Source: an uncultured Lachnospiraceae bacterium
Lineage (GTDB): Bacteria; Bacillota; Clostridia; Lachnospirales; Lachnospiraceae
NCBI GenBank assembly: GCA_947382355.1
Contig: CANCYR010000008.1
Coordinates: 1 to 64,000 of the forward strand
Length of the DNA: 64,000 nucleotides
Direction of reading: 5' to 3'
In this document: positions 1 through 64,000 of the stretch, piece after piece
How positions within the stretch are numbered: the first letter of the stretch is position 1
How the letters are laid out: each line of letters begins with the position of its first letter
Notes under the pieces: generated by a model
What the model saw: the letters and a program-made list of their open reading frames with translations, nothing else
What the model was told of the DNA's origin: nothing
The model's database searches: none
Position numbers and translations under genes: made by a program

Positions 1-2
1 TT

Positions 3-1106
3 GTAGCGCGCAAAATGGGAGCAGGAGAACATACAAGGGCGGCACAGGATTTTACGCTGATTATCTCAGCGGGCATTTTGTCAGGTGTATTGATTGCAGT
101 CTTGGGAACGGTTTTTATTGACAGGATTGTCTGGGGAATTGGAGCCAGCAGTATTCTATTTCCATACTGCAAAGAATACCTTTTCATTCTGCTGTTATTC
201 ACGCCCGCAAGTATCCTGCAAGTGCTTTTTCAAAATCTAATCGTAACAGCGGGACGCCCGGGAATTGGTATGGTGCTTGGTGTAAGTGCGGGAATCGTAA
301 ACATTTTACTGGACTATATTTTTATGGTGCCGTTGCAAATGGGCATTAAAGGGGCGGCTTTTGGTACGGGCTTTGGCTATATGATACCGGCGGTGATTGG
401 ATTATGGTTCTTTTCCGCAAAGAAAGGCAGTCTGCATTTTAGGAAGCCAGTCATAGATTTTTCCGTATTGGCTGAAAGTTGTACAAATGGTTTTTCAGAA
501 ATGGTAAGTCAGGCGGCAGCAGCGGTTACAACATTCCTTTTTAACCGGATTATGATGAAACTGCTTGGAGAAAACGGAGTTGCGGCAATCACAATCATTA
601 TCTATACACAGTTTTTATTGAGCGCCCTTTACATAGGTTTTTCTATGGGAGTAGCCCCTGTTATCAGCTATAACTATGGGAAGCAGGACGAAAAACAGCT
701 AAAGAATGTATTTTCTATTTGTATGCGGTTCATTGTCTTTGTTTCGATCACTGTTTTTGCCGTAGCTTTAATTTTTGGTTCGCAATTGGTTGGTATTTTT
801 ACAGAAAAGGGAACGCCGGTTCATGAAATTGCACAAAACGGATTTTTGATTTTTCCCTTTGGCTTTCTGTTTTGTGGGTTGAACATTTTTACTTCTGCCA
901 CATTCACAGCATTATCAAACGGGAAGTTGTCAGCAATTTTGTCATTCTTGCGGACTTTCGGACTGATTACAGTGCTGTTGCTTTCATTACCTAATCTTTT
1001 GGGTGTAACGGGTGTATGGCTTGCAGTACCGATAGCAGAGCTGATCACCATGATTGTAGCACTGGTTTTTCTTAGTCGGAACAGAGAAAAATACCACTTA
1101 TGGTAA
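3..1106 (+). CDS. MATE family efflux transporter, 5' truncated by window edge
   Basis: C-terminal part of a multidrug and toxin extrusion (MATE) transporter, an inner-membrane cation-coupled drug/metabolite exporter. The reading frame is open to the window edge; the first internal Met is at 15, preceded in frame by V-A-R-K, so the gene starts outside. About 366 residues are visible against roughly 450 for the family, so about 90 N-terminal residues are missing. Many hydrophobic segments are visible, and the internal SQAAAAVTTFLFN and GVAPVISYNYGKQ stretches are typical of the second MATE half. Substrate unknown. Family call is confident; start and regulation cannot be seen. Confidence 0.9.
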   Translation, partial: VARKMGAGEHTRAAQDFTLIISAGILSGVLIAVLGTVFIDRIVWGIGASSILFPYCKEYLFILLLFTPASILQVLFQNLIVTAGRPGIGMVLGVSAGIVNILLDYIFMVPLQMGIKGAAFGTGFGYMIPAVIGLWFFSAKKGSLHFRKPVIDFSVLAESCTNGFSEMVSQAAAAVTTFLFNRIMMKLLGENGVAAITIIIYTQFLLSALYIGFSMGVAPVISYNYGKQDEKQLKNVFSICMRFIVFVSITVFAVALIFGSQLVGIFTEKGTPVHEIAQNGFLIFPFGFLFCGLNIFTSATFTALSNGKLSAILSFLRTFGLITVLLLSLPNLLGVTGVWLAVPIAELITMIVALVFLSRNREKYHLW

Positions 1107-1466
1107 TCAAAAAAACCTGTGTAACATTTTAAAGTATTGCTTTTTTCTAAATATTTTAAATATATTGAAAAAAGCTTAGAAATATAAATGAAATCACAAA
1201 TACATAGGATATATTAGTTTAGGCATACTAAAAAAGACATGATTGAAAGAAATACGATAACTGCCATTAATATAAGGATGGGGCTTACAAATGGGAAATA
1301 TTTGTTCCACTTTCTACCACTTTCTTCCAAAAAAAGTGGTGGAAAAGTTCCCATAGGAGTGCTATGATTATCATAAGTTTTTGTATTTAGGGACAGAAAG
1401 AGCCATGGACTGTATAAAAAGCCAGCTCCCAAAACGCATTTCACATCTATTGAAAGGAAAAACAAA
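1107..1466. other. Intergenic region with two inverted repeats
   Basis: No supported gene. An AT-rich inverted repeat lies at 1139-1175 (GCTTTTTTC / GAAAAAAGC) without a trailing T-run. A second imperfect nested hairpin lies at 1291-1354, with outer arms ATGGGAA / TTCCCAT and inner arms ACCACTTT / AAAGTGGT. The minus-strand frame across 1214-1360 encodes a hydrophobic tail but has no ribosome site and runs antisense into the next gene, so it is not called. A promoter for the downstream lipoprotein operon presumably lies near the end of this region, but no clear -35/-10 pair was found. Confidence 0.5.
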
Positions 1467-2084
1467 ATGAAAAAAATAATTTCTATCCTGCTTGTAATGA
1501 TTATGAGTTTTGCCGTGGCGGTCTTTACCGGCTGCAGCAATAGGGAGGACGGTACCGACGATACCGGCAGCACCGGAGACACCAGTCAGTCCGCAGCACC
1601 TGACATTGAATCTGCTGTGGCTTTTTATACGGAGGTATGGGCTGCATTTAGTGAGGAACAAAAGTTTCCCTGCGCCGGCGGTGATATGGAACATAGTACG
1701 GAGGGTCCGGGGCAGTTTCTGCTGACAGAAGATAATGCTGACAGCTTCAAGCAGCTGCTCCACGTTACCGATGAGCTTTACGATATGCTTGAGGATGATG
1801 CTGCCACCCTTCAGCACATGATGAACACCAACACCTTCAGCTCGGCTGTTGTCAGGCTTAAGGACCCTGCAAAGGCATCCGAGTTTGCCGAGGCATACAA
1901 GATATCCGTTCAGGGACAGCAATGGATGTGCGGTTTTCCCGATAAGGTAGTTGTTATTTCTGTGGGTGACTATGTGGTCATGGCATACGGACTTGAAGAG
2001 AATATTGATAATCTTGTGGCAGCCTGCTCTGTGGTTGAGCCACAATCCACGGTGCTTGTGGATGCTCCCGCAATGGTTGAATAA
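1467..2084 (+). CDS. Secreted lipoprotein, possibly DUF4358-like
   Basis: 205-residue lipoprotein. Residues 1-22 form a signal peptide (KK then a hydrophobic run) ending in the lipobox F-T-G-C with Cys23 as the lipidation site. A short Asp/Ser/Thr-rich linker follows, then a globular domain. The ATG at 1467 has a GAAAGGAAAA ribosome site. It sits 27 bp upstream of an MBOAT acyltransferase and two genes from an AlgJ-like protein; small DUF4358-type lipoproteins often accompany such genes in Clostridia. The role in surface-polymer acylation is inferred from position only; no catalytic motif was recognised. Confidence 0.7.
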   Translation: MKKIISILLVMIMSFAVAVFTGCSNREDGTDDTGSTGDTSQSAAPDIESAVAFYTEVWAAFSEEQKFPCAGGDMEHSTEGPGQFLLTEDNADSFKQLLHVTDELYDMLEDDAATLQHMMNTNTFSSAVVRLKDPAKASEFAEAYKISVQGQQWMCGFPDKVVVISVGDYVVMAYGLEENIDNLVAACSVVEPQSTVLVDAPAMVE

Positions 2085-2111
2085 TTTCCGACAGAGAGGG
2101 AGCGTACTTAA

Positions 2112-3515
2112 ATGTTGTTTTCAAGCATACCATTTTTGTTTTGGTTTTTACCCTGCGTACTTATTTTTTATTTTATTGCGCCGCGGGCTCTGAAAAATAC
2201 CGTTTTGCTTCTTTCAAGTTTATTTTTCTATGGGTGGGGTGAACCGGAATACTTGGTGTGGATGGTAGCTGCTATTGTAATGGGATATGTATTCGGGCTG
2301 CTTATTGAGCGTTTCCGCAAAAAAAATAAGATAGCAAAGCTTTTGCTGGCATTATCCGTTTCAGGCAGCCTTGTCATACTTGGGTATTTCAAATATTGTG
2401 ATTTCTTTATAGGCAATTTTAATGCAATGACGGGGCTTTCCGTTCCTATGCTCAGGTTGACCCTGCCTATCGGAATCAGCTTTTACACCTTCCAGATACT
2501 CAGTTATACTATTGATGTTTATCGCGAAGAAGTTGCAGCACAGAAGAACCCTGTGGATCTTGCGGCATATGTTGCGCTTTTTCCCCAGCTTATTGCCGGA
2601 CCTATCGTCCGTTATTCCCATATTGCAAATCAGCTTAAGGAGCGAAGTCATTCCTTTGAAAAGACTGCGCTTGGTATTCGCCGCTTTATAATAGGGCTTG
2701 GCAAAAAGATTATGATTGCCAATCTGCTGGGGGAGCTTTGCAGCATTTTCCGTGAATCCAATGATAAATCTATATTTTTCTTTTGGCTTTATGCTGTGGC
2801 ATATTCGCTCCACATATATTTTGATTTTTCAGGCTACAGTGATATGGCTATTGGCCTTGGGAAAATATTTGGGTTCAGCTTCCCTGAAAACTTTAATTAT
2901 CCTTATATTTCTGCCAGCATTACCGAGTTTTGGCAGCGTTGGCATATATCGCTTGGTTCATGGTTCCGCGATTATGTCTATATTCCGTTAGGCGGCAACC
3001 GCGTCAGCGTTTCTCGTCATATATTTAATATTTTTGTGGTCTGGATGCTTACCGGCTTCTGGCATGGAGCTTCATGGAATTTCATTGTATGGGGACTCTA
3101 TTTTGCGTTTCTGCTTACAATAGAAAAGCTTTGGCTTCTTAAGAAGCTCAAAAGGAATGGTATGCTGAGTCATGTGTATGTTATCATTCTGGTTATCATC
3201 AGCTTTGTCATTTTTGATGCGACAGGCATGGGGCAGGCATTTTCTTATGTGCAGGCTATGTTTGGCGCCGGCGGATATCCCCTGATTTCGGAAGAATTCT
3301 TATATTATTTCCGCAGCTACGGGGTTGTGATTCTGTTTGCCCTGATTGGTGCCACTCCGCTGCCGAAAAAGTTATGGAACCGTGTGAGTGCAACTCCTGC
3401 CGGCGGAAAGGTTGTGATTTTTGCCGAGCCTTTGGCAATTTCTGCAATGCTTGTGGCATGTACCGCATATCTTGTTGACGGTTCCTATAATCCCTTCCTT
3501 TATTTCAGGTTTTGA
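2112..3515 (+). CDS. MBOAT family membrane O-acyltransferase (AlgI/DltB type), system 1
   Basis: 467-residue polytopic membrane protein. It carries the MBOAT signature W-Q-R-W-H-I-S-L-G-S-W-F-R-D-Y (around residues 275-290) followed by YIPLGGNRV, and the catalytic His in FWHGASWNF. The N-terminus MLFSSIPFLFWFLP is typical of AlgI-like proteins and fixes the start, with a GAGAGGGAG ribosome site upstream. These enzymes move an acyl group, usually acetyl, across the membrane to a surface polysaccharide or teichoic acid. The partner is the AlgJ-like protein 17 bp downstream, and the lipoprotein upstream probably belongs to the same operon. The polymer substrate is unknown. This is the first of three MBOAT genes in the window. 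Confidence 0.93.
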   Translation: MLFSSIPFLFWFLPCVLIFYFIAPRALKNTVLLLSSLFFYGWGEPEYLVWMVAAIVMGYVFGLLIERFRKKNKIAKLLLALSVSGSLVILGYFKYCDFFIGNFNAMTGLSVPMLRLTLPIGISFYTFQILSYTIDVYREEVAAQKNPVDLAAYVALFPQLIAGPIVRYSHIANQLKERSHSFEKTALGIRRFIIGLGKKIMIANLLGELCSIFRESNDKSIFFFWLYAVAYSLHIYFDFSGYSDMAIGLGKIFGFSFPENFNYPYISASITEFWQRWHISLGSWFRDYVYIPLGGNRVSVSRHIFNIFVVWMLTGFWHGASWNFIVWGLYFAFLLTIEKLWLLKKLKRNGMLSHVYVIILVIISFVIFDATGMGQAFSYVQAMFGAGGYPLISEEFLYYFRSYGVVILFALIGATPLPKKLWNRVSATPAGGKVVIFAEPLAISAMLVACTAYLVDGSYNPFLYFRF

Positions 3516-3532
3516 AACAGGAGGAATGAAGA

Positions 3533-4630
3533 ATGAAAAAATATAAGGATATGATATGTGTTGCCATTGTTGGTCTGTTTTTTGTCAGCCTGACCTTAGC
3601 TGTCTGGGTACTGCCTTCAAAGGAATTTTCTCACAGTGAAAGGCGTAAACTTGCACAGCTTCCGGAACTTTCTTATGGTGCTGTTAAGGACGGCAGCTTT
3701 ATAACAGAATTTGAGAGTTACACTCAGGACCAGTTTCCCCTGCGGGACACTTTCCGAACGGTTAAGGCATTTCTGACTTATTATATGTTCAGGCAGCCGG
3801 ACAATAACGGCATATATATGGAGGACGGTTATGCCGCAAAGCTGGAATACCCGCTGAACGAGAAATCCGTTAACCATGCTGCGGACAGATTTGAGTATAT
3901 TTACGAAAATTTCCTTGCGGATAAAAATTTGAATATCTGCTTTTCCATAGTTCCGGATAAAAGCTATTTTCTTGCAAAACAGAACGGCTATCTTTGCATG
4001 GATTATGAAAAGCTGTTTACCATGATGCAGGAGCGGATGAACTATGCCGGGTATATCGACATTACCGGAACTCTTGACATTACGGATTATTATAAGACCG
4101 ATACCCACTGGCGTCAGGAAAAACTTACGGATACTGCCGCAAAGATTGCCGCAGGAATGGGTGTCACTCTCTCAGGCAAATATACCGAAAAGGCACTTGA
4201 TTACCCGTTTTACGGAGTTTATTATGGACAGTCATCTCTTCCGTTGCCTGCTGAGACAATATATTATCTTACAAATGATATTCTTGACGGCTGTAAGGTG
4301 ACAAATCATGAGAAAGGTATTGTGGGTGGAATTTATGATATGGATAAGGCTTTAGGCAGGGACCCCTATGAAATGTTTCTGTCGGGCCCGCTTTCCCTTA
4401 TCACTATAGAAAACCCCAATTGTAAAAATGACCGTGAACTTATTGTGTTCAGGGATTCTTTTGGAAGCAGTATCGTTCCGCTTCTTGTGGAGGGATATTC
4501 AAAAGTAACGCTGGTGGATATCCGATATCTGAGAGCGGATTATCTGGATAAATTTATTGAATTCAATGACCAGGATGTGCTTTTTCTTTTCAGCACCCTT
4601 GTCCTTAACAACAGTGAAACATTCACTTGA
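3533..4630 (+). CDS. AlgJ/DHHW-like SGNH-fold O-acetylation protein, system 1
   Basis: 365 residues with one N-terminal membrane anchor (about residues 8-28) and an extracytoplasmic domain. Visible catalytic motifs are T-D-T-H-W with Asp190 and His192, and R-D-S-F-G-S with Ser309, the Asp-His-Ser layout of AlgJ/AlgX/DHHW acetyltransferases. N-terminal NERRxL-type features (HSERRKLAQLP) also match the family. It follows the MBOAT gene directly with its own AGGAGG site, so the two likely form an export-and-transfer pair: MBOAT passes the acyl group outward and this protein places it on the polymer. The acceptor is unknown. Confidence 0.88.
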   Translation: MKKYKDMICVAIVGLFFVSLTLAVWVLPSKEFSHSERRKLAQLPELSYGAVKDGSFITEFESYTQDQFPLRDTFRTVKAFLTYYMFRQPDNNGIYMEDGYAAKLEYPLNEKSVNHAADRFEYIYENFLADKNLNICFSIVPDKSYFLAKQNGYLCMDYEKLFTMMQERMNYAGYIDITGTLDITDYYKTDTHWRQEKLTDTAAKIAAGMGVTLSGKYTEKALDYPFYGVYYGQSSLPLPAETIYYLTNDILDGCKVTNHEKGIVGGIYDMDKALGRDPYEMFLSGPLSLITIENPNCKNDRELIVFRDSFGSSIVPLLVEGYSKVTLVDIRYLRADYLDKFIEFNDQDVLFLFSTLVLNNSETFT

Positions 4631-4655
4631 AGCAAAAAGAGAGGAGCATTTATTT

Positions 4656-6104
4656 ATGTTAGAACAATTAGAACCAAAAACTGTCTTTTCCTACTTTGAA
4701 AAAATCTGTTCGATTCCCCATGGCTCGGGAAATGTACAGGGCATCAGCAACTATCTGGTGGAATTTGCAAAAGAAAGAAATCTGGAATATATACAGGATG
4801 AGGTATATAACGTAATTATAAAAAAGGAAGCCTCAAAAGGCTATGAGAATAAGGAGCCGGTCATCCTTCAGGGACATATGGACATGGTAGCGGTAAAGAA
4901 GCCGGACTGTGATAAAAACTTATTGACGGACCCTTTAGATGTAAGAACGGACGGAGATTTTGTCTATGCGGAGGGAACCAGCCTTGGGGGAGATGACGGC
5001 ATTGCAGTGGCATATGCCCTTGCCCTGCTGGATTCCAAGGATATTCCCCATCCTCCCCTGGAGGTAATCATTACAGTGGAGGAAGAGGTTGGGATGGAAG
5101 GCGCCCTGGCTATTGATTTGTCTTCCTTAAAAGGAAAGAGAATGCTGAATATCGATTCGGAAAAGGAAGGCGAGCTTACTGTAAGCTGTGCAGGAGGAGT
5201 GCGGGTCAATGGACTTCTTCCGGTACAGTGGGAAGAGATTCCAGGAGAGTTTCATGGTATGGAAATTACTCTTACGGGACTAATGGGCGGACATTCCGGA
5301 GTGGAGATTCATAAAAACAGGGGAAATGCCAATATATTGATGGGAAGGGTTTTAAAGGGGCTTTCCGAAAAGGTCCATATTGTATTGACAGCCCTGGAAG
5401 GCGGAACAAAGGATAATGCCATACCAAGGGAAGCAAAGGCAGCGGTATTTTTCCCACAGGAAGAATCGGAAAGTTGTGAAAAGATTTTAAAGGAAATAGA
5501 AAAAAAGCAAAAAGAAGAGCATGAAGAGACTGACAAAGATCTTTGCCTCATTTTTAAGAAGATAAAAAAACAGCCGGGACAGAAGGCTTTGACAGGAACA
5601 TCCATGGAAAAAATAATAAAGCTGCTTTGTACGGTGCCAAACGGCGTGCAGTCCATGAGCGGAAAGCTGGAAGGACTGGTGGAAACCTCTTTGAATCTTG
5701 GGATTATGCTGTTAAAGGAGGAGGAATTTTCTACAGCTTTTTCTTTAAGAAGTTCAGTTGTTTCACAAAAAGATGCCTTGCGGGACAAGGTTACGGATAT
5801 TTTAAGCTCCGTGGGGGGCACATACAGCTTATCGGGAGATTATCCCGCATGGGAATATAAGGAGGAATCCCCTCTCCGCGATACCTTTGTGAAGGTATAT
5901 GAGGACATGTATGGGAAGAAGCCCACTGTGCTTTCTATCCATGCAGGACTTGAATGCGGAATTCTGGCTGGAAAAATCAAGGATTTGGACAGTGTATCTT
6001 TTGGACCGGATATGGAGGATATTCATACCACTGAAGAAAGGCTGTCGATTTCCTCCACAAAAAGGGTATGGGAATTTCTTCTTGCTCTTTTAAAGAATCT
6101 GTAA
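4656..6104 (+). CDS. pepD: Aminoacyl-histidine dipeptidase (Xaa-His / cytosol non-specific dipeptidase, M20C)
   Basis: 482-residue zinc dipeptidase that cleaves Xaa-His and other dipeptides in the cytosol. Motifs for the two-metal M20 site are present: GHMDMV, LGGDDG (bridging Asp), VEEEVGMEG (catalytic and metal Glu), and IDSEKEGE. The dimerisation-domain motif MGGHSGVEIHKNRGNAN and the C-terminal metal-ligand region are also intact. The start is the ATG at 4656 (MLEQLEPKTVF), chosen because GAGGAG lies 9 bases upstream; the frame extends further 5' but that extension overlaps the AlgJ-like gene and is not family-like. A palindromic repeat follows the stop. Confidence 0.95.
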   Translation: MLEQLEPKTVFSYFEKICSIPHGSGNVQGISNYLVEFAKERNLEYIQDEVYNVIIKKEASKGYENKEPVILQGHMDMVAVKKPDCDKNLLTDPLDVRTDGDFVYAEGTSLGGDDGIAVAYALALLDSKDIPHPPLEVIITVEEEVGMEGALAIDLSSLKGKRMLNIDSEKEGELTVSCAGGVRVNGLLPVQWEEIPGEFHGMEITLTGLMGGHSGVEIHKNRGNANILMGRVLKGLSEKVHIVLTALEGGTKDNAIPREAKAAVFFPQEESESCEKILKEIEKKQKEEHEETDKDLCLIFKKIKKQPGQKALTGTSMEKIIKLLCTVPNGVQSMSGKLEGLVETSLNLGIMLLKEEEFSTAFSLRSSVVSQKDALRDKVTDILSSVGGTYSLSGDYPAWEYKEESPLRDTFVKVYEDMYGKKPTVLSIHAGLECGILAGKIKDLDSVSFGPDMEDIHTTEERLSISSTKRVWEFLLALLKNL

Positions 6105-6115
6105 TTTGAAAAATA

Positions 6116-6193
6116 GTAACAGTTCAGCCCTCAGCTTTCCCACACAGGAGCCGGAACCGGATGCAGGCAGAAAGCTGAGGGCTGAACTGTTAC
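6116..6193. repeat. Palindromic repeat element, copy A (78 bp)
   Basis: Perfect 24-base terminal inverted repeats begin GTAACAGTTCAGCCCTCAGC and continue TTTC at 6116-6139; the complement ends at 6193. The 30-base core contains CCGGAACCGG. Related copies sit at about 11347-11571 and 56975-57038, and a decayed copy at 38001-38039. It lies just after pepD, so it could terminate transcription, but its reuse elsewhere points to a mobile, MITE-like or REP-like element. Confidence 0.85.
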
Positions 6194-6222
6194 AAAAAAT
6201 ATATTGACAATAAAGAAAAAAA

Positions 6223-6251
6223 GTGACAAATTGGAAAAAAGTGTGTATGAT
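6223..6251 (+). promoter_or_regulatory. Putative sigma-A promoter for aroK
   Basis: GTGACA (6223-6228), 17-base spacer, TATGAT (6246-6251), 20 bases before the GTG start of aroK. A TTGACA at 6204 has no well-placed -10. Confidence 0.6.
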
Positions 6252-6271
6252 ATTGGAAAGAGGTCTGAAAA

Positions 6272-6781
6272 GTGAAGAATATTGTTTTAATAGGTATGCC
6301 TGGTTCAGGAAAAAGTACGGTGGGGGTTGTACTTGCCAAAAATATTGGTTACGATTTTCTGGATTCTGATTTGGAGATTCAGGCGAGAGAAGGCAGGAAG
6401 CTTCATGAGATTATTTCTGAAAAGGGCCTGGAGGATTTTCTTAAAATAGAGGAAGCGGTCAATGCTTCTTTTATGGTAGAGCATACTGTCATTGCAACCG
6501 GAGGCAGTGCCGTTTATGGTAAAACGGCTATGAAGCATTTGAAAGAGATTGGAAGCGTTATTTATTTAAAGCTTCCTTACGAAGAAATCAGGCATCGTCT
6601 GGGAGATCTGAACCAGCGGGGAGTTGCTATGAGAAGCGGCCAGTCACTGCAGGATTTGTATGAAGAAAGAGTTGTGCTGTACGAAAAGTATGCAGATAAG
6701 ACAATTGAATGTTTTCATAAGGAAATCCGGGAAATTGTTGCTGAAATAGGCTGTCTGGCCTGCCTGACAGAAGAGAAGTAG
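6272..6781 (+). CDS. aroK: Shikimate kinase
   Basis: 169-residue cytosolic kinase of the aromatic amino acid pathway, phosphorylating shikimate with ATP. The Walker A loop GMPGSGKST lies at residues 8-16. The shikimate-binding D-S-D (about 31-33) and the ATGGS stretch (around residue 75) fit AroK. The lid region QRGVAMR is less usual than the family's RPLL, so fine specificity is not certain. The GTG at 6272 is preceded by AGAGGTC. No other aromatic-pathway gene is adjacent; the next gene is a signalling protein 54 bp away. Confidence 0.85.
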   Translation: MKNIVLIGMPGSGKSTVGVVLAKNIGYDFLDSDLEIQAREGRKLHEIISEKGLEDFLKIEEAVNASFMVEHTVIATGGSAVYGKTAMKHLKEIGSVIYLKLPYEEIRHRLGDLNQRGVAMRSGQSLQDLYEERVVLYEKYADKTIECFHKEIREIVAEIGCLACLTEEK

Positions 6782-6835
6782 AGCTGGTGTTTTCCTGCAA
6801 TAAGAGAAAAAGAGAACACAGCAGGGGGAAAGAAA

Positions 6836-9172
6836 ATGAAGGAAGAAAAAGTATATAATATTGGTGTTTTAATTGGAAATGCCCATACAGCCCATCCAAA
6901 AGAATTGATACAGGGAATATGTCAGGGGGCAAAAGAGTGTACTTGTAATCTGCTGTTTTTTTTAGGTACTCAAAGCAGCGTGTTTTCCCAGGATATTTAT
7001 GGCTATAAAATAGGAGAGGACTATGATTACCAGTTTAATGTCATTTACGACTATGCGCTTTTGGGAAATCTGGATGCGTTGATTATTTCTTATGGAACCT
7101 TGTGCATTTTTCTGGAAAATCAGGACAGGGATGATTTCTTTCGCCGCTTTCAAAAATTTCCTTGTATCGTGTTGGAAGAAAAGGGGTTGGGAGATGACGG
7201 CAATTACATTATAAGCGGTAATTATTCAGGAATGACCGATATCATGGAGCATTTGATTTCGGAACATGGCTATAAAAATATTGTTTATTTAAGCGGTCCC
7301 AAAAATAATACGGATGCGTTTGAAAGAAGAAGAGCGTATCTGGATGTTATGAAAAAATATCAGATTCCGGTTGTAGATTCCATGGTTGAGTATGGAGATT
7401 ATTCGGAATTTGTAGAAGAGCAGGTGGAAAAGCTTTTAGATTCCAATCCCAAGACAGAGGCAATCGTATGTGCCAATGATGAAATGGCCATGGCTGCTTA
7501 TAAGGTTTGTAAAAAACGGGGAATGGTGGTAGGGAAGGATATTGCAGTAACCGGATATGATGATTTTTCCAAAGCACAGACTATGGAGCCGCCTCTTACA
7601 ACTGCAGAGCAGAATGGCTATGACATGGGTTATCGCGCTTTAATGGAAGCAATTAATCTTTGCAGGGGAGGTGAAAGGATTCAAATCAGGCAGCCTGCAA
7701 AGTTAAAAAAGAGGTGTTCCTGCGGCTGTATTTCTAAATTGTCAGCGGGGAAGATTGATTTTCAAAATAAAGAAGAGGCATATTACTATGCGGAGAAAAA
7801 GATAGATGAATTGACAAGGAGCTGTATTTTGCATCCGGAAAATGGAAGACTCATGGAATATGTCAGGGGACATGCGAAAAGTCTGGTTCTTTATGTAATG
7901 AATTATTTTCTGTTTTCCGGTACAGTGCGCAATCTGGAATATGATAAAAAGGGTGCCATTGGAATTTTAAATATGATTATCAATGGACCGTACAGGGATT
8001 TTATCTCTCCGTTTGCATTGTTAAATGCAATTGATGCCTTTTTAAAGGAATTGTCTGAATATTCGGAAGACATTGCCAAAAAGATTAATGTACTTGAATT
8101 AAATACTGCCATTCAGAATAGTATTTATTATCGTTTTTGCCAGAGAAAAGAAGATGAATATGTGCTTTTCAAGAGGAAATCCCTTATGGAGCCTTTGTTT
8201 GAGCGTTCCATACTGGAGTGTATTAACGATGAAAAGGAAGTATATTATCAGACAGCGCTGCAATTGCAGAAGAGAAATGTTCCAAGAGCATATTTATATG
8301 TTTTTGACCAGCCAATCGTGCATAGAAAAGAAGATGAATGGAAGCTTCCGGCGAAAATGTATCTGGCATCTTATTGCGAAGAGGATAACGCTATGAGCTT
8401 TGTGCAGAGCGAAAGACCTGTGGTAGATACAGAAAAGGGATTCTGCGATTATCTTCCAAAGGAAGCAGGACATATACTGTTGTCCTTTATCCTGTATTCA
8501 GAAGAAAAGCAATATGGTCTTTTAATGTGTGAAAGTGAATATCAGGAAATATCCTCCCTGTATGTTACAAGTCTTCAGATTGGAAACATCATGCGTTTTC
8601 TGGACATGAACAAAAAGGAAAGGAAAATACAAAAGGAGCTGGCAGCAAAAGTCAAGATTATTGAAGAGAAAAATGAAGTCCTGAATTTTATTTCCGAGTA
8701 TGATCAGCTTACCGGTATTTTAAACCGGAGGGGCTTTGGAGAAAATGCTCTTCGCCTTAATAAAAGAAATAAAGATAAAAAGGCATACTTTATTTTTGCA
8801 GATTTGGATCATCTGAAGGAAATCAACGATTGTTTTGGGCATTCAGAAGGTGACTATGCAATCAGTAAGGCTGCGCTCTTACTAAAAGATAGTCTTAGTC
8901 AGGAGGGAGCGGCAGGGCGATTGGGCGGTGATGAATTCGTTTCCATGATAGTCAGCGATGAACCTGAATTTGTAAAGAGTTATAAGCAGCGGATGAAGAA
9001 GGCGATGGAGGATTTGAATAGAGGTTCCGGCAAGCCCTATTATGTGGAGTTTTCCATTGGCATGATTGAATTTGTATGCAGTGACAATTTTGAACTTTCC
9101 CATATGCTAAAAGAAGCTGATACGGCTTTATATGAAGCGAAAAAGGAAAGAAGGCATTCCATAAAAAAATAG
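6836..9172 (+). CDS. Cytosolic diguanylate cyclase with LacI-type ligand-binding domain
   Basis: 778 residues without a signal peptide or membrane segment. Residues about 5-300 match the periplasmic-binding-protein fold of LacI/PurR regulators (IGVLIGNAHTAH, CANDEMAMAAYK, AVTGYDDFSKAQ) but no helix-turn-helix precedes it. A helical middle region and a short coiled coil (about 590-620) lead to a C-terminal GGDEF domain with G-G-D-E-F at 697-701 and a full substrate region (FADLDHLKEIND, RGFGENA). GGDEF enzymes make cyclic di-GMP from two GTP. The RxxD inhibitory site is missing: the residues before GGDEF read S-Q-E-G-A-A-G-R-L. So a soluble small molecule probably sets c-di-GMP synthesis, without product feedback at the I-site. 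Confidence 0.9.
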   Translation: MKEEKVYNIGVLIGNAHTAHPKELIQGICQGAKECTCNLLFFLGTQSSVFSQDIYGYKIGEDYDYQFNVIYDYALLGNLDALIISYGTLCIFLENQDRDDFFRRFQKFPCIVLEEKGLGDDGNYIISGNYSGMTDIMEHLISEHGYKNIVYLSGPKNNTDAFERRRAYLDVMKKYQIPVVDSMVEYGDYSEFVEEQVEKLLDSNPKTEAIVCANDEMAMAAYKVCKKRGMVVGKDIAVTGYDDFSKAQTMEPPLTTAEQNGYDMGYRALMEAINLCRGGERIQIRQPAKLKKRCSCGCISKLSAGKIDFQNKEEAYYYAEKKIDELTRSCILHPENGRLMEYVRGHAKSLVLYVMNYFLFSGTVRNLEYDKKGAIGILNMIINGPYRDFISPFALLNAIDAFLKELSEYSEDIAKKINVLELNTAIQNSIYYRFCQRKEDEYVLFKRKSLMEPLFERSILECINDEKEVYYQTALQLQKRNVPRAYLYVFDQPIVHRKEDEWKLPAKMYLASYCEEDNAMSFVQSERPVVDTEKGFCDYLPKEAGHILLSFILYSEEKQYGLLMCESEYQEISSLYVTSLQIGNIMRFLDMNKKERKIQKELAAKVKIIEEKNEVLNFISEYDQLTGILNRRGFGENALRLNKRNKDKKAYFIFADLDHLKEINDCFGHSEGDYAISKAALLLKDSLSQEGAAGRLGGDEFVSMIVSDEPEFVKSYKQRMKKAMEDLNRGSGKPYYVEFSIGMIEFVCSDNFELSHMLKEADTALYEAKKERRHSIKK

Positions 9173-9191
9173 AAGAATAAGGGAACAGGCA

Positions 9192-10445
9192 TTAAACATT
9201 TTTGTTGGTGTCTGTTCTTTTTGCTTTATTAATGCCGCCTGCCATGTGCTCTGCCTGTCCCTCTAAAAAGCGGGCTCTTTTTACGGAATCTTCTCCATAT
9301 TTTTCACGTATCCGGTCTATGGCGGAATTGAGCTTTTCGTATTTCTCATCCATTCCGGTGTCGAACAGGCTGTATTGTACGAATTGCTCTTTTGTGGCCT
9401 TTGAGGTGGAAACACCCAGCAGGCGGAGGGGCTCTCCTTTCCAAAGCTGGTCAAACAGCTGGCAGGCACAGTGGAAAATTTTTTCTGTAATATTAGTGGC
9501 AGAAGGCAGAGTTACTTGTTTGGAGGAATGTTGAAAAGAGGAATCCACCATGGAAACGGAAATGGTTTTAATAAAGGCATGGTCGCTTCTAAGCCTTGCA
9601 CCTACCGTTTCACAAAGGGAAAGCAGGTAGATTCTGGCGGTATCCCTGTCTTCTATATCATAAGGAATTGTAATGGAATTGCCATAGCCTTTCGTTTCAG
9701 GCTGGGAAGCGGATATTTCCGGAACATCTATGCCGTTGGCAAACTGCCAGATGGTATCACCGTGCTTGTTCAGATGAGAAATCAAGGTTTCCCTGTCATA
9801 ATGCGCCAAATCGCCAATTGTATAAATTCCCAGATTGTGGAGCTTCTGATAGCTGGAGCGTCCAACATAGAACAACTCTTCTACAGGAAGAGGCCACATT
9901 TTAGCAGGAATTTCATCAGAAAAAAGGGTGTGCACTTTATCCGGCTTTTCAAAATCAGAGGCCATTTTAGCCAGTACCCTGTTTTGGGAAATGCCGATAT
10001 TTACTGTAAATCCTAATTGAGAGTGGATAGTATCCTTTAAGGTGTGTGCAAAGGCGATTAAATCTCCATAGAGGCCTTTTGTACCGGTCATGTCACAATA
10101 TGCTTCGTCAATGCTGATTGGCTCTACTGTAGGCGCATAGCGGCCAAGCAGGGCCATAAGAGCCTTGGAATTTTGTACATATAAATCATAATGAGGGGGA
10201 AAGACCTGAAGATGGGGGCATTTCCGCCTTGCCTGTGCCAAAGGCTCTCCGGTTTTAATGCCAAAGGCTCTGGCGGCAGGGGATTTGGCCAGTACAATGC
10301 CGTGGCGCGCAGCTTCGCTGCCTCCGATAACTGAAGGAATCTCACGTATATCTGCCTGCCCGGTTCCGCTTTTTAACAGAAAGCAGGCTTCCCAGGATAA
10401 AAAGGCGGAATTTACATCCACATGAAAAATAATCGGTTCCGGCAT
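9192..10445 (-). CDS. dinB: DNA polymerase IV / Y-family translesion polymerase
   Basis: 417-residue Y-family polymerase for error-prone bypass of DNA lesions. The N-terminal FHVDVNSAFLSWEA holds the first catalytic Asp (Asp10), and S-I-D-E-A-Y holds the second Asp-Glu pair. A helix-hairpin-helix segment (LHNLGIYTIGDLAHY) and a little-finger domain follow. The ATG at 10445 has AAAGGAG upstream on the minus strand. It lies 69 bp downstream of a glutamine-amidotransferase gene on the same strand. Without SOS-box evidence, regulation is not assigned. It could equally be named a UmuC/YqjW-like polymerase. Confidence 0.9.
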   Translation of the reverse strand: MPEPIIFHVDVNSAFLSWEACFLLKSGTGQADIREIPSVIGGSEAARHGIVLAKSPAARAFGIKTGEPLAQARRKCPHLQVFPPHYDLYVQNSKALMALLGRYAPTVEPISIDEAYCDMTGTKGLYGDLIAFAHTLKDTIHSQLGFTVNIGISQNRVLAKMASDFEKPDKVHTLFSDEIPAKMWPLPVEELFYVGRSSYQKLHNLGIYTIGDLAHYDRETLISHLNKHGDTIWQFANGIDVPEISASQPETKGYGNSITIPYDIEDRDTARIYLLSLCETVGARLRSDHAFIKTISVSMVDSSFQHSSKQVTLPSATNITEKIFHCACQLFDQLWKGEPLRLLGVSTSKATKEQFVQYSLFDTGMDEKYEKLNSAIDRIREKYGEDSVKRARFLEGQAEHMAGGINKAKRTDTNKNV

Positions 10446-10514
10446 AAAAAGGACTCCTTTCAGAAATATGTAAAGCTTCTGTAAACAGTATTATAGCAGA
10501 ACAAATGTTCTAAA

Positions 10515-11168
10515 TCAAGAGTCCTTTAAAAAATAATGAAGAAATGGGCCCAGGGAATCTTTTCCATTGTAAAACAAACGTTCCGGGTGCCATTGAAAGC
10601 CCAGTATCGGCAAAGATATATGGGCTATGGTTTCAGGAATATAATCCAGGCTGTATTGAAGAGTGGTCAGCCCCTGCCCCAAGTGATCGATACACTGATG
10701 GTGTGCACTGTTTACCTGAAGTTTCCCGGGAAAAAGCCGGAGGCCGTTTTTGAAAGGCATAGGTGAAAGAGTATTAAAAAATATCAGATGATAGCTGTCT
10801 TCGTTTTCATAAGAGTGGACTGCTAACTGTTCGGCAGTCATGTTCTGCACAATATTTCCGCCAAAATAGACATTGATAAGCTGCATTCCCTTACAGATTC
10901 CCAGTATGGGTTTTCCGGCCTTTACAAATAAATCAAGAAACCGAAACTGTACTTTATCCAGTTCATAATCCATATTTCGGGAAGCAGTATTGGTCTGGTT
11001 GAAGAAGGAAGGATGGATATCTCCGCCGCCGGGCAGAATAAGCAGTTCATAGTCTTCAATAGAGGGTTCTGAAAGGGAAACAACGGGAATTGCTCCATAA
11101 GAAGCAACGGCAGCCTCGTAATTTTTTGTAAATTTCGGTCTGCCTGGAATGAGAATTTTTCTAATCAT
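10515..11168 (-). CDS. Class I glutamine amidotransferase-like hydrolase (peptidase C26, PuuD type)
   Basis: 217-residue cytosolic hydrolase. The nucleophile elbow G-I-C-K-G-M-Q has Cys92, and F-Q-W-H-P-E gives His194 and Glu196, completing the class I amidotransferase triad; LLILPGGGDIHP is the family's first strand-loop. Relatives hydrolyse gamma-glutamyl-GABA or related gamma-glutamyl compounds. The start at 11168 (MIRKILIPGRP) is chosen because the protein fold begins there and an AGGA lies just upstream; a longer frame to 11288 adds an unlikely Cys/Asn-rich leader. Its substrate cannot be told from sequence, and no polyamine genes are near. Confidence 0.88.
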   Translation of the reverse strand: MIRKILIPGRPKFTKNYEAAVASYGAIPVVSLSEPSIEDYELLILPGGGDIHPSFFNQTNTASRNMDYELDKVQFRFLDLFVKAGKPILGICKGMQLINVYFGGNIVQNMTAEQLAVHSYENEDSYHLIFFNTLSPMPFKNGLRLFPGKLQVNSAHHQCIDHLGQGLTTLQYSLDYIPETIAHISLPILGFQWHPERLFYNGKDSLGPFLHYFLKDS

Positions 11169-11346
11169 GTTTTTTTGATCCTGAGTTGTTAAAATAGTAT
11201 ATGGAAAAAGAAGGGAATTAGTACAATTTTTTTTTAAAAAGCATAGGTAACGGTTCGGCATGCTGTTTCGGCTTCTGTGTCCGTTCATTCAAATCAGTCC
11301 CATCCAAAAAGCTGGTTGAACCGTTGTAAAAATAAAGAAAAATACC

Positions 11347-11571
11347 GATAACAGTTCAGCCCTCAGCCTTCCCACACAGGAATCAGAACCGGCTGCAGGA
11401 AGAAAATGTTTCTACGTCGCCACGCTCTCGCTCTGATAAAAACGCAGCAGTGCTAAGCTCGAAAGAACCTCGCTAAGCACTGGCGTTTTTATAAGGGCTC
11501 CTTTAGAAATCATTTTCTGCCTGCAGCTGGTTCTGATTCCTGTGTGGGAAGGCTGAGGGCTGAACTGTTAC
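11347..11571. repeat. Long palindromic repeat element, copy B (about 225 bp)
   Basis: The outer arms share about 50 bases with one clear mismatch: left TAACAGTTCAGCCCTCAGCC at 11349 onward, right arm ending GGGCTGAACTGTTACC at 11572. Inside are further paired segments: GAAGAAAATG / CATTTTCT, and ATAAAAACGC with GCGTTTTTAT around a GTGCTAAG / CTAAGCAC pair. The whole element could fold into one long imperfect hairpin. No open reading frame lies inside, so it would depend on a transposase in trans if mobile. It fills most of the gap between 11169 and 11710. Confidence 0.85.
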
Positions 11572-11600
11572 CAAATACCGAGAAAAGTATTGGAAAAAAC

Positions 11601-11629
11601 TTGCATTTAAAAGCCATTTCTGCTATGAT
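11601..11629 (+). promoter_or_regulatory. Putative sigma-A promoter for the FliD-like gene
   Basis: TTGCAT (11601-11606), 17-base spacer, TATGAT (11624-11629). The predicted leader is about 75 bases. Confidence 0.6.
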
Positions 11630-11710
11630 AAAAACAAAGATAAATTAGATTTCTGGAGTGGAATGAAAATTAGGCACGGATGCCGAAAGTAAATCAAAGG
11701 AGTGAAGAGT

Positions 11711-12925
11711 ATGAGTATTAATATGTCATTTAAAAGTGGTTATTCATCTTTGTTTTCAGGTATGATGGGTGGCAGTTCTACAGGAAGTGCTTCCATGTCT
11801 AATTTGCTATCTGATTATACCAGCATTAAGAATGGCAGCTATGGAAAGCTTATGAGGTCTTATTATGGTTCATTGAAGAATTCCAGTACAGCTTCCACTG
11901 GCACGAAAAGCAGGTCAGGCAATATGCTTGAAAGAATTTTGGAAGAGAAGAGGAATCCGAAGGTTTCCAAAGATGTGCAGGAGGCAAATGCCAATTTGAC
12001 AGCAGGGCTCTCAACCATGAAGAATTCTGTTTCTGCGTTGCAGAGTGACGCAACTTATACGGATACGAAAAACGGTCAGAGTGCAGCAGACAAGGTAGTT
12101 TCCGCAATAAAAGCTTATGTGTCGGATTATAATGATGTTGTGAATGCGGCAAAAGGTTCTACGTTGACGGGAAAAACGGCATATGTGGCAAATATGATGA
12201 GCAGCACGAGCAAGAATGCTGATAAGCTCTCCGAAATAGGTATTACAATCAATTCGCGTGGAACGCTTGAGATTAATGAAGCCAAGCTGAAGAAAGCAGA
12301 TATTTCTAAAGTGCAGGAACTGTTTTCGGCAAAAGATATCATGAGCTATGGTTCTATGATTTCATCACGCCTTAAGTTTGCGGGTGCTACAGCCAGTACA
12401 AATGCTGCTACAGGCAGCACGGGGACAAATAGCACAGTAGCTTCCGGGGCAGCCGGTCTCAAAACAGACAGCAAAGCACTTGCATCTGATGAATTATATG
12501 CAAAGATGAAGGATTCAGATGGTAATGAGACGGATAAATATAATATTGATAAAATTTTTGCTACGGCAAAGAGCTTTGTAAATAATTACAACGCCATGTT
12601 CGATAAAGCTGAATCCAGTTCAAATTCTGGTGTATTGGCAAACTTATCTTACATCAGGGAAAAAACGGCGCGCAATGAGAGTGCGCTTAAGCAATTTGGA
12701 ATCAGTGTGGATGAGAAGGGCAGAATGAAGATTAACGAGGATACATTTAAAAAATCAGATATGTCCAAGGTACAGGAATTTTTCAAAGACTATGGTTCTT
12801 CTATTTCCACTAATGCATCCCTTGTAGATTATTATATGACTACGCAGGCGAATGCGGCTAGTGGTTATACATCTACTGGAGCATATAATGTACAGGGAAG
12901 TGCTCTTTATGCCGGTATTATGTAA
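11711..12925 (+). CDS. Protein with two FliD C-terminal-like modules
   Basis: 404 residues, no signal peptide, rich in Ser, Asn, Ala and Lys. Two related modules are visible at about 90-225 and 265-375. Each has a helical segment with Y-N-x(V/M), a strand pair G-I-(T/S)-(I/V)-(N/D)-x-x-G-x-(L/M)-x-I-N-E, and K-x-D-(I/M)-S-K-V-Q-E-(L/F)-F. This pattern resembles the end of flagellar cap protein FliD (GITVDxxGKLxxDxxKL). No flagellar genes are nearby. The start is the ATG at 11711, with AAAGGAG 9 bases upstream; a GTG at 11702 overlaps that site. Function is unknown; it may be a filament or surface-associated protein exported without a Sec signal. Confidence 0.75.
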   Translation: MSINMSFKSGYSSLFSGMMGGSSTGSASMSNLLSDYTSIKNGSYGKLMRSYYGSLKNSSTASTGTKSRSGNMLERILEEKRNPKVSKDVQEANANLTAGLSTMKNSVSALQSDATYTDTKNGQSAADKVVSAIKAYVSDYNDVVNAAKGSTLTGKTAYVANMMSSTSKNADKLSEIGITINSRGTLEINEAKLKKADISKVQELFSAKDIMSYGSMISSRLKFAGATASTNAATGSTGTNSTVASGAAGLKTDSKALASDELYAKMKDSDGNETDKYNIDKIFATAKSFVNNYNAMFDKAESSSNSGVLANLSYIREKTARNESALKQFGISVDEKGRMKINEDTFKKSDMSKVQEFFKDYGSSISTNASLVDYYMTTQANAASGYTSTGAYNVQGSALYAGIM

Positions 12926-12953
12926 CTTGTTTAAGGAAAGATAGGAATATATA

Positions 12954-12987
12954 GGATGCGAATCAATTTGAGATTCGCATCCTTTTT
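12954..12987 (+). terminator. Rho-independent terminator of the FliD-like gene
   Basis: Perfect 11-bp stem GGATGCGAATC (12954-12964) with GATTCGCATCC (12972-12982), then TTTTT. Confidence 0.9.
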
Positions 12988-13121
12988 AATTTGCGGGTGA
13001 TAAAAGCGTGATATTATTTGTTAATAATTATATTAGGACAATGTTATATGGCTATTATTAAAAAATTTATGGATTATAAAACAGTGCGTATAAAAAAGGA
13101 AGATTATATAAAATTTAGTCC

Positions 13122-13150
13122 TTGACAGAATGGTAAAAAGACGATAAAAT
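13122..13150 (+). promoter_or_regulatory. Promoter of tRNA-Leu(CAG)
   Basis: TTGACA (13122-13127), 17-base spacer, TAAAAT (13145-13150), just upstream of the tRNA: a strong consensus fit. Confidence 0.8.
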
Positions 13151-13161
13151 AATTCTTGCAT

Positions 13162-13248
13162 GCAGGAATGGCGGAATTGGCAGACGCGCACGGTTCAGGT
13201 CCGTGTGGTAGCAATACCATGAGGGTTCAAGTCCCTTTTCCTGCACCA
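13162..13248 (+). tRNA. tRNA-Leu (anticodon CAG)
   Basis: Acceptor stem GCAGGAA / TTCCTGC with discriminator A and encoded CCA (13246-13248). The anticodon stem CACGG / CCGTG encloses the loop TTCAGGT, giving anticodon CAG. A long variable arm follows, as expected for a class II tRNA, and GGTTCAAGTCC forms the T arm. It lies at the left edge of a decayed accessory region. Confidence 0.96.
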
Positions 13249-13257
13249 GATAATGAT

Positions 13258-13298
13258 AATCCGAACCCGGTTCCAATCGGGGACGGCTTCGGATTTTT
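13258..13298 (+). terminator. Terminator after tRNA-Leu(CAG)
   Basis: AATCCGAA (13258-13265) pairs with TTCGGATT (13288-13295), with an inner CCCG / CGGG pair, followed by T residues. Confidence 0.7.
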
Positions 13299-13320
13299 AG
13301 TATATCTTTAGTGCTAAAGC

Positions 13321-13356
13321 AAAAGCGGCGGTATCGTGGGTGATACCGCCGCTTTT
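13321..13356. terminator. Bidirectional terminator-like perfect hairpin
   Basis: 15-bp arms AAAAGCGGCGGTATC (13321-13335) and GATACCGCCGCTTTT (13342-13356) around a 6-base loop; A-run and T-run flanks suit termination on either strand. Confidence 0.8.
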
Positions 13357-13427
13357 GTCATACGCTCCTTTTCCTCTCTGTTTCCTTTCCCCTCTGCGCT
13401 TTTCATTCCTCAAATTTTTTCTGCCAT

Positions 13428-13551
13428 TCATCACTGTCCTCAATGTGCAGGGAGTGGTACAATACTAAGGGCATCTTATGAGCTTGGCAGAAGTGCCTAC
13501 GGTTTTGAAATTGACCGCAATTTTTGTGAAAGTTCAAAAGAGAAAATATAA
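13428..13551 (+). pseudogene. C-terminal scrap of a DNA adenine methylase
   Basis: About 40 codons ending at a TAA (13549-13551) read A-G-S-G-T-I-L-R-A-S-Y-E-L-G-R-S-A-Y-G-F-E-I-D, a clear match to the SAM-binding motif near the C-terminus of beta-class N6-adenine methylases (DPFxGSGTT...A..LGR...G.EID). The usual D-P-F is degraded and everything upstream is missing; the frame runs into an unrelated terminator hairpin. It is a remnant of a phage or mobile-element methylase, not a working gene. Confidence 0.75.
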
Positions 13552-13700
13552 ATCAGAAAAATAAGATTATAAAAAATATAGAAAGTACAAATAGACAATA
13601 GTTTTATAAATATGTTGTTTGCAGTCTGAACTTTTGTTATAATTAGTTTAATGTATAAATAAACAATGAAAGAGAGGCAGATGATAATTATGAGAATGCT

Positions 13701-14138
13701 TTGCAATCTGTTCTTGATAGACTTTCAGAATTGCCAAGTGGCATTGAAAAATCGTTGTTTTCTAAGGAAGAAGTGAAATTTTACAAACAACAATTAGAGA
13801 ATTTAAAAGAGCGATTAAATGTTAAGGAGAGTGAAAACGCACGCCTGATTGGGAGATTGGAAAAAGAAAGAAAAAATATATCTCCATTGCTAAAAAAAAT
13901 GATAGAACGTGAAAATGAAAGTTTTCCAGAATTAGCAGATGTGAATAGATTATATGCATTTGAAACTAGTTTTAGTGCCATTACAGCAGGATATTTATTA
14001 CATGGGCTGCGAAAGGAATATATGAAAGGCAGACCACATCAAATTGCAATAGTTTGTGAAATGGATAACAAAACAGATGAACTGGTCTTGTTAATGGGAG
14101 CAACACTTGAGCGATTAAAAGCTATAAATAAATTGTAA
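13701..14138 (+). CDS. Hypothetical protein with coiled-coil N-terminus, start unclear
   Basis: About 145 residues. Residues 20-70 are a charged coiled coil (KFYKQQLENLKERLNVKES), and the remainder is a small mixed domain. No known family was recognised. The start is doubtful: the frame is open back to 13659 with in-frame N-E-R-E-A-D-D-N-Y-E-N-A, but contains no ATG or GTG, and the TTG at 13701 has no ribosome site at the right distance. An ATG at 13666 lies one frame off, so a one-base indel may have disconnected the start. It sits inside the decayed region between two tRNA-Leu genes. Confidence 0.5.
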   Translation: MQSVLDRLSELPSGIEKSLFSKEEVKFYKQQLENLKERLNVKESENARLIGRLEKERKNISPLLKKMIERENESFPELADVNRLYAFETSFSAITAGYLLHGLRKEYMKGRPHQIAIVCEMDNKTDELVLLMGATLERLKAINKL

Positions 14139-14149
14139 AATATGATAAG

Positions 14150-14187
14150 CCACTTTGCAAGTTTGGCAGCTTGCAAAGTGGAAAAAT
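14150..14187 (+). terminator. Terminator after the 13701 gene
   Basis: CCACTTTGCAAG (14150-14161) pairs perfectly with CTTGCAAAGTGG (14170-14181), followed by AAAAATA. The T-run is better on the minus strand, so it could also end the gene at 14242-14496. Confidence 0.65.
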
Positions 14188-14241
14188 AGAAACTGTAAAC
14201 ATACAACAAATTCTAAATAAAAATCTAAAAAATGGTATTCA

Positions 14242-14496
14242 TTATGAATGACCGGAAGAACGTTTCCTTTTAGATGTCACTGATGATTTTAGAATTTCAT
14301 TTTGCACTAAAAGAGACCGATTTTGATATGCGAGCTTGTCAATCATATTCAGTAAATCTCCTTCTCTTGCGCCTTTTCGTGCAGTGGCTTCACACACACC
14401 GATTGCACCAGCCAAATCTCTAAATTTTTTCCCATGTAATTTTAAATTTGCAATACATTTTTTTTGTTTCGATGATAATTTTTCTCTTCTGCCCAT
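14242..14496 (-). CDS. Small helix-turn-helix-like protein
   Basis: 84 residues, strongly basic. Residues about 8-45 read as a possible helix-turn-helix (K-Q-K-K-C-I-A-N-L...F-R-D-L-A-G-A-I-G-V-C-E-A-T-A-R), followed by a short helical tail (IDKLAYQNRSLLVQNEILK). The start at 14496 (MGRREKL) is chosen because AAGGAG lies 7 bases upstream; a longer in-frame Met at 14517 lies before that site. No named family was recognised. It may be a leftover regulator of the integrated element around it. Confidence 0.55.
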   Translation of the reverse strand: MGRREKLSSKQKKCIANLKLHGKKFRDLAGAIGVCEATARKGAREGDLLNMIDKLAYQNRSLLVQNEILKSSVTSKRKRSSGHS

Positions 14497-14607
14497 AATC
14501 CGACTCCTTTCAAACATATTTTACATTTATTGTAATATTATACAAATAATTTTACAATAAATTTTAAACATATATTTATTAAAAAAGTATAAATTTAGAA
14601 AATAATT

Positions 14608-14894
14608 GAAAACTTGCTGCTGAACGTTATCCAAGACGGAATTTTCACGCCGTTCGCCAAGCAAAGGCTTGACGAGTTGGAGGAAACCAAGAGCAAGCTT
14701 GAAGTTAGTATTTTGCAGGAGGAGATACACGAGCCATTACTCACAAGAGAGCAGATAGCTTTTTTCATTTACTGTTTCGCAAATTTGATGCGACAAAGCG
14801 GGAACATCGGCAAAGACTGATTGACAGCTTTGTAAATGCGGTGCAACTTTTTTTACCGAAAATTAAGGGGGTGAGCGCAGTATTTTTTGTGTAA
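14608..14894 (+). pseudogene. Frameshifted C-terminal remnant of a large serine recombinase
   Basis: The first frame reads N-L-L-L-N-V-I-Q-D-G-I-F-T-P-F-A-K-Q-R-L-D-E-L-E (14608 to about 14775), the coiled-coil C-terminus found in large serine recombinases of conjugative elements. Near 14775 a one-base shift is needed; the next frame continues F-R-K-F-D-A-T-K-R-E-H-R-Q-R-L-I-D-S-F-V-N-A-V to a TAA at 14892-14894. Both parts join in the order known for the family. The catalytic N-terminal domain is missing. It marks a former integrated element beside tRNA-Leu. Confidence 0.8.
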
Positions 14895-15088
14895 ATAAAT
14901 CTTAAAACAGGTATGCAGAAAAGCATTACTAACAAAAAATGCACGGATGATTTTTGGAGCAATCAGTGTATTTGTTTTGCTGCATTAGGAAGCTGTTGGA
15001 AAAGCTTAAATTATATTTTAAAAAAATGAATAAGATAGAATGCTAGTCCACATACTATAATATCTTTGAATTATATTGGAGGTAAACT

Positions 15089-15328
15089 ATGGCAAGAGGA
15101 CAAAGAAAAACGGTAGAAGAAAAGATTGAAGCAAAAAAAGAAGAAATTCGTCTTTTGAAAATAAGGATAGATAAGGAAGAGGATGAGCTGGAAGCTTTAA
15201 TGAATGAGAAAAAGGCAAAAGACATAGATGTATTATACAAATTTATTTCCAAGACTAATTTAAGCGCACAACAGGCTGCAGAAATACTGGAAGAACATCT
15301 TCAAGGTAATTATGAGGAAACTGCATGA
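15089..15328 (+). CDS. Small coiled-coil protein of mobile-element type
   Basis: 79 residues, highly charged; residues about 10-45 form a coiled coil (EEKIEAKKEEIRLLKIRIDKEEDELEAL), followed by a short helical domain (LSAQQAAEILEEHLQ). The ATG at 15089 has GGAGGT 8 bases upstream, a strong site, so it is probably expressed. Small proteins of this shape are common on Firmicute conjugative elements and in their remnants; the exact role is unknown. Confidence 0.65.
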   Translation: MARGQRKTVEEKIEAKKEEIRLLKIRIDKEEDELEALMNEKKAKDIDVLYKFISKTNLSAQQAAEILEEHLQGNYEETA

Positions 15329-15489
15329 GGGTTCAATTTATCAAAAATTATTTGATAGGTATTGCTGTGACTGCAGTTACCTTTTTTCATACATTTTAGG
15401 TATTGTAAAAAAATGGGCGGTTTTATATGTGTTTGAAATGTTTTCTAAAAACTGGCACTATAAAATTTTCATATAAGAGAATGCCCCTC
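15329..15489. other. Gene-free stretch
   Basis: AT-rich spacer between two small genes. It holds a short inverted repeat ATCAAA / TTTGAT near 15338-15354, followed by a TTTTTT run near 15381 that may serve as a weak terminator. Nothing else was recognised. Confidence 0.4.
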
Positions 15490-15517
15490 TTGAAAAAGTC
15501 TTCAATTTTGTTATAAT
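15490..15517 (+). promoter_or_regulatory. Putative promoter of the small HTH gene
   Basis: TTGAAA (15490-15495), 16-base spacer, TATAAT (15512-15517), about 60 bases before the proposed ATT start. Confidence 0.65.
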
Positions 15518-15574
15518 ACTTATGAAACTTGAATTTAGCGATGGGCAAAGAAAAAAAGAAAGGGGGCGGCAAAA

Positions 15575-15787
15575 ATTAATATACAAAAGAAAGTAGAGAG
15601 TGCCTGCGAATTAGCAGGGATTACGGTAGAAAAATTAGGTTTAAAAATGGGAATGTCTTTACAGGCAATCAACAAAAGATTGGAAACGGGAAAGCTTTCT
15701 CAGGAAGAGCTTGAAAGAATGGCTTCGGTTATGGGATGTGAATATCATTCATTTTTTCAATTTGACGATGGAAGCAAAGTAGAGTAG
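15575..15787 (+). CDS. Small Cro/CI-like HTH protein with an apparent ATT start
   Basis: About 70 residues: (M/I)-N-I-Q-K-K-V-E-S-A-C-E-L-A-G-I-T, then a helix-turn-helix V-E-K-L-G-L-K-M-G-M-S-L-Q-A-I-N-K-R-L, ending F-F-Q-F-D-D-G-S-K-V-E. Small XRE proteins of this length are common in Clostridia and usually begin M-N-I. Here the codon at that place is ATT, with AAGGGGG (15560-15566) 8 bases upstream; no ATG, GTG or TTG exists between the upstream stop (15536) and the HTH. Either ATT is used as a start or the gene has lost its start by one substitution. A good promoter precedes it. Confidence 0.6.
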   Translation: MNIQKKVESACELAGITVEKLGLKMGMSLQAINKRLETGKLSQEELERMASVMGCEYHSFFQFDDGSKVE

Positions 15788-15826
15788 GCGAGATAGAAAG
15801 AACAAATCTATAAATGAAAAATCATA

Positions 15827-15854
15827 TTGACAATTCAGGTTTTTGTGGTATACT
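15827..15854 (+). promoter_or_regulatory. Promoter of tRNA-Leu(AAG)
   Basis: TTGACA (15827-15832), 16-base spacer, TATACT (15849-15854), about 45 bases before the tRNA. Confidence 0.7.
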
Positions 15855-15900
15855 AATCCTTGTCGCAAGTGGAAACATGATGAAAACCAATTCGACATCA

Positions 15901-15984
15901 GCGGGAGTGCTGGAATTGGCAGACAGGCAAGACTAAGGATCTTGTGTCTGTATAGACGTGTGGGTTCAAGTCCCATCTCCCGCA
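15901..15984 (+). tRNA. tRNA-Leu (anticodon AAG)
   Basis: Acceptor stem GCGGGAG / CTCCCGC with discriminator A; CCA is not encoded. The anticodon stem CAAGA / TCTTG encloses CTAAGGA, giving anticodon AAG after U33. There is a long variable arm, and GGTTCAAGTCC in the T arm. An A34 leucine tRNA is uncommon in bacteria and would need adenosine-to-inosine editing by a TadA-type deaminase to read CUC as well as CUU. Confidence 0.93.
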
Positions 15985-15987
15985 TGA

Positions 15988-16019
15988 ACTCCCAAGAAAG
16001 ATTTTCTTGGGAGTTTTTC
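15988..16019 (+). terminator. Terminator of tRNA-Leu(AAG)
   Basis: ACTCCCAAGAAA (15988-15999) and TTTCTTGGGAGT (16003-16014) form a 12-bp stem with a 3-base loop, then TTTTT. Confidence 0.92.
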
Positions 16020-16097
16020 GTTTTAATGCAATTGACATAAATACATAGGGATAAAAAAATCAAGGAATTGGAAATAATGAAAAGCGGAGGAGTTAAA

Positions 16098-16712
16098 ATG
16101 AAGAAAAAGGCTATCATTACGGCAATGCTTTGTATGGTGTTGGTCTGCGTTGCTTCCTGCGGAAAAGCCGGGCAGGAGCAGGACATGGAAAAAGGGGATG
16201 TTTCTGCCACAGAAGCCGATACAAAGCCTGACGAAAAAGAAAAAGAGGAAGAAAATAATACGACAGAGAATGATGCCCAGGGAAGCGATAACAAAAAAGA
16301 ACTCATGCAGGAAAAAGAAGACAACAAGGTTCTTATCTATTATGGAAATGATAATGCAGACGGTATCATTTATAAAGAAGTTGTTTTAAATGAGTGGTCC
16401 GTAGAAGCATTAATCGATGAGCTGGCAAAGGTGAATATCGTATCACTGGACACAAAGGTAAGAGCAGTGTATGTAGATGAAAAAAATACGAAGCTTTTAC
16501 ATTTGGATATGTCCAGGGAATTTAGGGAATATGTATCTATGATGGGAACTGCCGGGGAATACATCGTAATAGGAGGACTTGTAGATACCTTTTTGGATGC
16601 CTATGGTTGTGAGAATGTGAAAATTACTGTAGAAGGAAAGGCTTTGGAGACAGGACATGCGGCTTATGACGGGGAGCTGCAGTTTATTCAGGTCACGGAG
16701 AATGAACAGTAG
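16098..16712 (+). CDS. GerMN-domain lipoprotein
   Basis: 204 residues. Signal peptide 1-20 ends in lipobox V-A-S-C with Cys21. A long acidic, Lys/Glu-rich linker (about 25-85) leads to a C-terminal GerMN domain (VLIYYGNDNADGI...VEALIDELAKV...LLHLDMSREFREY...TFLDAYGCENVKITVEGKAL). GerMN domains occur in spore germination and sporulation proteins at the cell surface. The start at 16098 follows GGAGG by 7 bases; an earlier in-frame Met adds no signal-peptide features. A terminator follows. Confidence 0.85.
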   Translation: MKKKAIITAMLCMVLVCVASCGKAGQEQDMEKGDVSATEADTKPDEKEKEEENNTTENDAQGSDNKKELMQEKEDNKVLIYYGNDNADGIIYKEVVLNEWSVEALIDELAKVNIVSLDTKVRAVYVDEKNTKLLHLDMSREFREYVSMMGTAGEYIVIGGLVDTFLDAYGCENVKITVEGKALETGHAAYDGELQFIQVTENEQ

Positions 16713-16752
16713 GAAAAGTAATAGTGCAATATATGGAATAGTGGATAATATA

Positions 16753-16787
16753 AACAGACTCTTAAGAGATTTTGAGTCTGTTTTTTA
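16753..16787 (+). terminator. Terminator after the GerMN lipoprotein
   Basis: AACAGACTC (16753-16761) pairs with GAGTCTGTT (16773-16781), followed by a T-run. Confidence 0.85.
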
Positions 16788-16833
16788 CAGTGCGCCTGAA
16801 GGTGTAGGTTTCTAATGGTTAGGAGTGGCTTAT

Positions 16834-17223
16834 ATGAAATATGTGAAACAATTTATGATTATTATGGGAGTCAGCTTTTTGGGAGAAATGCTGCACAGTC
16901 TGCTGCCGCTTCCAGTCCCGGCAAGTATATACGGTCTTTTGATTTTGTTTATGCTGTTGATGGCGGGGATTTTAAAGCTGGAACAGATAGAAGAAACTTC
17001 TGAATTTTTTTTGGCAGTCATGCCCCTTTTATTTCTTTCCCCCAGCGTCAGCCTGATTACGGTTATGGATAAAGTAATGGGCGCATTTGTGCCTGTCGTG
17101 GGAACCATTGTTGTTTCTACTGTAATTACCACCGCAGTCACAGGCATAGTAACCCAGTCTGTTATGAAACTGCTCGGAGACAGAAAAAGAATTAAGGCAA
17201 AGGAGAAAGAGAATAATGAATGA
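16834..17223 (+). CDS. lrgA: CidA/LrgA family holin-like protein
   Basis: 129 residues with four hydrophobic segments and the LrgA hallmark P-V-P-A-S-I-Y-G-L near residue 30 and F-F-L-A-V-M-P-L-L-F-L-S-P-S-V. LrgA/CidA proteins influence autolysin export, cell lysis or small-metabolite transport. The ATG at 16834 has AGGAG 8 bases upstream; a GTG at 16825 overlaps that site. It overlaps lrgB by 8 bases, so the two are translationally coupled. No LytSR-like pair is adjacent. Confidence 0.9.
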   Translation: MKYVKQFMIIMGVSFLGEMLHSLLPLPVPASIYGLLILFMLLMAGILKLEQIEETSEFFLAVMPLLFLSPSVSLITVMDKVMGAFVPVVGTIVVSTVITTAVTGIVTQSVMKLLGDRKRIKAKEKENNE

Positions 17224-17911
17224 ATTACTGGCACAATGGACCTATTTTGGAATGGCTCTCGGGCTAGGCTGCTATTTTTTCGCCCTATGGATTCAAAAGA
17301 AATGCAGGCTTTCTGTTCTCAACCCCCTTCTGATTTCAACGGTCCTTATTATTTTGTTGTTATGGATATTCCATGTGGATTATGAAACCTTTGACATGGG
17401 GGCACAATATATTACCTATTTCCTTACGCCGGCTACTATTTGTCTGGCAGTCCCTTTATATAAGCAATTTCAGGTGTTGAGAAAAAATGTGGCAGCTATT
17501 CTGGCTGGAGTTCTGGCAGGCAGCATCTCCCATGGATTTGTTATTGTGGGAATGGCAGCTTTATGTAAAATGGAACCGGAATTAATGGTGTCGCTGCTTC
17601 CTAAGTCGATTACTACAGCAATTGCTCTTGGTACCTGTGAAGAATTGGGTGGGATTTCCGGAATAACCATTGTTGGAACTCTTGTGGCCGGGCTGCTGGG
17701 AGCCATATTGGGGCCCGCTATGTTAAAGTGGTTTTGGATTAAGGAACCGGTAGCACAGGGATTATGCATAGGGACCGCATCCCATGCAATAGGAACTTCA
17801 AAGATGATTGAAATGGGGGAAGTGCAGGGCGCAATGAGCTCTCTTGCCATTGTGGTAAACGGTCTGATAACGGTAGTGTCAGCCCCTGTTTTTGCGGCTG
17901 TCTTTGGATAA
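17216..17911 (+). CDS. lrgB: LrgB/CidB family antiholin-like membrane protein
   Basis: 231 residues, strongly hydrophobic. The family motifs K-S-I-T-T-A-I-A near residue 125 and S-H-A-I-G-T-S-K near residue 185 are intact. LrgB pairs with LrgA; in studied Firmicutes the complex affects murein hydrolase activity and pyruvate or glycolate movement. It is in one operon with lrgA and ends 87 bp before dgt. Confidence 0.93.
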   Translation: MNELLAQWTYFGMALGLGCYFFALWIQKKCRLSVLNPLLISTVLIILLLWIFHVDYETFDMGAQYITYFLTPATICLAVPLYKQFQVLRKNVAAILAGVLAGSISHGFVIVGMAALCKMEPELMVSLLPKSITTAIALGTCEELGGISGITIVGTLVAGLLGAILGPAMLKWFWIKEPVAQGLCIGTASHAIGTSKMIEMGEVQGAMSSLAIVVNGLITVVSAPVFAAVFG

Positions 17912-17998
17912 GAAAAAAATTTTAAAAATAAAAAAGGAATTATCAATTTTTGAGCGAATATATAAAAGAAACCAAAAACAGCATATAGAGGGAATATC

Positions 17999-19006
17999 AT
18001 GACCATCAGAGAGCAATTGGAAGAAAGAGAAAGTGAATATCTAAGTCCTTATGCATGTTTAAGCCGGAATTCCAAGGGAAGGGGGCGGAAAGAGGAGCAA
18101 TGCGACATCCGTCCGGTCTTTCAAAGGGACAGGGACCGGATTCTCCATAGTAAATCTTTTCGTCGCTTAAAGGATAAGACACAGGTATTTCTGGCTCCGG
18201 ACGGTGACCACTACCGTACCAGACTCACCCACACTCTTGAGGTTTCCCAGAATGCCAGAACCATTGCAAAGGCTCTTTTATTAAACGAAGATTTGGTAGA
18301 AGCAATTGCGCTGGGACATGATTTGGGGCATACTCCTTTTGGACATGCAGGAGAGCGGGCGCTGAATAATATATGTCCTCTTGGTTTCGTACATAGTGAC
18401 CAGAGCGTCAGAACAGTGGATGTGCTGGAGAAAGACGGCATGGGACTGAATCTTACTTATGAGGTGAGAGATGGCATACGGAACCACCAGACAGCCAATG
18501 TTCCGGCTACTCTGGAGGGGAAAATTGTAAGATTGTCCGATAAGATAGCTTATATCCACCATGATATGGATGATGCCATCCGTGCAAATCTGTTAAAGGA
18601 TGCAGATGTACCCTGGTCTATCGGGAAGGTAATCGGTTATACTACTAGGGAGAGGCTTGACCATTTTATACATGACATTGTAGTGAACAGCAGGGGGAAA
18701 AATGACATTGTCATGTCGGAACCGGTAGCTCAGGCCATGAAAGATATCAGAACCTTTATGTTTGAACATGTATATCAGAATCCGGTTGCAAAAAGTGAGG
18801 AAGGAAAAGCGGAGATGCTCATAGAAGCCCTTTATACCTACTATCTGAAGCATCTGGAGCTGCTGCCAAAGGAGCTTCTGCAAGTCATGGAACGGGATAA
18901 TACGCCAAAAGAACGGATTGTATGCGACCATATAGCGGGTATGACAGACCGGTTTGCCATTGCCAAGTATGAAGAAATCTTTATTCCGAAAACATGGCAT
19001 GGTTAG
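17999..19006 (+). CDS. dgt: Deoxyguanosinetriphosphate triphosphohydrolase-like HD protein
   Basis: 335-residue HD-superfamily dNTP triphosphohydrolase, which cleaves dGTP or other dNTPs to deoxynucleoside and triphosphate. The metal site H-D is at 107-108 within L-G-H-D-L-G-H-T-P-F-G-H, and the N-terminal S-F-R-R-L-K-x-K-T-Q-V is intact; R-T-R-L-T-H-T-L-E-V-S is the family's first histidine helix. It stands just upstream of dnaG and rpoD, a common arrangement in Clostridia. A TTATC-like spacer and GAGGGAATATC precede the ATG. Confidence 0.92.
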   Translation: MTIREQLEERESEYLSPYACLSRNSKGRGRKEEQCDIRPVFQRDRDRILHSKSFRRLKDKTQVFLAPDGDHYRTRLTHTLEVSQNARTIAKALLLNEDLVEAIALGHDLGHTPFGHAGERALNNICPLGFVHSDQSVRTVDVLEKDGMGLNLTYEVRDGIRNHQTANVPATLEGKIVRLSDKIAYIHHDMDDAIRANLLKDADVPWSIGKVIGYTTRERLDHFIHDIVVNSRGKNDIVMSEPVAQAMKDIRTFMFEHVYQNPVAKSEEGKAEMLIEALYTYYLKHLELLPKELLQVMERDNTPKERIVCDHIAGMTDRFAIAKYEEIFIPKTWHG

Positions 19007-19130
19007 TGTATGGACGCACTGATGCCCGGCAGGCCGGTTTGCAGATATTCATGCGTCAGTGCCGTTAAATATCCATGCAGGCATGGCTGTTTTCCCCATT
19101 GCCCGCAGGAAAAAAAGGAAGTGGGACAAG

Positions 19131-20903
19131 TTGTATTATCCGGAAGAGGTAATCGAAGAGATAAGACAAAAAAATGATATTGTAGATGTGATTTCAGGCT
19201 ATGTGCGCATGCAGAAAAAAGGAGCAAGTTATTTTGGGCTGTGTCCCTTCCACAATGAAAAAACCTCATCTTTTTCCGTATCGCCCCACAAGCAGATGTA
19301 TTATTGCTTTGGCTGCGGCGCAGGAGGAAATGTATTTACCTTCATTATGAATTATGAGAATTTTACTTTTGCAGAAGCGGTAAAGATGCTGGCAGACAGG
19401 GCAGGGGTGCCTTTGCCGGAGCTGGAATATAACGAAGAGACGAAAAAAAAGGAAAGCAGGCGGGCAACTCTTTTGGAAATCAACAAAGAGGCGGCAAAGT
19501 ATTTCTTTTATCAGCTTCGGTCCAAGCATGGGCAGACAGGATATGAATATTTGAGAAAGAGACAGTTGAGCGAAGAAACCATGAAGGGGTTCGGGCTTGG
19601 CTATTCTAATAAAACCAGTAACGATTTATACCTATATTTGAAAAAGAAGGGCTATGACGATGAGCTGCTAAAGGCAGCCGGACTTGTAAGCTACAGTGAA
19701 AAGATTGGAATGTGCGATAAGTTCTGGAACCGTGTCATGTTTCCCATACAGGATATTAACCATCGTGTCATTGGCTTTGGGGGAAGGGTTATGGGAGATG
19801 GCGAGCCCAAATATCTGAATTCTCCTGAAACGGAGGTGTTTGATAAGAGCCGGAACCTGTATGGTCTGAATTTTGCCCGTACATCCCGTAAAAACAATAT
19901 GATTTTATGTGAAGGCTATATGGATGTGATTGCCATGCATCAGGCTGGATTCAATCAGGCTGTGGCCTCCCTTGGAACTGCTTTTACAAGCGGACAGGCC
20001 AATCTGTTAAGGCGTTATACAGAGCAGGTGCTTTTATCTTACGACAGTGACGGGGCGGGAACAAAGGCGGCGCTGCGTGCCATAGGTATTTTAAGAGAAG
20101 TGGGGCTTACCGGAAAGGTCATTAATTTAGAGCCATATAAGGACCCGGATGAATTTATAAAGAATCTTGGAAAGGAAGCCTTTGAAAAGCGCATGGAGGA
20201 GGCGGAAAACAGCTTCTTTTTTGAACTGCGCATCCTGCAGAGGGAATTCAATCTGGCAGACCCGGAAGGAAAGACAAGATTTCACAATGAAATTGCAAGA
20301 AAGCTTTGCAATTTTACGGAAGAAGTGGAGCGGGAAAATTATATTGAGGCGGTGGCTGAAAAATATCACATAGGCTTTGAGAATTTAAGGAAGCTTGTTT
20401 CTTCTTATGCGGCAAAGACAGGGCTGGTAAAGGAAACGGCAAGGCCCAAATCCGGCATACAGAGCAGGGAAAAGAAAGAGGAGCCGGGCAGCAGGGCCCG
20501 GAAGGTATTGTTTACCTGGCTTATTGAGGAGCCAAAAGCATACCCCATTGTGAAAAAGTATATTGTGGCAAGTGATTTTATTCAGGAGCTTTATGTGAAG
20601 GTGGCGGAAAAGCTGTTTGCACAGTTGGAAGAAGGAGCTATGAATCCGGCGGGAATTATCAGCATGTTTTCCGATGAGAAAGAACAAAGGGAAGTGGCAG
20701 ACCTTTTTAATACCAAGCTGGAGGCATTGGAAACGAAGCAGGACAGAGAGAAAGCATTCCGGGACATTATTATCAGGGTAAAGGAATGCAGTTACCAATA
20801 TTATACGGAAAGAATGGGAAGGGATGTAACTGCTTTAGACAAGGTTCTTGCAGGCAAGAGGGCGTTGGAAGAACTGAAAAAAGCGCATATTTCTCTGGAA
20901 TAA
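19131..20903 (+). CDS. dnaG: DNA primase
   Basis: 590-residue primase that makes RNA primers at the replication fork. The N-terminal CHC2 zinc finger is complete (Cys38, His41, Cys59, Cys62), followed by the RNA-polymerase core with TOPRIM motif E-G-Y-M-D-V-I and S-Y-D-S-D-G-A-G. A helical DnaB-binding tail ends the protein. The TTG at 19131 (M-Y-Y-P-E-E-V-I) is chosen because DnaG proteins begin there and AAGGAAG lies about 10 bases upstream; the frame runs further 5' without homology. It sits between dgt and rpoD, forming the macromolecular-synthesis cluster. Confidence 0.96.
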   Translation: MYYPEEVIEEIRQKNDIVDVISGYVRMQKKGASYFGLCPFHNEKTSSFSVSPHKQMYYCFGCGAGGNVFTFIMNYENFTFAEAVKMLADRAGVPLPELEYNEETKKKESRRATLLEINKEAAKYFFYQLRSKHGQTGYEYLRKRQLSEETMKGFGLGYSNKTSNDLYLYLKKKGYDDELLKAAGLVSYSEKIGMCDKFWNRVMFPIQDINHRVIGFGGRVMGDGEPKYLNSPETEVFDKSRNLYGLNFARTSRKNNMILCEGYMDVIAMHQAGFNQAVASLGTAFTSGQANLLRRYTEQVLLSYDSDGAGTKAALRAIGILREVGLTGKVINLEPYKDPDEFIKNLGKEAFEKRMEEAENSFFFELRILQREFNLADPEGKTRFHNEIARKLCNFTEEVERENYIEAVAEKYHIGFENLRKLVSSYAAKTGLVKETARPKSGIQSREKKEEPGSRARKVLFTWLIEEPKAYPIVKKYIVASDFIQELYVKVAEKLFAQLEEGAMNPAGIISMFSDEKEQREVADLFNTKLEALETKQDREKAFRDIIIRVKECSYQYYTERMGRDVTALDKVLAGKRALEELKKAHISLE

Positions 20904-20943
20904 GGTTAAAATAGGAACAGATTTAGGAAGGAAGGACAACTAA

Positions 20944-22053
20944 ATGGACGAAAACACATTAGCAAAGTTTGAAGAGAAGCTGAAAAATCTCTTAAGCCTT
21001 GCCAAAAAGAAGAAGAACGTTTTGGAATATCAGGAGATTAGTGAGCATTTTGCTGATATGCCACTGGAAGAGGAACAATTTGATAAGATATTGGAAACCT
21101 TGGAACAGTCAGGTGTGGATATACTTCGCATAACTGAAGAAGAGGAGCCGGATGAAGAGATTATTTTAGCGGAAGGGGAAGAGGTGGATGTGGAGAACAT
21201 CGATCTTTCTGTTCCGGACGGCGTCAGTATTGAAGATCCGGTCCGTATGTATTTAAAGGAAATCGGCAAAGTGCCGCTTTTAAGTGCGGAGGAGGAAATT
21301 GAGCTTGCAAAGAAGCTGGAAATGGGTGATGAGGAGGCAAAGAAAAGGTTAGCAGAAGCAAACCTTCGTCTGGTGGTGAGCATTGCCAAAAGATATGTGG
21401 GAAGAGGGATGCTTTTCCTTGATTTGATTCAGGAGGGAAATCTTGGGCTTATTAAGGCTGTAGAAAAGTTTGACTACAGAAAGGGCTTTAAGTTTTCTAC
21501 CTATGCCACATGGTGGATTCGTCAGGCAATTACAAGGGCTATTGCGGACCAGGCAAGAACTATCCGTATTCCGGTCCATATGGTGGAAACCATTAATAAA
21601 CTCATAAGAGTCAGCAGACAGCTTTTGCAGGAATTGGGACGGGAACCCACTCCTGAAGAAATTGCAGCAGAAATCAATATGCCGGAAGACCGGGTAAGGG
21701 AGATATTAAAGATTTCCCAGGAGCCGGTATCTTTAGAGACCCCTATCGGAGAAGAGGAAGATTCCCACTTAGGTGATTTCATTCAGGACGATAATGTACC
21801 GGTACCTGCTGATGCTGCGGCGTTTACTCTGTTAAGGGAGCAGCTGGGAGAAGTGCTGGATACGCTGACGGAAAGAGAACAGAAAGTGTTAAAGCTTCGT
21901 TTTGGATTGGACGACGGACGTGCAAGAACCCTGGAGGAAGTGGGAAAAGAATTTAATGTGACTCGTGAACGTATTCGTCAGATTGAGGCAAAAGCCTTGA
22001 GAAAGCTTCGTCATCCAAGCAGAAGCAGGAAACTGAAGGATTATTTGGACTGA
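20944..22053 (+). CDS. rpoD: Primary RNA polymerase sigma factor (sigma-70, RpoD/SigA)
   Basis: 369 residues. A region 1.1-like N-terminus and an acidic linker lead to region 1.2 ([21 protein letters not shown]), region 2 ([28 protein letters not shown]...[15 protein letters not shown]), region 3, and region 4 ([20 protein letters not shown]). These direct core polymerase to consensus TTGACA/TATAAT promoters, several of which can be seen in this window. The ATG follows GGAAGGA. The gene is 40 bp after dnaG. Confidence 0.97.
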
Positions 22054-22066
22054 CAGGCAGGAAGCT

Positions 22067-22771
22067 ATGGAATTATCAAAACGTTTAAGGGCAATTGTGG
22101 ATATGGTGGAAGAAGGAGACAGGCCGGCAGACATTGGCTGTGACCACGGATATGTTTCCATCTGTCTGATTGAAGAAGGAAAATGCAGCTTTGTCATTGC
22201 AATGGATGTCAATCAGGGTCCCCTGCTTCGTGCAAAGGAAAATATTGAACGGAAAGGACTGGCTCCTTACATAACAATCAGATTATCGGATGGGGCATCC
22301 GCCTTAAAAGAGGAGGAAGCAGATACCCTGATTTGTGCTGGAATGGGCGGCAGGCTTACGATTCATATTTTAGAGGATGCCATAAAACGGCTTCATACCA
22401 TAAAAAACCTGATTTTGCAGCCGCAGTCGGAAATATGGCTGGTACGCCGGTTCCTTTTACAGAATCATTACAGCATCATCAAAGAAAATATGATTTATGA
22501 GGATGGAAAGTATTATTCCATAATGAGGGCGGAAAAGAGTATAGAAGAGGTTAGTGAATATACTACAAAAGAAGAAATGTACGGACCGATTCTGCTTAAG
22601 GAAAGGCATCCGGTGCTTTTTCAATACTTACAAAAGGAAAAGGAAGCAACGGCCCGGAACATTGAGTATCTGGAAACGGGGAAAAAGGGTGACAGCATAA
22701 GAAGGAAGGAAAGAAAAAAGGAACTTTTAGAAAAGCTCCAAAGCATTGAGGAATGTCTTGAAGGGTTTTAG
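22067..22771 (+). CDS. trmK: tRNA (adenine(22)-N1)-methyltransferase
   Basis: 234 residues. The SAM-binding motif D-I-G-C-D-H-G-Y-V (residues about 22-30) and I-C-A-G-M-G-G are diagnostic of TrmK, which methylates N1 of A22 in some tRNAs. It is 13 bp after rpoD and directly before the Nif3-like gene, the standard Firmicute order. The C-terminal coiled helical region (KEKEATARNIEYLE) is family-like. Confidence 0.93.
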   Translation: MELSKRLRAIVDMVEEGDRPADIGCDHGYVSICLIEEGKCSFVIAMDVNQGPLLRAKENIERKGLAPYITIRLSDGASALKEEEADTLICAGMGGRLTIHILEDAIKRLHTIKNLILQPQSEIWLVRRFLLQNHYSIIKENMIYEDGKYYSIMRAEKSIEEVSEYTTKEEMYGPILLKERHPVLFQYLQKEKEATARNIEYLETGKKGDSIRRKERKKELLEKLQSIEECLEGF

Positions 22772-22783
22772 GAGGGATTGATT

Positions 22784-23566
22784 ATGAGGTGCGAAAAGGT
22801 TATGGAGAAGTTAGAGGGGCTCTCGCCTCTTATGTATGCCAGTGAATGGGACAACGTAGGGCTTCAGACAGGAAGACAGGACAAGGAAGTAAGGCGGATA
22901 TATATAGCTTTGGATGCAACGGATGAAGTGGTGGAGGATGCGGTGGAAAAGGAAGCAGACATGCTTTTGACACACCATCCCATGATTTTTAAGTCGGTTA
23001 AGAAAATAACAGGTGAGCATTTTATAGGCCGGCGCCTCATAAAGTTAATACAACATGATATATGCTATTATGCCATGCACACAAATTTTGATGTGATGGG
23101 AATGGCGGATGCGGCAGCAGATGAAATCGGGCTGAAAAACAGAAAAGTTCTGGAGACAACCTTTGAAGATGAAATTTCCAAAGAAGGGTTTGGAAGAATC
23201 GGAAGGCTTCCCGGGGTAATGACTTTATGTGAATGTGCGAAGCTTGTAAAGAACAAGTTCGGTATTGCCCATGTAAAGGTGTTTGGAGATTTGGAAGCTG
23301 ATTTGGAAACAGCGGCAATACTGCCCGGTTCAGGAAAGTCTATGATAAAAGCAGCCATTGATGGCGGTGCTGATGTGATGATTACAGGGGATATTGACCA
23401 TCACGATGGCATCGATGCAAAAGCTCAGGGACTTTTTATCATTGATGCCGGACATTTTGGGCTGGAGCAGATTTTTGTGCCTTATATGAAGGAATATTTA
23501 AACAGAGAATGTAAGGATATAGAGGTGATTGCACCGGAACAAGAACCGCCTTTTGTAATTATATAG
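22784..23566 (+). CDS. Nif3-like dinuclear metal-centre protein
   Basis: 260 residues of the Nif3/YqfO/GTP cyclohydrolase I type 2 family, forming hexamers with a two-metal site. Metal motifs L-T-H-H-P (about 62-66), H-T-N-F-D, and the C-terminal D-A-G-H-F-G-L-E are all intact. Length equals the short form without the central PII-like insert. The biological role is unsettled. Start: the ATG at 22784, 7 bases after GGAGGG; the nearer TTG at 22778 is too close to that site. Confidence 0.92.
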   Translation: MRCEKVMEKLEGLSPLMYASEWDNVGLQTGRQDKEVRRIYIALDATDEVVEDAVEKEADMLLTHHPMIFKSVKKITGEHFIGRRLIKLIQHDICYYAMHTNFDVMGMADAAADEIGLKNRKVLETTFEDEISKEGFGRIGRLPGVMTLCECAKLVKNKFGIAHVKVFGDLEADLETAAILPGSGKSMIKAAIDGGADVMITGDIDHHDGIDAKAQGLFIIDAGHFGLEQIFVPYMKEYLNRECKDIEVIAPEQEPPFVII

Positions 23567-23588
23567 CTATGGGAAGAGGAAAACAGGT

Positions 23589-25241
23589 ATGATAAAAGTA
23601 ACAATCGGAGGAAAAGAAAAGGAATATCCAAAAGGAATATCTTATGAAGCAATCGCAAATGAATACCAGAGCGAATATGATGACTTAATTGCGCTTGTTT
23701 ATGTAAACGGGAAAATGACAGAATTGTATAAGACATTAAAGAAGCCCTGTGAAATCAGTTTTATAACCCTGCATGAGTCGTCCGGACATAAAACCTATGT
23801 AAGAACGGCTACTCTTTTATTGCTTAAAGCCGTATCGGATATTCTGGGGGTGGAAGCGGCTGCAGGCATCAAGGTGGAGTTTGCCATTGGAAAAGGCTAT
23901 TACTGCAGCTGCGGGGAACTGGAAATCACTTCAAAGCTGGCAGCGCAGGTTAATGACAGGATGAAAGAACTGGTAAAGTCCAACCTGCCCATTAGAAAGG
24001 ATACTTATCCCATTGATTATGCCAACAGGCTTTTTAAAGACAGGGGCATGGGGGATAAGGAAAAGCTGTTCCATTACAGGAGAAGCTCCACGGTGAATGT
24101 ATATGAGCTGGATGGTTATTTTGATTATTTTTACGGCCATATGCTGCCAAGCACAGGCTATGTGAAATATTTTCAGGTCTCTTATTATGAGGGTGGATTG
24201 ATGCTGAATCTGCCGGAACGTCATGAACCGAAGCTGATAGAAGAATTTAAGCCAAGGCAGAAATTGTTTGAAACATTAAGGCAGGCAGACGACTGGGGAA
24301 GAAAGCTTGGAATTGATACGGTAGGGGATTTGAACAATCAGATTTGTGCCGGAAATTTAAGCGAGCTGGTTCTGGTACAGGAAGCCCTGCAGGAAAGAAG
24401 AATCGGGGAGATTGCAGAGGAAATTGCTGCAAGAGGCGGTGTAAAATTTGTTATGATTGCAGGACCTTCCTCCAGCGGGAAGACTACCTTTTCCCACAGG
24501 CTTTCCATACAGTTGCGTACTTATGGGCTGACGCCCCATCCTATTGCAGTGGATGATTATTTTGTGGACCGGGATAAAACCCCGAAGGATGAAAACGGAG
24601 ATTATAATTTCGAGTGTCTGGAAGCCATTGATTTAGAACAGTTTAACAAGGATATGTGCGCCTTATTAGAGGGAAAGGAAGTGGAGCTTCCCACCTTTAA
24701 TTTTAAAATAGGAAAGAGAGAGTATAAAGGAAATAAGAAAAGGCTGGGAGAAGATGATATTTTAGTGATTGAGGGAATTCATGCCCTGAATGATAAAATG
24801 TCCCATGCTCTGCCAAACAGCAGCAAATACAAAATCTATATAAGCGCCCTGACCAGTCTGAACATTGATGATCATAATCGTATTCCTACTACGGACGGCA
24901 GGCTTATAAGGCGTATGGTAAGGGATGCGAGAACAAGGGGCACTGCTGCAAAGCGGACCATTCAGATGTGGAGCTCTGTAAGAAGGGGCGAAGAGGAAAA
25001 TATTTTTCCTTTTCAGGAAAGCGCCGATGCGTTTTTTAACTCTGCCTTAATTTATGAGCTGGCAGTGTTGAAGCAGTTTGCAGAGCCGCTTTTGTTTGAG
25101 ATATCAAAGGAAGAACCGGAATATTATGAGGCAAAAAGGCTTTTAAAATTTCTGGATTACTTTCTGGGGGTCAGCAGCGAAAATATTCCTAACAATTCCA
25201 TTGTGAGGGAGTTCGTGGGAGGAAGCTGCTTTAATGTATGA
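23589..25241 (+). CDS. Nucleoside (uridine kinase-like) kinase with TGS domain
   Basis: 550 residues. The N-terminal 60 residues resemble a TGS domain, the next part resembles the second additional domain of threonyl-tRNA synthetase, and the C-terminal half is a P-loop kinase of the uridine kinase/PRK family (G-P-S-S-S-G-K-T-T near residue 297; ILVIEGIHALND). This fusion is well known in Clostridia and Thermotoga as a broad nucleoside kinase. It is the last gene of the dnaG cluster. The exact base preference cannot be read from the sequence. Confidence 0.9.
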   Translation: MIKVTIGGKEKEYPKGISYEAIANEYQSEYDDLIALVYVNGKMTELYKTLKKPCEISFITLHESSGHKTYVRTATLLLLKAVSDILGVEAAAGIKVEFAIGKGYYCSCGELEITSKLAAQVNDRMKELVKSNLPIRKDTYPIDYANRLFKDRGMGDKEKLFHYRRSSTVNVYELDGYFDYFYGHMLPSTGYVKYFQVSYYEGGLMLNLPERHEPKLIEEFKPRQKLFETLRQADDWGRKLGIDTVGDLNNQICAGNLSELVLVQEALQERRIGEIAEEIAARGGVKFVMIAGPSSSGKTTFSHRLSIQLRTYGLTPHPIAVDDYFVDRDKTPKDENGDYNFECLEAIDLEQFNKDMCALLEGKEVELPTFNFKIGKREYKGNKKRLGEDDILVIEGIHALNDKMSHALPNSSKYKIYISALTSLNIDDHNRIPTTDGRLIRRMVRDARTRGTAAKRTIQMWSSVRRGEEENIFPFQESADAFFNSALIYELAVLKQFAEPLLFEISKEEPEYYEAKRLLKFLDYFLGVSSENIPNNSIVREFVGGSCFNV

Positions 25242-25351
25242 TTATTTTTATAAACATATGTAAATTCATGAAAGAATATAAATGAAAAATATATGGGTAA
25301 AAATATATATGAAAAAGTATATATAAAAAATCACATTATGATGTTGAAAAT

Positions 25352-25704
25352 GTAAGTAGGACAAATGGTCGCGGCTGCCTTCTGGCAGGCGAGGAAAGTC
25401 CGGGCTTCACAGGGCAGGATGCCGGATAACGTCCGGTGGAGGCGACTCCAAGGATAGTGCAACAGAAATATACCGCCGGCGGGCGTTACCCGCCGGTAAG
25501 GTTGGAAGGGCAGTGTAAGAGACTACCGCCTTTCTGGTAACAGAAAGGGCATATGTAAACCCCATCCGAAGCAAGACCAAACAGAAAACAATCTGGCTGC
25601 CCGTCAGGTTTTCAGGTAGGTTGCTTGAGGCATTTGGCAACAAATGCCCTAGATAGATGACCATTCGCGACAGAACCCGGCTTATCGTCCTGCTTACTTT
25701 TTTA
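25352..25704 (+). ncRNA. rnpB: RNase P RNA component
   Basis: Conserved core blocks are present: GAGGAAAGTCCGGGCT near 25390, the cruciform region AGGGCAGTG, and AGATAGATGACCATTCGCGA with ACAGAACCCGGCTTATCG near 25650-25686. Helix P1 closes with GTAAGTAGGAC (25352-25362) and GTCCTGCTTAC (25687-25697), followed by TTTTTT as terminator. RNase P removes tRNA 5' leaders. An apparent coding frame running out of its 3' end into the next gene is not real. Confidence 0.96.
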
Positions 25705-25860
25705 TATTTATATAATTATTTGGAATTTTTTCAATGTCTTGAGTATTATCAACATCTTGGATATTATGAATGTTCTAAATATTATGAGTATGATGAATAT
25801 TTGTATGAAACAGATTGCATGTCTGTAGGACATGCTCTGAATGAGAAAACAGGGGGAGCC

Positions 25861-27276
25861 ATGCTGTTTAATTCCTTGGCATTTGCCGTTTTTTTACCAA
25901 TTGTATTTATTTTATACTGGGCATTGCCCCATAAATACCGCTATATACTTTTATTTCTGGCAAGCTATTATTTTTATATGAGCTGGAATGCAAAGTATGT
26001 AGTTTTAATTTTGTTTACCACCTTTGTTTCTTACGTAAGCGGTCTGCTTTTAAAAGAAAAGCAGTTCCGGCAGAAAAGAAAGATTCTTTTAAGCCTTACT
26101 TTGGTGGCAAGTCTGGGTATACTTTTTTTCTTTAAATATTCCAATCTGTTTTTAGGCTCTCTGAATGCAGTTTGTGAGCGGTTTGCAATTCCTCTGCATC
26201 CTGTGGCGCTGCAGTTTATGCTTCCGGTGGGTATTTCCTTTTACACCTTTCAGACTTTAAGCTATGTGATTGATGTGTACAAGGGAAAAGTGGAGCCGGA
26301 AAAAAACTTTGTAAAGTATGCGGCCTTTATTGCATTTTTCCCCCAGTTAGTGGCGGGACCCATTGAAAGAACGGAAAATCTGCTTCCTCAAATCAGGAAA
26401 GAGCAGTTTTTTTCCTATGAAAAGGCTTCTTACGGGCTTAAGCTGATGGCGTGGGGTTTTTTTAAAAAGCTGGTCATTGCCGATACGGTGGGAATCTATG
26501 TGGACCAGATTTATTCAGAAAGCTACTATTACAAAGGCTTTTCCCTGTTTCTTGCCACACTGCTGTTTGCCATGCAGATTTACTGCGACTTTTCCGGGTA
26601 TTCGGATATTGCCATTGGCTGCGGAAAGCTGTTTGGCATTGATTTGATGACGAATTTTAAAAGCCCTTATTTTGCCCGCTCCTTAAAGGAATTCTGGAGC
26701 AGATGGCATATTTCCTTATCCACCTGGTTTCGGGATTATGTGTATATTCCCCTTGGAGGGAACCGGGTGTCCGGGGTGAGGAAGCAGTGGAATCTGATTG
26801 TCACGTTTCTGGCAAGCGGCCTTTGGCATGGCGCCAATTATACATTTCTGCTGTGGGGGCTTTTTCATGGAGTGGGACAGGTGCTGGAAAAGGCTCTTGG
26901 AAAATGGTTCGGGAAATTTCAAAACCGGGCGGTTACTTTTTTCCTTGTGGTGATTGGATGGATTTTTTTCCGGGCGGATACTATAGGGGAAGCCTTTTAT
27001 GTGCTGAGCCATATGTTGGTCGGAATTTCCTCGCCGGTAAGCTATGTTTTGAATGGAATAAGGGATTTTCATATGACGGCTCTGGATGGATTCAGCGTTA
27101 TCGTGCCTGTTTTAGTGCTTGGGGTTTATGATTATGCTGCTTTGAAAACAGACCCCCTTGAGAGGATTTCCGCATTGCCTGTAAGGGCAAGGTGGGTGCT
27201 GTATTATGGGTTTATGTTGTTCTTTTTGCTGTTTGCTTCTTTTAATGCGAGGGAGTTTGTGTATTTTCAGTTTTAG
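25861..27276 (+). CDS. MBOAT family membrane O-acyltransferase (AlgI/DltB type), system 2
   Basis: 471-residue polytopic protein. Signature W-S-R-W-H-I-S-L-S-T-W-F-R-D-Y followed by YIPLGGNRV, and catalytic His in LWHGANYTF. The ATG at 25861 (MLFNSLAFAVFLP) has AGGGGGAG just upstream and matches the family start; the longer frame to 25657 overlaps rnpB and is rejected. Its likely partner is the anchored SGNH protein 94 bp downstream. The acyl donor and polymer are unknown. It resembles system 1 more than the MBOAT of the Dlt-like operon at 49989. Confidence 0.94.
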   Translation: MLFNSLAFAVFLPIVFILYWALPHKYRYILLFLASYYFYMSWNAKYVVLILFTTFVSYVSGLLLKEKQFRQKRKILLSLTLVASLGILFFFKYSNLFLGSLNAVCERFAIPLHPVALQFMLPVGISFYTFQTLSYVIDVYKGKVEPEKNFVKYAAFIAFFPQLVAGPIERTENLLPQIRKEQFFSYEKASYGLKLMAWGFFKKLVIADTVGIYVDQIYSESYYYKGFSLFLATLLFAMQIYCDFSGYSDIAIGCGKLFGIDLMTNFKSPYFARSLKEFWSRWHISLSTWFRDYVYIPLGGNRVSGVRKQWNLIVTFLASGLWHGANYTFLLWGLFHGVGQVLEKALGKWFGKFQNRAVTFFLVVIGWIFFRADTIGEAFYVLSHMLVGISSPVSYVLNGIRDFHMTALDGFSVIVPVLVLGVYDYAALKTDPLERISALPVRARWVLYYGFMLFFLLFASFNAREFVYFQF

Positions 27277-27370
27277 ACGGGGATATGGGGAATGTGCAGA
27301 GAATGTTATACGGATAAAAATAGAATAATGCCACTATTAATTTAGAAATATATGTGGGAGCGATAAAGAA

Positions 27371-28393
27371 ATGGATAAAAAGCGAATGTGGAAGGAAATC
27401 GGAAAAACAGCAGGGAAGCTGCTCATATTGTTGGTGCCGTTTTTTGTACTGCTGCCTTTGTATTGCGCTTTTTTTCCGGAGTATTATATGGATGATGAAT
27501 ATGCCATGTACAAACAGCAGAAGGATTATGTGAAAGGGAGCAGGGAAGAGAATTCTGTAATTATTTTAGGGGATTCCCGGGCAAAGGCAGGGTTTGTGCC
27601 GGATTGGTTTGCAAAAGACTGCTACAATCTGTCTTTGGGAGGAGCAACCCCCATTGAGGGGTATTATTCCCTGAAGGAATATCTGGAAAACCATCCGGTG
27701 CCGGAAACGGTGATTTTGTCCTATGCGCCAATGCATTATATGGATGTGGACACTCTTTGGACAAGAAGTGTCTATTTCCACACAATGGATACGGAAGATT
27801 TTATGGAAATCATAAATACTGCAAAAGAATATGAAGATGATGACAATCAGAGTATTCTCATAGACAACTATCCGGTGGAATATGTGATGTACAAAGCATA
27901 TATGCCAAATAAATATGCCACTGCCTTAAAAAAAGCAGGCTTTGTATTCCGTTATCAAAAAACAAAAGAGAAATATGCACAGATGGAAGCGGGAAGAGGG
28001 CAAAGCTACTATGGCACAGCAGATTACAGCGACAGCTTCAACGGTGAAGCAAAAGTAACCAACTTTTTGCCAAATCGCATAATAACTCATTATATGTTGT
28101 GGGAGCTATTATCCTTATGCAGTGATAATAATATCCATGTAATTGTAAAAAATATGCCTATGAATGAAGCCTCCTATGCCATTCTCACAGATGATTTTAA
28201 AACCCACTATGCCCAATACATGGAAGCGTTGCAGTCATGGTATGAAAACTTTATTTTTGATACTGACCTGACTGCTTATCCAAATGACTGCTTCGGGGAT
28301 GCAGACCACCTGAACAAGAAGGGTACTGAGAGATTTTATCAGGAGCTGAAGGAAGAGTATCCGGAGTTGTTTAAGGGACGATATGTAAATTGA
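27371..28393 (+). CDS. Membrane-anchored SGNH-hydrolase-like acyltransferase partner, system 2
   Basis: 340 residues. One N-terminal membrane anchor (about 14-36) precedes an extracytoplasmic domain with the SGNH block I motif L-G-D-S-R (Ser69) and a C-terminal D-A-D-H-L-N (Asp310 and His313). These supply a Ser-His-Asp triad like that of DltD, AlgJ or PatB partners. The position after the MBOAT gene suggests it transfers the exported acyl group to a surface polymer. The start is the ATG at 27371 after GGGAGCGA. Confidence 0.85.
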   Translation: MDKKRMWKEIGKTAGKLLILLVPFFVLLPLYCAFFPEYYMDDEYAMYKQQKDYVKGSREENSVIILGDSRAKAGFVPDWFAKDCYNLSLGGATPIEGYYSLKEYLENHPVPETVILSYAPMHYMDVDTLWTRSVYFHTMDTEDFMEIINTAKEYEDDDNQSILIDNYPVEYVMYKAYMPNKYATALKKAGFVFRYQKTKEKYAQMEAGRGQSYYGTADYSDSFNGEAKVTNFLPNRIITHYMLWELLSLCSDNNIHVIVKNMPMNEASYAILTDDFKTHYAQYMEALQSWYENFIFDTDLTAYPNDCFGDADHLNKKGTERFYQELKEEYPELFKGRYVN

Positions 28394-28815
28394 TAACACT
28401 TTAGACCATCGCCCCTTGCTTATCACTGGTAAAAATCTTAAAATTTTGTCGTTCTTACGCGGCTTTGCAGCAGGGGAATTATTTTAGTAAAGAAGTTTAA
28501 GAAAAAAAGAGAAAGAACCTCTTTAACTTTCTGTTAGGAAAAACTAGTAGTAACAGAACAGATATATAGAAGTGAAGAAAATAATAATAACACAATCTGT
28601 TTATTTTTGGTTCGCATTTTCTGATTGGTTACTGTTCATGTTTTAAACGTGTTTTTTCAAGATTATTACATATTGTCTAATTTCGTATACAAATATTACA
28701 TGTTGCGGGAATGAGACAGTTCTACTTGACTTATAAGGATAGAGAAAATGAAATTATCCAATCGAAAATTGGACAATTGTGACAGGAAATCGGGATTTGA
28801 AGGATGGATTTGACT
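28394..28815. other. Gene-free stretch
   Basis: AT-rich, no supported gene. A possible distant stem pairs CCCCTTGC (near 28412) with GCAGCAGGGG (near 28467), and a small hairpin CCAAT-CGAAA-ATTGG lies near 28759. A TTGACT near 28727 is followed 17 bases later by TGAAAT, a weak promoter candidate for the GNAT gene. Confidence 0.4.
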
Positions 28816-29280
28816 ATGAAATTGATTAAAATAGGTATTGATGATGCAGAGAAATTATGGCAAATGCAGATTAAGGCATTTCAGGATTTATATGAGAAAT
28901 ATCAGGATGCAGAAACAAGTCCTGCAACCGAAAAGATTGATAAGATAATAATGAGGTTAAATCAATCATTTACCTATTATTACTTTATAGAGGTAAATGG
29001 TATAATAGTAGGTGCTGTGAGAGTCGTTGACCGTCAGGAAGAAGGCACGGCAAAAAGAATATCTCCTATTTTTATTATGAAAGAATACAGAAAAAAGGGT
29101 TATGCACAAAAGGCAATACAATTAGTTGAAGAAATTCATGGCAGTTCAACTTGGGAATTGGATACTATTTTACAGGAAAAAGGAAATTGTTATTTATACG
29201 AAAAAATGGGATATCATGAAACAGGAAAAACAGAGAAAATCAACAACAAACTGACATTGATATTTTATAGAAAAGATTAA
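28816..29280 (+). CDS. GNAT family N-acetyltransferase
   Basis: 154 residues with the GNAT acetyl-CoA core: I-S-P-I-F-I-M-K-E-Y-R-K-K-G-Y-A-Q-K-A-I (motif A, pyrophosphate loop R-K-K-G-Y-A) and C-terminal N-C-Y-L-Y-E-K-M-G-Y. It transfers acetyl from acetyl-CoA to an unknown amine. The ATG at 28816 is preferred because GAAGGA at 28799-28804 is 11 bases upstream; the ATG at 28804 overlaps that site. It lies in an accessory patch with two broken genes. Confidence 0.85.
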   Translation: MKLIKIGIDDAEKLWQMQIKAFQDLYEKYQDAETSPATEKIDKIIMRLNQSFTYYYFIEVNGIIVGAVRVVDRQEEGTAKRISPIFIMKEYRKKGYAQKAIQLVEEIHGSSTWELDTILQEKGNCYLYEKMGYHETGKTEKINNKLTLIFYRKD

Positions 29281-29421
29281 TATAACTTCAGGTTTATGGA
29301 GTAGTTCATGGAAACACTTTTTCGAAAAGGGAGAAAATTAAAAATAATATTGATTGAGAAACATGGAAAGTGTATTATTTTTATTAGATATTGATTCAAC
29401 AAAGTTAAGGGGTGGTGTAAT

Positions 29422-29898
29422 ATGCGGAAATTAAAAGTATACTTAGATACATCGGTTATCAGCCATTTATTACAAGAGGATGTACCAGAGAAAATGGCAG
29501 ATACCAGACAATTATAGAAAATGTTTAAAGAGGGAAAATATGATGTGTATTTGTCAACTGTTACATTAAGGGAAATGGAGAAATGTTCGGAACCAAAGAA
29601 GACACAGCTTATTGATTGCTTGAATGAAATACCGTTTACAACATTGGATATTACAGAAGATTTCACGAAAGTGGCAAAGAAAATTATTGAAATGGGAATA
29701 CTGACACAAAAGAGCTTCGACGATTGTCAACATATCGGAGTAGCAATTATAAATGAATGTGACTGCATCATTTCATGGAATTTTAAGCATATTGTAAATG
29801 TAAAGACAATCAGAGGCGTAAGAGCAATTACAAATTTGGAGGGATATAAAATGATAGAGATATGGAATCCTTCAGTACTATTGGAAAGCGAGGGATAA
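29422..29898 (+). pseudogene. PIN-domain protein interrupted by an in-frame TAG
   Basis: Read through, 158 codons give V-Y-L-D-T-S-V-I-S-H-L at the N-terminus (acidic Asp of the PIN nuclease), Y-L-S-T-V-T-L-R-E-M-E in the middle and K-S-F-D-D-C-Q-H-I-G-V-A near the C-terminus, all typical of PIN domains acting as toxin RNases. A TAG at 29515-29517 breaks the frame after D-T-R-Q-L, where relatives often carry Trp (L-W). Everything else is intact, and the ATG has GGGGTGG upstream. The downstream fragment has an ATG at 29521, but it lacks the first catalytic Asp. Probably inactive. Confidence 0.75.
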
Positions 29899-29900
29899 TT

Positions 29901-30083
29901 ATGATTGCAGAACCGATAATCAGTCCTGATTTTACAATTGAAGATATTCATAAGATTAGGGAATATCATTATCAACTTACTAAAGATATGACAGTGTAGG
30001 AAAAAATCAATTTTTATAATGAAGGCGGAAGAGCTTTCTTAGCAGAGATGGAAAAGAGAAGGTTGCAGAAAACACAAGTTTAA
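29901..30083 (+). pseudogene. Small partner gene of the PIN protein, also with an in-frame TAG
   Basis: Starting 2 bases after the PIN frame ends, the ATG at 29901 opens M-I-A-E-P-I-I-S-P-D-F-T-I-E-D-I-H-K-I-R-E-Y, then D-M-T-V, a TAG at 29997-29999, and E-K-I-N-F-Y-N-E-G-G to a TAA at 30081-30083. Read through, it is a 60-residue helical protein. Small genes of this kind often follow PIN genes and may act as antitoxins, which is an inference. A single substitution (for example CAG or TGG to TAG) explains the interruption. Confidence 0.65.
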
Positions 30084-30091
30084 AAGAAATA

Positions 30092-30127
30092 AAAGGGAAA
30101 CCCCATCATTTTAAGGTTTCCTTTTCT
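30092..30127 (+). terminator. Terminator after the PIN gene pair
   Basis: GGGAAACC pairs with GGTTTCC around CCATCATTTTAA, then TTTTCTTT. The stem has one mismatch or bulge. Confidence 0.65.
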
Positions 30128-30199
30128 TTACTGCGGAAGATGGGACTTGAACTCATCCCGGCATCCTCACAGCACAAAAAACTAAAAAAGGAATCTATC

Positions 30200-31468
30200 A
30201 TGGAAAAAGCACTTTTAATATGCCTGAATCTAAACAACACCCCCACCCACACCCACTCTACGGCGGAACTGTCATCCCTGGCAGAAGCCTGCGGCATGGA
30301 AGTAGTCTCCATTGTGGAACAAACCCTTCCGATTGCCAATAAAGCCTTCTATATCGGAACGGGAAAAGTGGAAGAAGTACGGGAAACAGCAGAGGAAACA
30401 GGAGCAGAAGTCATTGTATTTGACAATGCCTTAAGCCCTTCCCAGCTTCGGAACCTGCAAAAGGAACTAAAGCTTCCCATTTTAGACAGGACAACCTTGA
30501 TTTTGGAGATTTTCTCTACAAGGGCAAAGACAAGGGAAGCCAGGCTGCAGGTGGAGACCGCAAGGCTCCAATATATGCTGCCGAGGCTGGTAGGAATGCA
30601 TGAAGCGCTGAGCAGGCAGGGCGGCGGAAGCGGTGTGAGCAATAAAGGAGCCGGGGAAAAAAAGCTGGAGCTTGACCGGAGGAAAATTGAACACAGGCTC
30701 AGCGAGCTTAGAAAAGAATTAGAAGAAATATCAAGAGAACGGGATACCCAGAGGAAAAGGCGGCTTAAGAACGGAGAATTTCAGGTAGCTCTTGTAGGCT
30801 ATACCAATGCGGGAAAGTCTACCATTATGAATCAGATGGTGGATTTATATGTACAGGATGAGGAAAAAAAGGTATTGGAAAAGGATATGCTCTTTGCCAC
30901 TTTGGAAACCACTGTGCGTAAAATCGCGGGACCGGATAAAAGAAGTTTTCTTTTGTCCGATACGGTGGGATTTATCAGCAATCTGCCCCATAACCTGATT
31001 AAAGCCTTCCGCTCCACTTTAGAAGAGGTGAAAAATGCGGATTTGCTTTTGCAGGTAGTGGATTTTTCAGATCCTTATTATAAGGAGCATATGGTGGTAA
31101 CGGAAGAAACCTTAAAGGAACTGGGCGCTTCCCATATTCCCATGATGATAGTATATAATAAGGCGGATTTAAAGGAGAATCTGGGGTTTTCACTTCCAAA
31201 GGTAAAAGAGAACTCCATCTATATGAGCGCAAAGAAAAAAGAGCATATAGAGATTTTGGTGCAGAATATTTTTCATATGTCAAAGGCGGGCTATGTGGAT
31301 TGTGAAATGCTGATTCCCTTTTCCGAAGGGCAGGCGGTGTCCTATCTGCAAAAACATGCCATTATTCGGGAGACAGCCTATGAAAGCCGGGGAACCAGAC
31401 TTTCTCTTTCTTTAAGTCAGGCTGATTTTGGAAGATATAGAAAATTTTGCGTAAATGAAAAAATGTGA
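30200..31468 (+). CDS. hflX: Ribosome-associated GTPase HflX
   Basis: 422 residues. The N-terminal HflX domain (SLAEACGMEV...NKAFYIGTGKVEE...VIVFDNALSPSQLRNL) and helical linker (RKIEHRLSELRKELEEI) precede a GTPase domain with G1 G-Y-T-N-A-G-K-S-T, G3 D-T-V-G-F and G4 N-K-A-D. HflX splits stalled or hibernating ribosomes under stress. The ATG at 30200 follows AAAAGGAA; the frame upstream crosses a terminator. It ends 39 bp before the first CobW gene and may be cotranscribed. Confidence 0.95.
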   Translation: MEKALLICLNLNNTPTHTHSTAELSSLAEACGMEVVSIVEQTLPIANKAFYIGTGKVEEVRETAEETGAEVIVFDNALSPSQLRNLQKELKLPILDRTTLILEIFSTRAKTREARLQVETARLQYMLPRLVGMHEALSRQGGGSGVSNKGAGEKKLELDRRKIEHRLSELRKELEEISRERDTQRKRRLKNGEFQVALVGYTNAGKSTIMNQMVDLYVQDEEKKVLEKDMLFATLETTVRKIAGPDKRSFLLSDTVGFISNLPHNLIKAFRSTLEEVKNADLLLQVVDFSDPYYKEHMVVTEETLKELGASHIPMMIVYNKADLKENLGFSLPKVKENSIYMSAKKKEHIEILVQNIFHMSKAGYVDCEMLIPFSEGQAVSYLQKHAIIRETAYESRGTRLSLSLSQADFGRYRKFCVNEKM

Positions 31469-31507
31469 TATACTAAGGGTTGAATAGAAAGAAGAAAGGT
31501 GATTGAA

Positions 31508-32725
31508 ATGAGTAAAATTGATGTTGTATCGGGATTTTTAGGAGCGGGGAAGACAACTCTTATCAAAAAGCTGTTAAAGGAGTCCTTTCAGGGCGAGCAG
31601 GTGGTACTCATTGAAAACGAATTTGGAGAAATCGGAATTGACGGCGGATTTTTAAAGGATGCCGGAATTGAAATCAAAGAAATGAATTCAGGATGTATCT
31701 GCTGTTCCTTAGTAGGGGATTTCGGAACATCTTTAAAAGAAGTAATTGATACGTATAAACCGGACAGGGTGCTGATTGAGCCCTCCGGAGTAGGAAAGCT
31801 TTCCGATGTGTTAAAGGCGGTGGAAGGAGTCATGGAGGAAACAGGCGTGGCTTTAAATGCCGCTGTAGCTGTTGTGGATGCCACAAAATGTAAGACATAT
31901 CTGAAAAACTTTGGTGAGTTTTTTGCCAATCAGATTGAATATGCCGGAACCATCATATTAAGCCGTACGGACAAAATGACGGAAGAAAAATTAAATGACT
32001 GCGTGGCAATGATCAGGGAGCACAATGAAAAGGCTGCAATCATTACTACCCCATGGGACAGCTTAAAAGGGGAGCAGATTTTAGAGGCAATGGAGCATAG
32101 AAGTGATTTTCAGGCACAGCTGCTTGAAGAAGTGATGAAGGAGCAGGAGCATCATCATGAACATGGAGAGGACTGTACCTGCGGCTGTCATGACCATCAT
32201 CATGAAGAGCATGAACACGGACAGTGCGGGCACCATCATCATGAGAATGGAGAATGCTGCCACAATCATGAAGAGGGCGGTCACCATCATCATAAGAATG
32301 GAGAATGCTGCCACGACCATGAAGAGGGCGGTCACCATCATCATGAGCATGGAGAATGCCATCATAGCCATGAAGAACATGACACCCATCATGACCATGG
32401 TGAAAGCTGTTCCTGCGGTCATGACCATAGCCACGGACATCATCATGCGGATGAAGTGTTTACAAGCTGGGGCATGGAAACTCCCAAAAAATTTACGAAG
32501 GAGCAGATTTTAAACATTTTAGAGGCATTGGAGGACAAGGATGCCTACGGCTTTGTGCTTCGGGCAAAAGGAATAGTGGCGGCAAAGGACAGTGAACGCT
32601 TTCTTTATTTCGATTATGTTCCGGCAGAAAGTGAAGTAAGGGACGGCAATCCGGAATACACCGGGAAAATCTGCGTGATTGGTTCTAAGCTTCAGGAAGA
32701 AAATTTAAAGAAATTATTTGCTTAA
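31508..32725 (+). CDS. COG0523 (CobW/ZNG1-type) metallochaperone GTPase with His-rich insert
   Basis: 405 residues. Walker A G-F-L-G-A-G-K-T-T (9-17) and the metal-binding motif G-C-I-C-C (62-66) define a COG0523 GTPase, which delivers zinc or other metals to client proteins. An insert at about 215-318 is packed with His, Glu and Cys, including three 17-residue repeats (HHHHxxGECCHxHEEGG, third degenerate). The C-terminal CobW_C domain (GFVLRAKGIV...FDYVPAESEVR) follows. Start: the ATG at 31508; the GTG at 31499 overlaps the ribosome site AAAGGTG. It precedes a second CobW-like GTPase and znuACB, so a zinc-supply role is likely. Confidence 0.93.
   Translation: MSKIDVVSGFLGAGKTTLIKKLLKESFQGEQVVLIENEFGEIGIDGGFLKDAGIEIKEMNSGCICCSLVGDFGTSLKEVIDTYKPDRVLIEPSGVGKLSDVLKAVEGVMEETGVALNAAVAVVDATKCKTYLKNFGEFFANQIEYAGTIILSRTDKMTEEKLNDCVAMIREHNEKAAIITTPWDSLKGEQILEAMEHRSDFQAQLLEEVMKEQEHHHEHGEDCTCGCHDHHHEEHEHGQCGHHHHENGECCHNHEEGGHHHHKNGECCHDHEEGGHHHHEHGECHHSHEEHDTHHDHGESCSCGHDHSHGHHHADEVFTSWGMETPKKFTKEQILNILEALEDKDAYGFVLRAKGIVAAKDSERFLYFDYVPAESEVRDGNPEYTGKICVIGSKLQEENLKKLFA
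32231..32383 (+). repeat. Three tandem 51-bp repeats in the CobW His-rich region
   Basis: Units at 32231-32281, 32282-32332 and 32333-32383 each begin CACCATCATCAT and encode a 17-residue His-rich unit. The first two differ at only a few bases; the third diverges at its end. The unit length is a multiple of 3, so copy-number change would keep the frame. Confidence 0.9.
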
Positions 32726-32746
32726 AAGCCAGAAAGAAGGAGAGAA

Positions 32747-33679
32747 ATGATTCCTGTATATTTGATTAACGGATTTTTAGACAGCGGAAAAAGCGAATTT
32801 ATCACCTATACGTTAGCACAGCCTTACTTTCAGACAAGAGGAAAGACATTGCTGCTTCTCTGTGAGGAAGGTGAGGTTACTTATACGGAAGAGGTGCTGA
32901 AAAAGAGCCGCACCGTGGTGGAATTTATAGAAGAAGAGGAAGATTTCCAGTCCGCCAGGCTGATTGAGCTGGAAAAGAAGCATAAGCCTTCCCGCATTAT
33001 CATTGAGTATAACGGCATGTGGAATGCAAAGAATATGAAGCTTCCATGGCACTGGAAGGTGGAGCAGCAGGTTACCTGTATAGACGGGTCTACCTTTTCC
33101 ATGTATTTTACCAATATGAAGTCTCTGCTGGCAGAGATGCTCAGAAAATCGGAAATGATTATTATGAACCGTTGTGACGGTTTGGAAAGCCAGCTGGCAA
33201 ATTATAAGCGCAACATTAAGGCAATTAACCAGCAGGCAGAGATTATTTTTGAGGATTCCCGGGGAGAGATTAATGCCACTCTGGAGGAAGATCTTCCATA
33301 TGATGTCAGTGCAGAGCTTATTTCCTTAGATGATACAGGCTATGGGGTCTGGTATATTGATATGCTGGATAACATGGACCGCTATGTGGGAAAAACAGTG
33401 GAATACCTTGCAATGGTACTAAAGCCTGAAAAGTTTCCGGAAGGCTATTTCGTGCCGGGAAGGATGGCGATGACCTGTTGTGCGGATGATATGGCATTTT
33501 TAGGTTATGCCTGCAAATATGACAAGGCAGAAGCACTTGAGCAAAAGGAATGGGTGCAGGTAACTGCAAAGGTCTGCTGGGAATATTTTGAAGACTATAA
33601 AAGCGAAGGACCGGTTCTTCATGCAGTAAAGGTGGAAAAAGCAAAGGCTCCAAAGGAAGCAGTCATAAGCTTTGTATAA
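32747..33679 (+). CDS. CobW-like GTPase with TIGR03943/DUF1980-like C-terminal domain
   Basis: 310 residues. Residues 1-190 resemble a CobW GTPase with an altered Walker A, G-F-L-D-S-G-K-S (9-16). The expected G-C-x-C-C motif is absent; C-E-E-G-E takes that place near residue 39. The C-terminal part (about 225-300: G-K-T-V-E-Y-L-A...G-R-M-A-M-T-C-C-A-D-D-M-A-F-L-G...W-V-Q-V-T) resembles the C-terminal domain of TIGR03943/YcgQ proteins, which are partners of YcgR permeases and COG0523 GTPases. Fusion of the two halves suggests a dedicated metal-handling protein. It is 21 bp after cobW and overlaps the znuA region closely. Confidence 0.8.
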   Translation: MIPVYLINGFLDSGKSEFITYTLAQPYFQTRGKTLLLLCEEGEVTYTEEVLKKSRTVVEFIEEEEDFQSARLIELEKKHKPSRIIIEYNGMWNAKNMKLPWHWKVEQQVTCIDGSTFSMYFTNMKSLLAEMLRKSEMIIMNRCDGLESQLANYKRNIKAINQQAEIIFEDSRGEINATLEEDLPYDVSAELISLDDTGYGVWYIDMLDNMDRYVGKTVEYLAMVLKPEKFPEGYFVPGRMAMTCCADDMAFLGYACKYDKAEALEQKEWVQVTAKVCWEYFEDYKSEGPVLHAVKVEKAKAPKEAVISFV

Positions 33680-33710
33680 AGCAAAAAGGATATTAGAAAG
33701 AGTGGAAAAT

Positions 33711-34850
33711 GTGATTCAAAAAAAGGGAAAGCATCGTAAATGGATAACTTGTTTTGCGGCGGGCATATTTATGATGCTTTTTCTTTTTGGCTGTGGAAAA
33801 GTATACAATCAGGAGACGGACATTAATGAAAGTCAGGAAACAAAGGAAGCGGAGCAAAAACTAAAAATTGTTGTTTCCAACTTTCCCTGTTACGATTTTG
33901 CAAGAGCCATAACCGGAGACAAGGCGGAAATCACCATGCTGATTCCGCCGGGAAATGAGGTACATTCCTATGAGCCTACGCCTCAGGATATGATTACCAT
34001 AGGAAATTGTGACCTGTTTTTATATACAGGCGGAGAATCGGATGAATACATTGAAGAAATATTGGACAGCTTTTCAGACAGGAGCTTTCATACAATCAAA
34101 ATCATGGATTTTGTAACCCTGTATGAAGAAGAAACTATAGAAGGGATGCAGGTAAGGGGACACAGCCATGACCATGACAGCAATGTGCCTGCTTATGGAG
34201 AGGACGAAACGGGAAATGCTCAAGCTTACGAAGAGAATGGAGTAGAGAATGCTCAGGCTTACGGAGAGTATGAAGCAGAAAATGTCCATGCTCATGGGCA
34301 GGAAGAACATCAGAAGGAGCATGAGGAATATGACGAGCATGTGTGGACATCCCCTAAAAATGCCATTCAGATTGTAAAGGGCATGGAAGAAGTGATTTCC
34401 TTGATGGATTCCCCAAATGCACAGCTTTATAAGGAAAATGCAGAGCATTATATGGAAGAGATTGCACAGCTGGATAAACGGTTTGAGAAATTGGCTGAAG
34501 AACATAGGGAACAGGCGCTTTTTTTGGGGGACAGGTTTCCGTTGCTTTATTTTGCAAAGGAATACGGGATTACTTATTTTGCAGTATTTCCCAGCTGTAA
34601 CGGGGAATCGGAGCCCAGCGCAAAAACCATGGCGTTTTTTATTGAGAAGGCAAAGCAATACAAGGCAAAAACTATTTTTTATCTGGAGCTGTCAAATAAT
34701 CAGACTGCCCGGGCAGCGGCAGAGGCAGCAGGAGCGGGTATCGCTGAGTTTCATTCCTGCCACAATGTTACAAAGGAAGATTTTCTGAATGGAGTTACCT
34801 ATGTACAACTGATGGAACAAAATTATAATAGTCTGAGGGAGGCATTTTAA
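33711..34850 (+). CDS. znuA: Zinc ABC transporter substrate-binding lipoprotein
   Basis: About 379 residues. The signal peptide ends in L-F-G-C (Cys28 from this start), so it is a lipoprotein. Cluster A-I fold motifs are V-V-S-N-F-P-C-Y-D-F-A, G-N-E-V-H-S-Y-E-P-T-P-Q-D (metal His), D-E-H-V-W-T-S-P (metal His), and a C-terminal family ending. Between them is an expanded His/Glu-rich loop (about 145-215) with three A-Q-A-Y-G-E-like repeats and G-H-S-H-D-H-D, used in zinc ZnuA proteins to trap metal. The GTG at 33711 has GAAAGAG about 8 bases upstream; GTG 33702 and TTG 33672 are alternatives. First gene of znuACB. Confidence 0.9.
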   Translation: MIQKKGKHRKWITCFAAGIFMMLFLFGCGKVYNQETDINESQETKEAEQKLKIVVSNFPCYDFARAITGDKAEITMLIPPGNEVHSYEPTPQDMITIGNCDLFLYTGGESDEYIEEILDSFSDRSFHTIKIMDFVTLYEEETIEGMQVRGHSHDHDSNVPAYGEDETGNAQAYEENGVENAQAYGEYEAENVHAHGQEEHQKEHEEYDEHVWTSPKNAIQIVKGMEEVISLMDSPNAQLYKENAEHYMEEIAQLDKRFEKLAEEHREQALFLGDRFPLLYFAKEYGITYFAVFPSCNGESEPSAKTMAFFIEKAKQYKAKTIFYLELSNNQTARAAAEAAGAGIAEFHSCHNVTKEDFLNGVTYVQLMEQNYNSLREAF

Positions 34851-35563
34851 TGGCGTTATTAACCTGTGAGAATCTTTCATTTGCATATGAAAATCAGTTA
34901 GTAATAGATAACTTATCCTTTGAAGTGAAAAGCGGGGACTATCTTTGTATTGTAGGCGAAAACGGTACGGGAAAGACCACCTTGATGAAAGGGCTTTTGG
35001 GACTGAAAAAGCAGGTAAAGGGAGAAATCCGGACGGGAGAAGGGCTGAGGGCCAGTCAAATCGGGTATCTGCCCCAGCAGACCGTGGCACAGAGGGATTT
35101 TCCGGCTTCTGTTATGGAAGTGGTGCTTTCCGGCTGCTTAAACAGCAGGGGATTTTCTCCGGTTTATTCCAGAGAAGATAAGAAGAAAGCAAGAGATATG
35201 ATGGAGCTTTTGGGGATTTGGGAGAAACGGAAGGAATGCTTTCGGGACTTGTCCGGTGGTTACAGGCAGAGGGTGCTTCTGGCAAGAGCCCTGTGTGCTA
35301 CCAGCAAGCTGCTTCTCTTGGATGAACCGACTACGGGACTGGACCCGGTGGCTGTTTCAGACTTTTATGAAATGGTGGAGCATTTGAATAAAAAGCATGG
35401 AATTACGGTAATTATGGTTTCCCATGATATTAAGGAAGCGGTAAGGCAGGCAGACCATATCCTTCACCTGACGGAGGAGGATTTCTTTTTTGGCACTACC
35501 GAGCAGTATCTGGACAGCAATATGGGAAAGGATTTTTTAGGAGGATATGAAGATGTGGAATGA
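34850..35563 (+). CDS. znuC: Zinc ABC transporter ATPase
   Basis: 237 residues. Walker A G-E-N-G-T-G-K-T-T, Q-loop Y-L-P-Q-Q-T, ABC signature L-S-G-G-Y-R-Q-R, Walker B L-L-L-L-D-E-P-T-T-G-L-D and H-loop V-S-H-D. It powers zinc import with ZnuB and ZnuA. The ATG at 34850 shares its first base with the znuA stop (TAATG). The C-terminus overlaps znuB by 11 bases. Confidence 0.94.
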   Translation: MALLTCENLSFAYENQLVIDNLSFEVKSGDYLCIVGENGTGKTTLMKGLLGLKKQVKGEIRTGEGLRASQIGYLPQQTVAQRDFPASVMEVVLSGCLNSRGFSPVYSREDKKKARDMMELLGIWEKRKECFRDLSGGYRQRVLLARALCATSKLLLLDEPTTGLDPVAVSDFYEMVEHLNKKHGITVIMVSHDIKEAVRQADHILHLTEEDFFFGTTEQYLDSNMGKDFLGGYEDVE

Positions 35564-36368
35564 TTTTGTACAGATGTTTTCTTATCCTTTTATGGTCAGG
35601 GCATTGATTGTGGGCATACTGGTGTCCTTATGTGCGGCTGCGCTGGGGGTTACCCTTGTGCTGAAGCGTTATTCCATGATTGGGGACGGGCTTTCCCATG
35701 TGGGATTTGGAGCTCTGGCGGTGGCGGCTGCTTTTCAGGTTGCGCCTTTATATCTGGCTGTTCTGGTAGTGTTCGTGGCAGCATTGATTTTGCTTAGAAT
35801 CAGTGAAAACGGAAAGCTGAAGGGAGATGCGGCTATTGCCTTATTTTCCACAGGCGCCCTTGCCCTTGGAGTCATGATTGTGTCTATGACAAAAGGGATG
35901 AATGCGGATTTGAACAATTATATGTTTGGAAGCATTCTTGCCATGAGTGAGGAGGACGTGCGTTTAAGCGTGTTTTTGTCTGTGGCGGTACTTTTGCTGT
36001 ACGGGCTTTTTTACCATAAAATCTTTGCAGTTACTTTTGATGAAACATTTGCCAGGGCAACGGGAGTAAAGGTGGAACTTTATAGAACGGTGCTTGCCTT
36101 TTTGATTGCTATTACCGTTGTGTTGGGTATGCGGATGATGGGAACCCTTTTAATTTCAAGCCTGATTATTTTTCCGGCGCTTACGGCAATGCGGGTCTGT
36201 AAGAATTTTAAAGGGGTAATCATCTGTTCCTTAGTGCTGGCGGCAATTAGTTTTACTTTGGGATTAGCCATGTCTTATATGCTTGCAACCCCTACCGGAG
36301 CAAGCATTGTTGTGGTGGATATGGTTCTTTTCCTTGGATTTTCCCTTTTGGGAGCAGGGAAGTCATAA
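35553..36368 (+). CDS. znuB: Zinc ABC transporter permease
   Basis: 271 residues, ABC-3 family permease with many membrane segments; G-D-G-L-S-H-V-G-F-G-A-L and F-A-R-A-T-G-V-K-V-E are family motifs. The ATG at 35553 lies 8 bases after AGGAGG (inside the end of znuC); the ATG at 35547 would be too close. The znu operon has no Zur-type regulator inside it; the nearest Fur-family gene, at 38285, looks like PerR instead. Confidence 0.93.
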   Translation: MWNDFVQMFSYPFMVRALIVGILVSLCAAALGVTLVLKRYSMIGDGLSHVGFGALAVAAAFQVAPLYLAVLVVFVAALILLRISENGKLKGDAAIALFSTGALALGVMIVSMTKGMNADLNNYMFGSILAMSEEDVRLSVFLSVAVLLLYGLFYHKIFAVTFDETFARATGVKVELYRTVLAFLIAITVVLGMRMMGTLLISSLIIFPALTAMRVCKNFKGVIICSLVLAAISFTLGLAMSYMLATPTGASIVVVDMVLFLGFSLLGAGKS

Positions 36369-36515
36369 AAGCTGTTGATGGAATCTCCCCCCGTAATTAG
36401 AAAATTTATGTACTATGTTTAAAAATTGTATAAAACAGGAAAATTCAGGTAAAATAATAAGAAAGAAACTGGAATAATAGACGAAAGATAGAGAAAAGTG
36501 AATCGGGGGGACGAT

Positions 36516-37979
36516 ATGAGAATAGATGATTTTCGGCAATTGATGAGCCTATGCGATAATGTGTGTGAGTGGCTGGAGAAAACCCGTTTTGGAATAGGGC
36601 ATCAGGAAAGAAGACCTACTGCAATCAAGGCTGGATTCCATTATGAGCTGTTGAAATTTGCCGTATATCTGGCAGATGCAGACGGCACTATTTCCCCGGA
36701 GGAAATCAAGACAATTGGAGATAAGCTGGCGGTATTTCCAAATGAAAGGGACCTTTGTACATTAAAATTTCGGGAACATATTCCTTTGGATTATGTAAAT
36801 AGTATTCCGAGCATTTTACATTATGCGGTTTTGTCGGATGCTGGGGAAAAGAAAGCCGAGCCGCCTTTTTACAGGCAGAAAGCGCAGATTCTGTTTGATA
36901 TGTACAAGGTGTTTGGAAGCTGTTTCTTAGCAGGGGTAAAAAGCAATCCTACCCATGAAACCTGCCGTGCCTATACCGTATATATCCAGAAGCTGGAGGA
37001 GCATCTAAAGGAGTTTGGCGTATTCTGGCAGGGGCTGGACAAGGAATACCAGATTGATTTGGAAGCTATTGATATCGGTACAGACGGGCAGCCTGTTTTT
37101 AGCGGAGCCGCCGGAAAGGCAGCGGAGAAAAAGGGGAGCGAAGAGAAAGAGGAAACAACCCTGGAAGAAAAGCTGGAAGAATTCAATAATATGGTAGGGC
37201 TTCGGGCAGTGAAAAAAGAAGTGAACAGCTTAATCAACCTGTTGCGCATTCAAAGAATCAGGGAAGCAAAGGGACTGAAAAATACTGCAACCACAAAGCA
37301 TATGGTATTTTCGGGAAACCCCGGTACCGGAAAAACAACGGTGGCGAGAATCCTTGCAGGTATTTATAAAGACCTTGGCGTGCTGGAAAAAGGACATCTG
37401 GTAGAGGTGGACCGTTCCGGTCTGGTAAAGGGCTATTTAGGGCAGACTGCAGAGCGGGTGCAGGAAGTGGTGAAGGAAGCCATGGGCGGCATATTATTTA
37501 TTGATGAAGCTTATACCCTGACGGTAAACAAAGGAGAAGGCGACTATGGACAGGAGGCGGTGGATACTCTTTTAAAGGCAATGGAGGATAACCGGGACAA
37601 TCTGATTGTAATCGTTGCAGGATATCCGGAATTGATGGCTGCATTTTTAGAGTCCAACCCGGGGTTAAAATCCCGTTTTAACAAATTTGTCTGCTTTGAG
37701 GATTATACAGCACAGGAGCAGCTGGCTATTTTGGAAAAAATGTGTAAAAAGCAGGATTATCTTTTGTCGGAAGGGGCAAGGATGTATGCAGAAAGCTTTC
37801 TGTTAAAAAGAACGGAAATGCATCCGGAAAACTTTGCCAATGCAAGGGATGTGCGGAATATGCTGGAACGGGCAATTTCCAATCAGGCAACCAGACTGAT
37901 TGGCATGGCAAATCCCAGCAAGGAGGACCTGCTTACTATAGAGTCGGCGGATTTTATTGAAGTGGAGAATGCCTGGTAA
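36516..37979 (+). CDS. AAA+ ATPase of the CbxX/CfqX/SpoVK family with TerB-like N-terminus
   Basis: 487 residues. Residues about 1-180 are helical with F-A-V-Y-L-A-D-A-D-G-T-I-S-P-E-E-I resembling a TerB-like module. After a Lys/Glu linker comes a AAA+ domain with M-V-G-L-R-A-V-K-K-E-V, Walker A G-N-P-G-T-G-K-T-T (around residue 270), Walker B I-L-F-I-D-E-A-Y, and the arginine finger region P-G-L-K-S-R-F. SpoVK-like proteins act in sporulation; CbxX proteins remodel Rubisco; the role here is unknown. The ATG at 36516 follows GGGGGGACGAT; a GTG at 36498 overlaps no better site. Monocistronic by spacing. Confidence 0.88.
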   Translation: MRIDDFRQLMSLCDNVCEWLEKTRFGIGHQERRPTAIKAGFHYELLKFAVYLADADGTISPEEIKTIGDKLAVFPNERDLCTLKFREHIPLDYVNSIPSILHYAVLSDAGEKKAEPPFYRQKAQILFDMYKVFGSCFLAGVKSNPTHETCRAYTVYIQKLEEHLKEFGVFWQGLDKEYQIDLEAIDIGTDGQPVFSGAAGKAAEKKGSEEKEETTLEEKLEEFNNMVGLRAVKKEVNSLINLLRIQRIREAKGLKNTATTKHMVFSGNPGTGKTTVARILAGIYKDLGVLEKGHLVEVDRSGLVKGYLGQTAERVQEVVKEAMGGILFIDEAYTLTVNKGEGDYGQEAVDTLLKAMEDNRDNLIVIVAGYPELMAAFLESNPGLKSRFNKFVCFEDYTAQEQLAILEKMCKKQDYLLSEGARMYAESFLLKRTEMHPENFANARDVRNMLERAISNQATRLIGMANPSKEDLLTIESADFIEVENAW

Positions 37980-38190
37980 AGCGGTTTAAAAACAGCTGTG
38001 CTGATTTCTGTGGGGAAAAGCTTAGGGCTGAATTGTTACGAATATTTTCAAATAATGATACTGGCATAACAATTACAAAAATTTTCTTTTACCGGCATGA
38101 TGTAAGTCATGTCGGTTGTGCTGTAATAACGTTATTTACTGAACTGTTACAGCAGAAAGTAAATTTTTTAAATAAATTTTCCCAACAGGC
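37980..38190. repeat. Decayed palindromic repeat (copy D) and a second hairpin
   Basis: TGATTTCTGTGGGG followed by GCTTAGGGCTGAATTGTTAC (38002-38039) matches the right arm of copies B and C with several changes; its left arm is lost. A fragment CTGAACTGTTAC recurs at 38139-38150. Between them ACCGGCATGA / TCATGTCGGT forms a hairpin at about 38091-38116. No gene is present. Confidence 0.65.
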
Positions 38191-38227
38191 TTGACAAAAA
38201 TTTCCAGCATAAGTAGAATTATTATAA
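38191..38227 (+). promoter_or_regulatory. Promoter with overlapping PerR box for the peroxide-stress operon
   Basis: TTGACA (38191-38196), exact 17-base spacer, TAGAAT (38214-38219). The 15-mer GTAGAATTATTATAA (38213-38227) matches the Bacillus PerR box TTATAATNATTATAA at 12 of the 14 defined positions and covers the -10. This layout is what is expected for PerR autorepression relieved by peroxide. Confidence 0.75.
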
Positions 38228-38284
38228 AATATATAGAATATTTCTAAAATGGGAAAAGCAAACTGCTTTTGGATTGGAGCCTGT

Positions 38285-38665
38285 ATGACGAAATATGAAC
38301 GAGAAATTTATACAGTCATTACTACTTCTAATGAGCATTTGACTGTAGAGCAGATTTATGGGCAGATTCAGGAAAAATACCCGAAAATCGTACTTGCCAC
38401 CATATACAATAATGTCAATAAGCTTTATGAAGCCGGATTGATTCGCAAAGTATCCATAGAGGGGATGGCTGACCGATATGACCACATCCAAAAACACGAC
38501 CATCTGATATGCAGAAATTGCGGAAAACTGTCGGATATTGTACTTAAGGATTTGACGCCATCATTGCAGGAGATGGTTGGAGATGGTTTTTTATCATATG
38601 ATTTAAAAGTTTTCTATCTGTGTCCTGACTGTAGAAAACGATTAAATAGTAATACCGGTGTATAA
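38285..38665 (+). CDS. perR: Fur-family peroxide-responsive regulator (PerR-like)
   Basis: 126 residues. An N-terminal winged helix (Y-E-R-E-I-Y-T-V-I...L-T-V-E-Q-I-Y...L-A-T-I-Y-N-N-V-N-K-L) and a metal domain with H-I-Q-K-H-D-H-L-I-C-R-N-C-G-K and L-C-P-D-C-R-K (structural zinc Cys pairs). PerR senses peroxide by iron-catalysed His oxidation. Family assignment among Fur, Zur and PerR is inferred mainly from the downstream peroxide-defence genes and from a PerR-box-like operator in its own promoter. The start is the ATG at 38285, 6 bases after TGGAG. Confidence 0.85.
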   Translation: MTKYEREIYTVITTSNEHLTVEQIYGQIQEKYPKIVLATIYNNVNKLYEAGLIRKVSIEGMADRYDHIQKHDHLICRNCGKLSDIVLKDLTPSLQEMVGDGFLSYDLKVFYLCPDCRKRLNSNTGV

Positions 38666-38689
38666 ATTTAAACAGGAAAGGATGATGAT

Positions 38690-38899
38690 ATGTTAAAAAA
38701 CAAGGCTCCCGGTGTTACCAGAACTGACATGGTGGCTGCGCTGCCAACAGACATGGTGGAGCGCATTTCTGCCGGCATCCCTCTTGGAAGGGTGGGCGAA
38801 CCTGTGGATATTGCAAATGCCTATCTGTTTCTGGCCGGCGACATGGCTTCTTATATTACCGGCGTCACCCTGCGGGTAGACGGTGCAGCAATGAATTAA
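38690..38899 (+). pseudogene. C-terminal remnant of a short-chain dehydrogenase (FabG-like)
   Basis: 69 codons from ATG 38690 with a good ribosome site (GGAAAGG). The sequence [24 protein letters not shown] and [20 protein letters not shown] is the last third of an SDR enzyme. The Rossmann nucleotide-binding part and the Ser-Tyr-Lys active site are missing, so it cannot be an SDR enzyme. It keeps an open frame and sits between perR and the flavoprotein-rubredoxin gene, so it may still be translated. Confidence 0.8.
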
Positions 38900-38909
38900 G
38901 GAGGAAATT

Positions 38910-39527
38910 ATGGATAAAAAAACGATGTATAATCTAACCTACGGACTTTTTGTATTGACCTCAGCCTTTGAAGGAAAGGACAGCGGCTGTATTATTAATA
39001 CGGCAGGGCAGGTGACCAGTGAGCCTAACCGGATCAGTATTACTGTCAATAAGTCTAATTTTACTCATGAACTGGTGGAGAAAAGCGGAAAATTTAATAT
39101 TTCCATTCTCAGTGAGGAGGCCCGGTTTGAAACATTTCAGCATTTTGGCTTCCAGTCGGGCCGGGATGTGGATAAATTTTCAGAATATGAGGACTGCAGG
39201 CGTTCAGCCAATGGCCTGTATTATGTAACAGCGGGGACCAACGGCTATATCAGCGCAGCTGTGGAGCAGACTATTGATTTGGGGAGCCACACTATGTTCA
39301 TTGCTTCTGTGGAGGACATGGAGGTTCTCACAAGTACGCCTTCGGCTACTTATGCCTACTATCAGTCTTCTATCAAACCAAAGCCGGAGAATGCCGCTTC
39401 TGCCGGAAAGACAGTTTGGCGCTGCACAGTATGCGGCTATATTTACGAGGGTGAAAAGCTGCCAGCGGATTTTGTATGTCCGCTGTGCAAGCATCCGGCA
39501 TCCGATTTTGAGAAAGTGACCTTGTAA
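38910..39527 (+). CDS. Flavin reductase-like domain fused to rubredoxin (high-molecular-weight rubredoxin)
   Basis: 205 residues. Residues 1-150 are a flavin reductase / FMN-binding split barrel (G-L-F-V-L-T-S...I-S-I-T-V-N-K-S-N-F-T-H). Residues 165-203 are a rubredoxin with C-T-V-C-G and C-P-L-C, the four Fe ligands. Such fusions carry electrons from NADH to rubrerythrin or flavodiiron proteins for peroxide or oxygen reduction. The ATG has AAGGAGG upstream. It lies between perR and rubrerythrin, fitting a peroxide-defence operon. Confidence 0.92.
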   Translation: MDKKTMYNLTYGLFVLTSAFEGKDSGCIINTAGQVTSEPNRISITVNKSNFTHELVEKSGKFNISILSEEARFETFQHFGFQSGRDVDKFSEYEDCRRSANGLYYVTAGTNGYISAAVEQTIDLGSHTMFIASVEDMEVLTSTPSATYAYYQSSIKPKPENAASAGKTVWRCTVCGYIYEGEKLPADFVCPLCKHPASDFEKVTL

Positions 39528-39617
39528 AAACGACTCCATACACCGGCAGAATGTCAAGATGTCCTGCCGGTGGGAAAAATAATTATGTTAACTAATAAGG
39601 GAAGGAAGGTATCAATG

Positions 39618-40154
39618 ATGAACAAGTATGCTGGTACGCAGACAGAAAAGAACTTGGAGGCGGCATTTGCCGGAGAGTCTCAGGCCCGGAATAAATATAC
39701 ATATTTCGCTTCCAAGGCCAAGAAGGAAGGATTTGAGCAGATTGCAGCGTTATTTTTAAAGACTGCTGACAATGAAAAGGAACATGCCAAGATGTGGTTT
39801 AAGGAGTTAGAGGGCATTGGTTCTACTGCTGAAAATCTGGGCGCTGCTGCTGATGGTGAGAACTACGAGTGGACTGACATGTATGAAGACTTTGCAGAAA
39901 CTGCAAAGAAGGAAGGTTTTCCGGAGCTGGCGGAAAAATTCCGCATGGTAGCGGCTATTGAGAAGCATCACGAGGAACGCTACCGGGCTTTACTGAAAAA
40001 TGTGGAAATTCAGGAGGTCTTCAAAAAGAGTCAGGTTAAGGTTTGGGAGTGCCGGAACTGCGGCCATATTGTGGTAGGTGAGAATGCTCCGGAGATTTGT
40101 CCTGTTTGTGCCCATCCACAGGCATATTTTGAGATTTGCGGGGAAAATTACTGA
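39618..40154 (+). CDS. rbr: Rubrerythrin
   Basis: 178 residues. The ferritin-like diiron domain shows [18 protein letters not shown] and D-N-E-K-E-H-A; a C-terminal rubredoxin-like domain has C-R-N-C-G and C-P-V-C. Rubrerythrin reduces hydrogen peroxide in anaerobes. Two adjacent ATG codons (39615 and 39618) both suit the GGAAGG site; the second gives [10 protein letters not shown], the usual start. Third functional gene of the PerR operon, ending before a terminator. Confidence 0.95.
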
Positions 40155-40218
40155 TTCTTTGAGAGCTTAAGGAATGTATTTTAATGTACCTTTAGGAAAG
40201 AAAACTCTGTTTTAATGA

Positions 40219-40250
40219 AAAAAAGAAAACCAGTCTGGTTTTCTTTTTTT
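40219..40250 (+). terminator. Terminator of the PerR-rubrerythrin operon
   Basis: AAAAGAAAACCA and TGGTTTTCTTTT form a stem with a GTC loop, followed by TTTT. It ends 7 bases before the convergent gene at 40257 and can serve both strands. Confidence 0.88.
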
Positions 40251-40256
40251 GGGCTT

Positions 40257-40637
40257 TCAGGCATCTTCAGCAGACATTTCCACTTCGTCTTTGGAGGTGT
40301 TTATTACCTGAGATACAATGACGGTATTTGCGGCAGAATCGTCTTCCGCTGTTTTTGTTTTTCCCTGCGCTGCCTTGGAGCGGTTTAATGCCTCCTGGGT
40401 GCTTTCTATAATCATATTGTGGGCATCGATGGAGCGGCAGAAATCTATAGCCCGTTCATCCATGGCAATGCCGTCTTTGTATGCCTGATACATAAACTCT
40501 CCCAGTTTTTTATAATCGTCTTTAATTGCATTTTTTTCTGAAAATATTTTTGCGTTTAGTCGGGTGTATTCCACCGCTTCTCCGGTTTTGTCACATGCTG
40601 TTTTTGCGAATTCTCCTAGCTTTTCACGAAATGCCAT
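40257..40637 (-). CDS. Hypothetical protein, coiled-coil type
   Basis: 126 residues. Residues about 3-90 are amphipathic helices (FREKLGEFAKTACDKTGEAVEYTRLNAKIFSEKNAI...FMYQAYKDG) with an acidic tail. No named family was recognised; small proteins of this composition occur widely in Lachnospiraceae. Start at 40637 (MAFREKL) with AGGAGG 7 bases upstream on the minus strand; the earlier Met adds only 6 residues before that site. Confidence 0.7.
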   Translation of the reverse strand: MAFREKLGEFAKTACDKTGEAVEYTRLNAKIFSEKNAIKDDYKKLGEFMYQAYKDGIAMDERAIDFCRSIDAHNMIIESTQEALNRSKAAQGKTKTAEDDSAANTVIVSQVINTSKDEVEMSAEDA

Positions 40638-41105
40638 ATTGATTCCTCCTGACAATAAGTTTAAGATATATTTTTTATAGATTCTTATATACCATTATAA
40701 GCCATAAGTGGGGGAACATGCAAAAAAATCTTTATAAAAATTTGAAAATTTAAAAGAGTAAAACAAAACTGTTATTGCGAAATATTAGAAAGTATAATTT
40801 TCCCTTAAATTATTATTTTTGCAAAAATTATATTGCAGAATTTCGTGTTTTTGTGCTAAAATACAAAAAAGCATTCATATTCTAACTTTCCGGCAGCAAG
40901 CCGTATCTAATATCACTTCTGATAAGTCAAAGAACATCAATGCTTTTATTTACCAGGTAACAGGAAAAAGAAAAGCAGAGAGGTTTTTTGAGGATTTCGG
41001 AAGGGTACAGAAGCTTATGGGCATAAATTATGTACATAAGCCCGCTTACATCAGCTTTCAGACAGTCACGGAATAAAAAAGCCTCCTGCCCAAAGGAGGA
41101 AATGC
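40638..41105. other. Gene-free AT-rich stretch
   Basis: No supported gene. An 85-codon frame at 40819-41076 starts at TTG without a ribosome site and has no recognisable domain. At the right end, an anti-Shine-Dalgarno CCTCCT (41082-41087) faces the AGGAGG (41094-41099) of the next gene. Confidence 0.4.
41082..41099 (+). promoter_or_regulatory. Ribosome-binding site sequestered in a small hairpin
   Basis: CCTCCT (41082-41087), loop GCCCAA, AGGAGG (41094-41099), 6 bases before the ATG at 41106. Pairing would hide the ribosome site and lower translation of the Rpn-like gene. Confidence 0.55.
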
Positions 41106-41720
41106 ATGAAGAGGAAAGCTGACAGACACAAACAGGTACAGGAAATTTTCGGGGCACAGGAAGTAAAAAAAGGTTTTATAGACACCGATGGCAGCATGGG
41201 AACACATAGGACGGAAGATTACGTCCAGACCATCTGCAATGGTAAGGATACTGTATTCCGTATGCTTTACAAGGAAAAGGAAGAACTGAAAAGAAACTGT
41301 CCTACCCTGCGCCAGTACATGGAATACGTGGAGAGGGTGAGGACCTACACAGAACTGCTCCCCACAGGGGAAGCTATAAGGAAAGCAGTGGATGACTGCA
41401 TAAGGGAAGGCATCCTGAAAGAATTTTTAGTAAAGAATAAAGCGGAGGCGATACAGATGAGCATATTTGAGTATGATAAAGAACTGCACAAAAGGACACT
41501 GCGGGAAGAGGGCTATGAAGAAGGACTGGAGCAGGGAAAAAGTGAAGGAATAGTACAGGGAAAAAAGGAAGGAATTCTCGAAGTATTAGAAGAACTGGGA
41601 AGCATTCCGGAGGAAATAAAAAATAAAATCATATCCCAAAAGGATCTGAAGGTACTGGGTAAATGGCTTAAAATGGCGGCAAAAGCAGAATCTATAGAGC
41701 AGTTTCTGATTAATATGTGA
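41106..41720 (+). pseudogene. Internally deleted Rpn-family (PD-(D/E)XK) nuclease/transposase-like gene
   Basis: 204 codons in one frame. The N-terminal T-E-D-Y-V...K-D-T-V-F-R-M-L-Y-K-E-K-E-E-L matches the start of Rpn / PDDEXK-family transposase-like proteins, then the sequence jumps straight to their C-terminal part C-P-T-L-R-Q-Y-M-E-Y-V...A-V-D-D-C-I-R-E-G-I-L-K-E-F-L-V-K-N-K-A-E-A-I and the E-G-x-E-x-G repeats. The nuclease core (usually about 150 residues) is absent, so it cannot be catalytic. The frame stays open, so the deletion was in frame. It opens an accessory region. Confidence 0.75.
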
Positions 41721-41862
41721 TTATGGGCGAATATCAGGCTTTATCCAGCGGACAAAGAATTGTCTGATAAACATCTGAAAGAACATATTGATTTTTTAAG
41801 AAGAAAAGACGATATAAATATAAATGCACGGACGCATTTAAAATATACAAGGATGTGATTTT

Positions 41863-42447
41863 ATGAAAATTGGAGAAGCCCAGCAGATTTACAGGAATCA
41901 GGTAAAAGAATATCAGGAACAAAAGGCTGCTATATCAAAGCAGCTAAAGAATATCCGAAATCAGATGAAGCTTTCATCAGACAAACAGGAACAGTATCAA
42001 TCGGAAGCTGCCACGCTGGAACTGACTTTAAATGCCTTAGATGAAAAACAACAGGAATATTATGATTATTTAGAAAGGTTGGCAGACCAGTACTGTGCAT
42101 ACTGGAATGCCACAGTAGCGGAGCAGCAGGCAGATGCGGCTGAGGAGTATGCCATTGATATGGGGAAAATCATGGAAGTGGCACGCCGTATTATGAAAGG
42201 TGCAATCGTACCGGCAGCAGATGAAAAGAAGCTTATGGAATTCAGCTTTGAGATGTACCAGACCGCCAAAAATATAGGGGCAATGGCACAGCAGCAAAAG
42301 AAGGAGAAGTACGATTCTCTTTGGGGAGAGGAAGAGGAAAAGGAATATGACGATCCACGGGAAGTTGCAGAAAATGCAGAAGCCACAGCAGGCGCCCCGG
42401 AAATCGTTGAGGCTGTAGAAACAATTGCAGCAGTTCAAACAGAGTAA
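41863..42447 (+). CDS. Conserved coiled-coil protein of unknown function
   Basis: 194 residues, hydrophilic. Residues 1-70 form a long coiled coil (IYRNQVKEYQEQKAAISKQLKNIRNQMKL), followed by a helical domain (A-I-D-M-G-K-I-M-E-V-A-R-R-I-M-K-G-A-I-V-P) and an acidic, Ala-rich tail. Proteins like this occur in Lachnospiraceae near flagellar or cell-surface genes, but the function is unknown. The ATG at 41863 has AAGGATG upstream, and a strong terminator follows. Confidence 0.75.
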   Translation: MKIGEAQQIYRNQVKEYQEQKAAISKQLKNIRNQMKLSSDKQEQYQSEAATLELTLNALDEKQQEYYDYLERLADQYCAYWNATVAEQQADAAEEYAIDMGKIMEVARRIMKGAIVPAADEKKLMEFSFEMYQTAKNIGAMAQQQKKEKYDSLWGEEEEKEYDDPREVAENAEATAGAPEIVEAVETIAAVQTE

Positions 42448-42481
42448 TGGTTTAGCCAGCCGATTTTCCTACAGGTGCGGG

Positions 42482-42537
42482 GCAGGCTTGGAACTTAAGA
42501 AGTTATTTTCAGTTCCAAGCCTGCTCTGTTTTTTTTA
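42482..42537 (+). terminator. Terminator after the coiled-coil gene
   Basis: GCAGGCTTGGAACT (42482-42495) and AGTTCCAAGCCTGC (42511-42524) are a perfect 14-bp stem; TTTTTTTT at 42529-42536. Confidence 0.92.
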
Positions 42538-42609
42538 GGGAAAATAATAGTCTGAAAATTTGTAACATTGGGTTATTGGATTTCAAGCTTGTATAAAGGA
42601 GAAGATAGT

Positions 42610-42868
42610 CTGAAAAATACGGTTATTTTTGATTTGGACGGCTTGTTAATAAATTGCGAAATGATAACTTATCAATTATATCGTGACTTAATTGAAAAAT
42701 ATAATCAACACATATCACTGGAAGAATACGTTCATGATTATTGCGGGAATACAGGCGGCATATTCTGCCGGAATAGATGTAATCTGCATACCTGACATGA
42801 AAGCACCGGGAGAATTATTTCGTAAAATTGATGGTTTATACAGATATGTTTTGCTAAATCCATGGTAG
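42610..42868 (+). pseudogene. HAD hydrolase with large internal deletion and CTG in place of the start
   Basis: The N-terminal part L-K-N-T-V-I-F-D-L-D-G-L-L-I is the HAD motif I of beta-phosphoglucomutase-like phosphatases, starting from CTG at 42610 with AAGGAG 8 bases upstream. After about 43 codons the frame jumps to A-G-I-Q-A-A-Y-S-A-G-I-D-V-I-C-I-P-D-M-K-A-P-G-E-L-F, the family's C-terminal part, in another frame, ending at TAG 42866-42868. Motifs II and III are lost. It is a broken gene flanking the nuclease cassette. Confidence 0.82.
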
Positions 42869-42930
42869 ACCGAATGGTCGGATATACTCCTAAGTCTAAA
42901 GAATAATTTAATAATTTTTTTATTAAAAAC

Positions 42931-42959
42931 TTTACATAAAAATAAGAATGAGATAAAAT
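42931..42959 (+). promoter_or_regulatory. Putative promoter of the nuclease/AlbA cassette
   Basis: TTTACA (42931-42936), 17-base spacer, TAAAAT (42954-42959), 40 bases before the ATG at 43000. Confidence 0.65.
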
Positions 42960-42999
42960 GGGGAAAAGAAAATAGAAATGCAAATGAAACGGAGAAAAG

Positions 43000-44481
43000 A
43001 TGGAAAATATTATACGGCAATTAAAAAGTAAACTGAATCAGTTTGAGGATATTGATTTAACAGAGAGAACTTTAAGTAATAGAGTTATTATGTGGCTTTT
43101 AGAGGAATTTCTCGGATATGAACGGGATGATATGAAGTGGGAATCCCGGCTGCCATCCAAAGTGCAGAATTTATATGCAGACATCTTTATTGATGCCGGT
43201 GATGGTAAGAGGTTAATTATAGAAACGAAAAGGTATCAAAGCAAATTAGATAATGATGACTTCCTGCAATTAGATGGATATTTGAATAGAGAAAATGTTG
43301 AATGGGGTCTTATAACGAATGGCAGGGAATATTATCTTTTGAATCATGATATTCCTATTGATAGGCAATCGATGAGAAAAGCGGATATTACAGCTAAAAT
43401 TGTGATGAAAATAGAACTTGGTGAAGGTAGAAAAAAGGGGAAAAATGAAAAATATTTAAAATATCTTTCATATGAAAATTTATTTGAGAAGCAAACAACA
43501 AAATATTATAAATATATTGCTATATTTTTTAGCGGACATGAATTGTCTGGTAGTAGCAGGGAAAAATATGAAAATACATTATATAATTTTTTTGATTTTT
43601 ATATTGAAAAAGGCAATCCATATATTGAGTACAATAATGGTTTGCCACGTTCTTTGGCTGAAATTTCCGAAAAAGATGCAATTGAATTTTTAAAAGCAGA
43701 TCGGCCAGCAGGCAGGCCCTATTCTGGACAGGTTCCAAAAGCAAAATGTGCACATATTGCAACTATGTTTAAAAGAATGAAAGAAGAAGGATATACTAAT
43801 GAAAACAAAATGGAAAAATTGTTAGAGAGTGTGACAAAGGAATTTGAAAATATCGACAATAATAAAATAATAAAAAATAATTTATTGACAGCAGATAATG
43901 TCTGCTTAATTTTAAATCACTTAGAAGAAGGACGAAAACCAGTTAAAGTAGTTATATTTATACTGTGCGCTTATTATGGATTTGATAGAACTAAGATTAC
44001 TGATTTTCTGGCTTTAAAATGGAGTGAGGATATTGATTTAAAAAATTTCAGGTTTACATTGCATGGAAAAACTTATCCAATGGTAAAGAAGCTTGCAAAA
44101 TGTTTAGAAGAGATTCAACGGGAATATAAGAAAAAAGGGGTGAAAGCAAAATATATATACGTTACAAAAAAGGGAACAAAATATGTTCCTGTAAAAAAAG
44201 ATATTGTGAATACAGTTTTTGATGAGGATATAAAGAAAATTAAATGTGAAGATGAAAGATGGAATGCTTTGAATCCCCAAAATGTACGCGCCATGCTTAT
44301 TTTTAATATGTGTGAAAGTGGCTGTACTCTTGAAGATATATCATATATAACAGGAGCACCAGTTACGCAGATTTTGAGATATACTACCAATGAAATATTA
44401 GAAAAGACTGGAAAACAGTATTGGAAGAAGATGCGAAAGGCAGGAGAGACATATCATCCATTTAGGGAGATTTTTGAGTAA
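43000..44481 (+). CDS. PD-(D/E)XK nuclease (HsdR_N-like) fused to a degenerate tyrosine-recombinase-like domain
   Basis: 493 residues. Residues about 1-140 resemble the type I restriction HsdR N-terminal nuclease: Asp61 in Y-A-D-I-F-I-D, and Glu75-x-Lys77 in L-I-I-E-T-K-R, then the G-L-I-T-N-G-R-E-Y-Y-L-L end. From about 165 there is a SAM-like core-binding region (S-S-R-E-K-Y-E-N-T-L-Y-N-F-F-D-F-Y-I), and from about 300 an integrase-type catalytic fold: Arg330 in F-D-R-T-K-I-T-D-F-L-A-L-K-W, Arg430 in N-V-R-A-M-L-I-F-N-M-C-E-S-G, and Tyr461 in L-R-Y-T-T-N. The two usual His positions are Asn and Ala, so recombination activity is doubtful. Base composition is AT-rich compared with neighbours. 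In one operon with the next gene (29 bp gap). Confidence 0.72.
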   Translation: MENIIRQLKSKLNQFEDIDLTERTLSNRVIMWLLEEFLGYERDDMKWESRLPSKVQNLYADIFIDAGDGKRLIIETKRYQSKLDNDDFLQLDGYLNRENVEWGLITNGREYYLLNHDIPIDRQSMRKADITAKIVMKIELGEGRKKGKNEKYLKYLSYENLFEKQTTKYYKYIAIFFSGHELSGSSREKYENTLYNFFDFYIEKGNPYIEYNNGLPRSLAEISEKDAIEFLKADRPAGRPYSGQVPKAKCAHIATMFKRMKEEGYTNENKMEKLLESVTKEFENIDNNKIIKNNLLTADNVCLILNHLEEGRKPVKVVIFILCAYYGFDRTKITDFLALKWSEDIDLKNFRFTLHGKTYPMVKKLAKCLEEIQREYKKKGVKAKYIYVTKKGTKYVPVKKDIVNTVFDEDIKKIKCEDERWNALNPQNVRAMLIFNMCESGCTLEDISYITGAPVTQILRYTTNEILEKTGKQYWKKMRKAGETYHPFREIFE

Positions 44482-44510
44482 TAGAATTTAGAAATGCAGG
44501 AGGAAGATTC

Positions 44511-46064
44511 ATGATTCCACTAAAAATAGAGATATTGCTTGCCGGAAAGATTGTGGAGCAGAACCGTGTAGAGTATAAAGAAGGATGGAATCCAAATGAT
44601 ATTATTCATACAATCTGTGCTTTTGCCAATGATTATAATAATATGAATGGAGGGTATCTGGTAATTGGAGTACAGGCTAGGAATGGAATCCCGGTATTAC
44701 CTCCAAAAGGATTACCACTAACAGAGTTGGATTTCATACAGCAGGAAATATTTCAATATTGTAATCAAATCTATCCACGATATATTCCTAAGATAGAAGT
44801 TATTAACTATCAAAATTCAGGAAGATACTTAATATATTTATGGTGTACTGCTGGTGATAGTGGTCCATATCAGTCACCGGTTGATGTTTATGCAGAAAAA
44901 GGAAAGAAAGCTGATAAGAGAATGCAATATTGGATTCGGCCTTCATCATTAACGACAGGTGCTCATAAAGATGAACTTGCAGAATTATTCGATAAGTTTA
45001 ACTCAATACCATACGATGATCGCATAAATAGAAAAGCAAATATAAAAGATATTCGACGAGGCTACGTGGAAGACTTCCTTCGTGACAGTAACAGTACATT
45101 GTTAAATGATATCAATACAAGTACGCTGGAAGATTTACTTGTTTCCCTTGAGGTGGCAGATGAGACAGATGTGGAAATGAATATTCGTAATATTGGTGTT
45201 TTGATGTTTGCAGAGCGTCCGGACAAGCTGCTTCCTGGCGCACAGATTGATTTGGTTAGATTTAATACAAAAGATGAAGAAGGATCTGATGATTTTTTGG
45301 AAAAAACTTTTTATGGGCCTATATGGAAACAGGTAAGGGATTCTCTGGATTATATTAAAACCAATGTAATAGAGGAAAAGGTGGTTAAGATACAAGGTCG
45401 GGCAGAATCCGAAAGATATTTTAATTATCCATATAATGCGTTAGAAGAGGCGGTGGTTAATGCTGTATTTCACAAATCTTATCGGGAACCGGAACCGGTA
45501 GAAATACGAATTTATATAGACCGTATTATGATTATCAATTATCCGGGACTGGCAAAGTGGATAAATTTGGACAAATTTGTTTCAGGTAAGGCAAAGGCCC
45601 GCAAATATCGTAATCGAAGGATAGGTGAGTTATTTAAAGAAATTGATTTATCTGAGAAGCAGGGTACGGGTATTATAAAGATACTTAGAGAATTACAAAA
45701 AAATGGTTCTCCTGAGCCGGAATTTGAAATGGATGAAAACAGAACCTATTTGGCCACAACGATTTATATTCGGAATGGGTTTGTTCATAAAGAAATGTCC
45801 GAATCAATGTCCGAATCAATGTCCGAATCAATGTCCGAATCAATGTCCGAACTAGAACGGACCCGTATGAAGCCAATACTGGAATATTTAAATATGCATT
45901 CAGATATTAATAGCGCAATAGCTGCTAATGTGTTGGACATTCAGATAAAAACGGCGGCAAGACTGTTGGCAAAAGCTGAAAAAATTGGTATATTAGAAAG
46001 CAAAGGAAAAACAAAAAATAAGTTTTATGTATTAAAAAGAACTTGTGATACAAAAATGTTATAA
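44511..46064 (+). CDS. AlbA_2 (Schlafen-like) / HATPase_c_4 ATP-binding protein with MSES repeats
   Basis: 517 residues. Residues about 15-125 form an AlbA_2 domain (N-R-V-E-Y-K-E-G-W...I-C-A-F-A-N-D-Y...G-G-Y-L-V-I-G-V). A long linker leads to an HATPase_c_4-type module (N-A-L-E-E-A-V-V-N-A-V-F-H...I-D-R-I-M-I-I-N-Y-P-G...Y-R-N-R-R-I-G-E-L-F...G-T-G-I-I-K-I). A tandem M-S-E-S linker and a winged-helix end (MKPILEYLNMH...AANVLDIQIKTAARLLAKAEKIGIL) follow. Such proteins act as regulators or as parts of defence systems. It follows the nuclease-recombinase gene with AGGAGG upstream and shares its base composition. Confidence 0.82.
   Translation: MIPLKIEILLAGKIVEQNRVEYKEGWNPNDIIHTICAFANDYNNMNGGYLVIGVQARNGIPVLPPKGLPLTELDFIQQEIFQYCNQIYPRYIPKIEVINYQNSGRYLIYLWCTAGDSGPYQSPVDVYAEKGKKADKRMQYWIRPSSLTTGAHKDELAELFDKFNSIPYDDRINRKANIKDIRRGYVEDFLRDSNSTLLNDINTSTLEDLLVSLEVADETDVEMNIRNIGVLMFAERPDKLLPGAQIDLVRFNTKDEEGSDDFLEKTFYGPIWKQVRDSLDYIKTNVIEEKVVKIQGRAESERYFNYPYNALEEAVVNAVFHKSYREPEPVEIRIYIDRIMIINYPGLAKWINLDKFVSGKAKARKYRNRRIGELFKEIDLSEKQGTGIIKILRELQKNGSPEPEFEMDENRTYLATTIYIRNGFVHKEMSESMSESMSESMSESMSELERTRMKPILEYLNMHSDINSAIAANVLDIQIKTAARLLAKAEKIGILESKGKTKNKFYVLKRTCDTKML
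45796..45851 (+). repeat. 12-bp tandem repeat encoding MSES
   Basis: ATGTCCGAATCA occurs four times in a row from 45796, followed by a partial fifth unit ATGTCCGAA. The unit is a multiple of 3, so repeat-number change would lengthen or shorten the linker without a frameshift. Confidence 0.9.
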
Positions 46065-46078
46065 ACGGTTAATTATGA

Positions 46079-46131
46079 AAGGACTGTTGTAAAAGTAGAT
46101 TATTCACCTATTTTTGCAGCAGCCCCTTTTT
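46079..46131 (+). terminator. Terminator of the cassette
   Basis: AAGGACTGTTGTAAAAGTAG pairs, with several G-T pairs, with CTATTTTTGCAGCAGCCCC, then TTTTTA. Confidence 0.75.
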
Positions 46132-46315
46132 ATTTTCAATTGCAGGAGAAAGGCAGTAAAAAAGCTTTATGGAAAAACTGTGCCCACTGTCAGATGAAAT
46201 TATCTTTGAGAGATAAACTTCTTTCTGCAATCCTCAAATTTCTATCACATTCCTAATATAAAGTAATAAAAGTAGAAAAGTGTAATTTTACAAAGAATTA
46301 TGACGGAGGAAAAAA

Positions 46316-47350
46316 GTGAAACGTTGTAAAAAATGCGGTTTGCCGGAAATTTATACGAATATCCGGTTTAATGCGGAAGGAATCTGCAATTACTGTGAAT
46401 TTTATGAAAGTCATAGGGATGAGTTGGAAGATAAGCAAAAGCTGGAACAGATTTTCCTTCAGAAAATGGAAGAAGGAAAGAAAAAGGCAAAAGAGGCAGG
46501 CTCAAAATATGACTGTCTGGCAGGGTTCAGCGGAGGAAAGGACAGCACCTATATTATATATCAGCTAAAAGAAAAGTATGGAATGCGGGTGCTGGCATTT
46601 ACCTTTGACAATGGCTTTTCCACGGAATACGGAAAGAATAATATAAAAAATGCTTTGGAAAAGCTCAAGGTGGACCATATTACATTTTCCATGAATGATG
46701 AAAAATTGAGAAAGCAATATACAGCCTGTGTAAATATGATGCAAAATTTCTGTTCGGTCTGCTTTCACTATATGCATTATTACAGCTACCTGTTTGCAGG
46801 GCAGAATAAAATACCGCTTATTATAAACGGAAGGACAAAAGGACAAATCCTGCAATATGCTGACAGCATAAAAGGAATCGAGCCTTTTGAAAGCTCCCGT
46901 CATTTAAAGGAATTTGAATACCAGATGTTTCACGGACTGGAAGAGCGGGCTGATAAAGCAGGACGGATGGATTATTTAAAGGATGTGGAGGCGGAAGCAG
47001 TTTCTTATTTTGCCTATCATGATATCAGCGAAGAAGAAACCATGAAATTTCTGGAGAAAAAAATCGGATGGGTGCGGCCACAGGGAATCAGCGGACATGC
47101 GGACTGCTTTGCCCATGCCATGGCGGAAAACATGAGCCTTCAAAAAAGAGGATTCCCAATCAGAACAGGGGAACTGGCAGTTTCCGTGCGAAGGGGAGAG
47201 CTTTCTCTGGAAGAAGCGGATAAAATTGCGAAAGAGGACAGGGAGAATTTCATGGAAGTGCCTGAACAGTTGAAAAAAGAATTTTATGACAGGATTTCAG
47301 TAAAAAAAGCAGGAAAGAAAAACGGAAGGACAGGAGAAGATGGTCTGTAA
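46316..47350 (+). CDS. PP-loop ATP pyrophosphatase with N-terminal zinc ribbon (N-acetyl sugar amidotransferase-like)
   Basis: 344 residues. A zinc ribbon (Cys4, Cys7, Cys24, Cys27) precedes the PP-loop S-G-G-K-D-S (72-77), which activates a substrate by AMP transfer. The layout resembles WbpG/PseA-like N-acetyl sugar amidotransferases. Those use a HisH/HisF-like partner for ammonia, and none is here. Instead it heads an operon of adenylation, formyl transfer, carrier, MBOAT and SGNH genes, and overlaps the next gene by 11 bases. So it may amidate or otherwise modify the small molecule to be attached. The GTG at 46316 has GGAGG 6 bases upstream. Confidence 0.8.
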   Translation: MKRCKKCGLPEIYTNIRFNAEGICNYCEFYESHRDELEDKQKLEQIFLQKMEEGKKKAKEAGSKYDCLAGFSGGKDSTYIIYQLKEKYGMRVLAFTFDNGFSTEYGKNNIKNALEKLKVDHITFSMNDEKLRKQYTACVNMMQNFCSVCFHYMHYYSYLFAGQNKIPLIINGRTKGQILQYADSIKGIEPFESSRHLKEFEYQMFHGLEERADKAGRMDYLKDVEAEAVSYFAYHDISEEETMKFLEKKIGWVRPQGISGHADCFAHAMAENMSLQKRGFPIRTGELAVSVRRGELSLEEADKIAKEDRENFMEVPEQLKKEFYDRISVKKAGKKNGRTGEDGL

Positions 47351-48872
47351 CGTATTGGAATACTTGGAAAGGGCAGAAAAGCTTTATCCGGACAAGCCGG
47401 CATTTGGAGATGAATCCGGACAGCTTACCTATAGACAATTGGCTCAGGCAGCAAGAAGAATGGGCAGCAGACTGGCAGAGCAGGGCGCATACAGGGAGCC
47501 GGTGGCAGTGTTGATTGACAAGGATGTAAACACACTGACTGCATTTATGGGAATCGTATACAGCGGCTGTTTTTATGTTCCGGTGGACAAAACCCTGCCA
47601 ATAGAAAGAATCAGAACCATTTTATCAGTAGTAAGTTCCGGATATCTTATTGTGAAAAAAGAAGATGAACAGCTTGGCAGGGAGTTTGAAAAAGAGACAA
47701 AGCTGCTATTTCTGGAAGAAATGTTCCAAAAATCTGTTCACCAGCCGGAAAATTTGCCGTTGCTTACCAGAATCCGGGAAAGACATTTGGACACCAATCC
47801 CCTCTATATGATATTTACTTCGGGCTCCACCGGAGTTCCCAAAGGGGTGCTGATTTCCCACAGATCAGTGATTGATATGGCAGAGCAGTTTACAAAGACA
47901 TTCCAATTTTCTTCTGAGGAGGTTTTTGCCAATCAGGCTCCCTTTGATTTTGACGTGTCGGTAAAGGATATCTATCTGACTTTAAGGAACGGGGCGTCCA
48001 TGTACATTGTGCCAAAAAGCATGTTTGTCATGCCCAAAAAGCTTGCCGGGTTTTTCAATGAAAAGAAAATAACAACCATTATATGGGCAGCCTCTGCATT
48101 AGGGGTTGCAGCCTCCTTTCGGATATTGGAAAAAGAAGCGCCCCGATATCTAAAGAAAATCATGTTTTCCGGAGAAGTGCTTCCCATGAAAGTACTGCAT
48201 TATTGGCAGAAGCATGTAAGAGATTCGATTTATGTAAACTTGTATGGTCCTACGGAAATTACCTGTAACTGCACTTACTACATAGTGGACAGGGAATTTT
48301 CACAAGACCAGGTCCTTCCCATTGGCAAGGCATTTCCCAATACGGAAATCCTTCTTTTCAATGAAGAAAACAGGCTGGCAGAGCCGGGAGAGCAGGGAGA
48401 AATCTGTGTCAGGGGCTCATCTCTTGCGCTGGGCTATTATAAAAATAAAGAGGAAACAGAGAAGGCATTTTGCCAGAATCCCCTTCATGAGGATTATCTG
48501 GATATGATTTATCGAACCGGGGACATGGGCTATATAAATGACCGGGGAGAGCTGGTATTTGCAGCAAGAAAAGACCACCAGATTAAGCATATGGGCCACC
48601 GGATTGAACTTTTGGAAGTGGAGGCTTCTGTGAATGCAGTGGAAGAAGTGGAAAAATGCTGCTGTATGTATGACGATATCTTAGGAAAAATCCTGTTGTT
48701 TTATCAGGCGGAAAAAGAAATGGAAAAGGAAATCATCAGTCAGCTCCATAATAAGCTTCCCAAATATATGTGTCCAAATGTATTTTACAGGCTGGATAAA
48801 ATACCGGAAAACAATCATGGCAAAATAGACCGACAGCGATTAAAGCAGAAATATATGGAGAATAACAAGTGA
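47340..48872 (+). CDS. DltA-like adenylation (AMP-binding) enzyme
   Basis: 510-residue adenylate-forming enzyme. Core motifs: Y-M-I-F-T-S-G-S-T-G-V-P-K-G (A3), Y-G-P-T-E (A5), Y-R-T-G-D-M-G (A7), and the C-terminal N-N-H-G-K-I-D-R (A10 Lys). It has the length of a stand-alone DltA/NRPS A-domain with no carrier fused. It should activate a carboxylic or amino acid as AMP-ester and load it on the carrier at 49755. Substrate cannot be read. It overlaps its neighbours on both sides (11 and 4 bases). Confidence 0.92.
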   Translation: MVCNVLEYLERAEKLYPDKPAFGDESGQLTYRQLAQAARRMGSRLAEQGAYREPVAVLIDKDVNTLTAFMGIVYSGCFYVPVDKTLPIERIRTILSVVSSGYLIVKKEDEQLGREFEKETKLLFLEEMFQKSVHQPENLPLLTRIRERHLDTNPLYMIFTSGSTGVPKGVLISHRSVIDMAEQFTKTFQFSSEEVFANQAPFDFDVSVKDIYLTLRNGASMYIVPKSMFVMPKKLAGFFNEKKITTIIWAASALGVAASFRILEKEAPRYLKKIMFSGEVLPMKVLHYWQKHVRDSIYVNLYGPTEITCNCTYYIVDREFSQDQVLPIGKAFPNTEILLFNEENRLAEPGEQGEICVRGSSLALGYYKNKEETEKAFCQNPLHEDYLDMIYRTGDMGYINDRGELVFAARKDHQIKHMGHRIELLEVEASVNAVEEVEKCCCMYDDILGKILLFYQAEKEMEKEIISQLHNKLPKYMCPNVFYRLDKIPENNHGKIDRQRLKQKYMENNK

Positions 48873-49753
48873 AGGGAAAAGTAAAAAAGGTCTGCGTGGC
48901 AGGCACCGGAAAGCTGGCTCTCTCCTGTGCGGTTCATGCAAAGGAAAAAGGATTTCCGGTTACTTTGTATGATATGGGGCTAAAGAAATCAGAGCTTTTA
49001 AAAAGGCAGGCCAAGGCAGAAGGCGTTCCCTGCTTTTATGAAGTGCCGGAGGATGTTTTTGAAAAGCTTTATAAAGAAGAACAGCCCCTGTTACTGATTA
49101 GCGCCATCAATGAAAGGATAATTCCGGAAAAGGTGCTGGAAAAGGAAAACATCAGGGCGGTGAATCTGCATCAGGCGCTTTTGCCTGCCCATCCCGGGAG
49201 AAATGCAGAAGCATGGGCAATTTTTGAACAGGATGAAAAGTCGGGTATTACCTGGCATGATGTGGTAAAACAGGTGGATGGAGGCGGGATTTTAGCCCAA
49301 AAGGAAATCAGCCTGAATGAAAGCATAACGGCATGGCAGCTATTCAGAAAACAGATAGAGTGCGCCTATGAAGCATACACAGAAATATTTGATGCTCTTA
49401 TAGACGGCACCATAAAACCGGTTCCGCAAGAGAAAAGGCCGAAATATAAATTTCACTTTAAAAAGGATGTGCCCGGCAACGGCATTCTGGATATGAGCTG
49501 GGATGGAAAAAAAATCAGCGCCTTTTTAAGAGCTATGGATTACGGTGGGGTTTCTGTTTTTGAAAAGCCCAGACTGATATATAAAGGGAAGAGCTTTTTG
49601 TGGAAAAAATATGAAATACGGCATGAAGAGGAAAAAGAATCCTGTCAGCAGACAGGCGGGGAAATGTTTAAGATAACAGAAGATGAAATTGTAATAAAAA
49701 AGGATACTATTTGTATCAGGTTAAAAAATTATGAAATAGCGGAGGAAATATGA
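48869..49753 (+). CDS. Formyltransferase-family enzyme (Fmt/ArnA/GART-like)
   Basis: 294 residues. The N-10-formyl-THF-dependent formyltransferase active site is complete: Asn99 and His101 in N-L-H-Q-A-L-L-P-A-H-P-G-R, and Asp137 in V-D-G-G-G-I-L. The C-terminal part resembles the Fmt C-terminal domain (about 205-290). Family members formylate Met-tRNA, sugar amines or purine precursors. In this operon the likely target is an amine on the carried group. It starts at GTG 48869, sharing GTGA with the stop of the adenylation gene. Confidence 0.87.
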   Translation: MKGKVKKVCVAGTGKLALSCAVHAKEKGFPVTLYDMGLKKSELLKRQAKAEGVPCFYEVPEDVFEKLYKEEQPLLLISAINERIIPEKVLEKENIRAVNLHQALLPAHPGRNAEAWAIFEQDEKSGITWHDVVKQVDGGGILAQKEISLNESITAWQLFRKQIECAYEAYTEIFDALIDGTIKPVPQEKRPKYKFHFKKDVPGNGILDMSWDGKKISAFLRAMDYGGVSVFEKPRLIYKGKSFLWKKYEIRHEEEKESCQQTGGEMFKITEDEIVIKKDTICIRLKNYEIAEEI

Positions 49754-49754
49754 A

Positions 49755-49985
49755 ATGGAAAAGTTGATGGAAATTTTAAAGAATTTAAGGCCGGAGGTAG
49801 ATTTTAATACGGAAAAAAGTCTGATTGACGGAGGAGTATTGGACTCTTTTGATTTAGTTTCCTTAATTGGCGAACTGAACGAAGAATTTGAAATTGAAAT
49901 TTCCTTTGATGATATGGAACCTGAAAATTTTAATTCTGCAGAGCAGATATATCAGATGATTGTAAGGCTGCAAAGTGAGGAGTAA
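49755..49985 (+). CDS. Acyl carrier protein (DltC-like)
   Basis: 76 residues, acidic. The phosphopantetheine site is Ser31 in L-D-S-F-D-L-V, within G-G-V-L-D-S; helix 2-3 pattern I-G-E-L-N-E-E-F-E-I-E-I matches DltC/PCP-type carriers. It should carry the activated group as a thioester between the adenylation enzyme and the MBOAT. The ATG follows AGGAAATATGAA directly after the formyltransferase stop. Confidence 0.92.
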   Translation: MEKLMEILKNLRPEVDFNTEKSLIDGGVLDSFDLVSLIGELNEEFEIEISFDDMEPENFNSAEQIYQMIVRLQSEE

Positions 49986-49988
49986 GAA

Positions 49989-51563
49989 ATGACTATAAAT
50001 TCCATGTCGTTTTTGCTGTTTTTTTTAGGGACGGCAGTGGTATATTATCTGCCCTTTCTGAAAAAATATCAATGGGCGGTTCTATTGGCTGCAAGCTACT
50101 TGTTTTATTTTTTTACCGGAACAGATAATTTTATTTATATTCTTATTACGACTGTAACTACTCACTTTTCTGCACTTGCATTGAGCCGGAAAAACAAACA
50201 GCTGAAGGAGTACAAAGAAAGGTGTAAAAAAGAAGAAGCCGCAGAATATAAAGAAAGAATCAAACGGGAAAAAAAGAGAATCATATTTTTTGATGTGGTT
50301 ATCAATGTAGGCATTTTGATTTTTGTTAAATACAGTAATTTCTTTATATTTAACATAAACCGGATACTGGACGGGGAAAGAGGCATAGAGTTAAAAGCGC
50401 TGAATATACTGGTTCCTTTGGGGATTTCCTATTATACCCTTCAGAGCATTGGATATGTTTTGGATGTGTCCAAGGGAAAGACAAAGGCAGAAGCAAATCT
50501 GTTAAAGACAGCTTTGTTCGTCAGTTATTTTCCCCAGATTACCCAGGGCCCCATTGGAAGGTTTGAAAAGCTGGCTCCCCGGTTGTTTCGTTCCCACAAG
50601 CCTGCATGGCAGAATTTATCCTTTGGATGCCAGAGAATACTATGGGGATTTTTTAAGAAGACGGTTATTGCAGACCGGATGAACCCGTTTGTGGATGAAA
50701 TTTTTCTGAATTTCCAACAGTATAGCGGTTTTACATTGTTTTTGGGATGCATGTATTTTTCCATACAGGCTTATGTGGATTTTTCCGCCTACATGGATAT
50801 AGCGGCGGGGTATTCCCAGATACTGGGAATCAAGCTGGAAGAAAATTTTATGCGTCCTTTCCTTTCCCAATCCCTGGCAGAATATTGGCGAAGATGGCAC
50901 ATCACCTTAAGCAGCTGGTTTCGGGATTACCTGTTTTATCCCTTGTCGATTTCCAAGCCCGCGGTAAAGCTTTCCCGCATGGGGCGAAAGTATCTGCCAG
51001 CCCGGATTGCCAAGCTGGTGCCATCCATTTATGCTATGTTTGTTGTGTGGTTTGCAACAGGCTTTTGGCATGATGCAAGCTGGCGCTATATTTTATGGGG
51101 CGTTGCCAATGGAATTATTATGATAAGCTCTATGTGCTTTTCAGGAACGTTCCAGACATGGAAAGAAAAATTACATATCAAGGATGAAAACAGGTTATGG
51201 CGTTTGTTTAGAAGAGTAAGAACCTTTTTATTGATTAGTCTGTTAAAGGTATTTCCGGCAGCAGATTCCACAGGAAATTCTTTGCAAATATTAAAGCATA
51301 TTGTTACAGATTTTCAAATCAGCTTTTCTTATCAGGCATGGTTCCCGGGGTTGATTAAAAACTATCTGGCATATATTCTGTTTGGACTGATTCTGTTTTT
51401 TGCAGTGAGCATAAGACAGGAAAAAGAGCCTGTCCGGAATTATCTGGCAAGGAAATCCTTTGTATTAAGATGGTGTCTTTACCTGATTATTTTATGCTCT
51501 GTTTTAGCCTTTGGAGTATTAGGAACGGGAATTTCGGGAGGATTTGAATATGCGCAGTATTAA
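49989..51563 (+). CDS. MBOAT family acyltransferase (DltB-like), system 3
   Basis: 524-residue polytopic protein, longer than the other two MBOAT proteins, with a charged cytoplasmic loop (about 65-95: K-E-Y-K-E-R-C-K-K-E-E-A). The motif W-R-R-W-H-I-T-L-S-S-W-F-R-D-Y-L and the catalytic His in F-W-H-D-A-S-W-R-Y are present, with Asp instead of the usual Gly after His. It has an insert between these motifs. Beside a carrier protein and adenylation enzyme it should play the DltB role, moving the thioester-bound group across the membrane. It overlaps the next gene by 14 bases. Confidence 0.92.
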   Translation: MTINSMSFLLFFLGTAVVYYLPFLKKYQWAVLLAASYLFYFFTGTDNFIYILITTVTTHFSALALSRKNKQLKEYKERCKKEEAAEYKERIKREKKRIIFFDVVINVGILIFVKYSNFFIFNINRILDGERGIELKALNILVPLGISYYTLQSIGYVLDVSKGKTKAEANLLKTALFVSYFPQITQGPIGRFEKLAPRLFRSHKPAWQNLSFGCQRILWGFFKKTVIADRMNPFVDEIFLNFQQYSGFTLFLGCMYFSIQAYVDFSAYMDIAAGYSQILGIKLEENFMRPFLSQSLAEYWRRWHITLSSWFRDYLFYPLSISKPAVKLSRMGRKYLPARIAKLVPSIYAMFVVWFATGFWHDASWRYILWGVANGIIMISSMCFSGTFQTWKEKLHIKDENRLWRLFRRVRTFLLISLLKVFPAADSTGNSLQILKHIVTDFQISFSYQAWFPGLIKNYLAYILFGLILFFAVSIRQEKEPVRNYLARKSFVLRWCLYLIILCSVLAFGVLGTGISGGFEYAQY

Positions 51564-52587
51564 AAAAATAGCCGGAAGACTGCTTCTTATTTGTATTGTT
51601 TTATGGTTATTCGATACAATTGTCGAGTTCCTTTACAGGCCCTATAACCGATACACCCCTTATGCCATAAGAGAATTAAAGGAATGTCAGGGAAGCATTG
51701 ACACACTCTTTCTTGGTACATCTACGGCATACCGGGGATTTTCGCCGGATGTGTTTGACCGGGAGCTTGGAACCTTCAGCTTTAATGCTGCCACTGCCTC
51801 CCAGCCGGCCCAGGGAACTCTTGCCCTGTTAAAGGATGAGGCAGAAAGGAATCCTATAAAAAGGGTATTCTTAGGGGTTTCCCCACGTATGCTTGTGAAA
51901 GAAGAGGCACATATTGAGAGAAAGACGGAGGTGTATGACAGACTGTTATCTCTTAAGGGAAAGTTTTTATATCTGGCAGAGGGCTGTACAAGCGAAGAAT
52001 GGTTGAATCTGATTTTCTATGCTGTAAGAGTAGATAAATATTTTAATATAGGAAAGTTAAAGAAAAACTTAAGCTATAAGTTGTCTGATGCTTACCGGGA
52101 AAACAGGGCTCCTATGGCAACTTATAAAGGAAAAGGATTTCTGGCAGGGAAAGAGGTATATCAGGGACAGGAGTATGAAACTATTGTAAAAAGGGAAAGC
52201 GCCTGGAAGGTGGATGATGAAAATCAGCAGGCACTCATAGAGATAATGGAATATTGTAAGGAACGTGAAATAGAGTTAATTTTGGTTTTTATTCCTGTTT
52301 CGGGGGCTGAAATCGATGGATATAAGGACCTGGGTGTAATTCATGAATACTTCCGGGAAATGGCAGACAGACACGGGGCTATATTTTGGGATTTTAATTA
52401 TTATAAAGGATTGAAGGAGGAATTTCCAAACAGCATGTTTCAGGACAAGAGGCATTTAAATGAAGCCGGCGGACATGCGTTTACGCAATTGATTGCAGAA
52501 GTTTATGAAAAGTATAAAGGTGGAGAGGGAATAGAAGGATATTTTCTGGATACCTGTCCTTATTATGAAAATCTCATTGACGAATAG
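51550..52587 (+). CDS. DltD/SGNH-like membrane-anchored transferase, system 3
   Basis: 345 residues. N-terminal anchor (about 5-25), then an outer domain with block I L-G-T-S-T (Ser58, where SGNH proteins usually have G-D-S or G-S-S) and D-K-R-H-L-N-E-A-G-G with Asp299 and His302. These are the triad positions of DltD-like SGNH enzymes. It probably receives the group exported by the MBOAT and passes it to a surface polymer. The ATG at 51550 has GGGAGG 8 bases upstream; the TTG at 51544 is too near that site. Last gene of the Dlt-like set; the response regulator begins 39 bp later. Confidence 0.85.
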   Translation: MRSIKKIAGRLLLICIVLWLFDTIVEFLYRPYNRYTPYAIRELKECQGSIDTLFLGTSTAYRGFSPDVFDRELGTFSFNAATASQPAQGTLALLKDEAERNPIKRVFLGVSPRMLVKEEAHIERKTEVYDRLLSLKGKFLYLAEGCTSEEWLNLIFYAVRVDKYFNIGKLKKNLSYKLSDAYRENRAPMATYKGKGFLAGKEVYQGQEYETIVKRESAWKVDDENQQALIEIMEYCKEREIELILVFIPVSGAEIDGYKDLGVIHEYFREMADRHGAIFWDFNYYKGLKEEFPNSMFQDKRHLNEAGGHAFTQLIAEVYEKYKGGEGIEGYFLDTCPYYENLIDE

Positions 52588-52626
52588 AAGGATTATACTT
52601 ACTATAGACGAGAGGAAGAGGAAAGC

Positions 52627-53316
52627 ATGAAACGGTATATTATTTTGATTGTAGAGGATGAAAAGAAACTATTAAATACACTATCTGATTTTTTAAAGCT
52701 AAATGGTTATGAGGTGCTTATTGCAGAAAACGGAATTGAAGCAATGAAACAGTTTACCGCTCATGCACAGGAAATCGACCTTGTGCTTTTGGATATTATG
52801 CTTCCCTTTCTCAATGGATATGAGCTGCTAAAGGAAATCCGGATGCGCTCTAACGTACCTGTTATCATGCTTACGGCAAAATCATCCATTGAAGACCAGA
52901 TAGAAGGATTTGAATATGGAGCGGATGACTATATCACAAAGCCCTACAGCCTGTCGCTTATCAAGGCACATATAGAAGCTGTACTGAAGCGGGCGGGAAA
53001 GGTAAAGGATTTTATGATTTCCGGAGATATCCGGATGGATGTGAAGGGGCAGAAGGTATACGTCAGAGAAAATTATATAGAGACCACGCCAAAGGAGTTT
53101 GAACTGCTTTTGTTCTTTATGGAAAACGAAGGAATGGTTTTGAGCAGGGGCCGTATTTTAGATGCGGCATGGGGCTATCATTACGAAGGAGACATAAGAA
53201 CAGTGGACACTCTGGTAAAGCAGCTTCGGAAAAAGCTGGACGGTGGAAGTTACATCCGCTCTATTTACGGTGTTGGATACGTTTTTGGAGGAACGGAGAA
53301 TGTTCAAAAAAATTAG
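52627..53316 (+). CDS. OmpR-family response regulator
   Basis: 229 residues. Receiver domain with E-D-E, phospho-acceptor Asp56 in V-L-L-D-I-M-L-P, and T-A-K; C-terminal winged helix typical of OmpR/PhoB (T-P-K-E-F-E-L-L...D-I-R-T-V-D-T-L-V-K-Q-L-R-K-K-L). It overlaps the kinase gene by 17 bases. It follows the Dlt-like operon by 39 bp, so both may form one transcript and it may control it, as seen for other surface-modification operons. Confidence 0.95.
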   Translation: MKRYIILIVEDEKKLLNTLSDFLKLNGYEVLIAENGIEAMKQFTAHAQEIDLVLLDIMLPFLNGYELLKEIRMRSNVPVIMLTAKSSIEDQIEGFEYGADDYITKPYSLSLIKAHIEAVLKRAGKVKDFMISGDIRMDVKGQKVYVRENYIETTPKEFELLLFFMENEGMVLSRGRILDAAWGYHYEGDIRTVDTLVKQLRKKLDGGSYIRSIYGVGYVFGGTENVQKN

Positions 53317-54748
53317 TGTAAGGCTTATTATTCTGGAGTGGGTGTTTCTGGCAATTATCATTGGCGGAAGCATTGTGCTTTATGGAACCTTTGCACCTGC
53401 TTATTACAATTACTATAAGGGAAAGGTAATTATGCAGGCTTTTGAGGATATTAAGGAAACGGATTTTACGAACCTGTCGGATGAGGATATCGGCATGTTC
53501 TTAGAATACGAAAAGGAAAATCTGAGCTTTACCGTTGCAGATGAAGAAATGCAATCCATTTATACTACCAAATCCAATGAAGACAGTGTCATTTACAGAA
53601 ATATTGTATTAAGGCTGGATCAATTTTCAGAAGAACCCAAAATTATGAGCAGGAATAGTAAAAGGAATAGTAACCTTAAGCTGCTTGGCATTGTAAAGCA
53701 GGAGGGGCTCTCTTATTATGTATGTATCCGGGACAAGGTCCAGAACGTTTACAGCAGCTTTCAGTTTACGGAAAAGTTCATGTTAATCATGTTTGTAATT
53801 GCCCTTGCCTTTGGAAGCATTATTATGTACTTTCTGTCAAGAAATTTCACAAGGCCTATCCGGGAAATGGCAAGGGTGGCAGAGGGGCTGGCAGAAAGGG
53901 ACTTTCGGGAAAAGGTAGAAGAAAACGGTGATTATGAAGAGATGAATCATCTGGCAAAATGCATCAACAGCATGTCAGAACAGCTTCAGGATTATGTGGA
54001 GCAGATTGAAGAAAGCCGGAAACAGCTATTGGATCAGAATATTCAAAAGGAGCGGATGGAGAAAGCAAGGAAGGATTTTATTGCAAATGCTTCCCACGAG
54101 CTGAAGACTCCCCTTGCCGTGATTTCAAGCCAGATTGAAATGCTTCAATATGTACAGGAAGAGGAACGGAAATATTATATGGATTCCATTCAGGAAGAAG
54201 TCACAAGGATGTCGGAAATGGTGGGAAATCTTTTGGATGTTTCTGTAATAGAGCATCATATGGAGCAGATGAAAAAGGAATCTGTTCTTATGGATGAAGT
54301 GGTAAACTATATGCTGATGAAATATGAAGCGTTGTTTAAAAAGAAAAAGCTGAATGTTTATACAGAATTGGAAAAGAACTGTTATGTGCGTGGAGACAGG
54401 GAATATATCGAACAGGCAATGAATAATTTTCTGATGAATGCTTTTGAGCATACGGAAAAGCAGGGAGATATCAGGATTTATCTAAAAAATGTGGAAGAAG
54501 GCATTTATTTTGGCGTGTTTAATCAGGGAAAACCTATTCCTGAAAAGGATATGGAAAAAATATGGAAAAGCTTTTGGATGAAAGAGTATGAAGGAGAGTC
54601 AGCAGCCCATGCGGGAATCGGACTTTATATTGTCCAGAGCGTAATTCATTTTCATGAGGGAAAATGCGGCGTGGAAAATAAAGAAAAAGGGGTGGAATTC
54701 TGGTTCATGCTGCCAAAATCCTGTGAGGAAGAACAGAAAAGGCTATAG
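53300..54748 (+). CDS. Sensor histidine kinase
   Basis: 482 residues. Membrane segments near 10-30 and 165-185 enclose an outside sensor domain. A HAMP domain (F-T-R-P-I-R-E-M-A...), HisKA with phospho-acceptor His266 in S-H-E-L-K-T-P-L, and a HATPase domain with N-N-F-L-M-N-A-F-E-H-T and G-I-G-L-Y-I-V-Q follow. ATG at 53300 with GGAACGGAG upstream. The sensed signal is unknown; given the extracellular domain and the preceding operon, cell-envelope stress or peptides are possible. Confidence 0.94.
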   Translation: MFKKISVRLIILEWVFLAIIIGGSIVLYGTFAPAYYNYYKGKVIMQAFEDIKETDFTNLSDEDIGMFLEYEKENLSFTVADEEMQSIYTTKSNEDSVIYRNIVLRLDQFSEEPKIMSRNSKRNSNLKLLGIVKQEGLSYYVCIRDKVQNVYSSFQFTEKFMLIMFVIALAFGSIIMYFLSRNFTRPIREMARVAEGLAERDFREKVEENGDYEEMNHLAKCINSMSEQLQDYVEQIEESRKQLLDQNIQKERMEKARKDFIANASHELKTPLAVISSQIEMLQYVQEEERKYYMDSIQEEVTRMSEMVGNLLDVSVIEHHMEQMKKESVLMDEVVNYMLMKYEALFKKKKLNVYTELEKNCYVRGDREYIEQAMNNFLMNAFEHTEKQGDIRIYLKNVEEGIYFGVFNQGKPIPEKDMEKIWKSFWMKEYEGESAAHAGIGLYIVQSVIHFHEGKCGVENKEKGVEFWFMLPKSCEEEQKRL

Positions 54749-54761
54749 TGTATAAAGAAAA

Positions 54762-54790
54762 GGCGAATGGGTCATTCCCATTCGCCATAT
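54762..54790. terminator. Bidirectional terminator overlapping the pyrI stop
   Basis: GGCGAATGGG (54762-54771) and CCCATTCGCC (54777-54786), loop TCATT. The minus-strand side is followed by TTTTCTTT, the plus side by ATATTTTTC. The TGA of pyrI is inside the loop. Confidence 0.88.
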
Positions 54791-55203
54791 TTTTCTTCAC
54801 AATATTTGCAGCGGTAGATTTCCTTCTGGGAATCGGTTAATACAAAAATGTGGGGAAGCTCCTGTTCGATAGAGGTAATGCATCTTGGATTTTTGCATTT
54901 GATGACATTTTTGATTTCCTTTGGGAGAACCAGGTCTTTTTTGGCTACGATTTTTCCATCCTTGATTACATTGACTGTAATATTGTGGTCGATAAAGCCC
55001 AGAATATCCAGATTCAGCTTATCAATATCACATTCTACCTTTAAAATATCCTTGGCGCCCATTTTTTTGCTTTTTGCATTTTTTATTATGGCTACGGTAC
55101 AGTCCAGCTTATCCAGTTGTAAATGATGATAAATGGAAAGGCTTTTTCCGGCCTTAATATGGTCCAGCACGAAGCCTTCTTCAATTTTGCCTACATTGAG
55201 CAT
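54772..55203 (-). CDS. pyrI: Aspartate carbamoyltransferase regulatory chain
   Basis: 143 residues. N-terminal allosteric domain (H-I-K-A-G-K-S-L-S-I-Y-H-H-L) and C-terminal zinc domain with four Cys in C-x4-C and C-x2-C spacing (C-K-N-P-R-C ... C-K-Y-C). It gives nucleotide control to PyrB in pyrimidine synthesis. Separated from pyrB by 74 bp on the same strand; the final codons lie inside a terminator hairpin. Confidence 0.95.
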   Translation of the reverse strand: MLNVGKIEEGFVLDHIKAGKSLSIYHHLQLDKLDCTVAIIKNAKSKKMGAKDILKVECDIDKLNLDILGFIDHNITVNVIKDGKIVAKKDLVLPKEIKNVIKCKNPRCITSIEQELPHIFVLTDSQKEIYRCKYCEEKYGEWE

Positions 55204-55277
55204 ATTGTATTCACCTCATGTATCTTAGTAGTAGTTATTTATATCCCTCTCCAGGGATAAGGGGGCATCACAGAATG

Positions 55278-56189
55278 CTATGCCAGTTCAAGCAGGGTCA
55301 GAATCAGCGCCATGCGCACATAGACGCCGTATTGCACCTGTTTGAAATACACGGCTCTTTCGTCTTCGTCTACTTCAACGGATATTTCGTTTACCCTTGG
55401 AAGAGGGTGGAGCACAAGCATATCCGGTTTGGCAAGCTCCATTTTTTCCTTGTTCAGTATATAGAAATCCTTTAATCTTACATAGTCCTCTTCATTAAAG
55501 AAACGTTCTCTCTGTACCCTTGTCATATACAAAAGGTCCAGTTCCCCCATTACATCCTCAAGGCGGATTACTTCCTTATAGGGGATTCCTTTTTCCTGAA
55601 GCATATCCGTCACATAATCAGGAATCCTCAGTTCATCAGGGGATATGAAGATAAACTGAATGTTGTCATAGCGGACTAAGGCATGGATTAAGGAGTGAAC
55701 CGTCCTGCCAAATTTCAAGTCTCCGCACAGCCCTATGGTAAAGTTGTTCAGCTGCCCTTTTAAAGAGCGGATGGTAAGCAGGTCCGTCAGTGTCTGGGTA
55801 GGGTGCTGATGTCCGCCGTCACCTGCATTGATGACCGGAATGCGTGATTTTGTGGAAGCTACCATTGGCGCACCTTCTTTTGGATGGCGCATGGCGCATA
55901 TATCCGCATAACAGGAAATCATGCGGATAGTATCCGATACGCTTTCTCCCTTGGAGGCAGAAGAGGAGCCTGCATCGGAAAAACCGATGACATGGCCGCC
56001 TAAATTGTACATAGCCGCTTCAAAGCTGAGCCTTGTACGGGTACTTGGCTCATAAAAGCAGGTAGCCAGTTTTTTTCTTTCGCACTTGTTTGCGTATTTT
56101 TCAGGATTTCTTTCAATATCTCCTGCCAGGTCAAACAGCCTGTCCAGTTCTTCCACTGTAAAGTCCAGTGGGCTCATTAAATGTCTCAT
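55278..56189 (-). CDS. pyrB: Aspartate carbamoyltransferase catalytic chain
   Basis: 303 residues. Carbamoyl-phosphate motif [18 protein letters not shown] (aspartate domain), and H-P-L-P-R-V-N-E-I near the C-terminus are intact. It makes carbamoyl aspartate, the first committed step of UMP synthesis. ATG at 56189 with GGGAGA upstream. In operon with pyrI. No PyrR binding site or attenuator was recognised in the 143 bp upstream. Confidence 0.96.
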
Positions 56190-56298
56190 AATTGCATCTC
56201 CCTTATATTGCAGATAGTAGTATGTGAAATTGACATATGCCTTCCGGAATAAAAAAATATATTTCGGATTATTTATGGTTTTAAATCATTCCGTAAAA

Positions 56299-56326
56299 AA
56301 TCGAAGAGAAATGAATCTCTTCGATT
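56299..56326 (-). terminator. Terminator of the nitroreductase gene
   Basis: AATCGAAGAG (56299-56308) and CTCTTCGATT (56317-56326); on the minus strand the second arm is followed by TTTTTA. Confidence 0.88.
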
Positions 56327-56332
56327 AAAATG

Positions 56333-56872
56333 TCACTGGAAAGAAAGCAGCTCTTCCACCGGCTTTCTTTTGGGGGCTGTGGGAGCCTCATCAGGAAAAC
56401 CGACGGGAATCAGCGCTATCAGTTCCCGATCCTCCGGAATATGTAATAAATCTACGATTTTGTCTTCATCAAAAATACCCATAATAACCGTGCCGAGTCC
56501 CTTTTCATAAGCAGCCAGACAAAAGGTCTGGGAAGCCACGCCGGCATCAAACATCTGCCATGTATCCTTTCGATGGGTAGTAAAGGAACCATCTCTTTCA
56601 TAACCGCATCTGTTCTTAATAACGGTTACCGCAATCACCATGGGAGCATTTTTGATAATCGTCCCGTTGCCCGGATAAAGGGAAGTGCAGTCCTCTGCAA
56701 TTTTATCCTTTAGTGTGCCTTCCACTGCAATATAGCGGACGGTCTGTGAATGCTTCCAGCTGGGCGAATAGGAAGCGGCTTCCACAACGGAAGCAAGCAG
56801 GTCGTGGTCTATAAGTTCCGGTTTGAATCTGCGGATGCTTCTACGGCCTTTGATACAATCTGATGCAATCAT
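56333..56872 (-). CDS. Nitroreductase-family protein
   Basis: 179 residues. FMN-binding pattern I-K-G-R-R-S-I-R-R-F at the N-terminus and C-L-A-A-Y-E-K-G-L-G-T-V-I-M-G (C-terminal half). Such enzymes use NAD(P)H to reduce nitro groups, quinones or other compounds; true substrate unknown. The ATG at 56872 has AAAGGAGG upstream. Single gene with its own terminator. Confidence 0.9.
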   Translation of the reverse strand: MIASDCIKGRRSIRRFKPELIDHDLLASVVEAASYSPSWKHSQTVRYIAVEGTLKDKIAEDCTSLYPGNGTIIKNAPMVIAVTVIKNRCGYERDGSFTTHRKDTWQMFDAGVASQTFCLAAYEKGLGTVIMGIFDEDKIVDLLHIPEDRELIALIPVGFPDEAPTAPKRKPVEELLSFQ

Positions 56873-56974
56873 GAAATACCTCCTTTACTATTTTGGATTT
56901 GAAAAATCCCGTTAAGTAATCATAGCATACAATGTAAAAGCTTTCAATGAGAAAAATGAATTATTCAGGGAAAC

Positions 56975-57038
56975 AGGTAACAGTTCAGCCCTCAGCCGGT
57001 TCTGATTCCTGTGCGGGAAGGCTGAGGGCTGAACTGTT
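56975..57038. repeat. Palindromic repeat element, copy C (64 bp)
   Basis: Arms GTAACAGTTCAGCCCTCAGC plus C (56975-56995) and the complement ending GCTGAACTGTTAC at 57038. The middle, GTTCTGATTCCTGTGCGGGAA, matches the right arm of copy B, so this copy looks like a shortened form. It lies in a 355-bp gene-free stretch that also contains a CGGGC-TGTT-GCCCG hairpin at 57069-57082. Confidence 0.85.
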
Positions 57039-57227
57039 ACGGAAAATTATCGGGGAAAAACTGAGTGCCGGGCTGTTGCCCGCAAAAGCCGCACTTCAAA
57101 ATAACGTTGATAAGTATTTGTAACGGGGAAAATGTTCATGTAGTATTTTAAAAGAAAAAATGTTATACTAATCCATAACAGAATATGCAATTATCTATAT
57201 GCAGGAAAAAGAAAGAGGAGAAAGCAC

Positions 57228-57593
57228 ATGGAATTTTCAGAAAGAAAAAGAATTTTGTTTTTCGGACTGCCCTGGACATTTACCCAATATACCATAAAAG
57301 AGGATATGATAAACATAAAGGCAGGTCTTCTTAAGACCATTGAAGACGATTGCTATATGTATAAAGTTCAGGATGTACAATTGGAAACGACCCTGCTTGA
57401 GAGAATATTCGGGCTTGGTACGGTGGTATGCTTTACAGGAGACAGTACCCATCAGAAATTGTGTCTGGTACATATTAAAAATGCAAAGGCAGTGAAGGAT
57501 TTTATTTTAGAGGCTTCTGAAAAGGCAAGGATGAAGAGGCGGACGCTTAACACTTTGGATATCGGCAGCGCTGCAATGGATGAGCTGGATTAA
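57228..57593 (+). CDS. PH-domain (bPH2-like) protein
   Basis: 121 residues. The pattern F-G-L-P-W-T-F-T-Q-Y-T-I-K-E-D-M-I-N-I-K-A-G-L-L-K-T...V-Q-D-V-Q-L-E-T-T-L-L-E-R-I-F-G-L-G-T-V is typical of bacterial PH domains (YdbS/YdbT type), but no membrane segment is present. Role unknown. The ATG has GAGGAG 8 bases upstream. Confidence 0.85.
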   Translation: MEFSERKRILFFGLPWTFTQYTIKEDMINIKAGLLKTIEDDCYMYKVQDVQLETTLLERIFGLGTVVCFTGDSTHQKLCLVHIKNAKAVKDFILEASEKARMKRRTLNTLDIGSAAMDELD

Positions 57594-57602
57594 GGAATGG
57601 AT

Positions 57603-57660
57603 GAAACGCCCTGCATGGAACAGAAAAATTTCTGACTATGCAGGGCGTTTCGGTGCTTTT
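57603..57660 (+). terminator. Terminator after the PH-domain gene
   Basis: GAAACGCCCTGCAT (57603-57616) and ATGCAGGGCGTTTC (57638-57651), with a nested CAGAAA / TTTCTG pair; a TTTT follows at 57657. It lies between convergent genes. Confidence 0.85.
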
Positions 57661-57661
57661 A

Positions 57662-58156
57662 TTATTCTGATTCATATCCGTCCAGATATTTCATTGCCCA
57701 CAGCTTCAGCGCCTGGGCATTTTCGGAAATGCGCTCCAGTGATTCCAAAACCGCATGGAATTCCGGTTTTTCAGAATCATCAATAATACCGTCAGCAGCA
57801 ATTTTAATCAGGCTGCGCCTGAGCTCATTAATATTGGTGGTGGAGCCAAGCACTTTCAGAATCAGCCTGTCGAATTCCGTAATATTCACTTCCTGAATGG
57901 TCAGCCTGCCTATAGGACATTCTCTGGCACAATACTGATTGCAGAGCTCCGGCATGTGATAGGCTTTTGATAAAGTAAGGACTTCATCCGGGTAGGGTAT
58001 TACCGTGCCAAGCTCAATTCTGGCCAGTCTGGTGCGGTCTATTCCAATTGCCTCGGCAGCAGTTTCCCTGCTGTTAAAGATAGTATTTTCTTTGGCAGCC
58101 TGATAACGTGCAATACAAAATACATTATCAGCGGCTTTCGTGGCTTTTTTGCCCAT
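57662..58156 (-). CDS. HTH-type (XRE-like) transcriptional regulator
   Basis: 164 residues. N-terminal helix-turn-helix (F-N-S-R-E-T-A-A-E-A-I-G-I-D-R-T-R-L-A-R-I-E-L-G) followed by a Cys-containing stretch (C-N-Q-Y-C-A-R-E-C-P-I-G, four Cys) and a helical C-terminus. The Cys cluster may bind metal. Target unknown. ATG at 58156 with GGGGGG upstream on the minus strand. Confidence 0.82.
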   Translation of the reverse strand: MGKKATKAADNVFCIARYQAAKENTIFNSRETAAEAIGIDRTRLARIELGTVIPYPDEVLTLSKAYHMPELCNQYCARECPIGRLTIQEVNITEFDRLILKVLGSTTNINELRRSLIKIAADGIIDDSEKPEFHAVLESLERISENAQALKLWAMKYLDGYESE

Positions 58157-58236
58157 GTATTTTATCCCCCCTGTAGTATAAAATATGATTCAAAAGTAAT
58201 TATACCACAAAAGAGAAAGAGCGGGTAGAATATGAT

Positions 58237-58374
58237 ATGAAAGCAAAAAGAAACGGGATTCGATTTGTTATTTTTATGGCTGCATTTGTTGATGGATATA
58301 GAGTAGTAAAAGAGATGGCGGATGATTTCAACAGGAACGGTTTATTTGAAAAAAATGAGGGGGACTATTTTTAG
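58237..58374 (+). CDS. Possible small protein (45 aa)
   Basis: An uninterrupted frame from ATG 58237 to TAG 58374: M-K-A-K-R-N-G-I-R-F-V-I-F-M-A-A-F-V-D-G-Y-R, then an acidic end. The ribosome site (GCGGGTAG) is weak and no family was recognised. It lies in a 310-bp gap, before the hairpin at 58421-58455. Confidence 0.3.
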   Translation: MKAKRNGIRFVIFMAAFVDGYRVVKEMADDFNRNGLFEKNEGDYF

Positions 58375-58420
58375 ATTCCATCTTCAAATGTGGTACAATA
58401 ACAGGATTGACTAAACTCTC

Positions 58421-58455
58421 AAAAAAGGCGGCTGTAGACAAACAGCCGCCTTTTT
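58421..58455. terminator. Bidirectional terminator
   Basis: AAAAAAGGCGGCTGT (58421-58435) and its complement AACAGCCGCCTTTTT (58441-58455): strong stem with A-run and T-run flanks; serves the minus-strand gene at 58467 and any plus-strand transcript. Confidence 0.9.
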
Positions 58456-58466
58456 CAGGGAGGATA

Positions 58467-58853
58467 TTAGGAATTACGATTTAGGAGGTATTCGTATAAA
58501 AGACCGGTTCCAAACCAATAGGGGGCATAGTCTAAACGAATGACACCATCAATATTATAAGGAGAGTGTTCGTAATTCCATGGGCACAAATCGTTCTTTT
58601 TCAGAAACTTGCCCGTGATGAATTCAGTTAAAAAAATACAAAAGGTGTAAATACTGCCGCGCAGTAAGAAGGGCTTTCCTTTCAGAAGTCTGGAAATAGG
58701 CATCAGGAACACCGCCATTCCGTATATGGGGAACATCCAAAGGGAAGTGTTCCCTTTTAAACGTTTATCGGAACCTTTCATATTTGATGTGGCTGTAAAT
58801 ATGATTTCCAGGCACCAGCCCACCGTGCCGCATTCTATGAATTTTTTTATCAT
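58467..58853 (-). CDS. Small membrane protein of the CmpB / putative ABC transporter permease family
   Basis: 128 residues. Pattern G-W-C-L-E-I-I-F near residue 12, F-P-I-Y-G-M near 42 and C-P-W-N-Y...V-R-L-D-Y-A-P-Y-W-F-G-T-G-L-L-Y-E near the C-terminus matches this family of 3-4-segment membrane proteins common in Clostridia. Function unknown. Two plausible starts overlap (ATGATA); ATG 58853 is used, with only a weak ribosome site. Confidence 0.75.
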   Translation of the reverse strand: MIKKFIECGTVGWCLEIIFTATSNMKGSDKRLKGNTSLWMFPIYGMAVFLMPISRLLKGKPFLLRGSIYTFCIFLTEFITGKFLKKNDLCPWNYEHSPYNIDGVIRLDYAPYWFGTGLLYEYLLNRNS

Positions 58854-59096
58854 ATGGATAGTATTGGGCGGTTTTATTTAAAATATACATGCTATAAAAA
58901 ATTTTGCTGCGGGCATTGTGAAAATTTTCATTAAGCAGTATGCCATAAAAAATATACAGAACAATATTTTGGCATAATGAAAAAAGGTTTCGGCATAAGT
59001 CCCAAATATGAAAAATGTTATGGCGTGCACATAGAAAATGGTATATGATAGGAAAGAACAAAACAGAAGAGCTGTTGGAAAGGAAGACTTTCGTTT

Positions 59097-60455
59097 ATGA
59101 ATTATAAAGAAGCAGTTGCTTACATAGAAGAGGTACAGGCATACGGCAGCGTGCTGGGGCTTGAAAATATTGCAAACCTTTGCAGAAGGCTTGGCAATCC
59201 CCAAAAGGATTTAAAATTCATCCACATTGCAGGCACCAACGGGAAAGGCTCCGTACTGGCATTTGTATCCACTGTGCTTACAAAGGCAGGGTACAAGGTG
59301 GGGCGTTATATTTCACCCACCATTTTCGACTATAGGGAGCGTATCCAGATAAACGGAAGGATGATTTCCAAGCAGGCGCTTGGCGCTTATATGGGCAGGA
59401 TAAAGGAGGCATGTGATGCCATGGCAGAGGAGGGACTGCCCCATCCCACCATATTTGAGATGGAAACAGCCATGGGATTTTTGTATTTTAAGGAAAAGGG
59501 CTGCGATATGGTAGTGCTGGAAACCGGGCTTGGAGGCATTACCGATGCCACCAATGTAATAGAAAATACAGTAGTGGCAGTTCTTACCTCCATCAGCAAA
59601 GACCATATGGGCTTTCTGGGGGACAATCTGGAAGAAATTGCGAAAAAGAAGGCTGGAATCGTAAAAAAAGGCTGTCTGGCAGTCACTTCCCGTCAGGAGC
59701 CATCCGTCAGGAAGGTTTTGGAAGAGGCATGTAAGAGCAGGGGTGCGGAGCTTTTTTGGGCGGATGTTTCCAAGGCGGGGGCTGTAAAGCATGGCATAAA
59801 AAAGCAGAGCTTTTCTTATAAGGAATATAAAAAAATAGAAATATCCATGGCAGGCACCTATCAGATAGAAAATGCAGTGACCGCAATAGAAGTTATAAGG
59901 GCGTTAAAACAGGAGGGCTATGCCATAGAGGACCGGGCAGTGTACGAGGGTATGGCAGAAGCCGTCTGGACGGGAAGGTTTTCTGTCATAAGCCAAAAGC
60001 CTTTATTTATCGTGGATGGCGCCCACAATGAGGACGGCGCCAAAAAACTGGCGGATTCTTTGTCCTTTTATTTTACAAACAGGAAAATTATTTATATAAT
60101 GGGAGTGCTTGGGGATAAGGAATATGGAAAGATAATTGAAAACACCTGTTTTCTGGCTGACAGCATTTTAACTATAAAGCCTCCTCACAATGAACGGGCA
60201 TTAGAGGCTTATGAGCTGGCAAAGGAAGCGGCAAAATACCACAGGAATGTAACTGCCCTTGACAGTCTGGAGGAGGCTGTGGAGCTTAGCCTTTTAATGG
60301 CGGAAAAGGACAGGGACACGGTGATTGCAGCTTTTGGTTCCCTTTCCTTTTTGGGAGAACTGATAACCATACTGGAGCATAAAAAGGAGCTTCAAAAGGA
60401 TTGCCATGGAAAACAGCCGGAATCCGGGCAGAAGATTCCTGACAGGAACAAATAA
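59097..60455 (+). CDS. folC: Bifunctional folylpolyglutamate / dihydrofolate synthase
   Basis: 452 residues. ATP loop G-T-N-G-K-G-S, Y-I-S-P...F-R-E-R-I-Q-I (folate loop), [13 protein letters not shown] and [10 protein letters not shown] are Mur-ligase-like FolC motifs. It adds glutamate to dihydropteroate or folates. First gene of the folate operon; ATG with GGAAGG upstream. Confidence 0.95.
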
Positions 60456-60493
60456 GGAGTAAAAAGAAATTCAATACAGCAGGAGTGATTTTC

Positions 60494-61051
60494 ATGATAG
60501 ATAAAAATAAGATTGAAGAAGGAGTGCGCCTTTTATTAGAAGGAATCGGCGAGGATATAAACAGGGAAGGGCTTGTAGAAACGCCGGCGCGCATTGCCAG
60601 AATGTATGAAGAGATTTTTGCAGGCATGGAAGAGACCCCGAAAACCCATTTATCCAAGACCTTTCATGCCAAAAACAATGAAATGGTACTGGAAAAGGAT
60701 ATCGTATTTTATTCTATGTGCGAGCATCATTTTATGCCCTTTTACGGAAAAGCCCATGTGGCTTATATTCCCGATGGTAAGGTAGTGGGTTTAAGCAAGC
60801 TGGCAAGGACGGTTGAGGTGTTTGCAAAGCGGCCCCAGCTTCAGGAGCAGATGACGGAGCAGATTGCAGAGGCGCTTATGGCGGATTTAGGAGCAAGGGG
60901 CGCTATGGTAGTCATAGAAGCGGAGCACATGTGCATGACCATGCGGGGAGTGAAAAAACCCGGCAGTAAAACAGTGACTGTAGTGGCAAAAGGTGAGTTT
61001 CGGGACAATGAAAAGCTGCAAAACAGCTTTTATCAAATGCTTAAGCTATAG
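60494..61051 (+). CDS. folE: GTP cyclohydrolase I
   Basis: 185 residues. Zinc and catalytic motifs S-M-C-E-H-H (Cys, His), G-L-S-K-L-A-R, and [10 protein letters not shown]. It makes 7,8-dihydroneopterin triphosphate from GTP, the entry step of folate synthesis. Start ATG 60494 lies 8 bases after AGGAG; the GTG at 60485 overlaps that site. Confidence 0.96.
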
Positions 61052-61065
61052 GATCGGAGAAGGAC

Positions 61066-61548
61066 ATGGAGCGGATTCAGAAGATTATCCAACATCCTCT
61101 TTATAAAGAGTATACCGGGAAAATCAGGGAATGGGAAAAGGACAGGCCCTTTTGCAGGCATGATTATGTGCATTTTCTAAATGTGGCAAGGCTGGCAATG
61201 ATTATAAAGCTAAAGGAAAATATAGATGTGCCCCAGGAGCTTGTTTATGCAGCGGCTCTTGTTCATGACATTGGAAGGCATATTCAGTATGAAACGGGAA
61301 GGGACCATGCACTTGAAAGCGGAAGACTTGCTCCGCCTGTTTTGAAAGCGGCAGGATTTTCCCGGGGTGAGACGGATATGATTATTGAGGCTGTTGTAAA
61401 TCACAGAAATGAAGCTGTAAAAGAGGAAAAAAATTTAAAAGGGCTTCTTTACAGAGCGGACAAGCTCAGCCGGGAATGTTATTTTTGTGAGGTGAACCAG
61501 TTGTGTGACTGGAAGGAAGGAAAGAAAAATGAAACATTACTCTTGTAG
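61066..61548 (+). CDS. HD-domain phosphohydrolase in the folate operon
   Basis: 160 residues of the HD superfamily: H-D-Y-V-H-F-L-N-V-A-R (first His), L-V-H-D-I-G-R-H-I (HD pair), and H-A-L-E-S-G with a later V-V-N-H-R-N. No substrate is certain. It sits between folE and folP (14 and 80 bp gaps). The operon lacks a Nudix enzyme for removing pyrophosphate from dihydroneopterin triphosphate, so this protein is a good candidate for that step, by position only. Confidence 0.82.
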   Translation: MERIQKIIQHPLYKEYTGKIREWEKDRPFCRHDYVHFLNVARLAMIIKLKENIDVPQELVYAAALVHDIGRHIQYETGRDHALESGRLAPPVLKAAGFSRGETDMIIEAVVNHRNEAVKEEKNLKGLLYRADKLSRECYFCEVNQLCDWKEGKKNETLLL

Positions 61549-61628
61549 GAAAAGGGCAGGAGTGTAGCGGCAGGGTGTTGCGCAAGTATCTAAAAAAGAT
61601 TGTACATGCAAAAGGAGAATAAGAATCC

Positions 61629-62441
61629 ATGAAAATCGGAAACAGAGAATTTGACTTGAAAAATCAGACGTACATAATGGGAATTTTAAACGTGACGCCC
61701 GATTCTTTTTCAGATGGAGGAAGGTTTAATGAAATGGATAAAGCCCTGTTCCATGTGGAAGAAATGATAAAGGACGGAGCGGCAATTATTGATGTGGGCG
61801 GAGAGTCTACCAGGCCGGGCCATAAGGTGGTGCCGGATGAGGAGGAAATAGAAAGAGTAACACCTGTTATTGAAGGAATCAAATCCAGATTTGATATTCC
61901 CGTATCGCTGGATACTTATAAAGGAAATGTGGCAAAAGCGGGAATTGCGGCAGGGGCGGATATGATCAATGATATATGGGGGCTTAAGCATGATAATCTG
62001 CTGGCAGGCATAATTGCAGAGAGCAAAATGCCCTGCTGCCTTATGCACAATAGAAAGGAGCCGGACTATACCGATTATTTAAAGGACGTATTGACGGATT
62101 TGTCAGAAACTGTAAGGCTGGCAGAGGAAGCGGGAATTGATGAGGGGAAAATCATACTGGACCCGGGAGTGGGCTTTGGCAAGACTTATGAGAATAATCT
62201 GGAAATCCTTCGTTGTCTGGAAGAGCTTCATACTTTTGGATATCCCATTCTCCTTGGCACATCAAGAAAATCGGTAATCGGGCTTACGTTGAATCTGCCG
62301 GTGGAGGAGCGGTTAGAGGGCACCCTGGTGACCACTGTGTTTGGGGTGATAAAGGGGTGTTCCATCATAAGAGTTCATGATGTAAAGGAAAATGTACGTG
62401 CAGTCAGGATGGCAAGGGCGATTCTTGGAAAAGTGGGGTGA
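61629..62441 (+). CDS. folP: Dihydropteroate synthase
   Basis: 270 residues. Motifs G-I-L-N-V-T-P-D-S-F-S-D-G-G (pterin loop), D-V-G-G-E-S-T-R-P-G, L-D-P-G-V-G-F-G-K and L-G-T-S-R-K-S. It joins p-aminobenzoate and hydroxymethyl-dihydropterin pyrophosphate; it is the sulfonamide target. The stop overlaps the next reading frame, so the two are coupled. Confidence 0.96.
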   Translation: MKIGNREFDLKNQTYIMGILNVTPDSFSDGGRFNEMDKALFHVEEMIKDGAAIIDVGGESTRPGHKVVPDEEEIERVTPVIEGIKSRFDIPVSLDTYKGNVAKAGIAAGADMINDIWGLKHDNLLAGIIAESKMPCCLMHNRKEPDYTDYLKDVLTDLSETVRLAEEAGIDEGKIILDPGVGFGKTYENNLEILRCLEELHTFGYPILLGTSRKSVIGLTLNLPVEERLEGTLVTTVFGVIKGCSIIRVHDVKENVRAVRMARAILGKVG

Positions 62442-62467
62442 TGTTTATGAAAGGCGAGGAAAAAGCT

Positions 62468-63292
62468 ATGGACTATATTAAAATTACAAACCTGGAAGTG
62501 TTTGCCCATCACGGGGTATTTCCGGAAGAAAATGAAAACGGGCAGAATTTTTATGTAAACGCCAAATTGTATTTATCTACCAGAAGCGCCGGAGTTTCGG
62601 ACGAGCTTTCCACCTCCGTGGATTATGGGCAGGTCTGTGAACGGATTCACAGCCATATGTGTCAGCATACCTACAAATTAATAGAGACGGCAGCGGAACA
62701 GGTGGCAGCGGAGATTTTTGAATGCTATCCTTTAGTGGAAAGGCTGCAGCTGGAAATATGCAAGCCAAATGCCCCCATTACCCTGCCTTTTGAAAATGTA
62801 TCAGTCACTATAGAACGGGGCTGGCAGAGAGCCTTTGTGGCTTTTGGCTCCAATATGGGGGACAAAAGAGCATATATAGAGGAGGCTCTTAAGGCGATAG
62901 AGGAGCATAAGCAGATAAGGGTGAAAAAGGTTTCTGATTTTTATGAGACAAAGCCCTATGGAGGCGTGGAACAGGAGGATTTTCTAAACGGCGTGGTTAT
63001 GTTTGACACGCTTTTGTATCCAAAGGAGCTGCTTGTATTCCTGCAGGATTTGGAAAAAAGGGCAGGAAGGGAAAGGCTTGTGCACTGGGGACCAAGGACT
63101 TTGGATTTAGATATTCTGTTTTATGGCAGCAGGATTTTGTGTGAGGAGGATTTGACTGTCCCCCACCCGGATATGAAGAACCGGGACTTTGTATTAAAGC
63201 CAATGGCAGAAATCGCACCTCATTTTATCCATCCGGTTTACGGAAAAAGCATGAAGGAGATGCTTCAGGAGCTGAATCAAAAAGAAAGCTGA
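62468..63292 (+). CDS. folK: Bifunctional dihydroneopterin aldolase / HPPK (FolB-FolK)
   Basis: 274 residues. The FolB part (about 1-115: I-T-N-L-E-V-F-A-H-H-G-V-F-P-E-E...S-T-S-V-D-Y-G) is followed by FolK (about 120-270: F-G-S-N-M-G-D-K, F-L-N-G-V, G-P-R-T-L-D-L-D-I-L, V-P-H-P-D-M). The fusion performs the aldolase and pyrophosphokinase steps in order. Start: ATG 62468 (M-D-Y-I-K-I-T-N-L) with GAGGAAAAAGCT upstream; the overlapping ATG at 62438 or 62447 is possible. Ends in a hairpin shared with the opposite gene. Confidence 0.94.
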   Translation: MDYIKITNLEVFAHHGVFPEENENGQNFYVNAKLYLSTRSAGVSDELSTSVDYGQVCERIHSHMCQHTYKLIETAAEQVAAEIFECYPLVERLQLEICKPNAPITLPFENVSVTIERGWQRAFVAFGSNMGDKRAYIEEALKAIEEHKQIRVKKVSDFYETKPYGGVEQEDFLNGVVMFDTLLYPKELLVFLQDLEKRAGRERLVHWGPRTLDLDILFYGSRILCEEDLTVPHPDMKNRDFVLKPMAEIAPHFIHPVYGKSMKEMLQELNQKES

Positions 63293-63309
63293 TTCAGCTT
63301 TCTTTTTTT
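63279..63309. terminator. Shared terminator of folK and the flippase gene
   Basis: AAAAAGAAAGCT (63279-63290) and AGCTTTCTTTTT (63296-63307) with loop GATTC; both gene stops fall in the loop region, one base apart, and both strands end in a T-run. Confidence 0.9.
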
Positions 63310-64000
63310 GAAAATAAGCTTTTGGGAAGAATAGAACTGAGCAGGCCTTTAAATGTTTCCGTCCGGCAAAAAATCAAAAGAAGCAGCAGATTTGGCAGAA
63401 GGATACAAACTGCAAGCTTGTATATAAACGACGGAAACAGAGCACCGTGATACAAGGTGCCTGCAAAATAGGTGATAATTACAAGAAACAGGGATAAGGA
63501 AAAATATCCTCCGTTGGTAAGCCAGAATTCCTTCCAGGACATTTTCAGTCCGTGCTTAAAAAGCACATAAGGCTCTACCCAGAGGGAGGTAGTGACCATG
63601 CTGATAAAGGTTCCGGCAAATACTCCGGCAGCGCCAAAGGAATAGACGGCGGCAATGGAAACCGCCAGATTGAGGACGGCTTCTATTAAAGGCTTGAAAC
63701 GGTCCTGCCAGAGAAGGCCCATGGACTCCTTGAATACAAGAGGAATCTTGCGGATGCCTATTATGTAAAAGTTGATACATATCATGGCAACTACAGGAAG
63801 GGGAAACAGGTAATGGCTGCCCCATATAAGCTCTATGAAGGGATTTAAAAGCACAAATAAGCATATGGTACAAAAGGAATAAAACCAGAAGCATGCAAAG
63901 TGTAAAAGCTTAAAAATCTTATAGGAGGTTTCTCTGGATTCGGTAGCGTTTAAATTGCCGACTCCTGCCGTCAGGGCAGAAAACATCTGCCCCACCACCA
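63294..64000 (-). CDS. Polysaccharide biosynthesis flippase (Wzx/MATE-like), C-terminal part
   Basis: About 235 visible residues, very hydrophobic, in the style of Wzx/MurJ-like flippases (V-G-Q-M-F-S-A-L-T-A-G-V-G-N-L, K-P-L-I-E-A-V-L-N-L, I-G-I-R-K-I-P). It would move lipid-linked polysaccharide repeat units across the membrane. The N-terminus lies outside the window; the frame is open at 64000. Its 3' end is 1 base from the folK stop on the other strand. Confidence 0.85.
   Translation of the reverse strand, partial: VVGQMFSALTAGVGNLNATESRETSYKIFKLLHFACFWFYSFCTICLFVLLNPFIELIWGSHYLFPLPVVAMICINFYIIGIRKIPLVFKESMGLLWQDRFKPLIEAVLNLAVSIAAVYSFGAAGVFAGTFISMVTTSLWVEPYVLFKHGLKMSWKEFWLTNGGYFSLSLFLVIITYFAGTLYHGALFPSFIYKLAVCILLPNLLLLLIFCRTETFKGLLSSILPKSLFSKKES

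Follow-up and report, generated by a model that had tools for sequence, protein, structure and literature searches.

The window analysed here, a stretch of 64,000 nucleotides from a contig of an uncultured Lachnospiraceae bacterium, carries a two-gene cassette on its forward strand. Gene 1 (43000..44481, +) encodes a 493-aa fusion of a nuclease with a tyrosine-recombinase fold, as delineated by its open reading frame, Pfam, and a seven-member family, and gene 2 (44511..46064, +) encodes a 517-aa protein with SLFN_AlbA_2, HATPase_c_4, and a C-terminal winged-helix-like region, as delineated by its open reading frame, Pfam, and homologues. The gap between the two is 29 bp, each is preceded by a ribosome-binding site, and gene 2 is probably co-transcribed with gene 1. 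A long hairpin with a T-run lies 3' of gene 2 (46077..46130, +; -22.3 kcal/mol, z -5.9) and is a probable terminator, in agreement with a sequence-only reading that preceded this work. That reading had also proposed a private promoter. A promoter-like hexamer pair, TTTACA-17-TAAAAT, is present ahead of gene 1 (42931..42959, +), but the region is no richer in such sites than shuffled sequence (19 observed around gene 1 versus 19.0 in shuffles, with no excess over chance). The low GC content that it had pointed out is clear from comparison with neighbours, at 30.8% in gene 1 and 35.5% in gene 2 versus 43% in the downstream neighbour gene, with GC3 values of 0.25 and 0.29 versus 0.39-0.49 in neighbouring genes. 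Inspection of the open reading frames elsewhere in the window revealed no other recognised defence genes.

Alignment of the flanks with a congener (L067) places the cassette in a variable slot (42436..46210), because the flanks are shared and the contents differ. Gene order is the same on both sides, with DNA identity of 87% up to 42435 and 78% from 46211, and the congener carries an ABC-transporter operon where the window has genes 1 and 2. Together with the low GC, this arrangement bears out the suggestion that the cassette was transferred. Close to its left edge lie the terminator hairpin of the upstream gene (42482..42524, +) and the remnant of a HAD-family gene (42568..42868, +), which matches HAD_2 positions 1-44 of 178 in one frame, has a HAD-like tail in another frame (recognised by eye, without a Pfam match of its own), and has lost most of its middle; broken genes had been pointed out on this side by the sequence-only reading. 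Further to the left, the open reading frame at 41106-41720 has no solid Pfam match and looks by eye like a truncated Rpn/transposase-type remnant, and the stretch that holds it (40755-41776) has no counterpart in the congener.

The N-terminal half of gene 1 contains an HSDR_N_2 PD-(D/E)XK nuclease domain (residues 34-117; 43099..43350, +; Pfam E 1.1e-9, above the cut-off), a match found in six of the seven family members. In the family alignment, Asp61, Glu75, and Lys77 (codons 43180-43182, 43222-43224, and 43228-43230, +) are in register with the D...(D/E)xK nuclease motif, which upholds the earlier assignment of an HsdR_N-like nuclease with exactly these residues. The triad is kept in 6/7 members, that of the window included; Lys77 is missing in the closest relative, L028, and nuclease activity may therefore not extend to the whole family. 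The nuclease half has low pLDDT and gives weak Foldseek matches to RecU, Hjc, and NucS (E 0.07-0.4). Its domain and D...ExK motif are the same as those of restriction-modification HSDR_N_2 nucleases, but gene 1 differs from these in having no helicase, methyltransferase, or specificity subunit within the gene or adjoining it in the window, where the HsdR helicase, HsdM, and HsdS that make up a type I restriction-modification system are absent from gene 1 and its neighbours alike.

The second half of gene 1 consists of a complete tyrosine-recombinase fold, with core-binding and catalytic-type domains (residues about 165-481; 43492..44442, +). The Phage_integrase match at residues 296-452 (Pfam E 1.9e-5) falls 2 bits below the curated cut-off and recurs in six of the seven members, while the family profile matches the archaeal XerA-type recombinase 4a8e with E 2.4e-6 (hmmsearch), XerA being the sole clear PDB sequence match of gene 1. 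In an AlphaFold model of modest confidence (mean pLDDT 60, pTM 0.40, block means 71-86 at residues 301-390), residues 167-481 match recombinases across both domains, with XerA 5hxy at Z 14.5, Tn1549 integrase (Int) at Z 13.6, and Cre at Z about 12.5. The presence of an integrase fold in this half had been named beforehand as a test of the fusion, and both the sequence profile and the structure model recover it. XerA/XerC-type recombinases are the closest in fold, from which gene 1 differs by its extra N-terminal nuclease and its non-conserved catalytic residues.

With the catalytic register taken from 4a8e, the gene 1 family lacks the conserved recombinase set R, K, H, R, H/W, Y. The Arg I position holds an acidic residue, with an invariant Arg one residue later in 7/7 members (Arg330 in the window; 43987-43989, +), and the His of HxxR is Gln or Lys across the family (Gln427 in the window). 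Arg II is Arg430 (44287-44289, +), replaced by Lys in L029 and L030; the third His/Trp position holds Ala, Ile, or Asn-region residues (Ala453 in the window); and the nucleophile is Tyr461 (44380-44382, +), replaced by Leu in L032 and L033. Both catalytic His are missing in all seven, and Arg II and Tyr are both in place in the window and in L028. The sequence-only reading, according to which two Arg and the Tyr were kept and Asn and Ala stood at the His positions, was right about Arg430, Tyr461, and Ala453, but its other Arg falls one residue late and the HxxR His is Gln, not Asn.

Because catalytic residues have been lost or shifted across the family, a functional recombinase is unlikely as a shared role, and the alignment suggests that the C-terminal half of gene 1 is unlikely still to recombine, its recombinase chemistry not being conserved among relatives. 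The position of the cassette in a variable slot, and the retention of Arg430 and Tyr461 in the window and in L028, would nevertheless suit an active tyrosine recombinase or nickase, in which Arg330, Arg430, and Tyr461 still catalyse strand breakage and rejoining, with gene 1 moving the cassette or acting on recombination intermediates jointly with its nuclease. We regard this as very improbable, given the absence of both His and the displacement of Arg330 in every member, the loss of Arg II and of Tyr in others, and a search of the cassette's surroundings for terminal repeats or att-like ends that gave nothing beyond chance-like matches. Moreover, in MrpR, a recombinase fold turned repressor, recombinase function is reported to be lost even though the Tyr and Lys are kept (PMC10516654).

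A recombinase fold that no longer recombines would not be peculiar to gene 1. Fold matches of the model also include SroF (9rd5, Z 12.3, rmsd 5.4 over 267 residues) and MrpR/YopR (Z 10.7), SPbeta-group phage repressors that, like gene 1, have the complete core-binding and catalytic-type fold and have lost the His; the SroF-antirepressor complex 9rgl is among the matches as well. The Tyr of MrpR is required for DNA binding (PMC10516654), and a Tyr kept in most members, as well as a presumed capacity to bind DNA without recombining it, is common to the gene 1 family and to MrpR/SroF. However, MrpR and SroF are phage repressors, MrpR being made of two recombinase-fold domains alone, whereas gene 1 lies on the chromosome, carries a nuclease domain in addition, and has relatives in defence loci. 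A second likeness, which we propose, is with TnsF of Tn6022-type Tn7-like transposons, an inactive recombinase serving as target selector (PMC10293859), whose inactivated tyrosine-recombinase domain picks the DNA target for another enzyme; TnsF partners transposition proteins and has zinc fingers, where gene 1 has a nuclease domain instead.

The repressor matches, and the antirepressor complex in particular, also lend themselves to a different explanation, namely that gene 1 is a sensor acting by abortive infection. Perhaps its SroF/MrpR-like half senses a phage product (e.g., an antirepressor) and frees an indiscriminate nuclease, which kills the infected cell. No methyltransferase adjoins gene 1 in the window to protect self-DNA, which favours such a sensor and counts against a targeted nuclease, since the latter would have to spare the host's own DNA; and L028, with its dead nuclease, could still serve as a regulator. 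On the other hand, the repressors are equalled or outscored by XerA, Tn1549 Int, and Cre, so that the fold in itself does not point to a repressor, and the sensor would be one without a known phage partner protein. We therefore consider a sensor role unlikely.

The gene 1 family is rare, with seven sequences in five independent contexts, window included. Scanning 84,980 species genomes produced the six loci outside the window, all of which belong to Lachnospiraceae or unclassified Eubacteriales records; identity to gene 1 in the alignment is 38% for L028, 28% for L029/L030, 26% for L031 (Roseburia hominis), and 26% for L032/L033. Two samples, each of about 400 genomes from the family and the order, yielded one relative apiece. 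The genome of the window has a single copy of gene 1, five of five congeners have none, and searches of phages, plasmids, and viral contigs found no copy. Among 484 class and phylum genomes, the search for the fusion outside Lachnospiraceae gave single-domain matches only, the window's own genome aside; open frames of 271 and 193 aa from other families of the class (L073, L074) match the nuclease half alone. Neither PADLOC nor NCBIfam provides a family name for gene 1, and no paper naming an HSDR_N-recombinase fusion was found in the searched literature, outside which most subscription journals lie. Matches of gene 1 to AbiEii (PADLOC, E 0.006) and TcaR were weak and were taken as chance.

In closely related pairs, dN/dS is 0.04 (L029/L030) and 0.17 (L032/L033) and similar over both halves, which places gene 1 under purifying selection. 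The open reading frame is full-length in all seven members, and the architecture is common to all at 22-38% identity. With dN/dS so far below 1, it is extremely improbable that the locus is ordinary accessory DNA in decay, its nuclease-integrase fusion having arisen by chance and serving no function today, even though gene 1 is rare and remnants of other genes lie close by.

The neighbourhoods of gene 1 relatives point consistently to defence, as the sequence-only reading had supposed; every relative found bears this out. PADLOC-recognised defence genes occur in 4/4 independent contexts outside the window, which is strong evidence although it is a raw count from a small sample; the lack of any further recognised defence gene in the window locus counts against the link. 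L028 lies near type I HsdM and HsdS, an AlbA_2-HATPase gene, and a PDC-S06 ATPase; L029 and L030 lie near a MutH-like protein and type II methyltransferases; L031 lies near AbiEi/AbiEii, a second AbiEi, and an integrase; and the relatives in L032 and L033 immediately follow Wadjet JetBCD and a GIY-YIG gene, the one in L033 also adjoining an Abi_2/AbiD gene. This GIY-YIG gene (L032:6940-7521) is situated between jetD and the gene 1 homologue, and it is kept in L033.

Gene 1 is thus probably a narrowly distributed, previously undescribed defence-candidate nuclease with a repurposed recombinase fold. We give about an even chance to the explanation that it is a defence-type, restriction-like nuclease using this fold to select its DNA targets. 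The C-terminal half, in this view descended from a tyrosine recombinase and no longer recombining, would be a clamp specific for some sequence or structure in mobile DNA entering the cell, and its binding would place the N-terminal PD-(D/E)XK nuclease on that DNA, leading to cutting and to a putative anti-phage or anti-plasmid function. It is tempting, if more doubtful, to go a step further and suggest that a retired tyrosine recombinase, once a reader of attachment sites for mobile elements, now targets a nuclease against such elements and so provides a new kind of restriction-like immunity. If this explanation is true, gene 1 would add an unlisted family to the known defence nucleases, absent from PADLOC, and would show host immunity capturing integrase folds as targeting devices, in parallel with the repressor MrpR and the target selector TnsF. 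Because recombinase folds read defined sites, the target of gene 1 would be directly testable.

The second protein is, as predicted, an AlbA_2 protein with an HATPase-like module, with SLFN_AlbA_2 at 44556-44897 (+; Pfam 1.5e-11) and HATPase_c_4 at 45495-45746 (+; Pfam 8e-15). A tandem repeat with a 12-bp unit, in frame and encoding (MSES)n, lies in the linker ahead of the C-terminal region (45794..45853, +), and its copy number could differ between strains without a frameshift. Gene 2 is alike over its whole length to AlbA_2-HATPase-wHTH accessory proteins, which are widespread accessory genes and which we take to be of the COG2865 type. In PADLOC, only the shared-domain parts of pAgo models match it. 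Of 299 genomes from the family, about ten carry homologues at 56-72% identity, and clear defence systems were found at 5 of the 13 homologue loci examined: the homologue lies between HsdM and HsdS in L061, between HsdS and HsdR in L070 (37% identity), on the same strand and directly downstream of a SIR2-APAZ-type Argonaute gene (SIR2-pAgo) in L058 (71%; L058:3391-8180), and next to PbeC/MzaA in L062 and Hachiman HamA/HamB in L065. AlbA_2 genes have previously been reported in pAgo operons (PMC6299218). At the other loci no recognised system is clear, and several of the copies there are broken.

Since its homologues sit with different defence systems, gene 2 looks less like an obligate partner of gene 1 than like a promiscuous, mobile accessory taken up by one defence operon or another, a pattern that its place behind gene 1 also fits. 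The sequence-only reading had treated the two genes as a fixed pair, which did not survive comparison: gene 2 is adjacent to gene 1 at no other gene 1 locus, gene 1 occurs at 0/13 gene 2 loci, and the placement downstream of gene 1, by which gene 2 differs from other AlbA_2-HATPase-wHTH genes, was not seen elsewhere. These counts make it quite improbable that the two proteins form an obligate system with the HATPase protein as the gate of the gene 1 nuclease, despite the 29-bp spacing, the common strand, the low GC of both genes, and a distant AlbA_2-HATPase gene (22% identity) upstream of the gene 1 relative in L028. The pair is indeed rare, a result that had been named, in conjunction with a lack of linkage to defence or mobile loci, as one that would count against a defence cassette; this objection fails because each gene is separately linked to defence. 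As an exchangeable component of defence operons, with AlbA_2 nucleic-acid-binding, HATPase, and winged-helix parts, gene 2 would most likely have a regulatory or modulating role and not belong to the cutting machinery. At a further locus (L057:1682-6828), a gene 2 homologue has as neighbours another AlbA_2 gene and a protein of 726 aa with no Pfam or PADLOC match and a nuclease-like ELKK stretch, possibly an undescribed system.

Follow-up and report, generated by a model that had tools for sequence, protein, structure and literature searches.

What does a Dlt-like operon make when a PP-loop enzyme and a formyltransferase are built into it? The question is raised by a stretch of 64,000 nucleotides from an uncultured Lachnospiraceae bacterium (hereafter the window), in which six open reading frames (ORFs) on the + strand, named here PP, A, F, C, B and D in their order, span positions 46316-52587. 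Neighbouring ORFs among the six either overlap by 4-20 bp or are separated by a gap of 1-5 bp. A preliminary description of this DNA had listed six overlapping or nearly overlapping genes at this place, with a two-component system behind them. ORF reading of the window bears out the first point, and a response regulator and a sensor kinase were located 3′ of D. Profile searches likewise agree with the AMP-binding, formyltransferase, carrier and MBOAT identities that had been assigned to A, F, C and B.

Conservation of the operon and the N-acylation step

The preliminary description had proposed looking for the same gene order in other Lachnospiraceae, and the order does recur across genera. 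PP-A-F-C-B-D is found also in G299, G204 and G082 and, from a scan of genome contigs, at further loci, the identical six-gene order being present in several Lachnospiraceae genera. In a survey of 299 Lachnospiraceae genomes, where an F match was defined by an E-value below 1e-50 and PP as a member of clade PP, F was present in 5/5 PP genomes and in 1/294 of the others (Fisher p = 3.1e-10, a test that counts every genome as independent despite their relatedness, though each represents a different genus).

To describe the linkage, 26 Lachnospiraceae genomes with clade PP were sorted by the placement of F. It shares one operon or gene run with PP and A in 13/26, lies a few kilobases off PP in 3/26, and belongs to an A-F-C(-B) set elsewhere in the genome in 3/26. 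A GNAT acyltransferase occupies the F position in 2/26 (L096 and L106), neither F nor GNAT accompanies PP in 4/26 (L080 and L101-L103), and a contig end cuts the locus in 1/26 (L091). In L097, A and F are fused into one protein of 804 residues, followed by C, B, D and PP. The genes after PP in L096 match those of L097, and here A and C are separated by a GNAT acetyltransferase, PP being still present; a search of the L096 genome at 1e-18 gave no F match. L106 (Blautia schinkii) has its GNAT at the same place between A and C, again with PP kept. The order in L080 is PP-A-C-B-D without F, and the L101-L103 genomes hold PP and an A-C-B-D operon, with F not found in them; in none of these four loci does an N-acyltransferase lie between A and C. 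PP is missing in turn from G179 (A-F-C-B) and G147 (B-A-C-F). L084, L087 and L088 contain as insertions an AMP-ligase gene and the three genes of an ABC transporter, whose binding protein is of SsuA/NMT1 type.

F itself (48869-49753, + strand; 294 aa) was identified as a formyltransferase by profiles and alignment. It matches PF00551 with 64.7 bits (cut-off 26.1; 1.2e-17), and its N99-x-H101...D137 site, which had been read as complete from the letters alone, is invariant in 8 relatives. Because PP and F co-occur, A and F are fused in one genome, and a GNAT can stand at the F position, the most likely role of F is to N-formylate the carrier-bound aminoacyl group. Their common position suggests that an N-acyl amide on the aminoacyl group would be the product of F as well as of the GNAT, fitting a later PP step. 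A similar logic of formyltransferase, adenylation and carrier is found in LgrA of linear gramicidin synthesis, with which the A-F fusion of L097 may be compared; the window-type proteins, however, are mostly stand-alone and feed an MBOAT/SGNH pair and not an NRPS, and the fusion is A-F and not F-A.

Taken as one unit, A, F, C, B and D probably form a modified Dlt-like route with PP as its tailoring enzyme. The earlier picture of a Dlt-like operon with two added enzymes is upheld to this extent by the conserved order, the co-occurrence of PP and F, the A-F fusion and the two-component genes that go along with PP or A at split loci, all of the chemistry being predicted.

The adenylation enzyme and its likely amino acid

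A (47340-48872, + strand; 510 aa) is a stand-alone amino acid adenylation enzyme by its profiles and pocket reading. It scores above the cut-offs of PF00501 and TIGR01733 and below that of the DltA model (298.2 bits, cut-off 559.85). Its pocket code is DVKIMSLCNK, and the D-alanine pocket residues of DltA are absent from it, the DltA code being DLMTLCTVAK. D-alanine or glycine might be the substrate, although by eye the code agrees neither with that of DltA nor with that of the LgrA glycine module. Pocket positions in the adenylation domain were checked against PMC11253843. The code is identical in the window and in those F- or PP-linked relatives that were read, except G147, which has DVKVLSLCNK.

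Related codes also occur in sister operons. A BtrK-like decarboxylase adjoins the A gene in 12 cases where the code is of the form DVKxxSxCNK (L078 included) and in 0/10 where it is another, and the best solved match of the sister-operon decarboxylase is BtrK. BtrK decarboxylates a glutamyl carrier protein. Since the A code is shared with BtrK-associated operons and Lys239 lies in the pocket, our guess is that A would take an acidic amino acid, possibly side-chain-loaded as in VinN systems. Compared with the VinN/VinO/VinL and BtrI/BtrK systems, sister operons with the same A code hold their BtrK-like decarboxylase between A and C, whereas the window operon is without one. A BtrK-like match was found neither in the window genome at 1e-20 nor in most PP genomes, and a decarboxylation step in the window system was rejected on that search of its genome. 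Beta-amino-acid recognition of the VinN type was also set aside: A has S301 in common with VinN but shows no clear sign of the shortened VinN loop.

These observations bear on an alternative in which the surface group is merely N-formyl-aminoacyl and PP has a different small molecule, or the not yet loaded amino acid, as its substrate; it might, for example, amidate or thiolate the free carboxylate of the latter. It agrees with the existence of A-F-C-B (G179) and B-A-C-F (G147) without PP, with PP lacking F in L080 and L101-L103, and with a free-carboxylate substrate as suggested by Lys239 of A and the BtrK-associated sister operons. It is harder to reconcile with PP, A and F standing in one operon in 13 of the 26 genomes, with another N-acyltransferase accompanying PP in L096 where F is absent, and with the relatives of PP that share its cysteine triad (below), which adjoin carrier-protein systems. 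We consider this alternative unlikely. In the relatives without PP, a plain N-formyl product is possible.

A CtaC-like cysteine triad in the PP-loop enzyme

PP (46316-47350, + strand; 344 aa) is a PP-loop (AANH) enzyme with an SGGKDS PP-loop at residues 72-77 and zinc-type cysteines C4/C7/C24/C27. The latter form the NASAT tetracysteine motif CxxC-Xn-[GN]xCxxC (C4/C7, G22-I-C24..C27). Its match to TIGR03573 (WbuX) is end to end (4.4e-46) and, at 157.9 bits, falls below the cut-off of 203.2; the best whole-chain structural match of its model is LpNASAT (Z 24.7 over 301 residues), followed by TtuA (Z 12.5). Fold, tetracysteine zinc motif and SGGKDS are thus shared with the NASATs WbpG, WbuX and LpNASAT (8WEX).

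What sets PP apart from these enzymes is a cysteine triad, C146/C149/C264, which is invariant in 28/28 relatives, whereas most NASAT-like homologues lack it. In a profile alignment C146/C149 are aligned with the CxxC of TtuA, and the triad and D76/S77 have close positional counterparts in CtaC (C154/C157/C284 and D77/S78). CtaC is the enzyme that thioamidates carrier-protein-bound amides in closthioamide biosynthesis; it depends on C154, C157, C284, D77 and S78 and has a [4Fe-4S] cluster bound (PMC6772006). PP thus resembles CtaC in being an AANH enzyme, in the spacing of its [4Fe-4S] cysteine triad and in belonging to a carrier-protein pathway of an anaerobe (PMC6772006); it differs in standing in an MBOAT/SGNH operon, where a formyltransferase or GNAT would supply the amide and thioamidation is predicted.

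Gene context follows the same division. Most triad homologues examined in Clostridia adjoin NRPS, PKS, carrier/ACP or AMP-ligase genes (a reading of neighbour ORFs, only some of them Pfam-confirmed), and PP shares its operon with A and C, a thiotemplated (carrier-protein) context. No sugar or nonulosonic-acid context was found for PP in the operon and its neighbours. The two triad-less homologues examined stand in nonulosonic-acid clusters with NeuB-type genes and score 342 and 378 bits on WbuX, and the triad-less homologue cluster L233 has a HisH-type glutaminase. In a tree of the homologues the CxxC label needs 2 changes compared with a shuffled mean of 23.9, a contrast inflated by near-copies and obtained on a tree with several long deep branches, in which the triad homologues are placed and CtaC itself is absent. 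The window operon holds neither a sulphur-mobilising gene nor a HisH/HisF-type glutaminase. Both the missing sulphur-mobilising gene and the closer whole-chain match to LpNASAT than to the sulphur transferase TtuA weigh against a thioamide-forming PP.

A CtaC-type thioamide synthetase is therefore the likelier identity of PP, as predicted from its motifs, the profile search and the CtaC residues (PMC6772006); membership is assigned by motif and context only. PP is probably no sugar amidotransferase despite its NASAT fold, and it is probably a mistake to label PP-loop proteins of this kind as sugar amidotransferases.

The preliminary description had named an N-formyl or a formamidino group as the product. 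The first is possible where PP is missing, as in G179 and G147, and the second has become less supported, canonical NASATs being without the triad. A formamidino group would arise if PP acted as a NASAT, converting the formamide with ammonia into an N-formimidoyl (formamidino) aminoacyl group to be exported by B and D. Such a route would depend equally on an N-acyl donor enzyme, and it is favoured by LpNASAT as the best fold match, by the tetracysteine motif and SGGKDS, and by the end-to-end match to TIGR03573. The sub-cut-off score on that same model, the extra triad in 28/28 relatives and the operon's want of a HisH/HisF-type glutaminase, where the canonical cluster L233 has HisH, make it improbable. 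Because the triad of PP matches that of the Fe-S thioamide synthetase CtaC, thioformyl is likelier than formamidino.

The carrier protein and the export pair

C (49755-49985, + strand; 76 aa) is a DltC-like carrier protein by profiles and alignment. It scores above the PF00550 cut-off, and the DSFD motif claimed for it earlier is present, with a serine (Ser31) that is invariant in 7 relatives. Against the DltC models it reaches 43.0 of 68 and 25.1 of 52.35 bits, below both cut-offs. B (49989-51563, + strand; 524 aa), a DltB-like MBOAT with conserved H304 and H361 (profiles, alignment), scores above the cut-off of the MBOAT family and below that of the DltB equivalog (153.5 of 375 bits). D (51544-52587, + strand; 347 aa) has no Pfam or NCBIfam match. 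Its AlphaFold2 model (mean pLDDT 90.4) shows an SGNH fold with DltD 6pfx as the best Foldseek match, in keeping with the SGNH-like protein described before, and we read D as a DltD-like transferase with G-x-S60 and H304; a family missing from the fold-search lists was not counted as evidence of absence.

B and D together make up an MBOAT and its SGNH-fold partner, the latter carrying G-x-S and H. Known MBOAT-SGNH pairs (Dlt, PatA/PatB) move acyl groups onto envelope polymers. A teichoic-acid-like or capsule polymer is a plausible acceptor because in L141 (Eubacterium sp. 14-2) the neighbours of A-F-C-B include an ABC ATPase, a Stealth-family gene and a gene of the CDP-glycerol glycerophosphotransferase family. 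A small metabolite, secreted or released from the carrier, is a very unlikely product in place of polymer decoration. The NRPS/PKS-type clusters in which triad AANHs elsewhere sit would suit it, but the conserved B/D pair, whose known members acylate envelope polymers, and the neighbours of A-F-C-B in L141 argue against it.

The likeness to the Dlt system extends to the adenylation enzyme, the DSFD carrier, the MBOAT, the SGNH/DltD-fold protein, their union in one operon and the adjoining two-component system; the window operon differs in its pocket code, in the sub-cut-off scores of A, B and C, and in the extra PP and F.

A possible pathway to a thioamide-bearing envelope

From the gene content and order, their conservation and co-occurrence, the active-site residues, the A-F fusion, the exchange of F for GNAT and the cysteine triad, we infer every reaction of the following pathway, and likewise which amino acid is used, that sulphur is introduced and which polymer is the acceptor. 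A would adenylate an amino acid, possibly an acidic one, and load it onto the phosphopantetheine of C. F would transfer a formyl group from 10-formyl-THF onto the amino group, giving N-formyl-aminoacyl-C. As a predicted Fe-S-dependent AANH enzyme of the CtaC type, PP would adenylate the formamide oxygen and put sulphur in its place, giving N-thioformyl-aminoacyl-C. B would then carry the acyl group across the membrane, and D would attach it by an ester bond to a polymer outside the cell, which might be teichoic-acid-like.

The sequence of A, then F, then PP is only the simplest order, because L080 and L101-L103 are without F, and G179 and G147 without PP. In the former four, PP may be left without a known amide, unless an unlinked N-acyltransferase supplies one. 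The scheme as a whole, a carrier-based surface acylation of the Dlt kind with formylation and a thioamide step, is put forward tentatively, at slightly less than an even chance, and the thioformyl product specifically is held to be about as probable as the scheme. We give distinctly less than even weight to the possibility that the operon decorates an exported envelope polymer with a thioamide, which would be N-thioformyl-aminoacyl or, in genomes with a GNAT in place of F, N-thioacetyl.

Dlt-type decorations set the surface charge of Gram-positive bacteria and their resistance to antimicrobial peptides. A formylated, probably thionated group would no longer carry the cationic amine and would be polar, possibly metal-binding or peptidase-resistant. 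The carriers of the operon are common gut anaerobes, whose cells may wear a thioamide-bearing coat. A literature search outside subscription journals and supplements did not find the six-gene combination described, nor did the searchable papers describe thioamide decoration of a bacterial surface. If the proposal is true, thioamide enzymology and envelope acylation would be joined, and the operon offers defined genes, residues and mass shifts for testing.

Regulatory genes and upkeep

The two-component genes, recognised by ORF reading and from relatives, comprise an OmpR-type response regulator (52627-53316, + strand), which begins 39 bp beyond D and goes with PP or A in relatives, and a sensor histidine kinase (53243-54748, + strand), for which the first in-frame start was used, the true start probably lying later. 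Where PP and A are split, related two-component genes go with the one or the other. The adjacent system would regulate the unit. Past the kinase, a terminator-like hairpin of 10 pairs (54762-54786, + strand; consensus match) is a likely end of the transcription unit, suggestive only, given that the total of such hairpins across the region equals the shuffled expectation.

In the window genome, a PF00550 search gave C plus four more carrier-like matches at two places, and the family search reported a single A-type match. The neighbours of the operon in the window give no hint of a target polymer. Between the window and the same-genus genome G299, dN/dS is 0.06-0.19 in all eight genes, so all eight are maintained as proteins. 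The genes are of chromosomal type and vertically spread within the family.

Relatives of the Dlt-like operon and of its PP-loop enzyme

Dlt-like operons with the same adenylation-enzyme pocket code as the operon of the window (DVKIMSLCNK) are widespread, as seen in locus L078 (7424-12906) and loci L167-L185, where a BtrK-like decarboxylase gene is located between the adenylation and carrier protein genes. These operons probably represent further undescribed surface acylation, beta-alanyl or GABA-like in nature. In other relatives (L084, 13455-17487; L087 and L088), an AMP ligase and an SsuA/NMT1-type ABC transporter are inserted into the operon, at either the formyltransferase-carrier or the PP-loop-adenylation junction, and may supply an acyl or sulphur source.

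A relative of the PP-loop (AANH) enzyme, 52% identical, is encoded in a Bacillota cluster (L104, 10001-17327) that also has genes for a GNAT, an AMP ligase and an aminotransferase, together with KASIII-like and ACP-like genes; this is a possible thioamide natural product cluster. In L224 (7117-11305), a Cys-triad AANH gene sits beside genes of the ThiF family and of the N-acyl amino acid synthase (FeeM) type, and beside KAS-like and ACP-like genes.

Other MBOAT genes and upstream neighbours

A genome search with the operon's DltB-like MBOAT returned six MBOAT matches in total in its own genome. Within the window, a second MBOAT gene (PF03062; 2112-3515) is followed by a DHHW-domain protein gene (3533-4630), forming an additional acyl-transfer pair, and a third (25657-27276) precedes a gene for a 340-aa protein without Pfam match (27371-28393).

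Upstream of the operon, an AlbA_2/HATPase_c_4 gene (44511-46064) contains a perfect tandem repeat of a 12-bp unit (4.8 copies; 45794-45851) encoding MSES repeats. At 43000-44481, an HSDR_N_2 domain (type I restriction, N-terminal) and a phage-integrase-like region are combined in a single protein, the integrase match being slightly under the cut-off.
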